NCBI GenBank assembly: GCA_947173955.1
Contig: CAMWHE010000001.1
Coordinates: 62,001 to 126,000, forward strand
Origin: an uncultured Bacteroidales bacterium
GTDB lineage: Bacteria > Bacteroidota > Bacteroidia > Bacteroidales > Muribaculaceae
DNA: 64,000 nucleotides
Direction of reading: 5' to 3'
Under the pieces are notes generated by a model that saw only the letters and a list, made by a program, of their open reading frames with translations, was not told where the DNA came from and ran no database searches. Position 1 is the stretch's first letter, and every line of letters begins with the position of its first letter. A program made the position numbers and the translations under genes. Positions 1 to 64,000 of this stretch are shown here, one piece after another.

Positions 1-525
1 TCGACCAATGTGATTACCGGTATCATCAAAGCCAACTTCCCGGGACGAATCGCATTCCGTGTATCACAGATGGTCGACAGTAAGACAATCCTTGACCGTC
101 CGGGTGCAAACCAGCTGATAGGCCGTGGAGACATGCTGTTCTCCCACAACGGAAGCATGGAGCGAGTGCAATGTGCGTTTATAGATACTCCTGAAGTGGA
201 GGCTATGGTAAACTTCATAGCTGACCAACCAGGCTACGAACACCCCTACTTCCTACCCGAGCCCAAGATGAACGAGGGAGAGATATCAGTCGGTAACCTA
301 ACGGATCGCGACCCGCTCTTTGAGGATGCAGCCCGCTATCTATGCTCTACCGGTGATACAGCTTCTACGTCTTCTCTGCAGCGCAGATTCTCAATAGGAT
401 ATAACCGTGCCGGCAAAATCATGGACCAGCTTGAAGCAGCAGGCATTGTCGGCCCGACTCAAGGCAGCAAGCCACGTGCATTGCTTATTGACCTTATGCA
501 ACTTGACCAGATGATAGGCACATGA
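1..525 (+). CDS. ftsK: DNA translocase FtsK, C-terminal part (partial)
   Basis: The reading frame is open from the first base, so the start lies upstream; 174 codons are visible. The first part is the end of the RecA-like motor domain (NFPGRIAFRVSQMVDSKTIL, then LIGRGDMLF). The last ~65 residues form the winged-helix gamma domain (SLQRRFSIGYNRAGKIMDQL), which in the family reads chromosome polarity sequences and contacts XerD. FtsK is a septum-anchored ATPase that pumps DNA during division. The stop overlaps the next start by 4 bp (ATGA), so the LolA-like gene is probably translationally coupled. The family is certain; the N-terminal membrane region cannot be assessed. Confidence 0.95.
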   Translation, partial: STNVITGIIKANFPGRIAFRVSQMVDSKTILDRPGANQLIGRGDMLFSHNGSMERVQCAFIDTPEVEAMVNFIADQPGYEHPYFLPEPKMNEGEISVGNLTDRDPLFEDAARYLCSTGDTASTSSLQRRFSIGYNRAGKIMDQLEAAGIVGPTQGSKPRALLIDLMQLDQMIGT

Positions 526-1133
526 AACGCTTGACTTTACTCATATCACTTACATTCTGTCTCAGTATGGCCATGACGGCAGCAGAGACTGCAAAAAGTA
601 TTATATCCAAAGCTTTAGCTGTATTAAATGACGTATCAGGAATTGAGGCGCAATACGGTATAGCAAGCGCTGAAGGTAGCTCAAAAGGAGATATTATACT
701 CTCCGGAAACCAATTCTTCATCAATGGAGGCGGCATTGTGATCTGGTATGACGGAAAGACTCAATGGTCATATACAGAGCATACCGGAGAAGTCAATATC
801 ACGGAACCGACTGAAGAAGAATTAGCAGAGATCAACCCGCTGGCCATACTGAATTCTGACCCCGACATCTATAGCCTTAAACTTAAAAAGCATAATAAAT
901 CCCGATATGATGTTGAACTCAAAGACAAAAGCGGCGACCTTTCAATTGCTAAAGCAGTTGTGACAATATCAGCCGATGACTGGATCCCAACCGGTGCTGT
1001 CGTGGAGACTTCTTCAGGCGAAAAATACGCCCTTTTGCTCAAAAATGTAAAAAAACTAAAAAATATATCTCCTGACACATTCAGATTCAACCCTAAGACA
1101 TATCCGGACGTTGATGTTATAGACTTAAGATAG
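522..1133 (+). CDS. LolA-like outer-membrane lipoprotein carrier
   Basis: This 203-residue protein has a signal peptide (first ~20 residues, MKRLTLLISLTFCLSMAMTA) and a body resembling the LolA/LolB half-barrel: amphipathic helix, then strands with WYDGKTQWSY and a later FRFNP segment. LolA shuttles lipoproteins through the periplasm to the outer membrane. The gene overlaps the ftsK stop by 4 bp and is followed by trxB after 25 bp. An ftsK-lolA-trxB order is familiar to me from other Bacteroidetes. Sequence conservation in this family is low, so the call rests on signal peptide, size, motif spacing and context. Confidence 0.8.
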   Translation: MKRLTLLISLTFCLSMAMTAAETAKSIISKALAVLNDVSGIEAQYGIASAEGSSKGDIILSGNQFFINGGGIVIWYDGKTQWSYTEHTGEVNITEPTEEELAEINPLAILNSDPDIYSLKLKKHNKSRYDVELKDKSGDLSIAKAVVTISADDWIPTGAVVETSSGEKYALLLKNVKKLKNISPDTFRFNPKTYPDVDVIDLR

Positions 1134-1158
1134 ATTAAAATAACAAATCAGTATTATT

Positions 1159-2103
1159 ATGTCAGATACAACCTATACCAAATGTCTTATCATCGGCGGA
1201 GGCCCCGCCGGTTATACTGCAGCCATATACGCATCCAGAGCAAATCTCATGCCTATCCTTTATGAAGGAATGCAGCCCGGTGGACAATTGACCACTACAA
1301 CAGAAGTTGAGAATTTTCCCGGTTACCCGGAAGGTGTGACAGGTCCGGAGATGATGGATGATCTTCGAAAGCAGGCTGAACGGTTCGGGGCTGATCTGAG
1401 ATCCGGACAGATTGAAAAGGTCGATTTTGATCACCGCCCCTTTACAGTCACTACTGACAGTGGCGAAGAAATTCATGCTGAAACAGTGATTATCGCTACC
1501 GGGGCATCGGCACGCTATCTCGGACTGCCCGACGAACAGAAGTATATGGGTATGGGTGTATCCGCGTGCGCTACTTGCGACGGTTTTTTCTACCGCAAGA
1601 AGAAAGTAGCTGTAGTGGGCGGTGGAGATACTGCCTGCGAGGAAGCTCTCTACCTCAGTTCTTTAGCAGAAAAAGTTTATCTTATTGTCCGCAAAGACTA
1701 TCTGCGCGCCTCAAAGGTCATGCAGCGCCGTGTCCTTGAAAAGGAAAATATCACCGTACTGTTCAATACCAATACTGTCGGATTGTTTGGCGAGGAGGTA
1801 CTTGAAGGCGCCCGTCTGGTAGAGAATAAAGGTACTGACAAAGAGCAACATTTTGAAATTGCTATTGACGGATTCTTCCTTGCAATCGGTCACACCCCGA
1901 ATACTGAAGTATTCAAGCCATATATCGCTACCGACGAGCAAGGCTATATAATCCTGCCGACAGCCACCACAGCTACGAATGTAGAAGGTGTGTTTGCAGC
2001 CGGCGATGTCGCTGATCCGCGCTATCAGCAGGCAATATCAGCTGCCGGAAGTGGTTGCCGCGCCGCCATTGACGCTGAACGCTATCTCATGGAACACGAA
2101 TGA
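1159..2103 (+). CDS. trxB: Thioredoxin-disulfide reductase
   Basis: This 314-residue flavoprotein reduces thioredoxin with NADPH in the cytoplasm. It has the N-terminal FAD-binding motif GGGPAGYTAA (residues 13-22), the redox-active CATC at 137-140 followed by DGFF, the NADPH-binding motif GGGDTACEEA, and a C-terminal FAD motif with FAAGDVAD. Length and order of motifs match low-molecular-weight TrxB. The gene sits in a short plus-strand run after the LolA-like gene, and its stop is immediately followed by the start of the YqgE gene. Nothing unusual is seen. Confidence 0.97.
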   Translation: MSDTTYTKCLIIGGGPAGYTAAIYASRANLMPILYEGMQPGGQLTTTTEVENFPGYPEGVTGPEMMDDLRKQAERFGADLRSGQIEKVDFDHRPFTVTTDSGEEIHAETVIIATGASARYLGLPDEQKYMGMGVSACATCDGFFYRKKKVAVVGGGDTACEEALYLSSLAEKVYLIVRKDYLRASKVMQRRVLEKENITVLFNTNTVGLFGEEVLEGARLVENKGTDKEQHFEIAIDGFFLAIGHTPNTEVFKPYIATDEQGYIILPTATTATNVEGVFAAGDVADPRYQQAISAAGSGCRAAIDAERYLMEHE

Positions 2104-2104
2104 T

Positions 2105-2701
2105 ATGACCGATATCCGCTCTACCCTTTTCAATATCAAACTCAATACAGGAGCCCCGAAAGAGGGATCCTTACTGATTGCCGAGCCTTTTCTGAAGGAA
2201 GACTGCTTCAATCATGCGGTTATCCTTCTGATTGACCACGGGAAGGGTGAGAACTCGATGGGACTGGTCATAAATAAAGGGAGTCAGTACAATTTTTCCG
2301 AGATATTCCCGGCAATGGGAATAGATATCCCTATCTATGCAGGTGGTCCGGTAGGTAATGATCGGCTCTTTTATCTGCATACGCTCGGTGACATCATTAA
2401 GGAAAGTGTCGAGATTGCACCCGGACTTTGGGTCGGAGGTGATTTTGACGATGTGCTTGAATATCTGCGCGCAGGCTACCCTACCGACGGTGTGATACGA
2501 TTCTTCCTCGGGTATAGCGGCTGGCAACCCGGTCAGCTTGAAGAGGAGATTTCCAATGACGTATGGGTCGTCGACAATGACTATGATTCGGCGGAACTGC
2601 TATCAGATAATGAAGACTCGACCTGGCACAGGATTGTGCGCGGTATGGGCGACAGATTCCGCGGCTGGAGATATCATCCGATGAATGTCAGCAGCAACTG
2701 A
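2105..2701 (+). CDS. YqgE/AlgH family protein
   Basis: 198 residues. The family core is clear: GSLLIAEPFL near residue 20, VILLIDHG, GLVINKG, YAGGPVGNDRLFYLHT and FLGYSGWQPGQLEEE. The biochemical role of the family is not established; it is a conserved cytosolic protein sometimes described as a transcriptional regulator. I chose the ATG at 2105, one base after the trxB stop, because the family homology begins there; an in-frame extension upstream lies wholly inside trxB. It is convergent with the acetyltransferase gene, with only 5 bp between the two stops. Confidence 0.9.
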   Translation: MTDIRSTLFNIKLNTGAPKEGSLLIAEPFLKEDCFNHAVILLIDHGKGENSMGLVINKGSQYNFSEIFPAMGIDIPIYAGGPVGNDRLFYLHTLGDIIKESVEIAPGLWVGGDFDDVLEYLRAGYPTDGVIRFFLGYSGWQPGQLEEEISNDVWVVDNDYDSAELLSDNEDSTWHRIVRGMGDRFRGWRYHPMNVSSN

Positions 2702-2706
2702 AGATC

Positions 2707-3228
2707 CTATAGTTCAAGTTGCAGATGCAGTGCGTCAGCCCAGCCATCGGATGTACGGAGCCAGTTGGGGAAATGTCCTGTAACCTCAAATCCGGAGGCC
2801 TTGAAAAGATGCTCGCTCGGTATATTATCGGCTCTGACAATTGCAGCTAACTGACGCATGGACAATCGTTGGCGACAATAGTCAATAAGCATCCGCAAGG
2901 CTCTGCCGGCAATTCCCTGATTTCTATATTGCTCTTTGACTACAATACCGATATATGCACGACGTGATATTTTATCATAGTCATATAGGTCAATCACCCC
3001 GGCTATCTCTTTGATATCATTTAGCATTATCACAAGCCTCAACTGGCCTACGGAAATAATATCACCGTCATACGACGAAATATAATCCCACAACTGCTTG
3101 CGCGAAAGAGGTGCCAGTGTGGCTCCGTCAAGCCATGTCCTGGGATCGTTTTCGAGAAGATACAGCGAATCTAAATCAGTAGGCTCCGGGGCCCGTAGTG
3201 TTATTTTATTATCAGAAAGTGTCAGCAT
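2707..3228 (-). CDS. GNAT family N-acetyltransferase
   Basis: A 173-residue single-domain acetyltransferase. The acetyl-CoA-binding motif is visible as VVKEQYRNQGIAGRALRMLI (roughly residues 96-115), followed by the typical N-P-A-like C-terminal half (DNIPSEHLFKASGFEVTGHF). The opening (ITLRAPEPTDLDSLYLLEND) resembles the RimJ/RimL-type subgroup that modifies protein or peptide amines, but the substrate cannot be read from sequence. It is the last gene of the minus-strand run holB-addB-hemW-recR and starts 17 bp after the recR stop. Confidence 0.88.
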   Translation of the reverse strand: MLTLSDNKITLRAPEPTDLDSLYLLENDPRTWLDGATLAPLSRKQLWDYISSYDGDIISVGQLRLVIMLNDIKEIAGVIDLYDYDKISRRAYIGIVVKEQYRNQGIAGRALRMLIDYCRQRLSMRQLAAIVRADNIPSEHLFKASGFEVTGHFPNWLRTSDGWADALHLQLEL

Positions 3229-3245
3229 ATTCGTTCGGATTGCGG

Positions 3246-3866
3246 TCAGCGTGATGAGGTGGCGAAGTCTGTACGGTTTAACAATGAGCGTCCGAGAGTG
3301 ACTTCATCGGTATATTCTATTTCATTACCTACCGAGACTCCGCGTGCAAGCTGTGTTATCCTCACGGGAAGCGTTCCGAGACGTCGGTAGATATAGAAAT
3401 TTGTCGTATCACCTTCCATCGTTGCGCTGAGAGCAAGTATCACTTCCGATATATCACCGGCGCTGACACGGTCTACGAGCGAGTCTATTTCAAGCTGATC
3501 AGGGCCGATACCGTCAAGCGGAGATATAAGTCCGCCCAGCACATGATATACTCCTGAAAACTGCCGCGTGCGTTCAAAACAGATCACATCCCGCACTGAC
3601 TCGACAACACATACTGTAGAATGATCGCGACGTATGTCGCTGCAGACCGGACACAATTCCGTCTCAGATATGTTATGACAGGATTTACAGTAAGTGATCT
3701 CGTCACGCATCTTTATGATGGCTTCGCCGAGAGCACGCGCCTCTGACGGCTCGCGACGCAGGAGATGCAATGCCAGGCGAAGCGCCGTCTTCCGACCGAT
3801 GCCGGGCAGTCGCGACAATTCTGTAACGGTATTTTCTAAAAGTGACGATGCGTATTCTTGTTCCAT
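3246..3866 (-). CDS. recR: Recombination mediator protein RecR
   Basis: 206 residues, the usual length. RecR works with RecO (and RecF) to load RecA onto SSB-coated gapped DNA. Visible parts are the N-terminal helix-hairpin-helix ([20 protein letters not shown]), a four-cysteine zinc finger ([16 protein letters not shown]), the Toprim domain ([14 protein letters not shown], then [13 protein letters not shown]) and the C-terminal Walker-B-like end (TLGRSLLNR). I place the start at the ATG at 3866, where the family begins; an upstream in-frame extension would run into hemW. Fourteen bases separate it from the hemW stop. Confidence 0.95.
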
Positions 3867-3880
3867 AGCGGAGTGTGTAG

Positions 3881-5005
3881 TTAATATGAGAGTATCAGTT
3901 CGCGCATTACAGCGTTGGATGTAAGCCACTTTTCCTGCGGGATTTTGATTGCGCCATTGTCATTAATGACATTTCCACCGGAAATAAGCGGTTGTAGCTG
4001 CGACATAAAATCTACGGCAAAACGCTCAGGCCACGATTCAAGGCTGCTTAACAAAATTCCGTCAGATGTGCGCAGAGAGACAAGTATCATGTCGTTGAAT
4101 TTCTGCCAGTCAGCTTCTTCATCTATAATATAACAGCATTTACCGGCGTTTATTGCTTCTATATAGGATTTTATGGACGATGGATTGTATCTGCGTATGT
4201 CTCCGTCAAAACTATGAGCCGACGCACCAAGTCCGAGATAAGGCTTAAGTTTCCAATAGGCGGAATTGTGACGTGAACGATATCCCGGAAGTGCATAGTT
4301 TGATATCTCATAATGGCAGTAACCCGCCTGATTCAACCTTGATGAAACATAGCTATACATTTCCTCCGCCTCAGAGTCGGATATCTCTCTCACCTTAGAT
4401 GCCATCAGTGCGGCATACAGTCTCGTGCCGGGCTCATACGAAAGTAGATATGCAGATACGTGCGGTGGCCGAAACGTGAGAATCCTGTCAAGTGTTGAGG
4501 TCAAAGAGCCGAGAGTCTGATATGGAAGTCCGAAGATTATATCAACATTGTAATTCTTAAATGCAGAGGCCACCAGGCCGATGGCAGTCAGAGCCTCCTC
4601 GGCAGTGTGCCGCCGTCCGACAGCCTGTAATTCGGTGTCTGAAAGTGACTGAACGCCCATACTCACACGATTAAACCCTAAAGCCTTGACATCCTTTAGA
4701 AATTCCGGTGTCACATCCTCAGGGTTTACTTCAATAGTGGTCTCTATCACAGATGACGTGTCGAATGAATGCCCTATAGCTTCCATCAGCTTTGCCAACT
4801 GTGAAACCGGTAGTGATGACGGAGTGCCGCCACCTAAGTATATTGTAGTAAGTGGTTCGGAAGAAATCTCGTCCTTCCTCATCCGGAGCTCTTCTATCAT
4901 TGCATCGATATATGCCGGTACCGTATCTGCGCGCGGAGTCGAATAAAAGTCGCAGTAGGCGCATTTGGAATGGCAATACGGTATATGGATATATAGCCCT
5001 GACAT
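3881..5005 (-). CDS. hemW: Radical SAM heme chaperone HemW
   Basis: 374 residues. The radical-SAM cluster cysteines are C11, C15 and C18 ([14 protein letters not shown]), followed by YLGGGTPS for SAM binding and the VNPEDVT segment. The HNxxYW signature that separates HemW from coproporphyrinogen III dehydrogenase HemN is present (RHNSAYW), with GLGASAHSF after it. HemW binds heme and is thought to deliver it to acceptor proteins. The start codon directly abuts the stop of the AddB-like gene with no gap, which suggests translational coupling inside the holB operon. Confidence 0.93.
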
Positions 5006-8000
5006 TTAGTTGCGTCCGCAAAGGGTTTTAAACATACAGTATTTACATGAATATTCACTCTCACTGGCCTGCAGGACTATTGGTTCTTCTGAATCAAGCT
5101 TGCCGAACAGCGTGTTGAGCTTCTCCTCCATGATCTGCATAAATTCTTCATTGAATGACCTGTAGTCAAGAACGGTCTGATTACCGATTGTTAGGAAGTC
5201 AGGTGTCCGGTTAGCACCGATTGTGCGGAATCTATATATCTGAGGCATAATCGGCGTATCCGGTGAAACTTTAGGATCCAGTTGAGCCAACGCATTAGCA
5301 TAAAGGAACAACTGGAGGATAGCCTTCGGCCGGTGTTCCAGAGTATTGTCAAAGAGCGATTCGACAGACGATGCCTTTGTATCGTCGCTACCGGTCTTAT
5401 AATCAATTATGCGATAAGGTTCGTAGCCGTTTTCAAACGTCGGTATGTCGACTCGGTCTATAAAGTATTTGAAATTTATTTTCAGACCGCCCGGGAAAGT
5501 CAACACTCCTACTTTTTCCTCCTCGGCAGATATGAATCTGAACCGGCGAAGTCCATCGAGTTCGTGACTGAGCATCAGCTTTACAAGCTGACATATAATC
5601 GAGGCCATGACATCGGCATCTCCCGTCAGCGGTGCATCGAGATTATCACCAAGCTTAAGATAGTGCTTATTTATGGCTCTGTCTACATATTTCCTGATTA
5701 CGCGGTCATTATCAAGGATTTTTATTAGATGATGGTCAACGATCAAAGGCTCGTCGCCAAGTTGCTGCGATCTGTACAGCTTCTCTACGACCTCATGAAC
5801 GACAGTTCCCAATGTCGACTCGTCCATGAATGACTTTACCTCATCATCCTCACGATAACCCTCGACCACGCTCAGCAGGAAATCAACCGGACAGTTTATA
5901 AACTTATTTATAGCCGAGGCAGAAAGATAGCGGCCGGAAGCCGGATCAAGATATCTGCGCAGGACTTGTCGTTGTGATGGTGAAAGTGTTAGTGCGAAAG
6001 GCGATTTTTCACTACTTCCAGTCATCCTGTATGATCCGGTATAGAACGAAAGGCGTTCCGGCCGATAGAGATAGCGCAACTGATTGATATAACGTGATGG
6101 CTCTCCGCTCGCCATACCGCTTGATCGCGAGTCGTAGAGCAGTATCACTCTCTTGGCTCTTGATATAAGTCGATAGAAATAATAGGCCGAAATACTTTCC
6201 TGATGGTCAATAGTCGCCATTCCGTATCCGGCGCGCAGAGCCGGAGGTATGAATGACTTGGCAAAATGCCGTCGCGGGAAAATACGCTCGTTCATAGAAG
6301 GAATGATGACTGTATCGAAATCAAGCGCTCGCGTTTCAAGCATACCCATCACCTGCAAGCCTTTAAGAGGCATACCCTCAAATCTGACACTTTCGCTTCC
6401 TAAAAGCCGCTCCACAAGATGAAAAATTGTGCCCTCTTCAAGGTCTACATCAAGATCGTCGCTATGCTCGCGACGCAGTCGTTTCAACTCGTCAAGAGCC
6501 GAAAGATAGTGACGGAGGAATCCGGCCTCTATGGCTCCGGCCGTAGTAAGAGTGACATTATCAACAATCCTGTCGCCGGGGTCGCCGGGGTCATCAGCAT
6601 CTTCGTCAACTTGCGTCGACTTGTAATGAACCATGACCTCTCCGAGAAGCCATGTGCATAGATTTTCGAGAAATGCTATGACATTATCTGTTGTCTCGCT
6701 GACAACAACCGTGCCGAATAAAGGAGACAGTCTGGTTAAATGCGGACTTTCAAACAGCGACACCGACACATTGAATATTCTGTTGTCATTAAGCAGCTTA
6801 ACAATCCTGTCGGCTTCGTCTGAGCTTATAGCGCGGACAAACGGGTGTGCGAGAACGGCACGCACATCTTCGTGGAAGAATGTAAATTCCCCCTTATGAC
6901 GCGATGCCTTAAGCTGCATCGTAATGACGGATGCAATGAGAGATGCTACCGGCGTATTTCGCATCGGATAGCCCATCGTAACGTTTACTTCCCGGATATA
7001 TGGTGGCAGAGAGTCTATGAGAGGTAATGCGAGCGACTCATCGGGAAGGACTATCGCTGTTGAAAGCAGATTGGCTTTATCTATATTTGTCTCCGGAAAT
7101 GTCGATTGCAGAATCCTCGATGTCATCTTAAGCTGCCCCTCGACAGCGGGGAGCGCTATAACATCAATCTGCGGAAATTCTTCAAGCCTCTCTCCAACTC
7201 CCGACGCATCTATCGGATGAGGGAACTTTCTAACATATTCTTTCAAGAATCGCGTGGCTCGGTTTTCGTCATCCGCAAAGGCAGGCGAGACATAGTCCCA
7301 GAAAAAATCAGCTACATTCTTATCTCTGAGTGCTGCAAAGATATCTTCTTCAACTGTAGAAAGCACGTTGAATCCGATAAATACATAGCGGAAATACGGC
7401 AGATCATCGGCAGAAGTATCGCGGAGAATGTTCAGTGCATCCCTATAGGTTTTACCTTGATAAGAGAGTCCCCGGGCATCCAGAGCATTATTAAACTCAA
7501 TATAAAGGGGATGGAGGATCTGCCAAAGCTTAATAAATGATGTAGTAGAAACTCTCGGGCTTTTACTATCACTTTCGCTTTCATGAACGACATGACGCCA
7601 GAAGTCACTTATACCCGGCGGAACCTTGTCAGCTCCCCAATATCTTTCAATTACGGCAATCTGCTCGGGCGACAGATAGTCGGCGCTGATCTCCTTTAAA
7701 GTATCAATATTGTGAAACAGCTGCTCCGGGTCGACCATATACTTGTCGACATCAGTAAAATCATTCAGAATGACTTCGCCCCAGAACCTGAACTTATTAA
7801 AGTCGATAACGACATCTTCATCCGCGCCCGCTGCAGCCTCGACAGCGATTTTGCGGTAACAGTGATATAGAATAAAAAGCTGCTCAAGGCGCGAAGCTTC
7901 GACTGTATCAGCTATTTCCGTCACAAATTCGCTGATTGTGGTAATCTCCGGAAGAAGCACCGACCCGGAATGCCTTGCCGCTTCGCGAGCGAGATAATGG

Positions 8001-8110
8001 CTGAAGAAGACACCGCTTCGCTTATTGGGAAATACAAAGCAATAATCGGTCAATGCATCAGCATGATTCGCAACGTAATATTCAGCTATCTCCTGAAGGA
8101 ATGGTTTCAT
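5006..8110 (-). CDS. AddB-like PD-(D/E)XK nuclease, Fe-S type
   Basis: A 1034-residue protein like the AddB subunit of AddAB helicase-nucleases, which process double-strand breaks for RecA. The N-terminal region (FVFPNKRSGVFFSHYLARE) occupies the place of a UvrD-like motif I but lacks a normal Walker A lysine motif, as in AddB-type inactivated helicase halves. The C-terminal third is a RecB-type nuclease: IIDYKTG carries the catalytic D and K. Four cysteines that would hold an iron-sulfur cluster are present: one near residue 739 (FINCPVDF) and C1022, C1025 and C1031 at the end (CKYCMFKTLC). No AddA helicase gene is next to it. Two bases separate it from the holB stop. Confidence 0.88.
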   Translation of the reverse strand: MKPFLQEIAEYYVANHADALTDYCFVFPNKRSGVFFSHYLAREAARHSGSVLLPEITTISEFVTEIADTVEASRLEQLFILYHCYRKIAVEAAAGADEDVVIDFNKFRFWGEVILNDFTDVDKYMVDPEQLFHNIDTLKEISADYLSPEQIAVIERYWGADKVPPGISDFWRHVVHESESDSKSPRVSTTSFIKLWQILHPLYIEFNNALDARGLSYQGKTYRDALNILRDTSADDLPYFRYVFIGFNVLSTVEEDIFAALRDKNVADFFWDYVSPAFADDENRATRFLKEYVRKFPHPIDASGVGERLEEFPQIDVIALPAVEGQLKMTSRILQSTFPETNIDKANLLSTAIVLPDESLALPLIDSLPPYIREVNVTMGYPMRNTPVASLIASVITMQLKASRHKGEFTFFHEDVRAVLAHPFVRAISSDEADRIVKLLNDNRIFNVSVSLFESPHLTRLSPLFGTVVVSETTDNVIAFLENLCTWLLGEVMVHYKSTQVDEDADDPGDPGDRIVDNVTLTTAGAIEAGFLRHYLSALDELKRLRREHSDDLDVDLEEGTIFHLVERLLGSESVRFEGMPLKGLQVMGMLETRALDFDTVIIPSMNERIFPRRHFAKSFIPPALRAGYGMATIDHQESISAYYFYRLISRAKRVILLYDSRSSGMASGEPSRYINQLRYLYRPERLSFYTGSYRMTGSSEKSPFALTLSPSQRQVLRRYLDPASGRYLSASAINKFINCPVDFLLSVVEGYREDDEVKSFMDESTLGTVVHEVVEKLYRSQQLGDEPLIVDHHLIKILDNDRVIRKYVDRAINKHYLKLGDNLDAPLTGDADVMASIICQLVKLMLSHELDGLRRFRFISAEEEKVGVLTFPGGLKINFKYFIDRVDIPTFENGYEPYRIIDYKTGSDDTKASSVESLFDNTLEHRPKAILQLFLYANALAQLDPKVSPDTPIMPQIYRFRTIGANRTPDFLTIGNQTVLDYRSFNEEFMQIMEEKLNTLFGKLDSEEPIVLQASESEYSCKYCMFKTLCGRN

Positions 8111-8112
8111 AT

Positions 8113-9228
8113 TTACTTCCTGATTAGCATGATTACCCTTACTGCAAGCTCAAAAAGTATGATCTTGGCATTTCCATTAGCAAGGATATCGGTAATTGCT
8201 GCGTCAAACCGTTCTACGAACTCTTCTATATTGCGCTCGTTGATAAAGCGATAGAACTTTGTAGTAAACTGAGCCTCATCAGGAGTCTGATAGATAAGCT
8301 CCGGGGCTGACAGATGGTATATGAAGTTCTCACGTAGCTGTCGCTCGCAATATTCAAGAAAACTTACGGAGCTCTCCCTGCCCAGCGATGCCACTTCGTT
8401 GCTCCACGACCGTAGCTCAGACACCTTTTTCTGATATGCCAGCCTCATAAGCTGCTGAAACAGGTTGAGGTAATGATCACGCTGCTCGGCGTTGCCAACC
8501 GAACGGCTCGCATTGAGAATACTGCCATCGGCCAGATGAGCCACGGCATGAGCCATAGGCGCTGAGAGACCGTGATGATCCACAAGGTATTTCTCAATCA
8601 CTGAATCGGGGAATCTGACAACTTCGACACGCTGTGTACGCGAGTATATAGTTGGCAGTATTGCTTCGGGATCATTGCTGACGAGAATAAATACAGAGTC
8701 ACCTACAGGCTCCTCGATAAGCTTAAGCATCTTGTTGGCAGTCTCCTCTCCCATTCTCTCCGGCAGCCACATCAGGACAATCTGACGGTTTCCGTGCGAC
8801 GTAAAATTGAGCTTGCGCATTATCTCGGAACTCTCCTCGACATACATTCGCGGCTGACCGTTGGGATTGTCAAGCTTCACAAGCCAATCCTTGAAGTCCA
8901 TGTAAGGCGATTCCGTAAGAAATTCCCGCCATTCACTGATCCAGTCATCGGAAATAGTGGTACCACCACGCTTCAGCACGGGGAATGAGAAATGAGTGTC
9001 AATATGATTGAATGTCTGATGCTGGATACAGTTGGGGCATTTTCCGCAGCTGTCGCCATCGGAACGCTCAGTACAATGTATGTATTGGGCGAGCGCCCTG
9101 GCAAGCATCATCTTGCCGACACCCGGACGGCCGTGAATTAGAAGCGCATGCGGCAAACGGTTGGAGTCGACCATATTTACAAGCCGGCTCTTGACATTAT
9201 CGTGGGATGGTATATCGGCAAATCTCAT
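8113..9228 (-). CDS. holB: DNA polymerase III subunit delta'
   Basis: A 371-residue AAA+ clamp-loader subunit. The P-loop is HGRPGVGKMMLARAL, followed by a four-cysteine zinc module (C-x8-C-x2-C-x2-C around CGKCPNC), then a Walker-B-like region (VLMWLPERM) and sensor 1 (SNDPEAILPTIYSRTQ) with the SRC-equivalent SRTQ. It helps load the sliding clamp at the replication fork. It is the first gene of the minus-strand run and has a -7 promoter box about 20 bp upstream of its start. Confidence 0.92.
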   Translation of the reverse strand: MRFADIPSHDNVKSRLVNMVDSNRLPHALLIHGRPGVGKMMLARALAQYIHCTERSDGDSCGKCPNCIQHQTFNHIDTHFSFPVLKRGGTTISDDWISEWREFLTESPYMDFKDWLVKLDNPNGQPRMYVEESSEIMRKLNFTSHGNRQIVLMWLPERMGEETANKMLKLIEEPVGDSVFILVSNDPEAILPTIYSRTQRVEVVRFPDSVIEKYLVDHHGLSAPMAHAVAHLADGSILNASRSVGNAEQRDHYLNLFQQLMRLAYQKKVSELRSWSNEVASLGRESSVSFLEYCERQLRENFIYHLSAPELIYQTPDEAQFTTKFYRFINERNIEEFVERFDAAITDILANGNAKIILFELAVRVIMLIRK

Positions 9229-9248
9229 TTAGAATTCTTTCTGACTTA

Positions 9249-9256
9249 CAAATTTA
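9249..9256 (-). promoter_or_regulatory. -7 box for holB operon
   Basis: On the minus strand the sequence reads TAAATTTG, a full match to the Bacteroidetes -7 consensus TAnnTTTG, 20 bp upstream of the holB ATG. I see no clear -33 TTTG element at the expected distance, so the promoter call is moderate. Confidence 0.5.
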
Positions 9257-9341
9257 ATCATTTTGCGCCTAATCATGCGTATCTGTAGGGAACTAAATAG
9301 AGTAAAAATGTGTTTAAGAGATAAAAAAGTCACCAACAGAT

Positions 9342-10643
9342 ATGAAAAAGAATAACGACACCGGCCACGAGACTATAGTAGTGATAGGCGGCGGTTTTGC
9401 AGGCCTTAATTTTGTAAAGAAAATCGACAAGCGGAAATACCGTATTATTCTGCTTGACCGAAATAACTATCATAGCTTTCCACCGCTCTTCTATCAGGTA
9501 GTGTCAGCAGGAATTGATCCTTCAGGCATATCATTTCCTCTCCGCCGTGAGCTCCGCAAACGCTCCATGCGTAAGGGAGTGGCCTTCAACATGACGCGTG
9601 CGCGTGAGATCGACACTGATTCCCATCTCGTCATAACCGACGACGAAACAATTCATTACGATAAGCTCGTCATCGCCGCAGGCACTACTAATAATTTCTT
9701 CAATATGCCGGAACTTGTAGACACAGTCTATACTCTCAAGTCCACTGCCGAAGCGATCCGCTGCCGTAACGATATCCTCGACCGGCTCGAGCGCGCGAGC
9801 ATCGAGACCGATCCGGAGAAACGTCGCGCCCTGCTCAGCTTCGTAGTCATCGGCGGAGGCCCGACAGGCGTGGAAGTAGCAGGCGCATTAGGCGAAATGA
9901 AACGATATGTCCTTGAGCGCGAGTATCCTCAGATCATGCAGGACGAAGTATCGATCACACTTATCGAAGGCAGTGACCGCGTACTACGCACAATGTCCGA
10001 ACGATCTTCGTCCGAAGCAGCAGGATATCTTAAATCGCTAATGGTCAACGTTGTGCTCGGACACAATATGAAGAACTACACCGGCAGCAAGGTCACACTC
10101 GACAATGACCGCGTCGTCGAGGCCTCAATGGTTATCTGGACAGCCGGTGTCAAAGGTGTCGATTTCAAGTTTACTAATGATACTGTCAGAAGCGGCCGAG
10201 GCAACCGACTTGAGGTCGACGAACACTGCCGGGTCAAAGGGGTCGATGATGTCTATGCCCTCGGCGACATTGCCCTGATGACTACCCCCGACTATCCCGC
10301 AGGCCATCCTCAGTTGGCACAGGTAGCCATTCAGCAGGCCAAAATGGTAGCCAAAGATCTCAATAAAGGTGTCGCGAAAGAGGGATTCAGATACAAAGAT
10401 AAAGGTACGATGGCGACAGTCGGACGCAACCGCGCCGTAGTCGACCTGAAGCATGTCCATTTCAAAGGATGGTTTGCATGGATCACATGGATGGCTATCC
10501 ACCTCCTGTCTCTGCTCGGTATGCGCAATAAGGTCAGTGTCTTCCTCGACTGGGTATGGAGCTACTTCACCTACAGCAGCTCGACACGCCTGCTGATGCA
10601 TCCATGCAAGTATCCCCTCCGCAAGCGTTGGCAGAAGGAGTAG
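9342..10643 (+). CDS. ndh: Type II NADH dehydrogenase-like FAD oxidoreductase
   Basis: 433 residues. Type II NADH:quinone oxidoreductases pass electrons from NADH to quinone at the inner face of the membrane without pumping protons. Two Rossmann motifs are visible: IGGGFAGLNFVKKI (FAD, residues ~15-28) and VIGGGPTGVEVAGAL (NADH, ~168-182). ALGDIA marks the FAD-site aspartate and HPQLAQVAIQQ the quinone-side segment. The C-terminal ~60 residues (WFAWITWMAIHLLSLLGM) form the membrane-binding helices typical of the family. Convergent with rmuC, with 6 bp between the stops. Confidence 0.9.
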   Translation: MKKNNDTGHETIVVIGGGFAGLNFVKKIDKRKYRIILLDRNNYHSFPPLFYQVVSAGIDPSGISFPLRRELRKRSMRKGVAFNMTRAREIDTDSHLVITDDETIHYDKLVIAAGTTNNFFNMPELVDTVYTLKSTAEAIRCRNDILDRLERASIETDPEKRRALLSFVVIGGGPTGVEVAGALGEMKRYVLEREYPQIMQDEVSITLIEGSDRVLRTMSERSSSEAAGYLKSLMVNVVLGHNMKNYTGSKVTLDNDRVVEASMVIWTAGVKGVDFKFTNDTVRSGRGNRLEVDEHCRVKGVDDVYALGDIALMTTPDYPAGHPQLAQVAIQQAKMVAKDLNKGVAKEGFRYKDKGTMATVGRNRAVVDLKHVHFKGWFAWITWMAIHLLSLLGMRNKVSVFLDWVWSYFTYSSSTRLLMHPCKYPLRKRWQKE

Positions 10644-10649
10644 ACCACG

Positions 10650-12026
10650 TTATTCTCCGTCAGTCGAATCGGTATCCGGCAGGGCCTTATCCACAAGTGC
10701 CGACGACAGACGCTTGTTGGTCTTAGCCCCCATGCTGCGGAGCTTCTCGGCGCGGCGCACCAGATTGCCTTTGCCTTCCGACAGTTTGTTCATGGCATCA
10801 GCAAAGGCCGCTCCGGCCTGAGTCAGCGACTTGTCTATCTTTGCCATGTCATCCACAAAGCCGACAAATTTGTCATACATCTTGCCGCTTTCCTCGGCTA
10901 TCTCGATGACATTACGCTTCATATCGTCCTGGCGCCACATCTGCTCCACAAGCTTAAGCACCGAAAGTAGATGGGTCGGCGAGACGATCAGCACGCGGCG
11001 GTCATAGGCATCCTGCCAAAGCTTGCTGTCAGCCTGCATCGCAGCCAGATATCCCCCCTCGTTGGGGATAAACATCGTGACGAAATCCGCCTTACGGTCG
11101 CCGATGAAGTCCTGATAATTTTTAGTCGCCAGCTCGTTGATATGGGAGCGCACGGAGCGGAGATGACTCTGCAATGCAGCCTGCGCATCAGCCGACCCGT
11201 GCTCGGCATTGATGAAATCGATATATGCTGTCAGCGACACTTTGGAATCCACTATCACCGAGCGGCCGTCAGGATAATAGATGACCGCGTCCGGACGAAG
11301 CATCCGGCCTGCGGAGTCGCGTATCACATTTCCATCGGCATCTGTCGTAAGCTGCAGGTCAAAGTGTACCCCCTTTACAAGTCCCGACTTTTCAAGTAGC
11401 GTCTCCAGTACCAGTTCGCCCCAGTCGCCCTGCACTTTGCTATCGCCGCGTAGCGCACGAGTCAACTCTTTGGCTTCCCGGCCGATAGTCATATTAAGCT
11501 CAACAAGCTCTTTAATACGCTCGCTCAGCGCGAACCGCTCGCGGGCCTCTGTGTTATAGGCTGTCTCCACCTGCTGTTTGAAGCGGTCGATATCGGTTTT
11601 CAGAGGTGCGAGCACATCGGCAAGCGAGCGACGCGATTCCTCATTGAATTTTCCGGCATTCGCCTCCATGATCTGCTGGGCGAGCAGCTTGAAGCGCTGC
11701 TCATTCTCCCGGTCGATACGTTCGCGCTCCGACTCCATGAGCGTAAGTCGTTCCTGCAGTCGTTCTGCCTTGGCAACACTCTCCTGAAGCAACGTCTGTG
11801 AATCGTTTAGACGCTCGGTGATCTGCCTGTTGCTTTCATGAGCCTCCTGCAGGCGCTCTGTGAGCGACGCACTCTTTTCCTCCGAGCGCGACAGCTGATC
11901 GCGAAGAGACAGAATTGTATCGGAGTCAGCCTTACGGCCTTCGGCTCCGTTACGCACTAAATATATAATGTAGACGACTGCAGCTGCAAGAGCTGAAAAC
12001 AAAATTATGGGGAGTACGATATTCAT
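10650..12026 (-). CDS. rmuC: DNA recombination protein RmuC
   Basis: 458 residues. An N-terminal membrane helix (residues ~4-23) is followed by a long charged coiled coil to about residue 190 and then the RmuC nuclease-like domain (GDWGELVLETLLEKSGL, RPDAVIYYPDGRSVIVDSKV, FIPNEGGYLAA, ILIVSPTHLLSVLKL-like segment). In E. coli RmuC limits rearrangements at inverted repeats; the enzymatic activity is not well defined. A near-consensus -7 box (TAAGTTTC on the minus strand, 12054-12061) lies about 27 bp upstream of the start. Confidence 0.92.
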   Translation of the reverse strand: MNIVLPIILFSALAAAVVYIIYLVRNGAEGRKADSDTILSLRDQLSRSEEKSASLTERLQEAHESNRQITERLNDSQTLLQESVAKAERLQERLTLMESERERIDRENEQRFKLLAQQIMEANAGKFNEESRRSLADVLAPLKTDIDRFKQQVETAYNTEARERFALSERIKELVELNMTIGREAKELTRALRGDSKVQGDWGELVLETLLEKSGLVKGVHFDLQLTTDADGNVIRDSAGRMLRPDAVIYYPDGRSVIVDSKVSLTAYIDFINAEHGSADAQAALQSHLRSVRSHINELATKNYQDFIGDRKADFVTMFIPNEGGYLAAMQADSKLWQDAYDRRVLIVSPTHLLSVLKLVEQMWRQDDMKRNVIEIAEESGKMYDKFVGFVDDMAKIDKSLTQAGAAFADAMNKLSEGKGNLVRRAEKLRSMGAKTNKRLSSALVDKALPDTDSTDGE

Positions 12027-12395
12027 AGTGTCGCGAAGTTACTAATATTTCCCGAAACTTAGAAACTGAATAAACAAATAGGAAATGAATAAACCGAAGT
12101 TTGTATCGTTAGAAGTCAACTTTTTCAGGGCGAGACACTCAGACCCGAGATAACGTATTTGTTTTAAATATACTATACATAAAAATTCCGCCTCATGATG
12201 AAAAAAATCCAATGAGCCTTTTGTCAGTAGAATAAAAGTGATTATATTTGTCGCGATATTTTCGCGAAGTATCACGACATATTCTTTTTATAAGAGGCGT
12301 TTTGCTTATCTTGCTAACGAAAACCTGAGAAATTTTCATCAAATGCAGGAGGTAACAAGACGGTTCTCGCGCTATAGCGTGGGCTGCTGTTTTCA
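12027..12395. other. AT-rich intergenic region with repeated TCGCGA sites
   Basis: This is the upstream part of a 486-bp gap between rmuC and the first small secreted protein gene. I see no credible coding sequence on either strand: the short open frames have no signal peptide, conserved motif or matching codon use. It holds three TCGCGA hexamers: one near 12032 just upstream of rmuC, and two at 12251-12256 and 12262-12267 separated by 5 bp. A 10-bp palindrome lies at 12370-12379. The function of these sites is unknown. Confidence 0.45.
12370..12379. promoter_or_regulatory. 10-bp palindrome, candidate operator
   Basis: CGCTATAGCG is a perfect palindrome placed 16 bp upstream of the -7 box of the small-protein operon, overlapping the place where a -33 element would be. 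It could bind a dimeric regulator. A palindrome this short can occur by chance. Confidence 0.3.
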
Positions 12396-12403
12396 TATCT
12401 TTG
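12396..12403 (+). promoter_or_regulatory. -7 box of the small secreted-protein operon
   Basis: TATCTTTG matches the Bacteroidetes -7 consensus fully. Transcription should start near 12410, leaving a leader of about 100 nt before the ATG at 12513. No good -33 TTTG is seen, which fits a promoter that needs an activator or an alternative sigma factor. Confidence 0.6.
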
Positions 12404-12409
12404 CATTTA

Positions 12410-12514
12410 AGGTTTTCTCAGGACCGTCGTTAGGAGATGTGGCAGATTCAGTCCACGTCTCTATTTTATTATCGGTCGAAGGGGCTGTAAGACCACCTAA
12501 TACGAAAATCGTAT
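12410..12514 (+). promoter_or_regulatory. Structured mRNA leader, possible cis-regulatory RNA
   Basis: The leader contains a 10-bp stem (12433-12442 with 12453-12462, two G-U pairs, 10-nt loop). GACCG at 12422-12426 can pair with CGGTC at 12473-12477 around that stem. The same CGGTC segment can instead pair with GACC at 12491-12494, and TTAGG at 12430-12434 can pair with CCTAA at 12496-12500, so mutually exclusive folds exist. A final 6-bp hairpin (12500-12505 with 12509-12514) includes the first two bases of the start codon. I do not recognise a known riboswitch class. Confidence 0.35.
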
Positions 12515-12836
12515 GAAAAAATTACTAGCACTTGCCATGGGGATAATTTTAAGCATTTCTTCATTAATTGCAGAAACAACTCCAATTGAAAAAAACGGTA
12601 GAGAAGTTGGAAACATCGAATGGAGCTACTCAATACAAACATTTGAAACGAGGTCTGGATCATTCACAACAATTACTGCTACTAATAATTCTCGAGAATT
12701 CGTTAAACTCTCATTCAAAACAGATGCTGGAGGCTTTGAAAGCATGAATATACCTCCATACGAAACTCGACAAGTTACAATTGGCACAAATCAAGCTGCG
12801 ACACGCGCTTATTTGATGAACATATATATAGATTAA
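12513..12836 (+). CDS. Small secreted protein of unknown function
   Basis: 107 residues with a clean signal peptide (MKKLLALAMGIILSISSLIA, cleavage after ~20). The mature ~87 residues look like a small beta-sandwich: alternating hydrophobic strands (NIEWSYSIQTFE, SFTTITATNN, EFVKLSFKT, RQVTIGTN) ending YLMNIYID. No catalytic motif or cysteine is seen, and I do not recognise the family. It is the first of four small exported proteins read in one direction, with codon use richer in A/T than the flanking genes. The start codon sits in a leader hairpin. Confidence 0.75.
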   Translation: MKKLLALAMGIILSISSLIAETTPIEKNGREVGNIEWSYSIQTFETRSGSFTTITATNNSREFVKLSFKTDAGGFESMNIPPYETRQVTIGTNQAATRAYLMNIYID

Positions 12837-12869
12837 AGTAGTCTATTTCTTATAAAGAGTAAATTTACT

Positions 12870-13244
12870 ATGAAAAAGATTATCATTGCCATCGCTGCTG
12901 TTCTGAGCACTTTCTATTGCTATGCAGAACAACCAGCAACGAAAATAGTAAATGCTTTGCAAGGAGCCGGAGAACCATGTAAGACTGCCGACGGAAGAGA
13001 TGGGAGAATGTATCCTACATCAACCACCACAACAACTACAACTACCAGTTCCTCAGGTACAAGTAGAAATTCAGGAAGCAGTTCCAATACATCTTCTGTT
13101 AGTGCAAGTGGTATTATTACGAGTCCCGGAATGTCCGCATCTCAGAGCAATACAACAACTTCAGGCACAACATCGCAAAACAACAGTACTACGACAACTA
13201 CAACTACTACCGTAAATAAAACGTGTGTGCCATATAATAGATAA
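12870..13244 (+). CDS. Secreted Ser/Thr-rich low-complexity protein
   Basis: 124 residues. A signal peptide (MKKIIIAIAAVLSTFYCYAE, cleavage near residue 19-20) leads into a short globular start with a cysteine (GEPCKTADGRDGR), then ~65 residues almost only Ser, Thr, Asn and Gly with two runs of eight threonines, and a final cysteine (VNKTCVPYNR). The two cysteines could form a disulfide closing the low-complexity loop. Such Thr/Ser tracts are often O-glycosylated in Bacteroidetes, though I see no clear D-S/T-hydrophobic glycosylation motif. Function unknown. A 14-bp direct repeat (13032-13045 and 13194-13207) flanks the tract. Confidence 0.7.
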   Translation: MKKIIIAIAAVLSTFYCYAEQPATKIVNALQGAGEPCKTADGRDGRMYPTSTTTTTTTTSSSGTSRNSGSSSNTSSVSASGIITSPGMSASQSNTTTSGTTSQNNSTTTTTTTTVNKTCVPYNR

Positions 13245-13272
13245 AATGAATAGCTCAAAATCACAAAGTAAT

Positions 13273-13440
13273 ATGAAAAAATTCGCATTAAAAGCATCAG
13301 CATTTAATCTCAGTGTCGCATTGTTCATTGCCATAAGCGGCATGATACTCATTTCTTCATGTGGTGGCACTACCAGCGTTTCCAGCGAAGAAGCGTATAA
13401 CGCAGGTTACACCATCGGGCGTATTATCGGTGGATATTGA
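13273..13440 (+). CDS. Small lipoprotein, glycine-rich end
   Basis: About 55 residues from the ATG at 13273 (MKKFALKA); an in-frame ATG at 13246, two bases after the previous stop, would add 9 residues. The signal peptide has a long hydrophobic core (SVALFIAISGMILI) and a lipobox ISSCGG, so it should be lipidated. The mature part is only ~26 residues and ends AGYTIGRIIGGY, which resembles the small glycine-zipper-like tails of tiny Bacteroidetes lipoproteins. Function unknown. It lies between the Thr-rich protein and another lipoprotein, with 3 bp to the next start. Confidence 0.65.
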   Translation: MKKFALKASAFNLSVALFIAISGMILISSCGGTTSVSSEEAYNAGYTIGRIIGGY

Positions 13441-13443
13441 TAT

Positions 13444-13842
13444 ATGCGGTCATTTATTCTGTTAGCTATTTCAATTATCCTTTGTAATTGTACCGGTAGC
13501 AAAAAGCAACATTTTGACTTGGATTCTTTCATAGAAGAAATTCATAAGTCAGATAGGCTAACCGATGTGCAATACATGCAGATAATCGAGGGTTTAGAAC
13601 TTATTGCCGAGACAGTCTGCGACAAAGCTAAACACATAATTGACAGTGGTTTTACCAGAAAAGATGTTCGACAACGCCTGAGTCTTGATACTTCATACAT
13701 ATCTCTAAGCGAGAAGGCAAATATATTAGATAGTACGGTTCTTGAATATATAAATTCATATGGATACAATATTGAGATTCGCGAGAAATACAAAGAAGTA
13801 CTCAAGAAAATAAGTAGAAAAGCTGAAAAGTTAGGCTTATAA
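13444..13842 (+). CDS. Putative lipoprotein, helical, unknown function
   Basis: 132 residues. A type II signal peptide (MRSFILLAISIILCNCTGSK) has candidate lipid-anchor cysteines at residues 14 and 16 (LCNC). The mature part is predicted mostly helical and charged (LDSFIEEIHKSDRLTD, then ending KKISRKAEKLGL), with no motif I recognise. It is the last gene of the small secreted-protein group; two hairpins of terminator type follow within 90 bp. Low G+C and A/T-ending codons match its three upstream neighbours and differ from the flanking core genes. Confidence 0.72.
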   Translation: MRSFILLAISIILCNCTGSKKQHFDLDSFIEEIHKSDRLTDVQYMQIIEGLELIAETVCDKAKHIIDSGFTRKDVRQRLSLDTSYISLSEKANILDSTVLEYINSYGYNIEIREKYKEVLKKISRKAEKLGL

Positions 13843-13852
13843 ATCTTTAATC

Positions 13853-13892
13853 GTTCGGGTGCATCTATTGTCGATGCACCTGAACACTTTTT
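13853..13892 (+). terminator. Rho-independent terminator after small-protein operon
   Basis: A 13-bp stem (13853-13865 with 13873-13885, one G-U pair, 7-nt loop) is followed by a run of five T at 13888-13892. This is the strongest intrinsic terminator in the window. Confidence 0.88.
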
Positions 13893-13898
13893 GTGCAG

Positions 13899-13935
13899 AA
13901 TTCCATAAGTGTTTAAATCGCTTATGGAATTTTTA
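13899..13935. terminator. Second hairpin, possible bidirectional terminator
   Basis: An 11-bp perfect stem (13899-13909 with 13921-13931) with an 11-nt loop is followed by T residues. It lies 7 bp after the first terminator and before the arabinose promoter, so it probably insulates the two operons. The stem is A/T rich, so it is weaker than the first. Confidence 0.6.
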
Positions 13936-13958
13936 TGTTATAAAACATATTATTTTGT

Positions 13959-13989
13959 TTTGTGGTGATAGTAATAAGTGTTATTTTTA
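13959..13989 (+). promoter_or_regulatory. Promoter of arabinose operon
   Basis: A -33 TTTG at 13959-13962 and a -7 box TATTTTTA at 13982-13989 (7 of 8 consensus positions) are separated by 19 bp, the usual Bacteroidetes spacing. The predicted start point near 13996 lies just upstream of the candidate AraR operator. Confidence 0.55.
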
Positions 13990-14002
13990 CACCCAAATTA
14001 CC

Positions 14003-14019
14003 AATTATAGTCTATAATT
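14003..14019. promoter_or_regulatory. 17-bp palindrome, candidate AraR operator
   Basis: AATTATAG, one central T, then CTATAATT: eight-base arms with perfect symmetry. It sits about 7-23 bases after the predicted start point and 15 bp upstream of the mutarotase ATG, where a repressor would block transcription. The operon encodes its own Nudix-type regulator. Assigning the site to AraR is inference; I do not recall the published consensus. Confidence 0.5.
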
Positions 14020-14033
14020 ACCTAACAGAAACC

Positions 14034-15188
14034 ATGAGAAAAATCTCTAAAGCACTGTTTATCGGTGGAATATCCGTTGCAGTGGCATCATGCTCTCACA
14101 AAGAGACATCTCCCGTCCTGACCAAGAGCGGTCTTAACCCCGAAAAGTTTAAAACCGAAGTTGCCGGAAAGCCTACCGGACTCTACACACTGACCAATGC
14201 AAACGGCATGGAAGTGTGCGTGACCAACTATGGCGGCCGAATCGTATCGATTATGGTACCCGACAAGGAGGGCAACTTCCGCGACGTCGTTCTCGGCTTC
14301 GACTCTATCCAGGCCTACCTGCCTGAAAACAACCAGACCGACTTCGGGGCATCCATCGGACGCTATGCCAACCGCATCAATCAGGGCAAAATCACTATCG
14401 ACGGTCAGGAAATTCAGCTTCCACAGAACAACTACGGTCACTGTCTCCACGGCGGTCCGACCGGATGGCAATATCAGGTATACAGCGCCGAGCAACCCAA
14501 TGACTCCGTGCTACACCTCACTATCGTATCACCCGACGGCGACAACAATTTCCCCGGTGAAGTGACTGCCACCGTTACCTACACCCTGACTTCGGACAAT
14601 GCTATCGACATAGCCTACACAGCTACCACCGATGCTCCGACCATCATCAACATGACCAATCACTCCTACTTCAATCTCAACGGCGACCCCTCGCAGCCCA
14701 TTACTGACAATATCCTGACAGTCAATGCCGACACCTACACTCCCGTCGACTCTACATTCATGACGACAGGCGAAATCGTCACCGTGGCCGAGACTCCGAT
14801 GGACTTCCGCGCAGGCAAAGTGATAGGCGAAGAAATCAACAACTACGATTTCGAGCAGCTGAAAAACGGCAACGGCTATGACCACAACTGGGTGCTCAAC
14901 ACAGCCGGCAATGACTCTCTCGTCGCCACCACTCTCGTTTCTCCCTCTACCGGCATCAAGCTCGAAGTCCTCACAGACGAACCCGGCATCCAGGTCTATA
15001 CCGGCAACTTCCTTGACGGCACCGTGACAGGCAAAAACGGCAAGGTCTATGAACAGCGCGCAGCCGTCTGCCTTGAGACACAGCACTACCCCGACAGCCC
15101 CAACAAGCCCGAATGGCCCTCTGTCGAGCTCCGTCCCGGCGAGACTTATACGAGCCACTGCGTATTCCGCTTCTCTACAGCCGAATAA
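14034..15188 (+). CDS. galM: Aldose 1-epimerase (mutarotase), lipoprotein form
   Basis: 384 residues from the ATG at 14034; upstream in-frame extension would run through the promoter. A type II signal peptide with lipobox VASC (Cys near residue 21) predicts a lipidated envelope protein. The GalM fold is clear: TNYGGRIVSIMVPDKEG, ASIGRYANRI, HGGPTGWQ, the catalytic NHSYFNLNG (His) and GYDHNW, and the catalytic Glu near the end (AVCLETQHYPDSPN). It interconverts alpha and beta sugar anomers, here presumably arabinose on the periplasmic side, feeding the downstream transporter. First gene of the arabinose operon. Codons are strongly C-ending, suggesting high expression. Confidence 0.93.
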   Translation: MRKISKALFIGGISVAVASCSHKETSPVLTKSGLNPEKFKTEVAGKPTGLYTLTNANGMEVCVTNYGGRIVSIMVPDKEGNFRDVVLGFDSIQAYLPENNQTDFGASIGRYANRINQGKITIDGQEIQLPQNNYGHCLHGGPTGWQYQVYSAEQPNDSVLHLTIVSPDGDNNFPGEVTATVTYTLTSDNAIDIAYTATTDAPTIINMTNHSYFNLNGDPSQPITDNILTVNADTYTPVDSTFMTTGEIVTVAETPMDFRAGKVIGEEINNYDFEQLKNGNGYDHNWVLNTAGNDSLVATTLVSPSTGIKLEVLTDEPGIQVYTGNFLDGTVTGKNGKVYEQRAAVCLETQHYPDSPNKPEWPSVELRPGETYTSHCVFRFSTAE

Positions 15189-15224
15189 ATTCAATTAATA
15201 ATATAATCACTTAAACCTTTCATT

Positions 15225-16916
15225 ATGGCACTATTAGACTGGCTCGTCATCGGGCTGTTCTTTGCGGCTCTGATCGGCATCATCCTCTGGGTGATGAAAC
15301 AGAAACAGGGCAATGCCGAGGACTACTTCCTCGGCGGTAAAGATGCGACATGGATTGCCATCGGCGCATCGATCTTCGCCTCCAATATCGGTTCGGAGCA
15401 CCTCATCGGCCTTGCAGGCTCAGGCGCATCAAGCGGTATGGCGATGGCACATTGGGAAATCCAGGGCTGGATGATCCTTATCCTCGGCTGGGTATTCGTT
15501 CCGTTCTACACCCGCTCGATGGTAATCACCATGCCTGAGTTCCTTGAACGCCGCTACAACGGCACATCGCGTACGATCCTTTCCGTCATCTCCCTTATCA
15601 GCTACGTGCTGACCAAGGTTGCCGTGACCGTCTACGCCGGCGGTCTGGTATTCAAGACGGTATTCAACATTGACACACTCTGGGGCATCGACTTCTTCTG
15701 GATCGCAGCCATCGGACTTGTGCTCATCACTGCCCTCTATACGATCTTCGGCGGTATGAAATCCGTGCTTTATACTTCTGTACTTCAGACTCCGATACTG
15801 CTGCTCGGCTCTCTCATCATCCTTGTGCTCGGTCTCCGCGAACTCGGTGGCTGGGATGAAATGATGAAGACCTGCGGAGCTGTAGTACGTAATGGCGAGG
15901 AGGGCTACATGACCAGCCTGATCCACTCCAACAGCGATCCTGAATATCCCTGGGCAGGCGCCCTCATCGGTTCGGCCGTGATCGGCTTCTGGTACTGGTG
16001 TACTGACCAGTTTATCGTTCAGCGCGTACTCTCAGGCAAGAATGAGAAGGAAGCACGTCGCGGTACTATCTTCGGTGCTTACCTCAAGCTTCTCCCTGTC
16101 TTCCTGTTCCTTATTCCCGGTATGATCGCATTCGCGCTTCATCAGAAGACCGGCTCTTTCCTGCCCCTGCTTGACGGCTCAACAACCCCCAATTCCGACG
16201 CAGCCTTCCCCACCCTTGTGGCCAAGCTGCTTCCCGCCGGTTTCAAGGGTCTGATCGTATGCGGTATTCTCGCCGCACTCATGAGCTCGCTCGCATCGCT
16301 CTTCAACTCTTCGGCCGCCCTTTTCACCATCGACTTCTATCAGCGCTATAAACCCAAGACCGATCCCAAGAAACTGGTACGCATCGGTCAGGTCGCAACT
16401 GTGATCATCGTGATACTCGGTATTCTTTGGATTCCCGTGATGAAGTCAGTCGGCAGCGTGCTCTACCTATATCTCCAGGACGTACAGTCCGTGCTTGCTC
16501 CCGGTATCGCGGCTGCCTTCCTCGCAGGTATCTGCTGGAAGCGCGCCACAGCCCAGGGCGGTATGTGGGGCCTTATCGCAGGTCTCGTTATCGGTCTGAC
16601 ACGTCTCGGCGCCAAGATCTACTACAGCAACGCAGCTACCGTACCCGGCGGCGACGGCAATCTCTTCCAGGCTCTCTTCTACGACATGAACTGGCTGTTC
16701 TTCTGCGGATGGATGCTCGTCTTCTGTCTCCTTGTTGTCATTGGCGTCAGCCTCTTTACAAAGGCTCCGGCTCCTGAAAAGATCCAGGGTCTCGTATTCG
16801 GCACATCGACTCCCGAACAGCGTGCCGCTACACGTGCAAGCTGGAACAAGTGGGATATCATCCACACCTGCATCATTCTCGGCATCACTGCCGCATTCTA
16901 CATCTACTTCTGGTAA
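15225..16916 (+). CDS. Sodium:solute symporter, probable arabinose importer
   Basis: 563 residues with about 14 hydrophobic helices. SSS-family landmarks are visible: EDYFLGGKDATWIAIGASIF at the first core helix, SNIGSEHLIGLAGSG, a sugar-transporter-like GGMKSVLYTSVLQTPILLLG, and WYWCTDQFIVQRVL, which is typical of SGLT-type sugar carriers. It should couple sodium entry to sugar uptake at the inner membrane. Its position between mutarotase and araD/A/B, as in the arabinose locus of Bacteroides thetaiotaomicron, points to L-arabinose. Substrate is inferred from context. Confidence 0.92.
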   Translation: MALLDWLVIGLFFAALIGIILWVMKQKQGNAEDYFLGGKDATWIAIGASIFASNIGSEHLIGLAGSGASSGMAMAHWEIQGWMILILGWVFVPFYTRSMVITMPEFLERRYNGTSRTILSVISLISYVLTKVAVTVYAGGLVFKTVFNIDTLWGIDFFWIAAIGLVLITALYTIFGGMKSVLYTSVLQTPILLLGSLIILVLGLRELGGWDEMMKTCGAVVRNGEEGYMTSLIHSNSDPEYPWAGALIGSAVIGFWYWCTDQFIVQRVLSGKNEKEARRGTIFGAYLKLLPVFLFLIPGMIAFALHQKTGSFLPLLDGSTTPNSDAAFPTLVAKLLPAGFKGLIVCGILAALMSSLASLFNSSAALFTIDFYQRYKPKTDPKKLVRIGQVATVIIVILGILWIPVMKSVGSVLYLYLQDVQSVLAPGIAAAFLAGICWKRATAQGGMWGLIAGLVIGLTRLGAKIYYSNAATVPGGDGNLFQALFYDMNWLFFCGWMLVFCLLVVIGVSLFTKAPAPEKIQGLVFGTSTPEQRAATRASWNKWDIIHTCIILGITAAFYIYFW

Positions 16917-16952
16917 TCACCTCACGGATGTAAAACCTGACACCCTACAGCA

Positions 16953-17627
16953 ATGACCACCTTCTATTCCGACATAGCACGTTTCCCGGTAAGCGTCGAC
17001 TGCGTCATCTTCGGCATCAACGAAGGCGACCTCTCGGTGCTACTGACCAAGCGTGCCTTTGAGCCCGAAAAAGGAAGGTGGTCATTGATGGGCGGGTTTG
17101 TCGCTCCGGATGAAGGGGTCGATCAGGCAGCCAAGCGTGTGCTTCACGACCTTACGGGACTGACTGACATCTATATGCAGCAGGTCGGTACATTCGGCTC
17201 TCTCGACCGTGATCCCGGCGAAAGAGTTGTCTCGGTAGCCTACTGCGCGCTGATAAATGTCGATCAGACCGACGACTCCAACCTCAGAAGCCATAACGCG
17301 GTCTGGACTCCCCTCTCCGCCATGCCGCGCCTCGGTTTCGACCATGAGGAAATGGTAAGCCGCGCCCTGCAGATGGTCAAGATGAAATTTTCATTTGAAC
17401 CGGTGGCCTTTAAGCTGCTCCCGCAGTTTTTCACCATGACGTCGCTACAACAGCTCTATGAGACCGTGCAAGGCAACAGTATTGACAAGCGCAACTTCCG
17501 CAAGCGCGCCCTCGAAAATCCCTGTATCGAGAAAACCGACCTCATAGACAAGACGTCGTCGCGCAGAGGTGCGGCGCTATTCCGCTATAACGCGACCAAC
17601 TTCAATCCGGACACATTCCGACTATAA
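16953..17627 (+). CDS. araR: Nudix-family transcriptional regulator AraR
   Basis: 224 residues. Residues 1-145 form a Nudix domain ([28 protein letters not shown]) and the rest a winged-helix DNA-binding domain typical of the NrtR type ([23 protein letters not shown]). The Nudix box at 48-70 keeps the first glycine and glutamate, but the REUxEE part reads RVLHDL, so the metal-binding glutamates are lost and the domain should sense a ligand, not hydrolyse one. A Nudix-type AraR controls arabinose genes in B. thetaiotaomicron (established knowledge). The gene lies inside the operon, so it is likely autoregulated. Confidence 0.88.
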
Positions 17628-17640
17628 AATTAGATCCACA

Positions 17641-18327
17641 ATGTTAGAAGAACTCAAAGAGAAAGTATTTCGTGCGAATCTCGATCTTGTAAAGCACGGA
17701 CTCGTAATATTCACCTGGGGCAATGTCTCAGGTATCGACCGCGAAAAAGGTCTTGTCGTAATCAAGCCCAGCGGTGTCGATTATGATACTATGACTGTCG
17801 ACGACATGGTAGTGGTAGACCTCGACGGCAATGTTGTCGAAGGACGTCTCCGCCCGTCAAGCGACACTCCGACCCATCTCGCCATCTATCGTGCATGGCC
17901 CGAAGTCGGCGGCGTGGTCCACACTCACTCCACTTACGCTACCGCATGGGCTCAGGCCGGCAAGGATATCCCTAATATCGGCACCACTCATGCCGACTAT
18001 TTCCACCACTCGATTCCCTGCACAGCCGACATGACTGAGGCAGAAGTCAAAGGCCAGTATGAACTCGAGACCGGAAATGTCATCATCAAGCGTTTCGAGG
18101 GCATTAACCCTATGCACACCCCCGGCGTCCTTGTCAAGAACCACGGCCCGTTTGCATGGGGCAAAGACCCTCACAATGCTGTACATAATGCCGTAGTCAT
18201 GGAGCAGGTGGCCAAGATGGCATTCGTAGCCTTCGCGGTCAATCCCCTACTGACCATGAATCCGCTCCTGATCGAAAAGCACTACAACCGCAAACACGGT
18301 CCAGGCGCATACTACGGACAGAAATAA
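17641..18327 (+). CDS. araD: L-ribulose-5-phosphate 4-epimerase
   Basis: 228 residues, the family's length. It converts L-ribulose 5-phosphate to D-xylulose 5-phosphate with a divalent metal. The class II aldolase fold is shown by [41 protein letters not shown], metal histidines in [14 protein letters not shown] and a further one in the [21 protein letters not shown] region. The ATG at 17641 is 13 bp after the araR stop; an in-frame extension would overlap araR. AraA follows after 51 bp. Confidence 0.95.
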
Positions 18328-18378
18328 ACAACCTGACACAAATAAAACACATTATTTTACCCTTTAATCCCAATCAAT

Positions 18379-19920
18379 ATGAACGCATTTGACAATCTCG
18401 AAGTGTGGTGGGTGACCGGCGCACAACTCCTTTACGGTGGCGACGCAGTGGTTGCCGTAGACGCACATTCAAAAGAAATGGTTGACGGTCTCAACAATTC
18501 CGGCCGCCTTCCCATCAAAGTTGTTTACAAAGGCACAGCCAACTCTTCCAAAGAGGTAGAGGCTATCATGTCGGCAGCCAGCAACGACACAAAGTGCGTG
18601 GGTATCATCACATGGATGCACACATTCTCCCCCGCAAAGATGTGGATTCACGGCCTGCAGAAACTGACAAAGCCCCTGCTCCACCTCCATACCCAGTACA
18701 ATGCCGAAATCCCCTGGGACACCATGGACATGGACTTCATGAACCTCAACCAGAGCGCCCACGGCGACCGCGAATTCGGCCATATCTGCGCCCGCATGCG
18801 TGTCCGACGTAAAGTTGTCGTAGGCTACTGGAAGGATGAAGCAACTCAGGACAAGATCGCCGTATGGTCGCGCGTTGCTGCCGGCTGGGCTGATTCTCAG
18901 GACATGCTTATCCTCCGCTTCGGCGACCAGATGAACAATGTGGCCGTTACCGACGGCGACAAGGTTGAGGCCGAAGTACGCCTCGGCTACCATGTAGACT
19001 ACACTCCCGTCAGCGAGCTCATGGAGCACTATAAGAAAGTAACTGACGCTCAGGTCAAGGAGCTAATGAAGGAATACTTCGCTTCCTACAGCTATGACGC
19101 CGAACTCGCCACTGAAGGCACCGAAGGCTATAAGGCTGTCTACGAAGCTGCCAAAGCCGAACTCGCTCTCCGCTCTATCCTTACTGAAAAGGGTGCGAAA
19201 GGCTTTACGACTAACTTCGACGACCTCGGCACAAAGGATATCAACGACCCGCATTTCGTAGGCTTCAATCAGATCCCCGGCCTCGCATCACAGCGTCTTA
19301 TGGCCGAAGGCTACGGTTTCGGAGCTGAAGGCGACTGGAAATCAGCCGCTCTCTACCGCACCGTGTGGTATATGACTCAGGGACTTCCGACCGGATGCTC
19401 GTTCCTCGAAGACTATACCCTTAACTTCGACGGTAAGAACAGCTCTATCCTGCAGGCTCATATGCTTGAGGTATGCCCCCTCATCGCTGAAGAAAAGCCC
19501 CGACTGGAAGTTCACTTCCTCGGCATAGGCGTACGCAAGGCTCAGACCGCACGTCTCGTCTTCACATCCAAGCCCGGCAAGGGAGTTACCGCTACCGTCA
19601 TCGACCTCGGTAACCGCTTCCGCCTTATCGTCAACGACGTAGAGTGCATCAAGTCGAAACCTCTCCCCAAACTTCCCGTAGCATCGGCTCTCTGGATTCC
19701 GATGCCTAACTTCGAGATTGGCGCAGGCGCGTGGATCATGGCCGGCGGCACACATCACAGCTGCTTCAGCTACGACATAACCCCCGAATACTGGATCGAC
19801 TATGCCGAAATGGCCGGTATCGAGATGATTCACATTGACGAGACCACTACTATGGAGTCAGTCAAGAAAGACATCATGGTAGGCGAGGTTTACTATATGC
19901 TTAACAAGTCTCTCTGCTAA
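18379..19920 (+). CDS. araA: L-arabinose isomerase
   Basis: 513 residues, slightly longer than the ~500 of E. coli AraA. It isomerises L-arabinose to L-ribulose with manganese. Visible landmarks are EVWWVTGAQLLYG at the start, TWMHTFSPAKMWI, LHTQYNAEIPW, MNLNQSAHGDREFG, GFGAEGDWKSAAL (metal-ligand Glu), and the C-terminal GGTHHSCFSYD with the metal-binding histidines. Codon use is strongly biased to C-ending codons, as in the other operon genes. The kinase begins 4 bp after its stop. Confidence 0.97.
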   Translation: MNAFDNLEVWWVTGAQLLYGGDAVVAVDAHSKEMVDGLNNSGRLPIKVVYKGTANSSKEVEAIMSAASNDTKCVGIITWMHTFSPAKMWIHGLQKLTKPLLHLHTQYNAEIPWDTMDMDFMNLNQSAHGDREFGHICARMRVRRKVVVGYWKDEATQDKIAVWSRVAAGWADSQDMLILRFGDQMNNVAVTDGDKVEAEVRLGYHVDYTPVSELMEHYKKVTDAQVKELMKEYFASYSYDAELATEGTEGYKAVYEAAKAELALRSILTEKGAKGFTTNFDDLGTKDINDPHFVGFNQIPGLASQRLMAEGYGFGAEGDWKSAALYRTVWYMTQGLPTGCSFLEDYTLNFDGKNSSILQAHMLEVCPLIAEEKPRLEVHFLGIGVRKAQTARLVFTSKPGKGVTATVIDLGNRFRLIVNDVECIKSKPLPKLPVASALWIPMPNFEIGAGAWIMAGGTHHSCFSYDITPEYWIDYAEMAGIEMIHIDETTTMESVKKDIMVGEVYYMLNKSLC

Positions 19921-19924
19921 GGAT

Positions 19925-21526
19925 ATGAAACTTAACGCAAAAGAAACCATTGAAGCGGGTAAGGCCATTCTCGGTATCGAGTTTGGCTCTACCCGAATCA
20001 AAGCCGTGCTTGTCGATCAGGACAACCGCCCAATAGCTCAGGGTAGCCATGAATGGGAAAACCGCCTTATCGACGGCCTCTGGACCTACACGCTCGACGA
20101 TATCTGGACCGGCCTGCAGGACTGCTACGCGAATCTGCGTGAGGACGTCCTCAACCGCTATGCCACCGATATCTACGAACTCGCCGCTATCGGTATCAGC
20201 GCGATGATGCATGGCTACATGGCATTCAACAAGGCCGGCGAGCTGCTCGTGCCATTCCGCACATGGCGCAATACCAATACCGGCAAGGCTGCTGCCGAGC
20301 TATCTGAGCTCTTTGTCTACAACATCCCTCTGCGCTGGAGCATCTCACACCTCTATCAGTGCATTCTTGACGAGGAAAAACACGTAGCCGACATCGATTT
20401 CTTCACCACCCTTGCCGGATATATCCACTGGAAGCTAACGGGCGAAAAGGTTCTCGGCATCGGCGACGCTTCGGGTATGCTTCCCGTCGACCCCGAGACA
20501 AAGACTTACTACTCTTCAATGGTAGAAAAGTTTAACAAGCTCGTCGCTCCCAAAGGCTACAGCTGGAAACTCGAGGATATCCTTCCCAATGTGCTCGTTG
20601 CAGGCGAAAATGCAGGCGTACTGACCGCCGAGGGCGCCAAAGCTCTCGATCCGTCAGGACATCTAAAGGCCGGCGTGCCTCTATGTCCTCCCGAAGGCGA
20701 CGCAGGCACAGGCATGGCCGCTACAAATGCCGTCAAGCAGCGCACCGGGAATGTCTCCGCAGGCACATCATCGTTCTCCATGATTGTCCTTGAAAAGGAT
20801 CTTTCCAAACCCTATGAGATGATTGACATGGTCGCTACCCCCGACGGTAGCCTCGTAGCCATGGTTCACTGCAACAACTGCACAAGCGACCTTAACGCCT
20901 GGGTCAACATTTTCAAGGAATACAATCAGCTGATGGGCATCCCCGTCGACATGAACGAAATCTACGGTAAACTCTACAATCATGCTCTGACAGGCGATAA
21001 GGATTGCGGCGGTCTGGTAAGCTACAACTTCTTCTCCGGCGAGCCGATCGCCGAGTGTGAGGAAGGCCGTCCGATGCTCGTCCGCTCCGTCAGCGACAAC
21101 TTCAACCTCGCCAATCTGATGCGCGCTCATCTCCATGCCTCTGTGGCTATCCTGAAGATGGGCAACGATATCCTCTTCAACGATGAGAAGATAAAAGTCG
21201 ACCGCATCACGGGTCATGGCGGCCTGTTCAAGACAGCCGGCGTAGGCCAGCGCATACTCGCCGCTGCCATCAACTCTCCGATCTCCGTCATGGAAACTGC
21301 CGGTGAAGGCGGCGCATGGGGTGTGGCCCTGCTTGCATCCTACATGGCAAACAATCATGACAGCCTGACACTGCCCGAATATCTTGACAAGGTAGTATTC
21401 GCAGGCGAGACTGGCGTAGAGATCGCTCCGACCGAAGAGGAAGTAGAAGGTTTCAATGCCTACATCAAGAATTACACCGACTGCCTCCCTATAGAAAAGA
21501 AGGCTGTCGAATGTAAAAAGCAGTAA
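19925..21526 (+). CDS. araB: FGGY carbohydrate kinase, probable L-ribulokinase
   Basis: 533 residues. FGGY kinases phosphorylate sugars with ATP. The ATP-binding N terminus ILGIEFGSTRIKAVLVD is present, as are AIGISAMMHGYM, the domain-two GNVSAGTSSFSMIV, and the adenosine-site GHGGLFKTAGVGQRILAAA. Sequence alone resembles xylulokinase as much as E. coli ribulokinase, but its place 4 bp after araA and the otherwise complete pathway indicate L-ribulose. It ends the operon and is followed by a terminator 22 bp downstream. Confidence 0.9.
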   Translation: MKLNAKETIEAGKAILGIEFGSTRIKAVLVDQDNRPIAQGSHEWENRLIDGLWTYTLDDIWTGLQDCYANLREDVLNRYATDIYELAAIGISAMMHGYMAFNKAGELLVPFRTWRNTNTGKAAAELSELFVYNIPLRWSISHLYQCILDEEKHVADIDFFTTLAGYIHWKLTGEKVLGIGDASGMLPVDPETKTYYSSMVEKFNKLVAPKGYSWKLEDILPNVLVAGENAGVLTAEGAKALDPSGHLKAGVPLCPPEGDAGTGMAATNAVKQRTGNVSAGTSSFSMIVLEKDLSKPYEMIDMVATPDGSLVAMVHCNNCTSDLNAWVNIFKEYNQLMGIPVDMNEIYGKLYNHALTGDKDCGGLVSYNFFSGEPIAECEEGRPMLVRSVSDNFNLANLMRAHLHASVAILKMGNDILFNDEKIKVDRITGHGGLFKTAGVGQRILAAAINSPISVMETAGEGGAWGVALLASYMANNHDSLTLPEYLDKVVFAGETGVEIAPTEEEVEGFNAYIKNYTDCLPIEKKAVECKKQ

Positions 21527-21548
21527 ACTCACAACCCATAAGAATAAC

Positions 21549-21584
21549 AGCCGCACTTCCCTGACCGGAGATGCGGCTATTTTG
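21549..21584 (+). terminator. Terminator of arabinose operon
   Basis: A stem of 7 bp (21549-21555 with 21572-21578) continues as an imperfect inner stem and is followed by ATTTTGT. It lies 23 bp after the araB stop. Confidence 0.75.
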
Positions 21585-21628
21585 TATTCAGGCATGAGGA
21601 GGCTGTCCCCTCCCCTATCCTTTTGCGA

Positions 21629-23386
21629 TTATTCTAACACCTCATAGTCTTCGGCTTCGAGGTAGTAGAACGACAGGTATGGGATACCCTCGGCATCCTG
21701 ACGGGCCTTGATACGGGCACGGTAATCGGCCATACGGGCATTAAAGTCTGCCAGACCCTGTTGTCCCCTGGCTGCCTGCTCCGTGTCGCATTGAGCGGCT
21801 TTCTCAGTGTCAAATTCCTGACCTTGAGCAGCAGCATTCAGCATTGCCTCGTTATACGACCACTCCATCTGCTGAACAGCTTCCTCATCCACACGCTCTT
21901 CACGAAGGTATCCCTTGACAGTCATCGGATGATGGATTGTCGACGCGGGAAATGGCTCGTTCATCAAGGGATAAGCCTCGCATCGGAGCAGGAAATTATT
22001 AGCCGATCCTGCTAAAAAAGCCTTGCGACCGCCATGACGGCACAAATGGGAGCAAACTCCCTCAACGGTAATTTCCATATCGACATAGTCGGCAGGAGAG
22101 GTCAGTACATCGTCGACAGTAATTGCAGAAGTCGCGTTGCTATCAGCAGTTGCAGAGGCTGATTCGCCGGACTTTGATCCGCATGAGCAAAGCACTAACA
22201 GAGCAAATAAGCCTGCGATTGATTTGATTTTTTTCATTTTGAGATATTTAAAAGTGAATATTAATATAATAATGATTGTCCAAAGGGCAATTGCTCTGAA
22301 TGAGCCAAAAGAGAAGTGAGGTGACACACGACCGGTATAGTCGGACGTAAATTCTATTTTATAGGGCACGATCCAGGATGCCACTTTATCAGCCCGGGAA
22401 TCGGCCATCGGACGCGAATACGATGCTAAAAACGAATAGTCCGAAGCATCGACAGCAATCCAGCGTACGGAATCGGGGGCATTGATTTTTGCTGTCCACG
22501 TCGCGATCCCCCTCAGGATTGACAGTCTGTCCTTCTCGAGGTTGATCCTGTCGACGGGGAGTCTTGTCATAGAGTAATCATCAAAATCGATTCCCCACAG
22601 ACAGCCATCCGACATTTCAGCGAATCCAAGAAAATCCCTGTCACCGAATTCAGTGACAAACACATGTTCCGCCGACAAAGAATCCGGCATCGGGATTGAG
22701 GCAATAGCCGGACGCCCTGCCTGCATCTTCAGATGATAGATATCCCCCGACGCATCAATGATAAGATACCCACTGTCATAGGGCTTTCGGGTCGTGATAT
22801 TTGCCTTGACTTCCCTTGCAGGGAATTTAAATCCGCGATCCTTCAACATTTTATCGAAGCGGGCTGACTTAGTCCCGTCATTGCGCATTCCCTCGATTTC
22901 GAAGACATCAATTCTTCCGTCATCAAGCGTAAAGGCATATTTAGGATCTTCAAGATCAAAGCGTAGCGGCATAGACTCCATGAGAGGGTAAACCGCAGGG
23001 GCACACCGGTTGATATCCGCAGGCTGTGAATTAAAAATCCACCTGAAGCGTCGTATCAGGCTCGGATCTATAGCGATTCCGCGCAGCAAGTCAGGCATGG
23101 CGTTACGCTTAAGAAGCTGATTGGCATATATCTCAGGCAACAACGAATCTCGCTGCTCACGGCTATAAGTCATAACACGCCCATATGTAGCCGGATCCAC
23201 ATCATATATGTCAAGATCATCATCAGCGCCTCCATCAGAGACTATAAAGCGATCTACCACCGAGGAATAATTGACAAACGGATCCACGCTGCGCTGTGCA
23301 AAAACCAGAGAAACGATCCTCGGCAATATCCATCCGAATACTGTCAGGCAGAGAAGAGTCAAGATTATACGATAAAGAGTTTTCAT
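21629..23386 (-). CDS. DUF4857-like membrane protein fused to a lipoprotein domain
   Basis: 585 residues. Part one (1-383) resembles DUF4857 proteins: N-terminal helix (LTLLCLTVFGWILPRIVSLV), a large periplasmic domain, and a C-terminal helix (IALWTIIIILIFTF). Part two begins with in-frame Met384 (ATG at 22237-22235) and looks like a complete lipoprotein: MKKIKSIAGLFALLVLCSCG, then a ~100-residue domain that may be an OB fold (VEGVCSHLCRHGGRKAFL), then a helical tail. No stop separates them. The topology is coherent: helix out-in, basic loop KYLKMKKIKS, helix in-out, so both domains lie in the periplasm. The C-terminal part might also be made by internal initiation. Last gene of the TonB/ABC cluster; its start overlaps the permease stop by 1 bp. 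Confidence 0.78.
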   Translation of the reverse strand: MKTLYRIILTLLCLTVFGWILPRIVSLVFAQRSVDPFVNYSSVVDRFIVSDGGADDDLDIYDVDPATYGRVMTYSREQRDSLLPEIYANQLLKRNAMPDLLRGIAIDPSLIRRFRWIFNSQPADINRCAPAVYPLMESMPLRFDLEDPKYAFTLDDGRIDVFEIEGMRNDGTKSARFDKMLKDRGFKFPAREVKANITTRKPYDSGYLIIDASGDIYHLKMQAGRPAIASIPMPDSLSAEHVFVTEFGDRDFLGFAEMSDGCLWGIDFDDYSMTRLPVDRINLEKDRLSILRGIATWTAKINAPDSVRWIAVDASDYSFLASYSRPMADSRADKVASWIVPYKIEFTSDYTGRVSPHFSFGSFRAIALWTIIIILIFTFKYLKMKKIKSIAGLFALLVLCSCGSKSGESASATADSNATSAITVDDVLTSPADYVDMEITVEGVCSHLCRHGGRKAFLAGSANNFLLRCEAYPLMNEPFPASTIHHPMTVKGYLREERVDEEAVQQMEWSYNEAMLNAAAQGQEFDTEKAAQCDTEQAARGQQGLADFNARMADYRARIKARQDAEGIPYLSFYYLEAEDYEVLE

Positions 23387-24063
23387 CAGTCACGAAGGCC
23401 CTCCTTGAACCTGATTACGGAGCCGAATACAAGACAGGCTGCCATGGGTAAAAATATAATAAGTCCGAATATCATCCATAAGCCGTAGGCGTTCATGACT
23501 GACAGATTCTGAGAATAGAGCAAGATGACTACCACCGAAATGAAAGTCAGGAGAAGCCTGCGGTTCCACTTGCCTTCGAGTATGATCGCCGTTACAAGCA
23601 GATACGCTGCAAGTCCGGCAAGATAGCGTGGGACGAGAGTGGCAATAACGGATTGAAGCATACTTGTGTGGATAATATAGCTGTAGTAGCCTCCGACTAT
23701 AACGAGCTGAACGATAAAGATTATCGCGAGTTCGACTATACCGACCGAAAGCATCGCTGCAATGAGTCGATTACGACCGACCGGAAGATGAAGCGTAAGT
23801 TTCAGCCGGTAATACGATGTCTCGGGCACATACTGAGCGATGGCGACAGATATTCCGCACGCAACGGGCAGCCATAGCAGTATGTCGAGATAGGTGATAT
23901 CTTTCAGCAACATTGCAAGCCATAGCGACACGATGCCACGCGACTCCACTGCCGCATTGATTTTCAGAACGGTATATACAGCCGCAGCTGTCATCACAAG
24001 CAATAAGACAAAAAATATCCTTCGCGTCTTAAGCCATTCCTTGAGAAATATTGATCTGAACAT
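23386..24063 (-). CDS. ABC-2 type transporter permease
   Basis: 225 residues with six hydrophobic segments: VLLLVMTAAAVYTV, DILLWLPVACGISVAIA, ELAIIFIVQLVIVGGYY, LAAYLLVTAIILEG, LTFISVVVILLYS and MIFGLIIFLPMAACLVF. The N-terminal FLKEWLKTRRIFFVLL start is typical of ABC-2 permeases that pair with a separate ATPase. Six bases separate it from the upstream ATPase gene, and the DUF4857-like gene follows directly. Substrate unknown; these permeases may export or act on the envelope mechanically. Confidence 0.85.
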   Translation of the reverse strand: MFRSIFLKEWLKTRRIFFVLLLVMTAAAVYTVLKINAAVESRGIVSLWLAMLLKDITYLDILLWLPVACGISVAIAQYVPETSYYRLKLTLHLPVGRNRLIAAMLSVGIVELAIIFIVQLVIVGGYYSYIIHTSMLQSVIATLVPRYLAGLAAYLLVTAIILEGKWNRRLLLTFISVVVILLYSQNLSVMNAYGLWMIFGLIIFLPMAACLVFGSVIRFKEGLRD

Positions 24064-24069
24064 AAGTTA

Positions 24070-24975
24070 TTAATATTTACCTGTTAAACCAATGAATGCA
24101 TCCTCAAGTGACATCTGCTTCCGAGTCAGACTGTCGATCGGAAGCCCCCGGGCGGCAATAGCGGATGTGATCCTCTCAGGCGTGCCGAATGTATATAATT
24201 CGAGAGTGCGACCGACCACTGACGGATTTATGATGGCAGAGCAATCCGAGAAATCCGGACACGCCGCTCCTTCGGGCAATCTGAGTGTGAAACACTTGAA
24301 ATCGTGGAGCAGACTGTCGACCGAACGGTGCGTAAGTATATGTCCGTAGTCAAGTATAATACAGTCATCAATAAGCCGCTCGAGATCTTGAATGATATGG
24401 GAGGTCATAAAGACCGTCTTGTCCTCTGCCGAGGCATAGTCGTGCAGATACTCCACAAACAGACGCCGATAGCCCGGGTCAAGTCCGAGAGAGAAATCAT
24501 CGAGCACGAGCAGATCGGCATTCTGGGCGAGTATCAGACCGAGAGCCACCTGCGAACGCTGTCCGCACGACATAGTCGAGATATGCTGGCGCGGAGAAAC
24601 ATGAAGCTTCTCCATGAGCTGATAATATGCATCGCGGTTCCATTTGGGATAGAAGCGCGAGTAGAAGCGCTCAATCTGCTCTATCGTCATGAATGAATAC
24701 TGGATGTGTCCCTCGATAAGCAATGCTATCCTCGCACGCGTTTCGGGACGCATCTGTGTGACAGACTCACCGAATATCTCACAACTTCCCGACTGTGGCT
24801 TGAGATAACCCATCAGTATATTGATCGTAGTTGTTTTTCCGGTACCGTTCTTACCTAATAGGCCCAGGATGCGTCCCTTTGGGACATCGAACGACAGATC
24901 GCTGTATATGATGCGACCGTTGCCGTAACGCTGTGTAAGCCCTTTTACTGATATAACCGGTTGATTTATTGACAT
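24070..24975 (-). CDS. ABC transporter ATP-binding protein, non-canonical motifs
   Basis: 301 residues. Walker A is normal (GKNGTGKT, residues 41-48). The signature, normally LSGGQ, reads MSCGQ at 135-139, and Walker B is LLVLDD at 155-160, with Asp160 where the catalytic glutamate is expected. The D-loop LGLDPG and the H-loop histidine (TSH 191-193) are kept. It should dimerise and drive the adjacent permease, perhaps with slow hydrolysis. The C-terminal ~80 residues are an accessory domain seen in ABC-2 exporters. It starts one base after the stop of the upstream beta-barrel gene. Confidence 0.9.
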   Translation of the reverse strand: MSINQPVISVKGLTQRYGNGRIIYSDLSFDVPKGRILGLLGKNGTGKTTTINILMGYLKPQSGSCEIFGESVTQMRPETRARIALLIEGHIQYSFMTIEQIERFYSRFYPKWNRDAYYQLMEKLHVSPRQHISTMSCGQRSQVALGLILAQNADLLVLDDFSLGLDPGYRRLFVEYLHDYASAEDKTVFMTSHIIQDLERLIDDCIILDYGHILTHRSVDSLLHDFKCFTLRLPEGAACPDFSDCSAIINPSVVGRTLELYTFGTPERITSAIAARGLPIDSLTRKQMSLEDAFIGLTGKY

Positions 24976-24976
24976 A

Positions 24977-26410
24977 TTAAAATATAAAGTAGATATATGA
25001 ATTTACGCTCTGTAAAGCATGAAGCGACAGGCGGGTATACGATAGTCTCAGTCCGAGTGTGCCTGCTCCGACATAACGCTCCAGGGCAGCTCCGACTGTC
25101 AGGCCGTTGCAACGTGAAGCAAAATATCCCTCCGCCTCTCCACGTATAAGCCATCGGCCACACACCTTACTTGCCACAACACAAAGCGACGGGAGAGAGT
25201 GTGATGCTTCCGACCTAAGTGCCGGATCTTTCAGCGACTGTGCCGACCGGAGATATGTGTACGCCAGAGAAAAAGCAAGCGTGCCTTCTCCCATGACATA
25301 CTGCAGCGGCAACAATGCCCGCAGCACGGTAGCCCGGGAAGAATAGTTTGGTCTCTCTCCTATTTTCTCATAAGCACTGCCGAGTGCCGAGCCAAAAAGC
25401 ATCTCGATGCCACTACGCATGCGGTGGCTGACAAATACGGCCGGCACTATGCTCCAGCGCTCCGTCAGTCCGATACCCCATGCAGCCTGCAGATTGACGA
25501 TATCAGTATTCGTCTGTCCGAGTGTGATATTATTATAGCTCCTCAGCTGCATCGACACACGGGAGTGGATAAAGTGCGCCGCGACTTTTGGTCCCTCAGA
25601 ACCGGTTGACAGCAACTGCACTGTTCCCGAAAAGGAGAATAGCGAGTGAGCGGCGCTCTTGTTATTGTTTCCTGTAAATCGTCGGTAGAATGTCCCGAGA
25701 CCGGTCAGCGGATATGTCTGAATATCATTCATCGGATTCACGAATTCCACATTCGAAACCTGATGATATGTTCTGATTCCGACACCGACACCGAGCAGAA
25801 ACCGATCTGAAGGCCGGCGCGCTACAGATGTCCTTATGCTCAGATCCGAAACGATGTCATGAATGCGGGGATCGTGTGCCCGATATGCCACTTCCGCACG
25901 ATAGGATGCATCGACACCAAAAGTCCATAGGCTGTATTTACGGCACCATCCGCCGGAAAAGGAATATTTCTGCCGCTGAATGTTTCCGCCGACTGAGTCG
26001 CCCAATACATATGGTGCAAGCAGCTCATAGTCGATAGAGTTGCTCCACTTTGCATCGACGGACCGCATTGTGCTGTAAGAAGCTGTTCCCCAGACTGTAG
26101 AACGGTCTGACAATTTATAGTATGACTCGGCATCCAGCGTAAAGCCGCTTCGGCCGGTACCATTCTCGGATAATATCGGTTGTGACAGAGATAGTCGTGA
26201 ATATCCTGCGCGTACTGATGAGATCGTAACCGAGTCAAACCATTGCATTGTGGCCGGGATGGCTTTAAAGAAACTACGTTCCAGGTCACTGACCGGCCGC
26301 TGGCGGATCTCCAGAGCGGCGAGAGACAAGGGGTCTGCCGCAGCGGACGTGAAAGTCGCTGCAGCAGATACTAAAACACTAAACAATATTACCCTCCTGA
26401 GAAAGTTCAT
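24977..26410 (-). CDS. DUF6850-like outer-membrane beta-barrel protein
   Basis: 477 residues. A signal peptide (cleavage near residue 24, after TFTSAAA) is followed by strands of alternating aromatic and small residues across the whole length (FTLDAESYYKLSDRSTVWG, WSIVPAVFVSHRMRSG, GTLGLRLSYTRLSLHAL), which predicts an outer-membrane barrel. Its place between a DUF4876 lipoprotein and an ABC transporter matches the DUF6850 family as I know it; the family name is a recognition, not a search result. It overlaps the DUF4876 stop by 4 bp. It may be the outer-membrane partner of the receptor or transporter. Confidence 0.72.
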   Translation of the reverse strand: MNFLRRVILFSVLVSAAATFTSAAADPLSLAALEIRQRPVSDLERSFFKAIPATMQWFDSVTISSVRAGYSRLSLSQPILSENGTGRSGFTLDAESYYKLSDRSTVWGTASYSTMRSVDAKWSNSIDYELLAPYVLGDSVGGNIQRQKYSFSGGWCRKYSLWTFGVDASYRAEVAYRAHDPRIHDIVSDLSIRTSVARRPSDRFLLGVGVGIRTYHQVSNVEFVNPMNDIQTYPLTGLGTFYRRFTGNNNKSAAHSLFSFSGTVQLLSTGSEGPKVAAHFIHSRVSMQLRSYNNITLGQTNTDIVNLQAAWGIGLTERWSIVPAVFVSHRMRSGIEMLFGSALGSAYEKIGERPNYSSRATVLRALLPLQYVMGEGTLAFSLAYTYLRSAQSLKDPALRSEASHSLPSLCVVASKVCGRWLIRGEAEGYFASRCNGLTVGAALERYVGAGTLGLRLSYTRLSLHALQSVNSYIYFIF

Positions 26411-27612
26411 TTCACAGATTTTACTTCAAAATCGCGGGCTGAGTCGTCGGTATCCATCAGCACGACATTACCGGCAGGCGATATGCCAGACTCGCGGCGG
26501 GCGAACATCTTGCCGAAACGGTTCTTGTCGGAGTTCTTATCGCTGATGGCAGAGTAGCTCATGTCGACTGAGGAGTCAAGAGAGGAGATAGTGAATACTT
26601 CGGTCGGACATAAGTTGACGCCATCGATAATCCATGCCAGAGGTATGCGGTAGCACTTGTTGCCGGCCATTTCCTTACCTGTGACAGATGACACATAGGT
26701 ATAATCTCCGACATAGCCTGCAAGGAATGTCTCTGTCGTCATACCTTCGGGGAAGCGGACAAGCGCATACGAACGGTTGCACTGTTGCGACGGAAGCCAG
26801 ATTGTGGCTGAATAAGAAAACCATTTGTCAAGATTCGGAACATCGGGATTGTCAGTATCACGCACGCTGCCGGTAGTGACTTCATCATACCATTCGAAGT
26901 CGGCATCGCGGTGATCGAGCGCTCCGGCTACCTGCTCGTCCCAGTCTAGCGCCTGATCGACAATCTTGATGGAGTGACCGGGAAGAATGGGAACATCGTG
27001 ACCCGTACCGGGTATAACGTAAACCGTCTGGGCGAGGAAGTTGGCATTACGCTGAGCCTCAGGCGTCACGATCGTATTATTATCAGTATTGGTCAGCTTG
27101 CTTTCTACGATCGCAAGTCCGTCGGCATACTGAGTCTCATCCGTATTGTTATAGATACGGAAATAGGAGTCGTACAGTCCGCTTGTACCTTTCGCATTAA
27201 GTGAGCCTGTGACGAATATCTCACTGAATACAAGCAAATTGTCGGGATTATAGAAAAACCAGTTAAGGCTGAGAGATGATGTGGTCGAGGTTATTTCCAC
27301 CTGATTGCCTACGGTGCGGAGCATACGTTTCACTCCGTCAGCCATGACTGTCATCGTGCCCTCATAGCTGTATGTTCCGGCGGCAACGCGGGGAGCTGCT
27401 GCGACGGGTAATTCCACTACTGTCACAGATCCGGTGTTAAGCTCGGTAAGGGTAAGCTTCCCGCTTTCTATCGCATATGTGCCCATATCTGAAGGCATTT
27501 CATAACCGAAATTGACATCATAGGTCGGGATCACATCGTCATTGCTGCAGGCGGCAAGCATTCCGGCTATCAGGCATCCTAAAAAAAGTAATTTAAATGG
27601 TTTCATTTGCAT
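26407..27612 (-). CDS. DUF4876-like lipoprotein
   Basis: 401 residues. Type II signal peptide with lipobox LAACSND (Cys near residue 22). The body has an N-terminal beta domain (VTVVELPVAAAPRVAAGTYS) and then a larger domain with LLVFSEIFVTGSLN and YDSYFRIYNNTDETQYADGL, resembling the lamin-tail-like repeat of DUF4876. Such lipoproteins usually lie on the outer membrane beside a TonB-dependent receptor and may capture the ligand. The start at 27612 gives MQMKPFK; the next Met (27606) is equally possible. It lies 5 bp downstream of the receptor gene. Confidence 0.78.
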   Translation of the reverse strand: MQMKPFKLLFLGCLIAGMLAACSNDDVIPTYDVNFGYEMPSDMGTYAIESGKLTLTELNTGSVTVVELPVAAAPRVAAGTYSYEGTMTVMADGVKRMLRTVGNQVEITSTTSSLSLNWFFYNPDNLLVFSEIFVTGSLNAKGTSGLYDSYFRIYNNTDETQYADGLAIVESKLTNTDNNTIVTPEAQRNANFLAQTVYVIPGTGHDVPILPGHSIKIVDQALDWDEQVAGALDHRDADFEWYDEVTTGSVRDTDNPDVPNLDKWFSYSATIWLPSQQCNRSYALVRFPEGMTTETFLAGYVGDYTYVSSVTGKEMAGNKCYRIPLAWIIDGVNLCPTEVFTISSLDSSVDMSYSAISDKNSDKNRFGKMFARRESGISPAGNVVLMDTDDSARDFEVKSVK

Positions 27613-27617
27613 ATAAT

Positions 27618-30173
27618 TTAGATTTTAAAATTGATTTCCATTCCGAAATATGGCGATGAATACCGTCTGACGGTAACTCCGTATTCCTTATATGACGGCG
27701 CTATGTAGAATAGACGGTTGACATAGAGCGCGACCCCTACCCGACTGTGCCAGAATGTCTTGGTCGCCTTGAAATTAAAATTGAATTCCGGCGGTACAGT
27801 GTGCGAATCAAAACTGCTGGATGCAAAGGTTCTGACAAGCTGGCGCAGGTAAGGGTCGGTCATGCATGACTCCGTGTATTGACAGACCTCTCCGTCGGGG
27901 GGCATGTAATGCGTAGGTATGCCGTCGCGGAAAAGAGTACGTCTCGACGTGAACCACATAGCCTGCACGGCCATCGAGAAGCGTAGACCGAGCGACTCTA
28001 TATCTGTATCAAACATCACATTGGTGTTAAAACTCTTATATTCGCTACCGTCAGTATCATCATAAAGTCCGATATACTGAAGTTCATTGCCGTTTACAAT
28101 GATTGATGGCTTATACCAGAGAGGCTGACTGTTGTTGTTGACCGTGCGGAAATATGCGCCGTTGACAGTGAATCGGGTCTTCAGGCTCGTAATCCGCCGG
28201 CTCTGAAAGGAATATTCCACACCTTCCTTAGTCGTAGAACTGCCATTGGTAACGCTTGATCTGACTGCCTGGTAGCCGACTGATGTAAACGGAAGTTCAT
28301 CGATGGCGGGCGCATGTCCCGTCATATAAGGATCATATGTGGAGGCATCGTAGCGGCGGTAGGTATAGCGATGTACATCGCCCGTATGGCGGAACCCGTC
28401 ATTCATGGTCTCTTTGAAGAGCGACACCGACAGACGATTGCCGCGATAAGACAGATCGGCTCTTATCTCGCGTTTTAAATTACGTGCCGCGAGCAGATCA
28501 TAGTTGGTAAGATCTTCTACATAGGTCATGACATTCATAACGCGATATTCTGGCTCGTTATGAAAATAGTTAAGCTGTTCGAAATCGGTGTAACAGAGAT
28601 TAGGGTAAAGGAACGACGCCACGGGCATCTTTGTCTGGAGACCAACTCCTATATTTAATGACGGGACGAGCATCTCCCCCGCTATCTCCACACGCGGCAT
28701 AGTCCATGTCAGCGTAGCACGGGGATCAAGATAAGGTTTAGACGAGAGGGCATATCTGCTGTCAAGATGCAAGAGCCCGGTTTCGCGCAGGCCGATGACA
28801 GCCTCCAGTGTCTGCTCGCCTGCCCGCCATATATTGCGGCTCTCGATGTAGGCCGAGAGCTGATGCATGGCCGGGATATCGCTGAATGCCCTCGGACGGT
28901 CGGCGACAGAGGCCGTTATAGGCCGTTCGAGATCATAGACATTGCCACGCCCGTAATTCTTGTTCATGCTCCATTCTATACCGCCGCGAAGTGTTGAAAT
29001 GACGTTACCGATATCAAACCGCAGGTCAGCACTTCCCTTGAGAAAGACCGATAGCGGCGAACCCTCGACATCCAGTTTTGCAAGATAAAGCAAAGGAAGA
29101 TAGCCGACATAGTTGCTTCCGGGCGTAAGGGAGACCGGCATAAGCATAACGCGAGAAGAAGCCACATGCCGCTCCTGCGACAGGTGTTCCGAAGAGTATG
29201 AGATGCCCGATGTGAGATACACCCCTTTAAGCGGCGAAGCGACAACCGGATTGACTGACAACGTATTGTCCCACTTGAAAGTGTGATTGCGCGTAGCAAA
29301 GAGATCGATTGTGTTGTTGACCGCAAGATCGGGATCATTGTTGTCAGTCTCAAACGTGGCCGAATAAGTAACAGCGGAATTCCACTCAACTCGCAAGACG
29401 GTAGAATCAAAGCGCTTGTTGGAGCGCAGGGAGGCATCGACCCGTTTATAGTTTTCGCGTGAATTACGGGGGTCAATTCGTGCGTCGAGGTATCCGGCGC
29501 CAATATTTAGCGTCCAGTCGCGTCCAGGTATTGCAAAGCCTTTACCGATATAGAACAGTTGGCTTTTTGTGTCAGCCTTGAAACGTGCTTCAAGCTTGGA
29601 GACACCACGTTTACGCTTAATCTTCACAAGCCCTGACGTCAGTTCGCCATACTCGGCGGAAGCGATACCGCGCACAATCTCTACCTCGGCGATGTCATCA
29701 GTGGAAATAGCGCGCATATCTACTCCGCGACCAACCGATGAGTGACCGGGGTGATTGGTATCGGGAGTTGTCTGCATCGTAGAAGCAGTATTGACCGGTA
29801 CACCGTCCACGACGAATGATGTACCTAGAGCCGATGTCATATAATCATCGTCGGAATCCGACATACCTGCCGCCTGCCGTAGGGAAATTGTATTTACACT
29901 CCCCATTTTTGGATCACGTGTTACCCCGCCTGGAAGCAGTTCCAGCAGGTCGGAGAAACTTGAAGGCTGAAGATGCTGCATGGCTGTCGTGTCTATCAGC
30001 GACGACGCGTACGGCGTACGCCCTTCGCGTGCAGTGACTACGACTTCAGACAACCGAACCGACGAATCACTGACCGATACTCTAACAGAGTCGGCAGACT
30101 CCTCGCTCCGGGCAAAAGATCCTACAGCGAAAACTATAAGCAGACTAAGACTATATCGGGAAAAAATGTGCAT
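27618..30173 (-). CDS. TonB-dependent outer-membrane receptor
   Basis: 851 residues. After a signal peptide (~22 residues) there is a TonB-box-like EVVVTA at 43-48, then the plug domain (FSDLLELLPGG, TSFVVDGVPVNT, IAEVEIVRGIASAEYGELTS) and a long 22-strand-type barrel ending YFGMEINFKI. There is no N-terminal carboxypeptidase-like domain and no SusD partner, so it is not a SusC polysaccharide receptor. Such receptors take up iron complexes, cobalamin, peptides or other scarce ligands using TonB energy. It leads the six-gene minus-strand cluster. Ligand unknown. Confidence 0.92.
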   Translation of the reverse strand: MHIFSRYSLSLLIVFAVGSFARSEESADSVRVSVSDSSVRLSEVVVTAREGRTPYASSLIDTTAMQHLQPSSFSDLLELLPGGVTRDPKMGSVNTISLRQAAGMSDSDDDYMTSALGTSFVVDGVPVNTASTMQTTPDTNHPGHSSVGRGVDMRAISTDDIAEVEIVRGIASAEYGELTSGLVKIKRKRGVSKLEARFKADTKSQLFYIGKGFAIPGRDWTLNIGAGYLDARIDPRNSRENYKRVDASLRSNKRFDSTVLRVEWNSAVTYSATFETDNNDPDLAVNNTIDLFATRNHTFKWDNTLSVNPVVASPLKGVYLTSGISYSSEHLSQERHVASSRVMLMPVSLTPGSNYVGYLPLLYLAKLDVEGSPLSVFLKGSADLRFDIGNVISTLRGGIEWSMNKNYGRGNVYDLERPITASVADRPRAFSDIPAMHQLSAYIESRNIWRAGEQTLEAVIGLRETGLLHLDSRYALSSKPYLDPRATLTWTMPRVEIAGEMLVPSLNIGVGLQTKMPVASFLYPNLCYTDFEQLNYFHNEPEYRVMNVMTYVEDLTNYDLLAARNLKREIRADLSYRGNRLSVSLFKETMNDGFRHTGDVHRYTYRRYDASTYDPYMTGHAPAIDELPFTSVGYQAVRSSVTNGSSTTKEGVEYSFQSRRITSLKTRFTVNGAYFRTVNNNSQPLWYKPSIIVNGNELQYIGLYDDTDGSEYKSFNTNVMFDTDIESLGLRFSMAVQAMWFTSRRTLFRDGIPTHYMPPDGEVCQYTESCMTDPYLRQLVRTFASSSFDSHTVPPEFNFNFKATKTFWHSRVGVALYVNRLFYIAPSYKEYGVTVRRYSSPYFGMEINFKI

Positions 30174-30193
30174 TTACGGTTGGATTTACGGTG

Positions 30194-30201
30194 CAAAATT
30201 A
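30194..30201 (-). promoter_or_regulatory. -7 box of TonB/ABC cluster
   Basis: On the minus strand TAATTTTG, a full consensus match, lies 20 bp upstream of the receptor ATG. A -33-like TTTC (30221-30224) is 19 bp further upstream. I see no Fur-like or other recognised operator. Confidence 0.58.
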
Positions 30202-30239
30202 CCGTACATCCTCCTACCGCGAAATACCCTAAATGTATG

Positions 30240-30275
30240 AAAAAATGCCTTGCCGGAGTGTGTTCCCGACAAGGC
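30240..30275 (-). terminator. Rho-independent terminator of ychF
   Basis: Read on the minus strand, a 10-bp stem (30266-30275 with 30247-30256, one G-U pair) with a 9-nt loop is followed by a run of six T. It lies 31 bp after the ychF stop and separates ychF from the receptor promoter. Confidence 0.85.
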
Positions 30276-30305
30276 AAAATACTCTATTTTCAGTATGGAC
30301 TGCGA

Positions 30306-31409
30306 TCAGACATTGAAGCGGAAGTGCATGATGTCGCCGTCCTGGACTACATACTCCTTGCCTTCCACGCCAAGCTTACCGGCCTCTTTAACAGCTGTTT
30401 CTCCACCAAGACTGACATAATCATCATACTTGATGACTTCAGCGCGGATAAATCCTTTCTCGAAGTCTGTGTGGATTATACCGGCACACTGTGGCGCCTT
30501 GCTTCCGCGCATGAATGTCCATGCCCTTACCTCGTCGGAGCCGGCAGTGAAATAGGTCTGGAGATCAAGGAGCTTATAGGCCGCGCGTATCAGTCGGGCG
30601 ACGCCGCTCTCCTCAAGGCCGATCTCAGCGAGGAATTCCTGCCGCTCTTCCCATGTGTCAAGCTCGGCGATCTCACTCTCGGTCTGGGCTGCTACAATCA
30701 TAAGGTCAGCATCCTCCCCCTCGATAGCCTTGCGTACGGCATCAACATACTTGTTGCCGCTGACGGCTGAAGCATCGTCTACATTGCAGACATAAAGCAC
30801 AGGCTTATTGGTAAGGAGGAACAGCTCTCTGGCATATTTTTCTTCGTCGACAGTGTCAAACTTCACTGAACGTGCAGGCTTGCCCTGATCGAAAGCCTCC
30901 TTATAGCGACGGAGCACCTCATACTGCAGCTTGGCAGTCTTGTCGCCACCGGTCTGAGCCTGTTTCTGTACCTTGGCCATACGGCTTTCCACTGTCTCCA
31001 TATCCTTGAGCATCAACTCATAGTCAATTATCTCCTTGTCGCGGACAGGGTCGACAGAGCCATCCACGTGGGTTATATTGTCATTGTCAAAGCAGCGGAG
31101 GACGTGCAGGATGGCATCCGTCTCGCGGATATTGGCAAGAAACTTGTTGCCGAGACCTTCACCTTTGCTCGCACCCTTGACGAGTCCCGCGATATCGACT
31201 ATCTCGACCGTAGCCGGGACGACACTTCTGGGCTGGCACATTTCAACAAGCTTGGTCAGGCGATCATCGGGTACGGTGATTACACCTACGTTAGGTTCTA
31301 TGGTGCAGAAAGGAAAATTGGCCGACTGAGCCTTGGCATTCGAGAGGCAATTGAAGAGAGTCGACTTACCTACGTTGGGCAAGCCAACAATACCACATTG
31401 TAGTGACAT
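30306..31409 (-). CDS. ychF: Obg-family ATPase YchF
   Basis: 367 residues. The P-loop [12 protein letters not shown] (residues ~8-19) is followed by FCTIEPNVG (switch I), [10 protein letters not shown] (G3) and [12 protein letters not shown] in place of the usual NKxD, the change that gives YchF/OLA1 proteins preference for ATP. A coiled-coil helical arm and the C-terminal TGS domain ([20 protein letters not shown]) complete the fold. It associates with ribosomes and is linked to stress and redox control of translation in other bacteria. Confidence 0.96.
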
Positions 31410-31476
31410 ATCTGATGAGGCGTGTTATATAATAAATTATGTGTGTGAGCTGACGATGTAACGAGCTCTTTGAGTG

Positions 31477-31484
31477 CAAAATTA
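31477..31484 (-). promoter_or_regulatory. -7 box of ychF
   Basis: TAATTTTG on the minus strand, full consensus, 67 bp upstream of the ychF ATG, with a TTTC element (31505-31508) 20 bp upstream in the -33 position. Confidence 0.55.
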
Positions 31485-31515
31485 TAGAAAATTCCTCAAA
31501 TTCAGAAATTATTTG

Positions 31516-31523
31516 TAAGTTTG
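31516..31523 (+). promoter_or_regulatory. -7 box of ArgC-like gene
   Basis: TAAGTTTG matches the consensus and lies 25 bp upstream of the ATG at 31549. It is too close to the alternative TTG at 31528 for that to be a likely start, so it supports the ATG. Confidence 0.5.
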
Positions 31524-31548
31524 TAGCTTGAAACCGAACACAAAACTA

Positions 31549-32481
31549 ATGATAAAAGTAGGCATAACTGGTTGCGAGACAAAAGTGGCAGGCGAAATAA
31601 TCCGGCTACTTATCAATCATCCGGACGTCGATCTCCGATGGGTGCAGAGCGATGTGCATGAAGGACTTAAAGTAAGTGACATTCATCAGGGCCTGATAGG
31701 CGAATGTGATCTGGAGCTGCAGCGCGACGCCGACTGGGAGGCCATCGACGTAGTATTCAACTGTCGCCATACCGGCAACACACGCCAGTTTATGGAGAAT
31801 GCGGCAATACCGGAAACTGTCAAAATCATCGATCTATCGGGCGACTATCGTAAGAATTACGAAGATACCGGATATGTATATGGTCTTCCGGAACTCAACC
31901 GCAAACTGATGGTCAGAGGAGCTACCAAGGTGGCAAATCCGGGAGCTTTCGCTACCGCTATCGAGCTTGCCCTGCTTCCTCTCGCCAAGAATCTTCTGCT
32001 CAACAGCCCCATACACGTGGCCGCGGTGTCGGGAGATCCGACTTTAGCCGACAATATCAGGCTATACAAGCCTCTGCAACACAGCCATGCCGATGAAGTA
32101 GCCACTACCCTGCGGTCGCTGCAGAATTCATTTAACTCGCCGGTCTACCTTGTACCGATGCTCGGCAGCTTCTCGCGCGGACTCATAGCGGCTGTCTATC
32201 TTGACTGTCCGCTCTCGCTTGAGGAAATCCGCAAGCTGTATGACAACTATTATGACGATCACGGATTCACATTCGTAGCCGACAAACAAGTCGATCTGAA
32301 GGATGTAGCCAATACCAACAAATGTATCCTCCATCTACAGAAGGACGGTAACCGTCTGCTTGTCACATCCGTAATCGACAGTATGCTCAAAGGATCTGCC
32401 GGCACAGCCGTTCACAACATGAACCTGCTTTTCGGCCTTCAGGAGCGCACCGGGCTGGCACTTAAACCGTCTGCGCTATGA
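31549..32481 (+). CDS. ArgC-like reductase homolog lacking catalytic cysteine
   Basis: 310 residues from the ATG at 31549. The whole length resembles N-acetyl-gamma-glutamyl-phosphate reductase: EIIRLLINHPDV, IIDLSGDYR, YGLPELNR (111-118), IYKPF-like RLYKPLQHSH and NMNLLFGLQERTGL at the end. In ArgC the catalytic cysteine sits in NPGC; here it reads NPGAFATA (130-137), with Ala133 encoded by GCT at 31945-31947. The NADPH glycine motif is also changed: GITGCET where the third glycine is expected. The histidine of the HxH motif (178-180) is kept. It is therefore probably not an active reductase by the known mechanism. No other arginine genes are near. Its stop overlaps the next start by 4 bp. 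Confidence 0.82.
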   Translation: MIKVGITGCETKVAGEIIRLLINHPDVDLRWVQSDVHEGLKVSDIHQGLIGECDLELQRDADWEAIDVVFNCRHTGNTRQFMENAAIPETVKIIDLSGDYRKNYEDTGYVYGLPELNRKLMVRGATKVANPGAFATAIELALLPLAKNLLLNSPIHVAAVSGDPTLADNIRLYKPLQHSHADEVATTLRSLQNSFNSPVYLVPMLGSFSRGLIAAVYLDCPLSLEEIRKLYDNYYDDHGFTFVADKQVDLKDVANTNKCILHLQKDGNRLLVTSVIDSMLKGSAGTAVHNMNLLFGLQERTGLALKPSAL

Positions 32482-33878
32482 AGAAATTACTGTTCGCCGC
32501 TTTGATGTCGATGGCAGCCGGTCCGGCTGTGTCGGGACAGACTCTGGCCGAGGCTCAGGCTCTGGTCGACGCAGGCGACTATAAGGCAGCCACACCCCTG
32601 CTTGAAGCTCTATCGGCCAAAGAACCCAAGAACGGCAAGGTAAGCCTCGCGCTCGGCCAATGCTACCTTCATCAGGGAAGCGACTCTCTGGCGACTGCCG
32701 AACTGACGAAAGCCAAGGCGCGCGGACAGCATGAGGCTGCCGTCGGACTGGCGTCGTTAGCTTTAAAAGAATATCGTGTGGATGACGCCGACGAACTGCT
32801 TGAAACCTATCGTAAAACGCTAAAAAAGAACCGTAAGACTCCGTCCGAAGCTGCCGAAGAAGTGTCGTCGCAGATCGATCGCATACGCAATATGCTTATG
32901 CGGGTCGAGCAGATCGAGGTCTTCGACAGCATCAACGTTCCGGCGGCTGATTTCTTCAAATACTACCGGCTGTCGCCCGAAAGCGGCTCGATCAATTCCC
33001 CTGCTATCCTTCCCCGGATCTTTGCCTGTGGCAAACCGACCGTAGTCTATGAACCGGAAAGCCGCAGCGAAATGATGTGGGCGGCTCCCTCAGAAGACGG
33101 CAGCCTGGAATTAGTCAGGTCAGTAGCTCTTTATGGCGACGAATGGGATCAGCCTGTATCAGTCGGAGCTCATCTCGGCGAAGGCGGAGATGCCAACTAT
33201 CCGTTCCTGATGTCTGACGGCATCACGCTCTACTATGCCAACAACGGCGAAAACTCGCTCGGCGGCTATGACATCTTCATCACCCGCAGCAGCGACAGCG
33301 AGTTTCTCCAGCCGCAGAACCTCGGAATGCCATACAACTCCCCATACAATGACTATATGCTTGCCATCGACGAGAATACAGGCATAGGCTGGTGGGCTAC
33401 CGACCGCAATCAGCTACCAGACTCGGTGACTATATATCTGTTTGTTCCCTCGGAGGTCAGACGCAATATCGATGTCAATGCTCCCGACCTCAGGCAGCGA
33501 GCCCTGCTGAGCTCGATTGCACTTACTCAGACCAAAGGAGCCGACTACGACAGACTCCGGTCGGCGCTCGACCGGATAACCAGCTCTGCATCTTCGCTTG
33601 CACGCCAATGTACATTCTATATGCCCGACGGGCGGTTAATCACCCGCATCGAGCAGCTGTCCAACCGCGACGCCCGCGCTGCCCTCCGGCAGTATATCGA
33701 CCTTCAGGCCGGAATAGATGCCGACGCCGCCGAACTCAGCAGGCTCCGCCAAGCCTATGCTGACGGCGACTCCAATGTCAGGATCGACATCATATCAATC
33801 GAAAACCGCGCCACCGGCGACCGCGAAGCCCTCAAACGCGCGGCCAACGAAGTTATAGCCTGCGAGCTTGGAGAGTAA
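32478..33878 (+). CDS. Exported TPR and PD40-like repeat protein
   Basis: 466 residues. A signal peptide (cleavage near residue 20, AVSGQT) is followed by tetratricopeptide-like helices (ALVDAGDYKAATPLLEALS, LALGQCYLHQGSDSLATAEL) to about residue 120. Next come WD40-like PD40 beta-propeller blades (YPFLMSDGITLYYANN, GGYDIFITRSSD, GWWATDRNQLPDSVTIYLF), and a helical end. This architecture is known from Bacteroidetes envelope proteins linked to OmpA-like and secretion-associated complexes; no OmpA domain is present here. It overlaps the ArgC-like gene by 4 bp, so the two are probably co-translated. Confidence 0.8.
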   Translation: MKKLLFAALMSMAAGPAVSGQTLAEAQALVDAGDYKAATPLLEALSAKEPKNGKVSLALGQCYLHQGSDSLATAELTKAKARGQHEAAVGLASLALKEYRVDDADELLETYRKTLKKNRKTPSEAAEEVSSQIDRIRNMLMRVEQIEVFDSINVPAADFFKYYRLSPESGSINSPAILPRIFACGKPTVVYEPESRSEMMWAAPSEDGSLELVRSVALYGDEWDQPVSVGAHLGEGGDANYPFLMSDGITLYYANNGENSLGGYDIFITRSSDSEFLQPQNLGMPYNSPYNDYMLAIDENTGIGWWATDRNQLPDSVTIYLFVPSEVRRNIDVNAPDLRQRALLSSIALTQTKGADYDRLRSALDRITSSASSLARQCTFYMPDGRLITRIEQLSNRDARAALRQYIDLQAGIDADAAELSRLRQAYADGDSNVRIDIISIENRATGDREALKRAANEVIACELGE

Positions 33879-33923
33879 TCCCACTATATCATACTTATAT
33901 AAACCATTTATCATTATCATTAA

Positions 33924-35372
33924 ATGACACTGTTTCTTGCCTCGATAGGCATACTTATTGCAGGTTATTTCCTATATGGCCTGCTGATAGAAAAGATATT
34001 CGGTGTAGACCCCAAGAATCTGACGCCGGCATATTCAAGGCGCGACGATATCGACTACACTCCGATGTCGACCTGGAAGGTCTTCCTGATCCAGTTTCTC
34101 AACATAGCCGGACTGGGGCCTATATTCGGTGCCATCATGGGCGTGATGTTCGGACCGGCAGCCTTTCTGTGGATCGTGTTCGGCACAATCCTTGCCGGGG
34201 GCGTCCACGATTTCATCTCGGCCATGATATCGATGCGTGCAGGCGGCGTCTCGTTACCGGAGATTGTCGGTCATGAGCTTGGCGGCACGGTCAAGCAAGT
34301 GATGAGAATATTCTCTATCCTGCTGCTGGTGCTTGTGGGGGCGGTATTCGTAGTCAATCCCGCAGATATACTTGCCGGAATGACTCCCGACTATATGGAC
34401 AGACTTGTATGGATAATAATCATATTCGCCTATTACATCCTCGCCACGCTGCTCCCGATCGACAAACTGATAGGAAACCTCTACCCTGTCTTCGGTCTGA
34501 CCCTGCTGTTTATGGCAGCCGGACTCCTTGTTATTCTTATCTTCGGGGATGTCACGATCCCTGACGGTCTCGGCGAAGGCCTTCACTCGCGTCACGGAGA
34601 TGGCAGCCCGATCTTCCCGATGATGTTCGTCTCTATAGCCTGCGGCGCGATATCCGGCTTCCACGCCACACAGTCGCCGATGATGGTGCGATGCCTTAAG
34701 AATGAGAAGTATGCGCGCCCGATCTTCTACGGAGCAATGGTAGCCGAAGGCCTTGTGGCACTTATCTGGGCAGCTGCCGCCATAGCTTTCACCGGAGGCT
34801 ATCAGCAGCTCTTTGACGCCATACCGCAAGGAGGTACCCCATCACCGCTTGTGAAAGAAATATCCATCACATGGCTCGGAAGCGTCGGAGGCGTACTTGC
34901 CCTGATCGGAGTAATAGCCGCCCCTATCACTACGGGCGACACGGCTCTGCGCAGCGCACGGCTTATTGCTGCCGATTTCCTGAAATTCGATCAGAAAAAA
35001 CTTCTGCGCCGCCTTCTGCTTTCACTTCCGATCTTCATCCTTGCAGGTGTGGTGATGCTTATCAATTTCAAGATCCTGTGGCGCTACTTCGCGTGGTGCA
35101 ATCAGACGCTGGCCGTCTTTACCCTATGGGCTGCTACCGTCTATCTCGCCCGACACAAAAAGGCATATATCGTCACGTTGCTGCCCGCGATGTTCATGAG
35201 CGCCGTCTCTGTGAGTTATCTGCTCTGCGCCGAACGCCCGGAAGGACTCGGACTGTCTGTCGGCATCTCCGTCGCCATCGGTTCTGCCGCGGCTGTAGCG
35301 CTGACATTCGTGGTGCTGATGTATATTCATCGCATCAACAGCGGAAAGCTCAAACGTAAATTCGACTATTAA
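33924..35372 (+). CDS. Carbon starvation protein CstA family transporter
   Basis: 482 residues with about a dozen membrane helices. CstA-family landmarks: QFLNIAGLGPIFGAIMG, GGVHDFISAMISMRAGG, ACGAISGFHATQSPMMVRCL, and APITTGDTALRSARLIAAD. The family (CstA, BtsT) imports peptides or pyruvate at the inner membrane. This is the short form without the long C-terminal extension of E. coli CstA. The substrate cannot be assigned. The FadL-type porin starts 15 bp downstream. Confidence 0.9.
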   Translation: MTLFLASIGILIAGYFLYGLLIEKIFGVDPKNLTPAYSRRDDIDYTPMSTWKVFLIQFLNIAGLGPIFGAIMGVMFGPAAFLWIVFGTILAGGVHDFISAMISMRAGGVSLPEIVGHELGGTVKQVMRIFSILLLVLVGAVFVVNPADILAGMTPDYMDRLVWIIIIFAYYILATLLPIDKLIGNLYPVFGLTLLFMAAGLLVILIFGDVTIPDGLGEGLHSRHGDGSPIFPMMFVSIACGAISGFHATQSPMMVRCLKNEKYARPIFYGAMVAEGLVALIWAAAAIAFTGGYQQLFDAIPQGGTPSPLVKEISITWLGSVGGVLALIGVIAAPITTGDTALRSARLIAADFLKFDQKKLLRRLLLSLPIFILAGVVMLINFKILWRYFAWCNQTLAVFTLWAATVYLARHKKAYIVTLLPAMFMSAVSVSYLLCAERPEGLGLSVGISVAIGSAAAVALTFVVLMYIHRINSGKLKRKFDY

Positions 35373-35387
35373 TCCATTTATTCCAAT

Positions 35388-36758
35388 ATGGTACGTAAAT
35401 CAATCTTAGCCCTCGCAGCAGCCGCATCGGTCTTGTCGGCTTCTGCCGAAGGTTATCAGGTAAATACACTCAGTGCGCGCCAGCTCGGCATGGGTCACAC
35501 CGGCACAGGACAGCATCTCGGTGGCGAAAGTATGTTCTTTAACCCGGCCGGTCTCGGATTCCTTGACAAACAGGTAGAAGTAGGCGGATCATTCACAGGC
35601 ATTTTCGCCACAGCAAAAGCGACCCTCGCAGACGGTATGACCTACAAAACCGCCAACGACCCCTCGACTCCGATCATGGTCAACGCCGCATTCTCAATAA
35701 ACGACAATCTCAAGGCCGGACTTTCATTCTACACGCCATACGGGAGCGGCATCAACTGGACCGACAACTGGCCAGGCGCAATCATGAGCCAGAGCGTCAG
35801 TCTCAAAGTATTCACTCTGCAGCCCACATTCTCATGGCGCATCTCCGACCGAGTGTCGGTAGGTGCCGGTCTGACTATTAGCTGGGGTTCGGTCAATCTC
35901 CACAAGGGGCTAGTCGTACCCTCTACGGCCGACATAATGCTCGGAGCACTCGCTTCAGCCGGCCTGCTCACCGACCCTCTTTATTATAATGGGGTGATGC
36001 CGGCCTCGATCGCACTGGAAGGGAAGTCGTCCGTAGCCTGCGGAGTCAATGTAGGAGTGATGTATGATATCACTGACCGGCTGACCGTCGGAGCCTCATT
36101 CCGCTCTAAAGTAAAGATGAGTGTGGATGCTGGTCTGGCAGCTATCAACTATTCCGACATTCAGGCCGAGCAGCTACTTGCAGAGCTGAACGTCCTGAAC
36201 TCGACAAATTTCGCTGCTTCGATGCCCTGCCCCTATGTGTTTTCAATGGGACTCTCATGGAAACCGGCCTCACGGCTTACGCTTGCAGCGGATGCACGTC
36301 TGACCGGATGGAATGCCTACAAGTCGCTCGATATTTCATTTCTTGACGACCGCTGCGCGGCCTATAACCAGCATATCGAAAAGAACTACAGGAACTGCTG
36401 GAGTGTGTCAGTCGGTGGCGAGTATGCTGTCACCGGGCGCTTTGACGCCCGCATAGGCCTGATGGTAGATACATCTCCCATCTCCCACACTCACTACAAC
36501 CCGGAGACTCCAGGCATGACGAAACTTGAACCCACGCTCGGATTCACCTTCCGTCCGCTCGAAAATTTCTCCATCGACTGTGGCATGATGTATGTGGCCG
36601 GTCTTGGGGTCAACGGCGCATCATGCTCTTATCCGGACCTTCTTGCCGCCAAGATCAACCAGAACTTCGGCACATCGCTCCCCATGACCGGGACATTTAC
36701 CGCCGACTATAAGGTACACGCATTCATTCCGTCAATCGGACTTCGCTATGCATTTTAA
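35388..36758 (+). CDS. OMPP1/FadL/TodX family outer-membrane transporter
   Basis: 456 residues. Signal peptide (~20 residues, SVLSASA), then the FadL N-terminal hatch region (QLGMGHTGTGQHLGGESMFF, NPAGL) and a long barrel with VSVGAGLTISWGSV, LTVGASFRSKVKMSV and a C-terminal aromatic residue (FIPSIGLRYAF). FadL proteins carry hydrophobic compounds such as long-chain fatty acids across the outer membrane. The substrate here is unknown. The gene lies between cstA and a PHP phosphatase with short gaps. Confidence 0.9.
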   Translation: MVRKSILALAAAASVLSASAEGYQVNTLSARQLGMGHTGTGQHLGGESMFFNPAGLGFLDKQVEVGGSFTGIFATAKATLADGMTYKTANDPSTPIMVNAAFSINDNLKAGLSFYTPYGSGINWTDNWPGAIMSQSVSLKVFTLQPTFSWRISDRVSVGAGLTISWGSVNLHKGLVVPSTADIMLGALASAGLLTDPLYYNGVMPASIALEGKSSVACGVNVGVMYDITDRLTVGASFRSKVKMSVDAGLAAINYSDIQAEQLLAELNVLNSTNFAASMPCPYVFSMGLSWKPASRLTLAADARLTGWNAYKSLDISFLDDRCAAYNQHIEKNYRNCWSVSVGGEYAVTGRFDARIGLMVDTSPISHTHYNPETPGMTKLEPTLGFTFRPLENFSIDCGMMYVAGLGVNGASCSYPDLLAAKINQNFGTSLPMTGTFTADYKVHAFIPSIGLRYAF

Positions 36759-36775
36759 AAGACTGATATAAACAT

Positions 36776-37606
36776 ATGGTCGACTTCCTGTCTTTCTTAG
36801 GCGGCAGCCGCCGCTACACGCTGCACAGTCACACCGAGTTCTGCGACGGCAGAGCCCAGATGGAGGCTTTTGCCCGTCAGGCTGTCGCCGACAGCTTCAC
36901 CCACTACGGATTCACCCCCCACTCTCCTATACCGATCGTCTCGCCATGCAATATGCTCCGCGACAATGTGGAACGCTATCTGGCCGAAGTGGAGCGGATA
37001 CGCCGCGACCATGCCGGTAAGGGGGTGACTTTCCTCGCGGGGATGGAGATCGACTATCTGGGCGACCACTGGGGACCAGCCTCTGACTATTTCCGGGAGC
37101 TGCCGCTTGACTACAGTATAGGCTCAGTACACTTCATACCCTCGCAGGACGGCGTGCCGGTCGATATCGACGGCCGCTTCGAGTCGTTCAGACGCAAGAT
37201 GACCGAACACTTCCGCGACGATATCCGCTATGTGGTGGAAAAATTCTACGAGCAATCGATCCGTATGGTCGAGGCAGGAGGCTTCGACATCCTCGGCCAC
37301 CTCGACAAAGTGGGACACAACTCCAGCCACTATTCACCCGGCATCGAGAGCGAAAGCTGGTATCAGGCGCTTGCCGACGAACTCGCCGACAAGGTGATAG
37401 ACTGCGGGGTCACAGTCGAACTCAACACCAAGGCACGCCGCGAGCACGGCAGATTCTTTCCATCGGAGCGGTTACTACGACGCCTCGTAGCCGTCGGTGT
37501 CCCGATAATAGTGAACAGCGACGCCCACGTTCCGGCTCTGATAGACGCATCCCGCCAGGAAGCATTCGACCTTCTTGACTCGATAAGGAGAGAAATTACG
37601 AAATAA
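36776..37606 (+). CDS. PHP-family histidinol-phosphatase-like protein
   Basis: 276 residues. The PHP metal-binding motifs are visible: TLHSHTEFCDGRAQM (first HxH and D), YGFTPHSP, FLAGMEIDYL (Glu), IGSVHFIP, DILGHLDKV and the C-terminal IIVNSDAHVP. HisJ/HisK-type enzymes dephosphorylate L-histidinol phosphate in histidine synthesis. No other his genes are present, so another phosphoester substrate remains possible. It starts 17 bp after the FadL-type gene. Confidence 0.85.
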   Translation: MVDFLSFLGGSRRYTLHSHTEFCDGRAQMEAFARQAVADSFTHYGFTPHSPIPIVSPCNMLRDNVERYLAEVERIRRDHAGKGVTFLAGMEIDYLGDHWGPASDYFRELPLDYSIGSVHFIPSQDGVPVDIDGRFESFRRKMTEHFRDDIRYVVEKFYEQSIRMVEAGGFDILGHLDKVGHNSSHYSPGIESESWYQALADELADKVIDCGVTVELNTKARREHGRFFPSERLLRRLVAVGVPIIVNSDAHVPALIDASRQEAFDLLDSIRREITK

Positions 37607-37672
37607 AACAAGTTTTTGAAAAAATTGACGGGAGTTGTTGCAAAACGCTCCCGTCGCCGTCTTATAAGTGAA

Positions 37673-38155
37673 ATGAATCAGGATTTCCTCACATCGGCTT
37701 TCAGGCGCCTGCACTCCCGACTTCTTGCCGGGTCGCGCCGGCTTATAGGCGACGACGAGGCAGCCGACGCCCTTCAGGAGGCTTTTGTAAGGCTGTGGGG
37801 CAGGCGCACCGACATCCGCGAAAAGTCGCAAGCCGAGGGAATGCTGATCACGACCGTCCGCCGCCTGACTATCGACAGTCTGAGACGCACGGGGAAGCTG
37901 ACCTCGAAGGAGGAGATACCCGAAGCAGATCCGCCGCCGGAAGATACCCTGCCTGACCTCTACGAACAGGTCAGCGCAATCATAGCAGAGAAACTCAGCG
38001 GGCGCGACCGCGAGATCCTGCTGAGACGAGACCGCGACGGATGGGAATTTGATGAGATCGCCGAGCATTTCGGCCTGAGCGAAGGAAACGTGAGACTGAT
38101 AGTCTCGCGGGCTCGAAAAACAGTAAGAACTATTTACACAAACAGACATGGATAA
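37673..38155 (+). CDS. ECF-type RNA polymerase sigma factor
   Basis: 160 residues from the ATG at 37673; an in-frame TTG at 37616 would add 19 residues of non-homologous basic sequence. Region 2 is visible as RRLIGDDEAADALQEAFVRL (binding to core and -10), and region 4 as a helix-turn-helix (FDEIAEHFGLSEGNVRLIVS). It heads a five-gene operon with a single-pass membrane protein, a secreted protein and two barrel proteins, an arrangement that suggests an envelope-responsive sigma/anti-sigma pair. It overlaps the next gene by 8 bp. Confidence 0.88.
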   Translation: MNQDFLTSAFRRLHSRLLAGSRRLIGDDEAADALQEAFVRLWGRRTDIREKSQAEGMLITTVRRLTIDSLRRTGKLTSKEEIPEADPPPEDTLPDLYEQVSAIIAEKLSGRDREILLRRDRDGWEFDEIAEHFGLSEGNVRLIVSRARKTVRTIYTNRHG

Positions 38156-38639
38156 CAACACCAACCGACTTGAAAAGCTCATAGAGCGCTACTTCGATGC
38201 CATGACAACTATCGAGGAGGAACGCGAGCTCGCCCGGCTGCTGGCAGGCACTAACGCCACCTCGGAGCTGATCGAACAGGCGCGGGCGGTGATGGGCTAC
38301 GCTGCGGCGTCCCGTAAAGTCATGACTCGGCAGCGGCGGTCGCCCGGACTTCGCTTCGCCCGCAAAGCCATGCAGATAGCGGCATCGCTGGCTCTCGTCG
38401 TGGGAGGGTCGGCTCTCGCCATAAAATACAGCTCCCAGAGAGCCGAAGCGGCGCCACGCTGTGTGGCCTATGTCAACTCCGTGCGAATCACTGATGAAGC
38501 AGCGATCAGACAGATGGCCCTCGAAGAGCTACAGGCTGCCATGTCCGTCTCCATAGAGTTTGATAATCATAACAAGCAGATGATGACCGATGTGACCAAG
38601 GCATCAAATGAAATCACAGAAATAATTCATAACTTATAG
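38148..38639 (+). CDS. Single-pass membrane protein, possible anti-sigma factor
   Basis: 163 residues. A cytoplasmic N-terminal ~70 residues (LIERYFDAMTTIEEERELAR resembles the zinc-less anti-sigma N terminus), one transmembrane helix (about 75-93, MQIAASLALVVGGSALAIKY) and a ~70-residue periplasmic end. The overlap with the sigma gene suggests coupled, stoichiometric synthesis. Function is inferred from position and topology; no anti-sigma HxxxCxxC motif is seen. Confidence 0.65.
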   Translation: MDNNTNRLEKLIERYFDAMTTIEEERELARLLAGTNATSELIEQARAVMGYAAASRKVMTRQRRSPGLRFARKAMQIAASLALVVGGSALAIKYSSQRAEAAPRCVAYVNSVRITDEAAIRQMALEELQAAMSVSIEFDNHNKQMMTDVTKASNEITEIIHNL

Positions 38640-38641
38640 AT

Positions 38642-39127
38642 ATGAGACTTCGCATTTTACTACCGCTAATCTGTCTGACAGCGATCTGTCATCTGGCCGC
38701 ATCGGCTCAGAAAAAGCTGAATACCGACGAATTCTTCACGATGAAATTTCAGGACAAGGAGGGCGTGACCGCTGTAGAAATCCAGGGAAATGTATTCGCG
38801 GAATGGGGAAACATGATCACATTGTTCAAGAGCCTTAAAGTAAGCAATCCGAAGGATATAGAGAGAATCGAAAAGGCCGTCAAGCAGGATGTAGCCAACG
38901 CTACCGCGCGCACATCGTCGATGAGCAACGGCCGGCTTCTCTACATCTGGTATGCGCTACCGCCAGTCCAAAAGGATATCAACAGGTATATAATATATGT
39001 GCACCGGCCGGACAATGCGGCCACGCTTATCTATATGGAAGGAAAACTCATACCCCAGCAATTCAAAAAATACATCTTAGAGAAATATGCGCCCGTGCAG
39101 GATCTGACTTCAGAAATCATCTATTAA
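38642..39127 (+). CDS. Secreted DUF4252-like protein
   Basis: 161 residues. Signal peptide ends near residue 22 (HLAASAQ). The mature protein (KLNTDEFFTMKFQDKEGVTA, then WGNMITLFKSLKVSNPKDIE, and IYVHRPDNAATLIYMEGKL) is compact alpha/beta and resembles small Bacteroidetes proteins found behind ECF sigma factors, such as DUF4252 or DUF6108; I am not certain which. It lies 2 bp after the membrane protein gene and abuts the next start. Confidence 0.6.
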   Translation: MRLRILLPLICLTAICHLAASAQKKLNTDEFFTMKFQDKEGVTAVEIQGNVFAEWGNMITLFKSLKVSNPKDIERIEKAVKQDVANATARTSSMSNGRLLYIWYALPPVQKDINRYIIYVHRPDNAATLIYMEGKLIPQQFKKYILEKYAPVQDLTSEIIY

Positions 39128-40060
39128 ATGAATCTCAGTATGAAACGAAATTTATCCATAGGACTTGCCCTACTGGCAGCCGCTACGGCATCAGCTCAAA
39201 GTGAACATCTTACAGCTGACACGCTTAAGACCATATCCAACGCAGAAAACATCACAATCACACGGTCGGGCAATCAGACCGTAATCCGCGCCCTTCAGCC
39301 TAACGAGAATAAAGGCGGAGGAACCCTATTTACCTATACGGTTACCGAAGAGCCCGATTCAATGCTTGACAGACTGACCCAGCTTGAATCCATCCAGGAC
39401 GAGAAGAATGCAGGAGAGATATTCCGGCTCCCGTTTGCTACTGACAAGGGGCGCCACACTGACAAGCCTTTCAAGACTTCGAGGTTCATCACCGGCGCGA
39501 GATATATCTACTGGGGATGGAATTTCAACTACGACTACAAAGGTGGTACAAAAAACTGCTTTGAATACAGCATCGCCGACCTGATCGGCGTCGAATGGGA
39601 GACATCCCGCCACACGCGCCTCGGTTTCGGACTCGGATTCGGCTTGCAGCGCGTCACCACTGCCGACCACCGGCTGTTTGCCACCGAAGGGGATGTCCTC
39701 ACCATCGAAGGGCTGCCAGAAGGAGTGGATCATGAGTTCTCACGTCTGGACAACTGGCGCATCCAGCTCCCTCTCTACTGGCGTCAGCGGCTCACAGGAA
39801 GCTTCGGCATCTCGCTCGCCGCCATAGCCAACTTCAATGTCTACTCATCGGCAAAAAACCGTTTCAGCATAGACAAGACTACTTACACTGAGACTATCAC
39901 CGGTCTGCGCCAGCGGCTGCTGACCTGCGACGTGATGGCGACAGTAGGATTTGTCGATGCTATCGGAGTCTATGTGAAATGGAGTCCCGCATCAACCTTC
40001 AGCCGTGAATACGGCCCGTCGTTCAAAACTATATCTGTAGGTATCACCCTTAACTTCTAA
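39128..40060 (+). CDS. Outer-membrane beta-barrel protein, sigma operon
   Basis: 310 residues. Met5 (ATG at 39140, MKRNLSIGLALLAAATASAQ) gives the cleaner signal peptide and may be the true start. After a ~100-residue N-terminal region come strands typical of a porin-like barrel (TRLGFGLGFGLQRVTT, GSFGISLAAIANFNVYS, VDAIGVYVKWSPAS) and a terminal F (ISVGITLNF). It is paralogous to the next gene: the last ~60 residues of both share a CD(V/I)-x-A-x(9)-Y-V-(K/R)-x-S-P pattern. Confidence 0.72.
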   Translation: MNLSMKRNLSIGLALLAAATASAQSEHLTADTLKTISNAENITITRSGNQTVIRALQPNENKGGGTLFTYTVTEEPDSMLDRLTQLESIQDEKNAGEIFRLPFATDKGRHTDKPFKTSRFITGARYIYWGWNFNYDYKGGTKNCFEYSIADLIGVEWETSRHTRLGFGLGFGLQRVTTADHRLFATEGDVLTIEGLPEGVDHEFSRLDNWRIQLPLYWRQRLTGSFGISLAAIANFNVYSSAKNRFSIDKTTYTETITGLRQRLLTCDVMATVGFVDAIGVYVKWSPASTFSREYGPSFKTISVGITLNF

Positions 40061-40065
40061 ACGTC

Positions 40066-40956
40066 ATGAAACCGCATTATATATCGCTTGCATTAGCAAT
40101 CCTGCCTATCGCTGCATCTGCCGCCGGCAAAGAGTCAGCCGACACTCTCATCTCCGTAGAGAAACCCTCCACTCTCGTAATTACTGAAAATGCGCAAGGC
40201 ATCTCGGTATCTATCCTGCCACATGACGGAGAGACGCCGTCAACACTCGACATAGCTGAATATCGCAGTGGTCAGGCCATCTCGACCGAACAGCAGAACT
40301 CGTCATATTTTACACTCAATGCCGGTGATGGCGGCGCGGTATTTAAAACGTCTTCACACTGGAACGTTGTCTCCAACGGCCTGATTATAGGGCTCGTCAA
40401 TCCGATGGGACAGCCTGAGAACTTCGGACTGCAATGGGCCAAATCATTTGAAATAGGCTGGCTCAACACCCTCGCCGTCAGATACAGCCATCGCGGAGCA
40501 GCACTTTCGCTCGGTATCGGCCTGGACTGGCGTAACTACAAGACCACAACAACCGGCCATCGCTATATGCCGGATTCAGCAACGGGTATCGCAACCGCTC
40601 CCTATCCCGAAGGAGCTACCCACGGTTCATCGCGCATCAAGATATTCAGCCTCGGATTCCCGCTGCTCTATACACAGAAATTCGGTAAATCGGGAATGGC
40701 CGTCACTGCCGGTGCGATTCTCAACCTTAACACCCACGGATCGCTTCTAACGAAATATACCGACTCCAAGGGACATGAATGGGAGGAGTATTCCACGGCC
40801 ATCAGCCGCCGGCGCGTCAGCTGCGACATTTTCGGCGCACTGACATTCTACAAAGGGTGCGGACTCTATGTGCGCTACTCGCCGCAATCCGTGCTGAAAG
40901 GACCGGGAGTGCCCGACTTTCATCCCCTGTCAGTTGGCTTGACGCTCTTCCTCTGA
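40066..40956 (+). CDS. Outer-membrane beta-barrel protein, paralog
   Basis: 296 residues. Signal peptide ends near residue 19 ([10 protein letters not shown]). As in the preceding gene, an N-terminal region of ~100 residues is followed by barrel strands ([43 protein letters not shown]) and an aromatic-containing C terminus (LSVGLTLFL). It is the last gene of the sigma-factor operon. The duplicated barrels may be targets or sensors of the ECF pathway. No terminator of the classical type is obvious downstream. Confidence 0.72.
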
Positions 40957-40996
40957 TTTAATACATTTTTATGAGATAATAATTGAGAAAATTCGC

Positions 40997-41004
40997 TACA
41001 TTTG
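40997..41004 (+). promoter_or_regulatory. -7 box of gpmI
   Basis: TACATTTG, full consensus, 37 bp upstream of the gpmI ATG. No clear -33 element. Confidence 0.5.
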
Positions 41005-41041
41005 CACAAAGAAATCAAACAACAAAAACAAACATAAGACT

Positions 41042-42559
41042 ATGGCAAAAAAAGCACTTCTCATGATTCTCGACGGATGGGGCATCGGCAACCATTCGAA
41101 GAGCGACGTCATCTACTGCACACCCACCCCCTACTGGGACTCACTTCTGGCCAACTATCCTCACTCACAGCTTCAGGCGAGCGGCGAAAATGTAGGTCTG
41201 CCCGACGGTCAGATGGGAAACTCGGAAGTAGGCCACCTCAACATCGGTGCAGGACGCGTGCTCTATCAGGATCTCGTGAAAATAAATAAAGCCATCAAAG
41301 ACGGCAGCATCAAGGACAATCCCGAGATAAAGGACGCTTTCGGATACGCCAAGAACAGCGGCAAAGCCATTCACTTCATGGGTCTTACCAGCAACGGCGG
41401 CGTGCATTCCTCACTCGAACACCTCTATGCCCTCTGCGACATAGCTAAAGAATATGGCCTTGAAAAGGTCTACATCCATTGCTTCATGGACGGCCGTGAC
41501 ACCGACCCCCACAGCGGTAAAGGATTTATCGAAGAACTCGAAGCCCACTGCAAGAAGTCGGCCGGCGTGATAGCCTCAATCATCGGCCGATTCTACGCGA
41601 TGGACCGCGACAAGCGCTGGGAGCGTGTCAAAGTGGCCTACGACCTGCTCGTCAAGGGCGAGGGCAAACAGGCAGACGACATGATAAAGGCCATGCAGGA
41701 AAGCTATGATGACGATGTGACCGACGAATTCATCAAGCCCATCAACAACGCCACCGTAGACGGTACAATCAAGCCCGACGACGCCGTAATTTTCTTCAAC
41801 TACCGCAACGACCGCGCCAAGGAGCTCACCACCGTACTGACACAGAAAGATATGCCCGAAGACGGCATGCACACCATCCCCGGCCTGCGCTACTACTGCA
41901 TGACCCCCTACGACTCTTCATTCACCGGCGTCCACATCCTCTTCGACAAGGAAAATGTGGGCAACACTATAGCAGAATACCTGTCAGGGCTCAACAAGAA
42001 GCAGCTCCACATCGCCGAGACCGAAAAATATGCCCACGTGACATTCTTCTTCAACGGCGGCCGCGAAGCTCCCTTCGAAGGTGAGGATCGTATCCTCGTC
42101 CCCTCACCCAAGGTAGCCACCTACGACCTCAAGCCCGAGATGAGCGCCTACGAAGTCAAGGACAAACTTGTAGCAGCTATCAACGAGGAAAAGTATGACT
42201 TCATCGTGGTCAACTTCGCCAACGGCGACATGGTAGGCCACACGGGCGTCTATGAAGCTATCGAAAAGGCTGTCAAAGCTGTTGATACCTGCGTTCACGA
42301 TGTAGTCGAGGCCGCCAAGAAAAACGACTATGAGGTAATCATCATAGCCGACCACGGCAACGCCGACAACGCAGTCAATCCTGACGGCACGCCCAACACA
42401 GCCCACTCGCTCAACCCCGTGCCCTTCGTCTACGTCACAGCCAACAAGAATGCCAAGGTCAAAGACGGCATACTCGCCGACGTAGCTCCCTCGCTGCTCC
42501 ACATCCTCGGCCTTCCCCAGCCCGCCGAGATGACCGGTCACGATCTGATAGCCGACTAG
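41042..42559 (+). CDS. gpmI: 2,3-bisphosphoglycerate-independent phosphoglycerate mutase
   Basis: 505 residues. It interconverts 3- and 2-phosphoglycerate in glycolysis using two manganese ions. The alkaline-phosphatase-like core is visible: [10 protein letters not shown] (metal Asp), [18 protein letters not shown] (phospho-serine), [39 protein letters not shown] and IADHGNADN (metal Asp/His). Length is normal. Own promoter; the gene stands alone before a 540-bp gap. Confidence 0.97.
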
Positions 42560-42587
42560 CCACAATCATACATAAAACCCTTGCCCT

Positions 42588-42613
42588 CACCCTCGCCATC
42601 ACCGGCGGGGGTG
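42588..42613 (+). terminator. GC-rich hairpin after gpmI
   Basis: A 10-bp stem (42588-42597 with 42604-42613, one G-U pair) with a 6-nt loop, 28 bp after the gpmI stop. No T-run follows, so it may stabilise the mRNA end instead of stopping transcription. Confidence 0.45.
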
Positions 42614-42944
42614 ATCTGTGCTAAAGCAACGTCTGCTAAAAGCAAGTGCTGGGAGGGCGTGTCATTATGGACAACTACAGACAATCGTCAGCATCCGGAG
42701 TCCTGACTGTACAATAATTGAATGTCGGTAACGCGATATGATGACTACTTACTCCAACACATTCTCACAATATCCCACTAAATAAGCCATCTATCCTCCC
42801 TGGCGGCAGTGAATAAGTAAGCCTTTCAACAACCATGCGCAATCCGCGAAAAAAGTCGTTGTGATAGCCGACGTCAGCAACCACCCTATTGCCGACGCCG
42901 TCTGAACCGTCGGAAAACCAGACACAGAAAAAAAGAAAAAAATG

Positions 42945-42976
42945 ATTGTATAATATTTGAAAAATTTGTAATTTTG
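42945..42976 (+). promoter_or_regulatory. Promoter of clpP-clpX operon
   Basis: A -33-like ATTG at 42945-42948 and a full -7 match TAATTTTG at 42969-42976 are separated by 20 bp. Transcription would start near 42983, giving a leader of about 115 nt. Confidence 0.65.
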
Positions 42977-43099
42977 ATTTAGGAAATGCAGAAAGGTCTT
43001 TTTTAATCCTCTGCGGAATGAAATCAAAAGCAAAAATGATATTTCGAAACTAATCACAATAGATACAATCAAAAGATAAACAGACTTACTTAGTAAAAC

Positions 43100-43792
43100 A
43101 TGACAAACAATAACGACTTCCGCAATTATGCCGTAAAGCATCTGGGTATGAACGGTCTGGCACTTGACCAATACTCAAAAGCGGCTAATGCAGCCATAAC
43201 CTCAAGCTACATCTCCCCGACCATCATCGAAGAGCGTCAGCTCAATGTAGCACAGATGGACGTGTTCTCACGCCTGATGATGGACCGCATCATTTTCCTC
43301 GGAACCGACGTCAATGACTACACAGCCAATGTGATCCAGGCGCAGCTCCTCTATCTCGACTCTGCCGATCCCGGCAAGGATGTATCGATCTACATCAACT
43401 CTCCCGGCGGCTCGGTTTATGCCGGACTGGGCATCTATGACACCATGCAGTATATCTCGAGCGACGTCGCAACTATCTGTACCGGCATGGCCGCATCTAT
43501 GGCTGCCGTGCTGCTCGTAGCGGGAGAAAAGGGGAAGCGCTTCGCTTTGAAACACTCCCGCGTGATGATCCATCAGCCGATGGGTGGCGCCCAGGGTCAG
43601 GCCAGCGACATCGAAATCACTGCCCGCGAGATACAGAAACTCAAGAAAGAACTTTACACAATCATATCCGACCATTCGGGTCAGCCTTTCGACAAGGTAG
43701 AGCGCGACAGCGACCGCGACTACTGGATGACCGCCGAAGAGGCTCTCCAATACGGCATGATCGATCAGGTTCTCGCTAAGGCAAAACACTAA
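43100..43792 (+). CDS. clpP: ATP-dependent Clp protease proteolytic subunit
   Basis: 230 residues. ClpP forms a tetradecameric chamber that degrades proteins unfolded by ClpX. The catalytic triad is visible: Ser133 in [10 protein letters not shown], His158 in MIHQP, and Asp203 in VERDSDRD. The N-terminal ~35 residues are longer than E. coli's and may be a propeptide. The oxyanion and handle helices ([16 protein letters not shown]) are normal. The stop TAA shares its last base with the clpX ATG. Confidence 0.96.
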
Positions 43793-45045
43793 TGGCAAAA
43801 AAGAACATACAGAAATGCTCCTTTTGTGGCCGTCCGGCAAATATGTCGGAGGTGTTGATACCGTCGGCTACTGAAAACGACACGTTCATCTGTGCCGAAT
43901 GCGCCGACCAGATCCACGATCTTCTCGCTTCATACCGTCACGAGACATCGGCCGGTGTAGCGAAAACAGCTGAGAACGGCATGACGATGGACTCCGTGCC
44001 GACTCCCCGCGAGATCAAGGAATTTCTTGACAAATATGTCGTAGGTCAGGAATCAGCCAAGCGCTTTCTGTCCGTAGCCGTCTACAACCACTACAAGCGA
44101 CTGTCTCAGCCCACAGACGACGATGTCGACATTGAGAAGAGCAATGTCATCATGGTAGGGCATACCGGTACGGGCAAGACACTGCTTGCCAAGACTATCG
44201 CCCGGCTGCTCGACGTGCCCTTCACCATCGTCGACGCCACTGTGCTGACTCAGGCCGGCTATGTGGGCGAAGATATCGAGAGTCTGCTTACGCGCCTGCT
44301 TCAGGTAGCCGACTATGATGTCAAGAAAGCCGAACGCGGCATCGTCTTCATTGATGAAATCGACAAAATAGCCCGTAAGGGCGACAATCCGTCGATCACG
44401 CGAGACGTCAGCGGCGAAGGTGTGCAGCAGGGTTTGCTCAAGCTGCTTGAAGGCTCGATCGTCAATGTTCCGCCCCAGGGTGGCCGTAAGCACCCTGAGC
44501 AGCGCATGATCCAGGTTGACACGAAAAATATCCTCTTCATCTGCGGCGGTGCTTTCGACGGCATAGAGAAGAAGATCGCCCAGCGACTGAACACGCACGC
44601 CGTAGGCTACACGACAGGCTCCAAGAACAAGCGTGTAGACCGCGAGAACTTCCTGGAATACGTGGCACCGCAGGATCTGAAGTCATTCGGCCTCATCCCG
44701 GAGATAATCGGCCGTCTGCCGATCCTGACCCATCTGGAGCCGCTCGACCGCGAAGCCCTGCGCAAGGTGCTGACCGAGCCTAAGAACGCGATCACACGCC
44801 AGTATGAGAAACTTTTCAAGATGGACGGTGTCAGACTGACATTCGAGCCTGACGCGCTTGACCTGATCGTTGACACGGCCGTCGAGAACAAGCTCGGCGC
44901 CCGCGGCCTGCGCGGCATAGTCGAGCAGGTCATGATGGACTCCATGTTTGAAATTCCCAAAAGCAAAGTAAAAAAATTCAATGTCACACGCGACTATGTG
45001 GCAGAGAAACTATCAACTGCAAAAATAGATACAATAACGGAATAA
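43792..45045 (+). CDS. clpX: ATP-dependent Clp protease ATP-binding subunit ClpX
   Basis: 417 residues. N-terminal zinc-binding domain with four cysteines (CSFCGRPAN and CAECADQI), then AAA+ ATPase: Walker A GHTGTGKT, pore loop GYVGED, Walker [13 protein letters not shown], sensor and arginine-finger regions, and the C-terminal [14 protein letters not shown] sensor-2 arginine. It unfolds tagged substrates and feeds ClpP. The start overlaps the clpP stop by one base, so synthesis of the two is coupled. Confidence 0.97.
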
Positions 45046-45080
45046 TATCATAACCACTTTTTCAGCCTCTCCCCTCCTCT

Positions 45081-47261
45081 ATGACTACCAGACAGCAACT
45101 TGCCGCAGCTCTGAAGCACCACTTCGGCTTCGATACCTTCAAAGGTAATCAGGAAGCTATCATGCACTCCCTGCTTGATGGCCACGACACCTTTGTTCTG
45201 ATGCCTACCGGGGGAGGCAAGTCGCTCTGCTATCAGTTGCCGGCACTGCTGATGGAAGGGACAGCCATCGTCATCTCACCGCTGATCGCCCTGATGAAGA
45301 ATCAGGTCGACGCCATGCGCAATTTCAGCGAGGACAACGGCGTAGCTCACTTCATCAACTCGTCGCTCAACAAGGCAGCCATAGATCAGGTAAAGGCCGA
45401 CATAATGAGTGGCAAAACCAAGCTGCTATACGTCGCTCCGGAGTCGCTGACGAAAGAAGACAATATCGAATTCCTCAAAACAGTTACCATATCATTCTAC
45501 GCTATCGACGAAGCTCACTGCATCTCGGAATGGGGGCATGACTTCCGCCCGGAATACCGGCGCATACGTCCGATAATCAACGAGATATGTCGGCGTCCTA
45601 TAATCGCGCTCACGGCTACCGCCACTCCCAAAGTGCAGCACGACATCCAGAAAAACCTGTCGATGCAGGATGCCAATGTCTTCAAGTCATCCTTCAACCG
45701 CACGAATCTCTACTACGAAGTACGTCCGAAGACATCAGCCATTGATAAAGAGATAATCAAATACATCAAGAACAATCCCGACAAGTCAGGCATTATCTAC
45801 TGTCTGAGCCGCAAGAAGGTGGAAGAGCTCGCCGAGACGCTCCGCGTCAACAACATAAAGGCTCTCGCCTACCACGCCGGGATGGACTCCGCGACGCGCT
45901 CGGCCAATCAGGACTCCTTCCTGCTCGAGCAGACCGACATAATCGTAGCTACCATCGCTTTCGGCATGGGCATCGACAAACCGGATGTAAGATTTGTCAT
46001 CCACTACGATATGCCGAAATCGCTCGAAGGGTACTATCAGGAGACGGGACGTGCCGGACGCGACGGCGGCGAAGGACAATGCATTACATTCTATTCTGCC
46101 AAAGACCTCCGTAAGATGGAGAAATTCATGCAGGGGAAGCCTTTGGCCGAGCAGGAAATCGGGCGTCAGCTCCTGGCCGAAACCTCAGCGTACGCCGAAT
46201 CGTCGGTGTGCCGCAGGAAATCGCTACTGCACTACTTCGGAGAAGAGTTTCATGATGACAACTGTGGTAACTGCGACAACTGTTTAAATCCTAAAAAACA
46301 AGTGGAAGCAAAAGACGACTTATGCGCAGTCATCGAGACTGTCGCAGCTCTCAAAGAAAAATTCAAAGCTGAATACATCATCGACATCCTCCGCGGAAAG
46401 TCGACAGCCGAAGTCAAATCATACGGTCATGAAGACCTCGAGAACTTCGGTGTACTGCAGAAATCTGACGAACGCTATCTCAACACAGTGATCCGTCAGG
46501 CCATTATCTCCGGCTACCTTGACCGCGACATCGAGAATTTCGGCATAATAAAAATTACCGACAAGGGAAAACACTTCCTCAAGTCGCCTGTCTCGTTCAA
46601 GATCGTCGAGGACAATGACTTCTCGGTCGAGGAAGAGGAAGCTCCCGTCAAGAGCGGCGCTTCGTGTGCCGTTGACCCCGAGCTCTATTCCATCCTGAAG
46701 GATCTCCGCAAAAAGACCGCCAAGAAGCTCGACCTGCCACCCTACGTCATCTTCCAGGATCCGTCGCTCGAAGCTATGGCGACCACCTACCCCATCACAA
46801 TGGAAGAGCTTCAGAACATCACAGGCGTCGGTGCCGGCAAGGCAAAACGCTACGGCGAAGACTTCCTGAAGGTAATCAAAGCCCATGTCGAGGAGAATGA
46901 AATCGTCCGGCCGGAGGATCTGCGTGTCCGCACAGTGCCCAATAAGAGCCGCCTGAAGATCTCTATCATCCAGGCTATCGACCGAAAGATAGCCCTTGAC
47001 GAGCTTGCTAATTCTAAAGGCCTTGAGTTTGACGAACTGCTTGACGAAGTCGAGGCTATAGTCTACTCCGGCACAAAAATCAATATCTCATACTTCCTGA
47101 ATGAGATAATGGACGACGACCGACAGGCTGATATTTTCGAATACTTCAAGGAAAGCGACTCCGACGATCTCAACGAGGCCTTCAAGGAACTCGGCCGCGA
47201 ATTCTCGGAAGAGGAAATCAGACTTGTACGCATCAAGTTCCTGTCCGAACTCGGCAACTGA
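45081..47261 (+). CDS. recQ: ATP-dependent DNA helicase RecQ
   Basis: 726 residues. Helicase motifs: MPTGGGKSLCYQLPAL (Walker A), YAIDEAHCISEWGHDFRPEY (DEAH and aromatic-rich loop), LTATATP, IGYARDG-equivalent QETGRAGRDGG. The zinc-binding RQC domain has CRRKSLLHYFGE and CGNCDNC. A winged helix and an HRDC domain (PPYVIFQDPSLEAMATTYP) follow. The last ~120 residues are a further helix-turn-helix-like extension common in Bacteroidetes RecQ. It unwinds DNA during recombination and repair. It follows clpX by 35 bp. Confidence 0.96.
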   Translation: MTTRQQLAAALKHHFGFDTFKGNQEAIMHSLLDGHDTFVLMPTGGGKSLCYQLPALLMEGTAIVISPLIALMKNQVDAMRNFSEDNGVAHFINSSLNKAAIDQVKADIMSGKTKLLYVAPESLTKEDNIEFLKTVTISFYAIDEAHCISEWGHDFRPEYRRIRPIINEICRRPIIALTATATPKVQHDIQKNLSMQDANVFKSSFNRTNLYYEVRPKTSAIDKEIIKYIKNNPDKSGIIYCLSRKKVEELAETLRVNNIKALAYHAGMDSATRSANQDSFLLEQTDIIVATIAFGMGIDKPDVRFVIHYDMPKSLEGYYQETGRAGRDGGEGQCITFYSAKDLRKMEKFMQGKPLAEQEIGRQLLAETSAYAESSVCRRKSLLHYFGEEFHDDNCGNCDNCLNPKKQVEAKDDLCAVIETVAALKEKFKAEYIIDILRGKSTAEVKSYGHEDLENFGVLQKSDERYLNTVIRQAIISGYLDRDIENFGIIKITDKGKHFLKSPVSFKIVEDNDFSVEEEEAPVKSGASCAVDPELYSILKDLRKKTAKKLDLPPYVIFQDPSLEAMATTYPITMEELQNITGVGAGKAKRYGEDFLKVIKAHVEENEIVRPEDLRVRTVPNKSRLKISIIQAIDRKIALDELANSKGLEFDELLDEVEAIVYSGTKINISYFLNEIMDDDRQADIFEYFKESDSDDLNEAFKELGREFSEEEIRLVRIKFLSELGN

Positions 47262-47315
47262 TCCGATTACCTTCGCACCATATACGAACACTTTATAATA
47301 GACCGCACCAGAGAG

Positions 47316-47993
47316 ATGAAAATAATAGACTACCGCCATGTCGACATAGCCCGCCGGGAGCATCTTGTGCTATCCGACGTCACATTCAGCCTCGATGAAG
47401 GCGAGTTTGTCTATCTCATAGGCAGCGTGGGCTCGGGCAAGAGCAGCCTGCTGAAATCGCTCTATGCCGAAGTACCGATAGCTCACGGCGACGCCCGCAT
47501 AATGGGCTACACCCTCAACGGCATACCGGCGAAATATGTACCATATCTGCGGCGCATGATCGGCATCGTATTCCAGGACTTCCAGCTGCTGAGCGACCGT
47601 TCGGTATATGACAATCTGCTCTTCGTGCTCAAAGCCACAGGCTGGAGCGACAAGGCACAGACCGACGAGCGAATACGCGAAGTCCTCAGCGAGGTAGGCA
47701 TGGAGACAAAGTGCTACAAGATGCCCCATGAGTTGTCGGGCGGCGAGCAACAGCGTGTAGTCATAGCCCGCGCCCTGCTCAACAGTCCACGACTCATTAT
47801 CGCCGACGAGCCGACAGCCAACCTTGACCCGGCGACAGGCGAACTGATCACCAACCTGCTGCTCCGTATCGCCCGGCAAGGGACAGCCGTGCTGATGGCC
47901 ACCCACAACCTACTGATCGTCGAACAGCATCCGGCGCGCGTCCTGCGATGCGAGAAAGGCCGAATCCATGATGACGGTATCGTTAATTACTGA
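47316..47993 (+). CDS. ftsE: FtsE-like ABC transporter ATP-binding protein
   Basis: 225 residues, a single ABC ATPase domain: Walker A GSVGSGKSS, Q-loop VFQDFQLL, signature LSGGEQQRVVIARALL, Walker B LIIADEPTANLDP, H-loop MATHN. The sequence is of the FtsE/LolD type. In the cell-division role it pairs with FtsX to control septal peptidoglycan hydrolases. No FtsX or other permease is adjacent; recQ is upstream and lysC 31 bp downstream, so the partner must be elsewhere. Confidence 0.83.
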   Translation: MKIIDYRHVDIARREHLVLSDVTFSLDEGEFVYLIGSVGSGKSSLLKSLYAEVPIAHGDARIMGYTLNGIPAKYVPYLRRMIGIVFQDFQLLSDRSVYDNLLFVLKATGWSDKAQTDERIREVLSEVGMETKCYKMPHELSGGEQQRVVIARALLNSPRLIIADEPTANLDPATGELITNLLLRIARQGTAVLMATHNLLIVEQHPARVLRCEKGRIHDDGIVNY

Positions 47994-48024
47994 CAATTAA
48001 TAAGATTAACTCCACTCATAACTA

Positions 48025-49338
48025 ATGAAAGTACTCAAATTTGGCGGAACATCCGTAGGAAGCGCGCACCGCATCAAAGACGTAGCCGAACTGATCACCA
48101 ACCGCGGGAAAAACATTGTAGTCCTGTCAGCAATGGCCGGTACGACCAATTCCCTGCTTGAAATATCCGACTATCTCCACAAGCGCAACATTCCTGCCGC
48201 TAAAGAGGTCATCAACAATCTCGAACTCAAGTATGAGCAGGTAGTCGACGAACTGTATGAATCCGACGAGACCAAACTGCTTGCTTCCAACGATATCCGC
48301 GAATGCTTCAGCTATATCCGCTCGTTCTGCCAGGACAATTTCACGCTGTTTGAGGAAAAAGAGGTTGTCTCCCGAGGCGAAATAATGTCGACCACGCTGA
48401 TGTATTACTATCTGCGCGAGCGCGACGTCAATGTGACTGTACTGCCCGCGCTCGACTTCATGCGTACCGACAAGAACTCCGAGCCCGACATGCCCTATAT
48501 CAAGCAGAAACTTGAAAGCCTGCTTGAACGCAACACGAAAGCATCGCTCTACCTGACGGAAGGCTATATATGCCGCAATTCATACGGAGAGATTGACAAT
48601 CTACGCCGCGGCGGCAGCGACCTGACAGCTTCCGTGATCGGCGCGGCCCTCGGTGCCGAGGAGATAGAGATATGGACCGACATAGATGGAATGCACAACA
48701 ACGATCCGCGCTATGTCGAAGGGACACGCCCTGTCTCCGAACTCCACTTCGAAGAGGCAGCCGAGCTTGCCTACTTCGGAGCCAAGATCCTCCACCCGAC
48801 CTGTGTGCTTCCCGCCAAACTTAACAACATACCGGTACGCCTGCTCAACACGATGGATCCGAAAGCATCCGGGACCGTCATATACAACGCGCTCCCGTCA
48901 CACACCATCAAGGCTGTCGCTGCCAAAGACGACATAACGGCCATAAAAATAAAATCGAGCCGCATGCTTCTGGCCTACGGATTCCTGCGCAAAGTATTCG
49001 AGATATTCGAAGAGCACAAGACCGCTATCGACATGATCGCGACATCGGAAGTCGGTGTCTCGGTGACTGTTGACTCCACAAAGGAGCTCGATCATATAGT
49101 TGACGACCTGAAGAAATTCGGAACAGTAAGCGTTGACCCCGATATGGTGATCATCTGCGTCGTCGGCGACCTCGAATGGCATAACACCGGCTTCGAAAGC
49201 CGCGCGCTCGAAGCTCTCCGTGACATTCCGGTCCGCATGATATCTTATGGTGGAAGCAATTATAACATCTCATTCCTCATCAGCAAAAACGATAAAATCA
49301 GAGCTCTCAACGCCCTTAGCGACAAGCTCTTCAAATAA
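48025..49338 (+). CDS. lysC: Aspartate kinase, monofunctional
   Basis: 437 residues. Phosphorylates L-aspartate, the first step to lysine, methionine and threonine. The kinase domain opens KVLKFGGTSVGSA, with VSRGEIMST and GRGGSDLTASVIG-like LRRGGSDLTASVIGAAL, then EIWTDIDGM. The C-terminal ~140 residues hold two ACT domains (IKIKSSRMLLAYGFLRKVFE, and VICVVGDLEWHNTG) for feedback control. There is no homoserine dehydrogenase part. lysA follows after 21 bp, so the pair serves diaminopimelate and lysine synthesis. Confidence 0.95.
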   Translation: MKVLKFGGTSVGSAHRIKDVAELITNRGKNIVVLSAMAGTTNSLLEISDYLHKRNIPAAKEVINNLELKYEQVVDELYESDETKLLASNDIRECFSYIRSFCQDNFTLFEEKEVVSRGEIMSTTLMYYYLRERDVNVTVLPALDFMRTDKNSEPDMPYIKQKLESLLERNTKASLYLTEGYICRNSYGEIDNLRRGGSDLTASVIGAALGAEEIEIWTDIDGMHNNDPRYVEGTRPVSELHFEEAAELAYFGAKILHPTCVLPAKLNNIPVRLLNTMDPKASGTVIYNALPSHTIKAVAAKDDITAIKIKSSRMLLAYGFLRKVFEIFEEHKTAIDMIATSEVGVSVTVDSTKELDHIVDDLKKFGTVSVDPDMVIICVVGDLEWHNTGFESRALEALRDIPVRMISYGGSNYNISFLISKNDKIRALNALSDKLFK

Positions 49339-49359
49339 ACGCCAACGTCTACAATCCCG

Positions 49360-50514
49360 ATGATACTCCCGACTGCCGAGCTGCTTGACCGCATACCGAC
49401 CCCGGTATATTTCTACGACCTCGACCTACTTGAAGCTACGCTCAAGGCTCTTACCGAAGCCGCAGGAACCGATCAGCGCTTCCGTGTCCATTATGCCATA
49501 AAGGCCAATCCACGCCCACAGCTGCTCGATATAATCAAGAGCTACGGTCTCGGAGCCGACTGCGTAAGCGGCAATGAAGTCACGGCAGCTATCGAAGCGG
49601 GATTCGAGCCCGGGAAAATCTTTTTTGCCGGTGTCGGCAAGACCGACGAAGAGATACTGACAGCACTGCACGCGGGTATCGGATGCTTCAATGTAGAATC
49701 CGAACAGGAGCTATACGTCATCGACGACTTTGCCCGCGAAGAGATGATGACAGCCAATATAGCACTTCGCGTCAACCCGGAAATCGACGCCCACACACAC
49801 CGATATATCACGACCGGCCTGAGCGAGAACAAATTCGGCATCCCGATGTCGCAGCTCGACAGAATTGTCGGCATCGCGCTCAGGCTCAAAGGATGCCGCC
49901 TCATGGGGCTGCACTTCCACATCGGCTCTCAGATCCGTAACTTCGACAGTTTCAAACTTCTGTGCGAGCGTATAAACGCGCTGACATCACACTTCGACCG
50001 CAAAGGAATTCATTTTTCAAGTATCAATGTAGGAGGCGGCCTGGGTATCGACTACGACAATCCGGACAGCGAACCGATTCCGCCGTTCAGCGACTACTTC
50101 AGGATATTCCGCGAAAATCTCAATCTCGCCGCTGACCAGACTCTACACTTCGAGCTGGGACGCTCCGTCACCGGTCAATGTGCCGCCCTGATCTCAAAGG
50201 TACTATATATAAAGGAGGGTGACACACGACGCTTTGCCATAATAGATGCCGGAATGACCGATCTGATCCGCCCGGCTCTCTATCAGGCTACCCATACCAT
50301 TGTCGCAATAGACAAACCGGCCGATGCTCCCGTCATGAAATACGATGTCGTAGGGCCGGTCTGCGAGTCAAGTGATGTCTTTGCTACCGATGTGGCGCTC
50401 CCTGAGCTACGCCGTGGTGATTATGTAGCCATAATGAGTGCCGGCGCCTACGGAGAGGCCATGGCATCCCGATACAATCTGCGAGATCTACCCGAGGCCG
50501 TCTTCTCGATATAA
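49360..50514 (+). CDS. lysA: Diaminopimelate decarboxylase
   Basis: 384 residues, a PLP enzyme that decarboxylates meso-diaminopimelate to L-lysine. The PLP lysine is in HYAIKANPRP (~residue 47). Other landmarks are FAGVGKTDEE, VNPEIDAHTHRYITTG, LHFHIGSQIRNF, NVGGGLGIDYD (phosphate loop), ELGRSVTGQCA, VVGPVCESSDVFATD and GAYGEAMASRYN. The N terminus is short compared with the ~420 residues of E. coli LysA, as in other Bacteroidetes. Downstream of lysC by 21 bp. Confidence 0.95.
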   Translation: MILPTAELLDRIPTPVYFYDLDLLEATLKALTEAAGTDQRFRVHYAIKANPRPQLLDIIKSYGLGADCVSGNEVTAAIEAGFEPGKIFFAGVGKTDEEILTALHAGIGCFNVESEQELYVIDDFAREEMMTANIALRVNPEIDAHTHRYITTGLSENKFGIPMSQLDRIVGIALRLKGCRLMGLHFHIGSQIRNFDSFKLLCERINALTSHFDRKGIHFSSINVGGGLGIDYDNPDSEPIPPFSDYFRIFRENLNLAADQTLHFELGRSVTGQCAALISKVLYIKEGDTRRFAIIDAGMTDLIRPALYQATHTIVAIDKPADAPVMKYDVVGPVCESSDVFATDVALPELRRGDYVAIMSAGAYGEAMASRYNLRDLPEAVFSI

Positions 50515-50546
50515 TTCAACTATTAATTAAATAAACAATTTAAATT

Positions 50547-50966
50547 ATGGTATTACAACGCTGGCAGTCAGTCTATCTACTCGTTGCTGTTTTCGCAATG
50601 ATTCTGGCCTGCATCCTCCCCTTCGGAGCTATCGTAGCCGACGGAACCACTATCACTAAACTCATGGCCGCCGACTATCCCGTGCTACTCACGCTCAACA
50701 TCCTTATCGGCATTATTCTCGTAATTGACATCTTCATGTACAAAAACCTGCGTAGCCAGAAGATGGTTGCCGCTGTAGCCGCACTGCTCTGCATCGCCTC
50801 GCTCATCACCCAGGTACTGATACTCACACACAACGAAGCTCCATTCGCCCTGGTATGGAACGGCTCTATCATCGCCACATTCTGCGCGTTTGTATGCGCC
50901 CTGATGGCCCGTTACAATATGACCCGCGACGAGAAGATACTCAAGAGCTACGACCGACTTCGTTAA
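50547..50966 (+). CDS. DUF4293 family membrane protein
   Basis: 139 residues with four transmembrane helices (VYLLVAVFAMILACILPF, LLTLNILIGIILVIDIF, VAAVAALLCIASLITQVL, IIATFCAFVCALMA). The start MVLQRWQSVYLLVA is typical of DUF4293, a Bacteroidetes family of unknown function. It lies 32 bp after lysA and is convergent with uvrA, with only 11 bp between the stops. Confidence 0.82.
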   Translation: MVLQRWQSVYLLVAVFAMILACILPFGAIVADGTTITKLMAADYPVLLTLNILIGIILVIDIFMYKNLRSQKMVAAVAALLCIASLITQVLILTHNEAPFALVWNGSIIATFCAFVCALMARYNMTRDEKILKSYDRLR

Positions 50967-50977
50967 GACATTATCTG

Positions 50978-53767
50978 TCAAGCTTTCCGAAGCTTAGGAG
51001 CAAGATATTTCCATGTGTACCCCCGGGCAGTCTCAACGATCTGTTCGGGGGTTCCTGTAGCCACCACCTCGCCGCCGGCATCGCCCCCCTCGGGGCCTAT
51101 GTCGATGACATGATCGGCACACTTGACGACATCCATGTTGTGCTCGATAATCAAGACGGTATGACCGTTGGCAATAAGCCTGCTGAACGAATCAAGCAGC
51201 TTGTTGATATCATGGAAATGAAGCCCGGTGGTCGGTTCGTCGAAAATGAAGAGCGTAGGCTCCATACGCTCATTTGACAGATAATAGGCGAGCTTGACAC
51301 GCTGATTTTCGCCACCGGACAGGGTCGATGACGACTGACCGAGCTTGATATAGCCTAACCCTACATCCTGGAGAGGCTGGAGCCGCTTCACAATGCGGCG
51401 CTCTATGGTGCCGTTGACCTCAGAAAAGAATTCAATCGCCTGATTGACTGTCATATTCAACACATCGTTGATATTCTTATCCCGATATCTTACATCAAGC
51501 ACCTCCGGCTTAAAGCGCTGACCGTGACACGCTTCACAGGGAATGGTGATATCCGCCATAAACTGCATCTCGATCGTTATCGTGCCCTCTCCTTTGCATT
51601 CCTCGCATCGTCCCCCTTCGGCATTAAACGAAAAGGTCGAAGGGGTGAATCCCATGACTTTCGACGCCTGCTGGTCTGCATACAGGTAGCGTATCTCATC
51701 GTAAGCCTTCAGATATGTCGCGGCATTGGAGCGGGTCGACTTGCCGATGGGATTCTGGTCGACAAACTCCACTGCCCTGATACGGGAAACATCGCCGCCG
51801 AGCGATTTGAAGGCTCCGGGCGCATCGGTTGGCTCTCCGAGCTGCCTCAGAAGAGCACGGTAAAGTATGTCGCGGACGAGAGTTGACTTTCCGGATCCGC
51901 TAACGCCGGTCACTACAGTCATAACACCGAGCGGGAACTGTACATCGATGTTTTTCAGATTATTCTGCATCGCGCCTTTAATCTCGATATAGCTGTTCCA
52001 TTTGCGACGAGACGAGGGGACATCAATCTCCCTGCGGCCTGTCAGATATGCGGCCGTCAGGCTGTCAGGCGCATCCGCAAGCGAGGCATACGGCCCCTGA
52101 TACATTATTTCTCCGCCAAGCCGCCCGGCCATCGGACCGACATCGACTAACCAGTCAGCAGCCTCCATTATCTCCTCGTCATGCTCTACGACCACGACAG
52201 TGTTGCCGAGCCCCTGAAGGCCACGCAGCACACCGATCAGCTGCTGAGTGTCGCGCGAATGAAGCCCGATACTCGGTTCGTCGAGTATGTAAAGTGAGCC
52301 TACCAGGCTGCTGCCTAGCGAAGTGGCAAGATTGATGCGCTGGCTCTCGCCGCCCGACAGCGTATTCGAGAGGCGGTCAAGGGTCAGATATCCCAGACCG
52401 ACATTGACCATATAGCCGAGCCGGTTGCGTATCTCGGTCAACAGGCGGCCGGCAATGGCTGAATCACGCTCGTCAAGCTCGATCGAGTTAAACCATTCAA
52501 GCAGATCTCTGACAGGCATTACGACAAGCTCCGAAATAGAACGCCCGGCGACTTTGACATACATAGCTTCCGGACGAAGTCTATGTCCGTGACAATCCGG
52601 ACATACGGTCTTGCCGCGATAGCGTGCCAGCATGACGCGATACTGTATCTTATAGAGATTTTCCTCGACCATCTTGAAGAAACCGTCGATGCCGGGAAAA
52701 TCAGCGTCGCCGTGCCACAGATAGTCGCGCTGCTCCGGAGTCAGATCGCAGTACGGACGATGTATCGGGAATCCCTTGCGCGATGCATGGCGCATAAAGA
52801 TACGTTTCCACTCCCCCATCTTCTCCCCTTTCCAGCAGGCGACACAGTCCTCATAGACCGAAAGCGCCTTGTTGGGGACGACCAGATCCTCGTCAATACC
52901 CATCGTTTTGCCGAAGCCCTCGCAACGAGGACAGGCTCCATAGGGATTATTGAAGTTGAACATCTGCTCATTGGGTTCCATAAACCTGATACCGTCAGCT
53001 TCAAACCGCTTTGAGAAATCATAATTTACTATTGCCCCGTCTGCATCCCACACGGACAGGCGCATGGCATCGTGCCCCTCAAAAAATGCCGTTTCAGCCG
53101 AATCGGCAAGGCGGCTCTGTTCGTCGGCATTGTTGCTGACCATCAGGCGGTCAATGACCAGAAACAGACCTTGGGTATCGGTGGCGGATTTGATCTGATC
53201 ATCAATTTCAAGGAACTCACCGTCGCGCATCAGGCGGCTATAGCCCTCCTTCTTATAAATGTCGAGCTGGGCGGAGAGCTCCCTGCCCTGAGGCACACAT
53301 ACGGGCGAAGCAACCACAAGGCGCGTCCCCTCGGGATAGCCGTTAGCGACAGCCATCACATCCTCGATCGTATGACGCTTGACCTCCTCACCCGTAACAG
53401 GCGAGATAGTACGGCCAATGCGTCCGTAAAGCAGGCGCAGATAATCGTAGATCTCCGTGGATGTCCCCACAGTACTTCGCGGATTCCGAGTAGTCACCTT
53501 TTGCTCGATAGCTATCGCAGGAGGGAGTCCCTTAATAAAATCGACCTCCGGCTTCGCCATTTTTCCGACAAATTGACGGGCATAGCTCGACAGACTCTCT
53601 ACATATCGCCGCTGCCCCTCGGCATAGAGAGTGTCGAAAGCAAGCGACGACTTTCCAGAGCCGGAAAGCCCTGTGATTACAATAAACTTATTGCGGGGAA
53701 GCTCGACGTCGACATTTTTGAGATTGTTGACGCGTGCGCCCTTTATTATGATGGAATTATCTGACAT
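50978..53767 (-). CDS. uvrA: Excinuclease ABC subunit A
   Basis: 929 residues. UvrA finds bulky DNA lesions for nucleotide excision repair. Two ABC modules are visible: Walker [10 protein letters not shown] and GVSGSGKST, signatures [16 protein letters not shown] and [16 protein letters not shown], and Walker B segments [11 protein letters not shown] and [12 protein letters not shown]. Three zinc-binding cysteine pairs occur, including CPDCHGHRL and CEECKGEGT with CEACHGQRF. Normal length. It has its own -7 box. Confidence 0.97.
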
Positions 53768-53811
53768 TGTTTCTTATATAAATTCGTGTGTTTTCAAAAA
53801 ATGACATCTTA

Positions 53812-53819
53812 CAAAGATA
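53812..53819 (-). promoter_or_regulatory. -7 box of uvrA
   Basis: TATCTTTG on the minus strand, full consensus, 44 bp upstream of the uvrA ATG. A TTG (53839-53841) at 19 bp further upstream may be the -33 element. Confidence 0.6.
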
Positions 53820-53874
53820 CAAAAAAAATCATATATAACCAACCTCTGTAGAAACGGCTATTAACACCCGACTT

Positions 53875-54624
53875 TCAGTGAGTGTATTTGCAATTCGGAT
53901 AGTTGGAGCAGCCCAGGAATGTGCCGTACTTGCCTTTACGTTTGATTAATTCTCCACCGCAACGAGGGCATATACCGTGACTCACTTTTCTTTCATACTC
54001 ATTGACAGCGGCTTTTACATTCTTCAGATGCTTCCGCTCGGCATTGGGGTCTGCCCACTGCTCATTGCGAAGCATTGCCACAATCTTGCTGCACTCCTCC
54101 TGTGACAAGACGTCACGGCTGAATGAAGTAATGTAATAATTCAGATTTTTAAGTCTTACGACACAGCCGCAGTCACCAGACAATTTTAGTTTCTCGGCAT
54201 TTAGAAAAACAACGATAGAATGGATACATTGCTGGCGCTCCCAAATATATGGAAATTTCCTCATCAAAAATCTGACATGATTTTCATTTTGAATTATCGG
54301 GTTATATAATGAATACCGATGGCGGCCCAACGTGTGCGTCCAGTAATCCTTATGTTCCGAGCCATATATACAGCCTTTATAGTTTTTAGTCTCAATGACA
54401 AAAATACCTCGGGTTGATACCACGACATGGTCTATCTGCGTCGAACGATCACCATTGCGATATATCAGATCATTAAGTACCTTATATTTATCATCATTTA
54501 AGAAGGACAAATAAAAGCCGACACTCTTCTCACCTAATTTTCCCTTAACTGACGGCCACTTATATCTGAAATATATAATTCCGACAATAATGATTCCCGC
54601 GAATATATGATATAGTTCATTCAT
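53875..54624 (-). CDS. NERD nuclease-like protein with topoisomerase-type zinc finger
   Basis: 249 residues. An N-terminal membrane helix (IFAGIIIVGIIYFRY, ~7-21) is followed by a NERD domain (GKLGEKSVGFYLSFL, RSTQIDHVVVSTRGIFVIET, KNYKG) with the D...ExK pattern of restriction-like nucleases. The C terminus has a C4 zinc finger like the repeats at the end of topoisomerase I (C219, C222, C239, C245). The protein is probably anchored in the inner membrane with a cytoplasmic nucleic-acid-binding part. Its role is unknown. The promoter -7 box lies only 4 bp upstream of the ATG. Confidence 0.85.
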   Translation of the reverse strand: MNELYHIFAGIIIVGIIYFRYKWPSVKGKLGEKSVGFYLSFLNDDKYKVLNDLIYRNGDRSTQIDHVVVSTRGIFVIETKNYKGCIYGSEHKDYWTHTLGRHRYSLYNPIIQNENHVRFLMRKFPYIWERQQCIHSIVVFLNAEKLKLSGDCGCVVRLKNLNYYITSFSRDVLSQEECSKIVAMLRNEQWADPNAERKHLKNVKAAVNEYERKVSHGICPRCGGELIKRKGKYGTFLGCSNYPNCKYTH

Positions 54625-54628
54625 ACTA

Positions 54629-54636
54629 CAAATATA
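54629..54636 (-). promoter_or_regulatory. -7 box of NERD gene, suggests a leaderless mRNA
   Basis: TATATTTG on the minus strand is a full match and ends 4 bp before the ATG at 54624. If used, transcription would begin at or near the start codon. Confidence 0.5.
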
Positions 54637-54757
54637 GTAATTTTACTCTTCATATTATATCGATAAATTCAGGGGATACCGACATGAACTTTTATGGAGA
54701 GGAGATTGTTTGATAAATAAAGAAAATGAAACGAAAACCTATAAAAAACACACTATT

Positions 54758-54949
54758 ATGAAATGTATTAACATCGCAATCGCAGCATTAGCCGGCGCCG
54801 CTGTAGGCGCATCACTTGGTCTTCTTTTCGCCCCAGACAAAGGCAGTCAGACACGCGATCGCATCCGAGAATTCGTGCGTCGCAAAGGTCTTGCCGCCAA
54901 GGACAATGTCGAAGAACTTGTCGACAAGATTGAAGCTGAACTGAAATAA
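54758..54949 (+). CDS. YtxH domain protein, small
   Basis: 63 residues from the ATG at 54758; the longer in-frame TTG form (54710) adds a polar, unconserved stretch. A glycine- and alanine-rich helix (AALAGAAVGASLGLLFAPDK) followed by a charged amphipathic helix (GSQTRDRIREF, DNVEELVDKIEAEL) is the YtxH pattern. Such proteins are small membrane-associated proteins often linked to stress. The next gene encodes a second copy of the same type 25 bp downstream. Confidence 0.78.
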   Translation: MKCINIAIAALAGAAVGASLGLLFAPDKGSQTRDRIREFVRRKGLAAKDNVEELVDKIEAELK

Positions 54950-54974
54950 CATTAACCTAAAAAAAGACACTACC

Positions 54975-55187
54975 ATGAATAAAGCTATTTTCGCAGCATT
55001 TATCGGCGGAGCTGCCGCCGGAGCTCTCGCAGCACTTCTGCTCGCGCCCAAGAAGGGTGAAGACACCCGCGCTCAGATCAAGGATCTCTGCCGCAAGTAT
55101 GGCCTATGCAAGAACAAGGCCGAAAAGGAAGTTGACCGTCTCGTCGACGAGATCGCCGAGGAAATCGCCCTTGCTGAAAAGTACTAA
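54975..55187 (+). CDS. YtxH domain protein, second copy
   Basis: 70 residues. Same build as the preceding protein: a glycine-zipper-like helix (FIGGAAAGALAALLLAPKKG), EDTRAQIKDL, then a charged helix ending DEIAEEIALAEKY. The pair probably arose by tandem duplication. It precedes the holin-like gene by about 110 bp, with a hairpin between them. Confidence 0.8.
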   Translation: MNKAIFAAFIGGAAAGALAALLLAPKKGEDTRAQIKDLCRKYGLCKNKAEKEVDRLVDEIAEEIALAEKY

Positions 55188-55211
55188 ACCTGTTATATCC
55201 GTAATCGCAGA

Positions 55212-55239
55212 GCCGATCTGACATTATGTGTCAGTCGGC
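55212..55239 (+). terminator. Hairpin between YtxH and holin-like genes
   Basis: An 11-bp stem with one bulged T (55212-55223 with 55229-55239) and a 5-nt loop, 24 bp after the second YtxH stop. No T-run follows directly, so termination is uncertain. Confidence 0.4.
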
Positions 55240-55296
55240 CTGCGGCTTCGGTAATTATATACTCTGACTCACAACTGTTCATCATATTACCGCGCC

Positions 55297-55650
55297 ATGG
55301 AGGAAAACAATTTATCACTTATGACCCGTCTGGTCAAGCGCCTGTTGCGCCTGAAAATAGAAAATGCCAAGCTGATAGCGGCGGAGAAACTTACTGTTCT
55401 GTTTGAAAACATCCTGTTTGCTATCCTGATTTTCCTTTTGGGCGTATGCTGTATGGGATTCATAGCTTTCGCAATAGTACATTTTCTTTCGGAAGTCATG
55501 GAGCCCGGATGGGCCTATCTGATTGTGGCCGGCCTCTACGGCATAGTATTAGCTCTGGTCATCAAGTTCAAGCGGCAGCTTATCGGCAATCCGCTGGCAA
55601 GACTCATCTCCCGCCTTATCATTGACGAACCTAAAGACTCGACAAAATGA
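55297..55650 (+). CDS. Phage-holin-family-like membrane protein
   Basis: 117 residues with two transmembrane helices (LFAILIFLLGVCCMGFIAFA and YLIVAGLYGIVLALVI) flanked by a basic amphipathic N-terminal helix (LVKRLLRLKIENAKLIAAEK). This matches the PF07332-type 'holin X' family of bacterial genomes, which is not a phage lysis gene. It overlaps the next gene by 4 bp and belongs to the YtxH group. No phage genes are nearby. Confidence 0.72.
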   Translation: MEENNLSLMTRLVKRLLRLKIENAKLIAAEKLTVLFENILFAILIFLLGVCCMGFIAFAIVHFLSEVMEPGWAYLIVAGLYGIVLALVIKFKRQLIGNPLARLISRLIIDEPKDSTK

Positions 55651-55949
55651 CACAGGATAAAGACAATAAGACCGCTCAGTGGAAAGGTTATACTCTCGAG
55701 GAGATGTCACAGCGCCGGGCTATCAATGCCATAAAGCAGGAAATGACTGTCGAGCAGTTGTCGACTGTATACACGCAGCTCGCATCGGGGAAAATCAGTT
55801 CCGACGGAAGTTCCTCCGCGAGTCCCGACCTCATCGCCCGGCTCAACTCCCGGCTCTCCAAAGTCATCTCTTTCGCCACGTATGGCGCACGCGCGCTTAA
55901 GATTGCGCGTCAGGTGAAAGATGTCGTCAATCAATTCCGCTCCAAATAG
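55647..55949 (+). CDS. Small soluble protein of the YtxH/holin module
   Basis: 100 residues, no signal peptide or membrane helix. N-terminal helix (TLEEMSQRRAINAIKQEMTV), a Ser/Gly-rich linker (KISSDGSSSAS) and C-terminal basic amphipathic helices (RLSKVISFATYGARALKIAR). I do not recognise the family. The 4-bp overlap with the holin-like gene implies coupled translation, so it may be its cytoplasmic partner. Confidence 0.65.
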   Translation: MTQDKDNKTAQWKGYTLEEMSQRRAINAIKQEMTVEQLSTVYTQLASGKISSDGSSSASPDLIARLNSRLSKVISFATYGARALKIARQVKDVVNQFRSK

Positions 55950-55951
55950 AG

Positions 55952-55981
55952 TTGGCAATTAAGCAAAAATATTTACCTTTG
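55952..55981 (+). promoter_or_regulatory. Promoter of prmA, very short or no leader
   Basis: TTG at 55952-55954 and a full -7 match TACCTTTG at 55974-55981 are separated by 19 bp. The prmA ATG is at 55987, five bases after the box, so the mRNA would be leaderless or nearly so. Confidence 0.65.
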
Positions 55982-55986
55982 CAGGT

Positions 55987-56841
55987 ATGAACGATTACCG
56001 CAAAGTTACAATTAAAGTCGACCCCTGCTCAGAGGTCGCTACCGACATACTCGCCGCACTTCTGGCTGATGAAGGATATGAAAGCTTCGTAGCCGAGGAT
56101 GATGGCCTGACCGCGTATATAAAAGCAGAACTATTCACGACCGATACATTCGGCCGTGTAGCCGAAGAATATCCCATTGACGATGTGATCCTGACCTTTA
56201 ATCATGAGCTCGTCGAAGGCCGGGACTGGAATCACGAATGGGAAAAGAACTATTTCCAGCCGATAGTAATAGGCGGAGACAAGTGCGTAATACACAGCTC
56301 ATTCCATACCGGCTATCCCGAGTGTCAGTATGATATCGTCATTGACCCCAAAATGGCATTCGGCACCGGACACCACTCCACCACTTCGCTGATTATCGGC
56401 CATCTCCTTGAACTCGACCTCCAGGCACGCTCACTGCTCGACATGGGTACAGGCACCGGCATACTCGCCATACTCGCCGCCATGCGCGGAGCATCGCCCG
56501 TCTTCGCCATCGAGATCGACCCGATGGCCCACATCAATGCCGTGGAGAATGTGGCTGCAAACGGCCACCCCGAAATCGACGTCAGGCTCGGTGACGCCTC
56601 ACTGCTGGCGGATCTTCCGAAAGTAGATATCATGCTTGCCAACATCAACCGTAATATCATTCTGGCTGATCTTGACAGATACGCGCGCGTGCTCCATCCG
56701 GGCAGTCTGTTGTTCCTTAGCGGATTCTACACGGCTGATGCCTCTATACTTGCTGAAAAGGCCGCCACACTCGGCCTTGAAGTCAAGTCGCAGCGCGAGC
56801 TCAACGACTGGTGTTGTCTCCAACTTGAAATGAAAAAATGA
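55987..56841 (+). CDS. prmA: Ribosomal protein L11 methyltransferase
   Basis: 284 residues. It methylates amino groups of ribosomal protein L11 with SAM. The N-terminal substrate-recognition part (~1-95) is followed by the Rossmann methyltransferase: FGTGHHSTTSL, SLLDMGTGTGILAILAAMRG (SAM motif I), VFAIEIDPMA (motif II) and MLANINRNII (NPPY-equivalent). The next gene overlaps by 4 bp. Confidence 0.93.
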   Translation: MNDYRKVTIKVDPCSEVATDILAALLADEGYESFVAEDDGLTAYIKAELFTTDTFGRVAEEYPIDDVILTFNHELVEGRDWNHEWEKNYFQPIVIGGDKCVIHSSFHTGYPECQYDIVIDPKMAFGTGHHSTTSLIIGHLLELDLQARSLLDMGTGTGILAILAAMRGASPVFAIEIDPMAHINAVENVAANGHPEIDVRLGDASLLADLPKVDIMLANINRNIILADLDRYARVLHPGSLLFLSGFYTADASILAEKAATLGLEVKSQRELNDWCCLQLEMKK

Positions 56842-57422
56842 AGATCCGGTCCGCACTCATCGCTATAGCCATCTGCGCTCTTTCGGCATCAGCCCAGGAC
56901 GCTGATACTGTTGCCGAGGCACTGGTCGCCGACAGGGATCAGGCAGTACCGGCTCAGACACAAAAGCACTTCTTCAGTTGGGGTGTAGACGCAGGTAGCG
57001 CGATCGATATGACCGGCCACGACATGAGCGCTATCGACCTCAATGCCTATTTCGGCTATCGTGGCCCGTACGTCCGCTTTGCAGGCGCCGGCACGGGTAT
57101 CGACATGATGGTCAGCCAGAGTTCGACCACATATCCTCTCTACGCGATCTTCCGCACTGACTTCTCCCCTACTCCGAAGCTCTACTTCATCGAGTTACGT
57201 GGAGGCGTGGCATTCACAAAAGTCGAGACAGCGCCCAGCCAGAACACGCCGTTCGCATCGCTGGGCATAGGCGTCACGCTGGCTAAGGGACGGACATTCT
57301 CCTCCCACATCATCCTGTCATACAATTACACCAAGCTCAACGACTACACCGACCCTGACGGAGCGGTAACGCCCATCCACGATATGCAGGCAGCGTGCAT
57401 ACGCATCGGCATAAACTTCTGA
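56838..57422 (+). CDS. Exported beta-barrel-like protein of unknown function
   Basis: 194 residues with a signal peptide (cleavage near residue 19, SASAQD). The mature part has alternating strands (FFSWGVDAGSAIDM, YVRFAGAGTGIDMMV, KLYFIELRGGVAFTKV, FASLGIGVTLAKG, HIILSYNYTKL) and ends CIRIGINF, as in small outer-membrane barrels. I do not recognise the family. The overlap with prmA suggests co-transcription. It is convergent with the FAD dehydrogenase, with one base between stops. Confidence 0.68.
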   Translation: MKIRSALIAIAICALSASAQDADTVAEALVADRDQAVPAQTQKHFFSWGVDAGSAIDMTGHDMSAIDLNAYFGYRGPYVRFAGAGTGIDMMVSQSSTTYPLYAIFRTDFSPTPKLYFIELRGGVAFTKVETAPSQNTPFASLGIGVTLAKGRTFSSHIILSYNYTKLNDYTDPDGAVTPIHDMQAACIRIGINF

Positions 57423-57423
57423 A

Positions 57424-58998
57424 TCACTCCTTATTTTCAGCAAGATAGGAAGCTACCGCGTCGGCACACCGCTCGCCGTCAATAGCAGCCGACACAATAC
57501 CTCCGGCATAGCCTGCCCCTTCGCCACAGGGGAAAAGACCGGCTATCTCCACATGCTGAAGGCTTTCCGCATCGCGAGGTACCCTGACCGGAGCTGATGT
57601 GCGGGTCTCGGCGCCGATGAGCACAGCATCATTTGTCAGAAATCCACGTGATTTGCGGCCAAACTCACGGAACCCCTCAATCAGTCTGGAGGAAATCCGC
57701 TCGGGAAGAAGCCGGTCGATACGCGCAGGATGAATACCCGGCGCATAGGATGTCGGAGGAAGATCCTTTGACGGACGACGATTGACAAAATCGTCCATAC
57801 GCTGAGCAGGCGCATTGTGAGTACGACCGCTTTCCTCATAGAAAGACTTCTCGATTGCCTCCTGAAATTTCATCACCTTCAGCTCTCCGAACTCCTCAAA
57901 CTCAGTCAGATCCTCCGGAAGGACCTCGACAACCATACCGGAATTGGCCCAGCGTGTACCTCGATTGGAGGGCGACATGCCGTTGACTACCTGCTGTCCG
58001 GGACCGCTGGCTGCCGGAATTATAAATCCGCCGGGACACATACAGAATGAGTAGACCCCACGGCCACCAACACGTGTAAGCATGGAATATTCGGCCGCAG
58101 GCAGATAGCGTCCGCGACCTTGCGGCGAGTGATACTGTATGCAGTCTATCAGATTCTGCGGATGTTCAAGCCGGACTCCAACAGCTATACCCTTAGCCTC
58201 GATCTTTATCCCGGCGTCAAGCAGCATCTGATAGACATCGCGGGCTGAATGTCCGGTAGCAAGCACTACGGGACCTTCATACACCCGACCGCGATTATCC
58301 ATGGCACCGGTCACGCACCCGTCACAGACTGTCAGCCGCTCGACCCTTGTACCGAACTCCACAAGGCCGCCATGACGCAATATCGTCTGCCGCATCGACT
58401 TGATGACTTCCGGCAAGCGGTCAGTCCCAATATGCGGGTGGGCATCAATCAGTATATCGTCGGAAGCGCCGTGCGCATGAAAAACGCCAAGTATCTTTTC
58501 AACTGATCCGCGCTTCTTGCTCCGGGTGTAGAGCTTACCGTCGGAGTACGCACCCGCCCCACCCTCGCCGAAGCAATAATTGGAGTCGGGATCGACAACA
58601 TTCTCGCGGGCAATACGCGCCATATCCTTGCGCCGCTCATCGACATCCTTTCCGCGCTCAAGCACAATGGGACGTATTCCCAATTCGAGCAACCGCAATG
58701 CGCAGAACAGGCCGGCAGGTCCGGCGCCGACGACTATGGCCTGACGGGCAGACGCATCGACATCACGATAGACGGGCGGAACATACATCAGATTATCTGG
58801 CGCATTCTCTCCGATAAAGACTTTAACGGTAAGATTGACCATCACACGACGCTGGCGGGCATCGATAGAGCGCTTGACTATGCGATATTCAGTGATGGTT
58901 TCGGGAGCGACTTTCAGAGTCGAGCAGATATGCTTCATGAGTCGAGCAGACTCATAAGCTACTTGTGGCTCGACTCTTAGCTGCAGTTCAATTGACAT
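57424..58998 (-). CDS. FAD-dependent dehydrogenase, COG2509-like
   Basis: 524 residues. A ~90-residue N-terminal domain (VEPQVAYESARLMKHIC) precedes the FAD Rossmann motif VVGAGPAGLFCALRLLELG (~residues 91-109). FGEGGAGAYSDGKLYTR, VVLATGHSARDVY and the C-terminal LFPCGEGAGYAGGIVSAAID are typical of the COG2509 group of uncharacterised dehydrogenases. The substrate is unknown. Its start overlaps the end of the MATE gene by 11 bp. Confidence 0.85.
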   Translation of the reverse strand: MSIELQLRVEPQVAYESARLMKHICSTLKVAPETITEYRIVKRSIDARQRRVMVNLTVKVFIGENAPDNLMYVPPVYRDVDASARQAIVVGAGPAGLFCALRLLELGIRPIVLERGKDVDERRKDMARIARENVVDPDSNYCFGEGGAGAYSDGKLYTRSKKRGSVEKILGVFHAHGASDDILIDAHPHIGTDRLPEVIKSMRQTILRHGGLVEFGTRVERLTVCDGCVTGAMDNRGRVYEGPVVLATGHSARDVYQMLLDAGIKIEAKGIAVGVRLEHPQNLIDCIQYHSPQGRGRYLPAAEYSMLTRVGGRGVYSFCMCPGGFIIPAASGPGQQVVNGMSPSNRGTRWANSGMVVEVLPEDLTEFEEFGELKVMKFQEAIEKSFYEESGRTHNAPAQRMDDFVNRRPSKDLPPTSYAPGIHPARIDRLLPERISSRLIEGFREFGRKSRGFLTNDAVLIGAETRTSAPVRVPRDAESLQHVEIAGLFPCGEGAGYAGGIVSAAIDGERCADAVASYLAENKE

Positions 58999-60403
58999 TA
59001 TCCTTCGGTTTCTTATTAAATGAACGCTTAAAGATAATAATTGCTGTGATAACCGCCACTATAAATGCGAGAAAATCGCTTGAACACATACTTGCCCAGA
59101 CGCCGTCGACACCCATCATAGGGGGAAGAATCCACAGGAACGGGAGCAGAAATATCAGCTGGCGGGTCAGCGAAAGGAATATCGACACTTTCGGCTTACC
59201 GATCGACTGGAAGAAGTTCTGTATTATGATCTGACAACCAACCACCGGGAAAGCAAGGAAGAAGATTCTGAATCCCTTATGTGCCATTTCTATCAGTCCT
59301 TCATCAATGGTAAACAGACCGGCGACCTGATTTGGGAAAAGCTCCGTCACAAGACATCCGAGCGATGTAATACATCCGCCGATAACGAGACCCTTATATA
59401 AAGTGCGCTTCACACGCTCAATGTTGCCAGCGCCATAGTTATATCCAAGAATGGGCTGCATACCCTGTGTGACTCCGAAGACTATCATTACGAAAAACAT
59501 CGATGTGCGGTTAAGTATGCCATAAGCTCCGACAGCAAGATTGCCATTGTCGCCGCCCGAATCAAGCAGCGCCTTGTTTATGAATATCACTACCACACAG
59601 GCGCATACGTTCATAAGGAAAGGTGACATACCGATCGCATATATGCGCTTGACAATCTGTCCCTTCAGCCACGCATTGCCCCGTACAAAGTGGACAAAGC
59701 TCTTTTTGTCGAGAAAGTGCAGGAGTACCCATATAAAGGCTACCGACTGTCCACAGACTGTGGCCGCAGCCGCTCCTTTAATACCCCAACCGAACTGAAA
59801 GATAAACAGCGGGGCAAAAATGATGTTCACAACAACCGAGATCAAAGCCGAAATCATGGCCTTTTTCGGATAACCCGTAGCCCTCATCAGATAATTGAGG
59901 CCGATAAATACATAGCTGACCGGAGTACCGTAAAGGATGATCTTCATGAACTCGCGCGCATAGGGAATCGTCTCATCGGTCGCGCCGAAGAAGTAGAGTA
60001 TCGGATCAAGAAAAATCAAAGTCAGTCCACCGAATATCAATGCATTTATAAGACAGAGAATCAGGACATTGTTAGCGACATCCGTCGCCCGCTTAAGATT
60101 GTTCTGACCCAGAAATATCGAGGATATAGTGGCACCGCCTACTGCTATCAGCATACAGAACGCCGCCACGAGATTCATCAGCGGGAAAGTGATAGCCAGA
60201 CCCGCTATAGCCATAGCGCCTACACCTCGGCCGATGAATATACTGTCGATAATATTATAAAGAGATGTAGCGACACTCGCTATGATAGCAGGAACCGAAT
60301 ACTTGACAAGCAGACGGCCTATCGGCTGCTCGCCGAGCGACGTCGGAGAGTCAGCACGCGATATAGGTTTCGATTGTGATGAATTTTTTGAGACTGTTGA
60401 CAT
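58988..60403 (-). CDS. MATE family efflux transporter
   Basis: 471 residues and twelve hydrophobic helices. Two homologous halves are visible, the first starting LLVKYSVPAIIASVATSLYN and IDSIFIGRGVGAMAIAGLAI, the second with GDNGNLAVGAYGILNRTSMF and QGMQPILGYNYGAGN. MATE proteins export cationic drugs or metabolites by sodium or proton antiport at the inner membrane. The substrate is unknown. It probably shares a transcript with the FAD dehydrogenase. Confidence 0.93.
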   Translation of the reverse strand: MSTVSKNSSQSKPISRADSPTSLGEQPIGRLLVKYSVPAIIASVATSLYNIIDSIFIGRGVGAMAIAGLAITFPLMNLVAAFCMLIAVGGATISSIFLGQNNLKRATDVANNVLILCLINALIFGGLTLIFLDPILYFFGATDETIPYAREFMKIILYGTPVSYVFIGLNYLMRATGYPKKAMISALISVVVNIIFAPLFIFQFGWGIKGAAAATVCGQSVAFIWVLLHFLDKKSFVHFVRGNAWLKGQIVKRIYAIGMSPFLMNVCACVVVIFINKALLDSGGDNGNLAVGAYGILNRTSMFFVMIVFGVTQGMQPILGYNYGAGNIERVKRTLYKGLVIGGCITSLGCLVTELFPNQVAGLFTIDEGLIEMAHKGFRIFFLAFPVVGCQIIIQNFFQSIGKPKVSIFLSLTRQLIFLLPFLWILPPMMGVDGVWASMCSSDFLAFIVAVITAIIIFKRSFNKKPKDNVN

Positions 60404-60499
60404 GGATGAATGACTTTATATATTTATAATGCGTCAGTAATATAAAAAGTTCTGATCCATATAAACCGAATATTAAACTGGTAAATGATATTTTTTATA

Positions 60500-60507
60500 T
60501 ATCTTTG
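60500..60507 (+). promoter_or_regulatory. -7 box of mechanosensitive channel gene
   Basis: TATCTTTG, full consensus, 56 bp upstream of the ATG at 60564. The -33 region is weak (CTGG at 60478-60481, 18 bp upstream). Confidence 0.55.
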
Positions 60508-60563
60508 TGTGTAATAAGTAATAATTATTGAAACTTACTTACGTAAATTAAAATAAGCCGGTC

Positions 60564-62408
60564 ATGAAACGTCACTATTCATATTTCCTCCTGTTCGCAA
60601 TCATAGCGATGTCAGGACTAACCGCCGCGGCACAACTATTAGAGAGAGCCGAAGAGTTTATCCACGATGTCTTTGAAGACACTCCGAATGAAGGCGGAAA
60701 TGCATCACCGGGCGACACGATCGACTTTCAGGAGCGCTATCGTCAGGATTCGATCAGGATGCAGGAAATGATGCTTGAGCTTCAGGAAATGAAACTCAAC
60801 GAGATCCTGCTCCGCAATGAACTTGACAACGTACGTAACCTTTCGGAAAAGGCGGATTCGATCAAAATGGCCGAACAGCGCCGAAGCATTGACTCGCTCC
60901 GCAGCCTTACACCCGGAGTTCCTGTCATTGTCAGTGGCGATACGCTTTTTACTCTCTATGCCGAGCGCGGAGGCTATTCTGCTGTAGACCGCGCTGCCAC
61001 AATCGCAGAAGTAGTTACAAAAATAGGCAAGACGACGAGCCTGCGCCGCGACTCCGTATACACCCTTGACAATGACGGTTTTATAGACATCATGTACGGC
61101 AGTAAAGTGATCGCAAGCATCACTGACAAGGATGCCATCTGGCAAAATACAACCCGCCATGATCTCGCCGAACAGTACATACCCATCCTAACTGAAGAAA
61201 TCCAGAAACTCAAGAATGAACACAGTATCCTTAAGACACTCAAGCGAGCTGTACTCTTTATCCTTGTGATTCTGGCACAGTATTTTCTCTTCCGACTGAC
61301 CAACTATCTTTTCCGGAAACTCAGAAAGCAGATTATCCGCTTTAAGCAGCAAAAACTCAAACCGCTGTTCATACGTGATTACGAACTGCTCAACACCCGC
61401 CAACAAAGCCGAATACTGATATTAGTCAGCAATATCATCCGCTATCTTGTGCTGCTGTTTCAGCTTATGCTCAGTGTTCCGCTGCTTTTCGTCATATTCC
61501 CTCAGACAGAAAAACTTGCCAGGACTATCTTCCACTATATCCTTGAACCGGTCAAAATGGTACTTGGCTCGATAATCGACTATGTACCCAACCTGTTCAT
61601 GATCATAGTTATTTGGTATTGCATAAAATACATTATCAAGGGAATCCACTACATAGCCAAGGAAATAGCCAACGAAAGGCTGAAAATATCCGGCTTCTAT
61701 TCCGACTGGGCCATCCCGACATTCAATATCATACGCTTCCTGCTCTACGCCTTTATGGTAGTCATGATCTATCCCTATCTGCCTGGATCTCACTCGGGTG
61801 TCTTCCAGGGTATTTCGGTATTTGTCGGTCTAATCATCTCACTCGGGTCGAGCACTGTGATAGGCAACATCATATCAGGACTTGTAATCACCTACATGCG
61901 GCCATTCAAGATCGGCGACCGCATCAAGCTAAACGACACGACGGGCAATGTGATCGAAAAGACTCCCTTCGTGACACGTCTGCGCACTCCGAAGAATGAG
62001 ATCGTGACGATTCCCAACTCATTCATAATGTCGTCGCACACTGTCAACTACAGTGCATCCGCCCGCGAATACGGACTGATAATACACACGACGGTCACTA
62101 TCGGCTACGACGTGCCGTGGCGTCAGGTGCATCAGTTGCTCATCAATGCCGCGCGACTTACTCCCGGTGTTCTCGAACAACCCAAGCCCTTCGTGCTTGA
62201 GACCGAACTTCAGGACTACTATCCCTGCTATCAGCTAAATGCCTACATAAAGGATGCAGATAAACTGGGCGACATCTATTCCGCCCTCCACCAGAACATA
62301 CAGGACACATTCAACGAAGCCGGCGTGGAAATCATGTCACCGCAGTATATCGCAACACGCGACGGCAACGCATCCACAATCCCCGCTGACTACATCAAAA
62401 CGAAATAA
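60564..62408 (+). CDS. MscS-family mechanosensitive ion channel, large form
   Basis: 614 residues. A signal peptide (~24 residues) is followed by a ~200-residue periplasmic region with coiled coil (QEMMLELQEMKLNEILLRNE) and five membrane helices between ~225 and ~465. The pore-lining helix is VGLIISLGSSTVIGNIISGL, followed by the MscS beta domain (FKIGDRIKLNDTTGNVIEKT, VTIPNSFIMSSHTVNYS). It releases solutes on membrane tension. It is more than twice the size of E. coli MscS because of the periplasmic and extra membrane parts. Confidence 0.9.
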   Translation: MKRHYSYFLLFAIIAMSGLTAAAQLLERAEEFIHDVFEDTPNEGGNASPGDTIDFQERYRQDSIRMQEMMLELQEMKLNEILLRNELDNVRNLSEKADSIKMAEQRRSIDSLRSLTPGVPVIVSGDTLFTLYAERGGYSAVDRAATIAEVVTKIGKTTSLRRDSVYTLDNDGFIDIMYGSKVIASITDKDAIWQNTTRHDLAEQYIPILTEEIQKLKNEHSILKTLKRAVLFILVILAQYFLFRLTNYLFRKLRKQIIRFKQQKLKPLFIRDYELLNTRQQSRILILVSNIIRYLVLLFQLMLSVPLLFVIFPQTEKLARTIFHYILEPVKMVLGSIIDYVPNLFMIIVIWYCIKYIIKGIHYIAKEIANERLKISGFYSDWAIPTFNIIRFLLYAFMVVMIYPYLPGSHSGVFQGISVFVGLIISLGSSTVIGNIISGLVITYMRPFKIGDRIKLNDTTGNVIEKTPFVTRLRTPKNEIVTIPNSFIMSSHTVNYSASAREYGLIIHTTVTIGYDVPWRQVHQLLINAARLTPGVLEQPKPFVLETELQDYYPCYQLNAYIKDADKLGDIYSALHQNIQDTFNEAGVEIMSPQYIATRDGNASTIPADYIKTK

Positions 62409-62420
62409 CCGTATAGAGAA

Positions 62421-63038
62421 ATGAACGCTGCACTATTTGACCTCGACGGAGTAATCATCGACAGCGAAGGTGCCTACTCTCAATTCTGGGGAAGCATAGG
62501 ACGCGAATACGGATGTGCTCCGACGTTCGCCGACGACATAAAGGGCACTACCCTTACCGATATACTCACACTGCATTTCTCTGACGAGGCGACACGGGAA
62601 GAAGTCACGCAGAAGATACACGATTATGAGGAGACGATGAAGTATCCCCTATTCGACCATGTGACGGAATATCTTGAAAAGCTACACAGTGAAGGTATAA
62701 AATGTGCTGTAGTCACAAGCAGCGACGACGTAAAGATGAGCTACCTGTGGAAGCAGCATCCGAAGCTTAAAGGCTTCTTTGACGTCATAGTTACCGGCTC
62801 GATGGTAAAAGAGTCAAAGCCTTCACCCGAGGGATATCTGAAAGCAGCCAAGATGCTTGGCACAGCCCCCGAAGACTGCGTAGTCTTTGAAGATTCATTT
62901 CAGGGAGTCGAAGCGGGACGCCGCGCCGGTGCAAAGGTAATAGCTCTGGCAACAACAAACCCTGCCGACTCGCTGGCCGACAGGGCTGATCGTGTAATAA
63001 TGTCGTTTGCAGAGTTGCTTAACGAAGAGATCAGATGA
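62421..63038 (+). CDS. HAD-family hydrolase, beta-phosphoglucomutase-like
   Basis: 205 residues. HAD motifs are clear: FDLDGVIIDSEG (nucleophile Asp and acid Asp), VVTSSDD (motif II), K in SKPSPEGYLKAAKMLG (motif III) and VVFEDSFQGVEAGRRAGAKV (motif IV). The helical cap inserted after motif I is of the C1 type, as in beta-phosphoglucomutase and phosphoglycolate phosphatase. The substrate is undetermined. The last 8 bp overlap the end of nadC on the other strand. Confidence 0.88.
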   Translation: MNAALFDLDGVIIDSEGAYSQFWGSIGREYGCAPTFADDIKGTTLTDILTLHFSDEATREEVTQKIHDYEETMKYPLFDHVTEYLEKLHSEGIKCAVVTSSDDVKMSYLWKQHPKLKGFFDVIVTGSMVKESKPSPEGYLKAAKMLGTAPEDCVVFEDSFQGVEAGRRAGAKVIALATTNPADSLADRADRVIMSFAELLNEEIR

Positions 63039-63879
63039 CGCTCTTGAAGCTCATGTCAAGACCTTTAACCGAGTGAGTGAGCGCACCGACTGATATAAAA
63101 TCAACACCGGCTTCTCCGTACGCGCGGAGAGTGTCAAGCGTAATGCCTCCGGAGGATTCTATCTCTGTACGTCCGCCGATCAGCTTGACAGCCTCAGCAG
63201 TAGCTTCGGGAGTGAAATTGTCGAGCATGATACGGTCAACACCTACTTCAAGAGCCTGCTCGATCTCCTTGGTATTACGTACCTCAAGCTCTATCTTAAG
63301 ATCACGACCGGTCTGCTTAAGATAGTCTTTAGCAGCCTTCACAGCCTGGGGTATCCCGCCGGCAAAGTCCACATGATTGTCCTTGATGAGAATCATGTCG
63401 AAGAGTCCGATACGATGATTGGCACCACCTCCGATTTTTACAGCCTCCTTTTCAAGAATACGCATTCCAGGGGTAGTCTTACGGGTATCCAGCACTTTAG
63501 CTTTCAAGCCGTTAAGACGCTCCTGATATCGGGCGGTCGTAGTGGCGATACCGCTCATGCGCTGCATGATGTTGAGCATGATACGCTCGGTCTGGAGAAG
63601 TGAGCGAACTTTCCCCTCGACCTTGAATGCTATGTCGCCAGGCTTGACATGGGCACCGTCTTCGATGAATACAGTCATCTTAAGCTCGGGATCAAACTTT
63701 TTAAAAACCATCCTGGCGATATCAACTCCGGCCAGAATGCCTTCCTCCTTGACGATGAGTTGCTGGCAACCCATTTCATCAGCAGGTATGGTGCTCAAGG
63801 TAGTATGGTCGCCGTCACCGACATCTTCTGCAAATGCCAGTGTCAACAGATCGTCTATTAACTCTTCACGCGATTTCAT
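63031..63879 (-). CDS. nadC: Nicotinate-nucleotide pyrophosphorylase (carboxylating)
   Basis: 282 residues from the ATG at 63879. It makes nicotinate mononucleotide from quinolinate and PRPP in NAD synthesis. Landmarks: AFAEDVGDGDHTT at the N terminus, RIMLNIMQRMSGIAT, LDTRKTTPGMRILEKEAVKI, GGGANHRIGLFDMILIKDNH, DRIMLDNFTP and ESSGGITLDTL. An upstream in-frame extension would cover its own promoter and is rejected. Confidence 0.95.
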   Translation of the reverse strand: MKSREELIDDLLTLAFAEDVGDGDHTTLSTIPADEMGCQQLIVKEEGILAGVDIARMVFKKFDPELKMTVFIEDGAHVKPGDIAFKVEGKVRSLLQTERIMLNIMQRMSGIATTTARYQERLNGLKAKVLDTRKTTPGMRILEKEAVKIGGGANHRIGLFDMILIKDNHVDFAGGIPQAVKAAKDYLKQTGRDLKIELEVRNTKEIEQALEVGVDRIMLDNFTPEATAEAVKLIGGRTEIESSGGITLDTLRAYGEAGVDFISVGALTHSVKGLDMSFKSVI

Positions 63880-63896
63880 AATTGTTGAGATTTGAT

Positions 63897-63904
63897 TAAT
63901 TTTG
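63897..63904 (+). promoter_or_regulatory. -7 box toward rlmH
   Basis: TAATTTTG, full consensus, 44 bp upstream of the rlmH ATG. It overlaps the left arm of a palindrome. Confidence 0.5.
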
Positions 63905-63928
63905 TGCAAATTTAAGCTTTTGCACAAA
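63901..63928. promoter_or_regulatory. Palindrome in the nadC-rlmH divergent promoter region
   Basis: TTTGTGCAAA at 63901-63910 and its exact complement TTTGCACAAA at 63919-63928 are separated by 8 bp. It overlaps -7 boxes on both strands (63897-63904 plus, 63907-63914 minus). It could be an operator for a dimeric regulator, or simply the result of two facing TTTG promoter elements. Confidence 0.5.
63907..63914 (-). promoter_or_regulatory. -7 box of nadC
   Basis: TAAATTTG on the minus strand, full consensus, 27 bp upstream of the nadC ATG at 63879. Confidence 0.5.
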
Positions 63929-63948
63929 GCAATCCAACACCCGAGCAG

Positions 63949-64000
63949 ATGAAAATTCAACTACTTGTAATCGGCAAGACAGCGGCTGACTATATATGTA
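63949..64000 (+). CDS. rlmH: 23S rRNA methyltransferase RlmH, N-terminal fragment
   Basis: Only 17 codons lie in the window: MKIQLLVIGKTAADYIC. This start matches RlmH, which methylates pseudouridine 1915 of 23S rRNA with SAM and whose N terminus reads MKIxLxxIGKT in many bacteria. The gene runs off the end of the window. The call rests on the short motif only. Confidence 0.75.
   Translation, partial: MKIQLLVIGKTAADYIC

Follow-up and report, generated by a model that had tools for sequence, protein, structure and literature searches.

Enzyme folds are known to serve non-catalytic tasks, as seen generally in moonlighting enzymes and pseudoenzymes. Among the systems closest to the gene analysed here, the M. 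tuberculosis ArgC has a substrate pocket lined by Ser186, Gly187, Tyr211 and His217 (PMC8220418), and LysY has been solved as the C148A variant with NADP+ and LysW-gamma-aminoadipic acid bound (PDB 5ein, entry title). In the openly accessible literature searched, no earlier description of an ArgC-derived pseudoenzyme was found. We analysed a degenerate argC from an uncultured bacterium of the Muribaculaceae, within a window (the whole stretch of DNA studied) of 64,000 nucleotides. The relevant features, in window positions, are as follows.

31549..32481, forward strand: degenerate type-1 ArgC (pseudo-ArgC, P0001), 310 amino acids, assigned from sequence, Pfam/NCBIfam and predicted structure
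31561..31581, forward strand: former NADP-binding GxxGxxG, residues 5-11, now GITGCET
31900..31902, forward strand: Arg118, kept in 134/134 degenerate family proteins
31945..31947, forward strand: GCT, Ala133 at the catalytic cysteine position
32032..32055, forward strand: site of the deleted active-site loop, residues 162-169 (GDPTLADN); the canonical loop is ~13 residues longer
32080..32088, forward strand: HxH, His178-Ser-His180, kept in the genus of P0001 and lost in most other degenerate members
32260..32262, forward strand: His238, kept in 134/134 degenerate family proteins, mostly Ala in type-2 canonical ArgC
32413..32415, forward strand: His289, kept in 134/134 degenerate family proteins, mostly Gln in type-2 canonical ArgC
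32416..32439, forward strand: C-terminal NMNLLFGL segment, residues 290-297
32443..32445, forward strand: Glu299, kept in 134/134 degenerate family proteins
30306..31409, reverse strand: ychF-like GTPase, divergent neighbour
32478..33878, forward strand: exported TPR protein, overlapping pseudo-argC by ATGA; cotranscription of the two is likely, in this genus alone

Pseudo-argC starts at the ATG at 31549, the start used family-wide, rather than at the TTG 21 bases upstream proposed in the ORF listing, and its frame is open over 310 residues, as the preliminary description had stated. Other residue-level claims of that description were borne out as well: the codon at 31945-31947 is GCT, so that P0001 reads NPGAFAT for the NPGCFAT of ArgC and Ala133 replaces the thioester cysteine; the NADP motif is G5-I-T-G8-C-E-T11, with threonine in place of the third glycine; and both H178-S-H180 and the NMNLLFGL segment from N290 are kept. 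None of the five cysteines of P0001 (C9, C53, C72, C220 and C259) lies close to 133, and thus no other cysteine takes the catalytic position. The claim of a full-length fold stands in that the fold is complete, but ~13 residues are missing from the active site. A further change, which the preliminary description had not noted, is apparent in alignment with relatives: the loop TGSTGAG-VKPS-TSHFSWR between the cysteine and HxH is deleted to SGDPTLA--DN; this loop is found in every canonical relative (as a 22-residue stretch in 66/66 canonical sequences compared), and by motif position the deletion would cover the equivalents of M. tuberculosis Ser186 and Gly187.

Upstream of the gene, TAAGTTTG at 31516-31523 of the window, 25 bases before the pseudo-argC ATG, agrees with the -7 promoter box of Bacteroidetes, TAnnTTTG, and no -33 box accompanies it at the customary distance. 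A search of 26000-40000 against Rfam gave no match, and an RNA-level feature at pseudo-argC was rejected on this result and because selection acts on the protein.

P0001 belongs to the semialdehyde dehydrogenase superfamily, both domains scoring above their gathering thresholds (PF01118, 63.1 bits versus 26; PF22698, 93.3 bits versus 27). Against the NCBIfam argC model TIGR01850 it reaches 199.3 bits, below the curated cut-off of 233.6, and advanced degenerate members reach 61-157 bits. An AlphaFold2 model built with a 40-sequence alignment (pLDDT 92, pTM 0.91) superposes on solved ArgC structures in VIA-align with a Z score of 40 and rmsd of 1.8 over 303-306 residues (for 1vkn, Z 40.1 and rmsd 1.8 over 303 residues); other ArgC and LysY score 38-40, and ASADH or GAPDH-like proteins ~30 or less. 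The matches beyond ArgC were confined to ASADH, malonyl-CoA reductase and GAPDH-like relatives, which is what this fold would lead one to expect. Of the hallmarks of an ArgC enzyme, P0001 has the overall fold and HxH and lacks the NPGC cysteine, GxxGxxG and the pocket loop. Judged from the model, the fold is that of ArgC; the chemistry is probably gone.

The preliminary description had proposed inspecting close relatives for Ala133, searching the genome for a second, canonical argC and measuring dN/dS. Ala133 and the deleted loop are present in all orthologues of the genus read at this site (8/8 genomes, G000-G007, host included); because all genus relatives read there have Ala, a sequencing error at Ala133 is ruled out. 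Neither a second argC nor argG, argH, argB or argR was found in the host genome, which is 97% complete, or in G007, the genome most closely related to it. A second, canonical ArgC, ~46% identical to P0001, occurs in five genomes of the genus (G001 and G003-G006), lying in G001, G004 and G005 within a complete operon, GNAT-argG-argC-argD-carbamoyltransferase-argB-argE-argH.

We surveyed 197 Muribaculaceae genomes of at least 90% completeness, most of them MAGs. Two very different queries gave an ArgC-like match in 194; the other three (90-94% complete) remained empty with a degenerate-family profile, an absence that missing contigs could explain. Full-length argG is present in 96 genomes, three further weak partial matches being discounted. 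Among the 101 genomes lacking it, 98 keep an ArgC-like gene, and the 81 of these in which it was read carry only degenerate copies. The 96 argG-positive genomes comprise 43 with canonical copies only, 11 in which both kinds were read and 42 in which only a degenerate copy was read; since 40 of these 42 have a second, unread ArgC match, a degenerate copy is accompanied by another match in 51 genomes. G096 and G211 have argG (truncated in G211) and a degenerate ArgC match only, possibly reflecting citrulline-to-arginine conversion alone, or missing contigs. Among the family genomes read, G024 (L047, G024:C118) alone combines a type-2 (Q289) canonical ArgC, at an argR-argG-argC locus, with the absence of a degenerate copy; the retained function is therefore not absolutely universal.

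Outside the family, argG-less genomes of other Bacteroidales families (G037, G039, G041, G045, G048, G051, G053, G056 and G060) yielded no ArgC, profile search included, and retention after pathway loss is therefore a trait of Muribaculaceae. In the non-Muribaculaceae family f22, one of nine genomes (G057) has a degenerate copy. This copy (L049, G057:C14:2343-3272) is part of a degenerate argR-argC* pair, and its presence reflects either transfer or independent loss.

The 169 distinct ArgC-like sequences comprise 86 canonical and 82 degenerate ones, plus one aspartate-semialdehyde dehydrogenase that was left out. In degenerate copies the cysteine position holds P, A, S, N, E, T, G, D, V, H or K, or C with HxH then lost; HxH is lost in 124 of 139 degenerate sequences, and most members have a scrambled or deleted NADP motif and active-site loop. 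The loss is graded. Duncaniella-type copies keep the cysteine, but have HQQ and NPGCxAM; copies of genus g20 combine NPG[SA]FAT with HQH; and in those of g4, g17 and g30 almost no catalytic feature remains. In Duncaniella (L134 / L025, G013:C70), the HQQ copy sits beside a canonical arg operon and, at 246.9 bits, scores above the NCBIfam argC cut-off, so that it would be named argC automatically. R118, H238, H289 and E299 are each kept in 134/134 degenerate family proteins at a mean pairwise identity of 39%, whereas in type-2 canonical ArgC position 118 is Arg in only half and positions 238 and 289 are mostly Ala and Gln. Only H238, H289 and V122 differ clearly from other ArgC; E115, P144, D277, G282, E299, G302 and L303 are common ArgC residues, which may do no more than hold the fold.

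Degenerate ArgC is under purifying selection as strong as that on canonical ArgC. The median dN/dS of all unsaturated pairs is 0.147 for degenerate and 0.131 for canonical copies, dS being near saturation for many of the pairs compared. P0001 and the G007 copy differ by a dN of 0.049, giving a dN/dS of ~0.02 with dS near saturation, and against this nearest relative the value for pseudo-argC lies below those of the neighbouring TPR, cstA and php genes. Parsimony, applied to a tree from which the catalytic columns had been omitted, places at least five changes from canonical to degenerate, and the starred branches alone force three; as this is a quick tree with long branches, the count is approximate. 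The separate cases are L023 (with canonical sisters), L128, L028 with L235, L099, and a main group of 77. By this count, catalysis has disappeared on a minimum of three occasions and probably on five, with the frames still open.

The ancestral gene order in the family would be gltX-waaA-argR-GNAT-argG-argC, sometimes followed by argD. Degenerate copies are found at gltX-(waaA)-argC* or argR-argC*, the intervening genes having been deleted, and in the genus of P0001 pseudo-argC has ychF on one side and, on the other, the exported TPR gene, beyond which come cstA, fadL and the PHP gene. The TPR gene occurs family-wide yet adjoins argC only in this genus, for which reason it was rejected as an ancient partner. 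Operon hitch-hiking was likewise rejected, since the neighbour differs between lineages that keep the gene, being gltX/waaA, argR/ssb, ychF or the TPR gene, and none of these can by itself account for the retention. At 37616-40956 of the window, a few kilobases downstream of pseudo-argC, lies an ECF sigma/anti-sigma-like module with two tandem paralogues, and in G010 (L075:13144-15862) homologous module genes stand directly beside gltX-waaA-argC*, a placement that hints at old synteny.

Our best explanation, to which we give a probability of roughly two in three (0.66), is that the gene encodes a pseudoenzyme, which forms no thioester with N-acyl-glutamyl phosphate, probably does not bind NADP in the normal way and is kept for a non-catalytic role. 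We favour it because the gene persists where the arginine pathway has disappeared or a second arg operon has assumed its role, and P0001 combines lost catalytic residues with purifying selection, the pairing by which we recognise a pseudoenzyme. The preliminary description had suggested a pseudoenzyme and had judged the gene not to be simply decaying; purifying selection, genus-wide fixation and near-universal retention in the family support both. From retention we infer a non-catalytic function, and we regard pseudo-ArgC as a family-wide pseudoenzyme whose function was probably already present in the ancestral enzyme. The ancestral type-1 ArgC of Muribaculaceae would have had a second job besides the reductase step; wherever arginine synthesis was lost or passed to a second arg operon, only catalysis would have been released, and the second job would have kept the gene. 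With moderate confidence, pseudo-ArgC may act as an oligomer that binds a partner or small ligand or serves as a scaffold for it, the candidate surface comprising the invariant helix face E115/R118/V122, the loop D237-H238-F240, the helix face H289/N292/L293 and the tail E299-L303. We put at even odds the broader proposal that type-1 ArgC of Muribaculaceae is a two-function core protein, whose non-catalytic function secures retention of the gene in nearly all species and was exposed in parallel at each pathway loss or replacement.

The main rival to the pseudoenzyme reading is an enzyme with new chemistry, in which a second site made of R118, E115, H238, D277, H289 and E299 would catalyse a different reaction. 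Such a site would account for the unusually many invariant polar residues in an otherwise fast-evolving protein, including two invariant histidines absent from other ArgC. However, many invariant residues are ordinary structural residues of ArgC, no pathway gene consistently travels with pseudo-argC, and the NADP motif and active-site loop are disrupted in most members. This suggestion of the preliminary description is the less likely one, and we consider it unlikely. That description had also proposed a regulator, which is possible in a general sense. Its ArgR-dependent form, a co-regulator or arginine sensor working with this repressor, would fit the finding that in roughly half of the neighbourhoods read, some of them in arginine-pathway-less genomes, argR is the gene immediately upstream of the degenerate copy. 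This adjacency also follows from deletion between argR and argC in the ancestral argR-GNAT-argG-argC, and argR is absent from G007, G010, G013, G014, G022, G026 and G028, all of which keep the degenerate gene. Because the host genome, too, has none, the ArgR-dependent form is argued against: ArgR was rejected as an obligatory partner, and a co-regulator of this kind appears improbable.

The many genomes with both a canonical and a degenerate copy might instead suggest an inactive partner subunit modulating canonical ArgC or another arginine enzyme. Such a role seems highly improbable given that the degenerate gene is kept equally well without canonical ArgC and without argG, the host genome lacking argH and argB as well. 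Least credible is a decaying relic on its way to loss, for which the lost active-site residues and strong sequence divergence (down to 34-39% identity) could be cited. It is contradicted already by retention and the dN/dS data, on which a pseudogene was rejected: the gene is under purifying selection, an ArgC-like gene persists in 194/197 genomes across deep divergence with invariant positions, and other Bacteroidales families that lack the pathway yielded no counterpart.

In the dominant mouse-gut family, this gene is likely labelled as the reductase of arginine biosynthesis, while in most sampled genomes it is apparently not that enzyme; automated argC calls would therefore mislead predictions of auxotrophy. 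That catalysis disappeared in parallel while the protein was kept argues strongly, on comparative grounds, that a central metabolic enzyme has a hidden second function, and the graded series from Duncaniella through g20 and the genus of P0001 to g30 shows which residues that function needs. If type-1 ArgC does have two functions, the series would offer a natural separation of function for a moonlighting metabolic enzyme.

Compared with known systems, pseudo-ArgC is closest to ArgC itself (TIGR01850; 1vkn, 1xyg, 7nni), with which it has the whole-length fold (Z 40) and the N- and C-terminal motifs in common; the genes are homologous, and in several lineages pseudo-argC is still at the ancestral arg locus. 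Unlike ArgC, it has no catalytic cysteine, its loop is deleted, its NADP motif is altered, it scores below the argC cut-off and its host genome lacks argG, argH and argB. LysY C148A carries a laboratory Cys-to-Ala change at the position equivalent to Ala133, but there the cysteine alone was changed, whereas in pseudo-ArgC the loop and NADP motif are changed as well. Pseudo-ArgC would resemble moonlighting or regulatory metabolic enzymes, and pseudoenzymes, in that the fold of an enzyme persists to serve a task other than catalysis.
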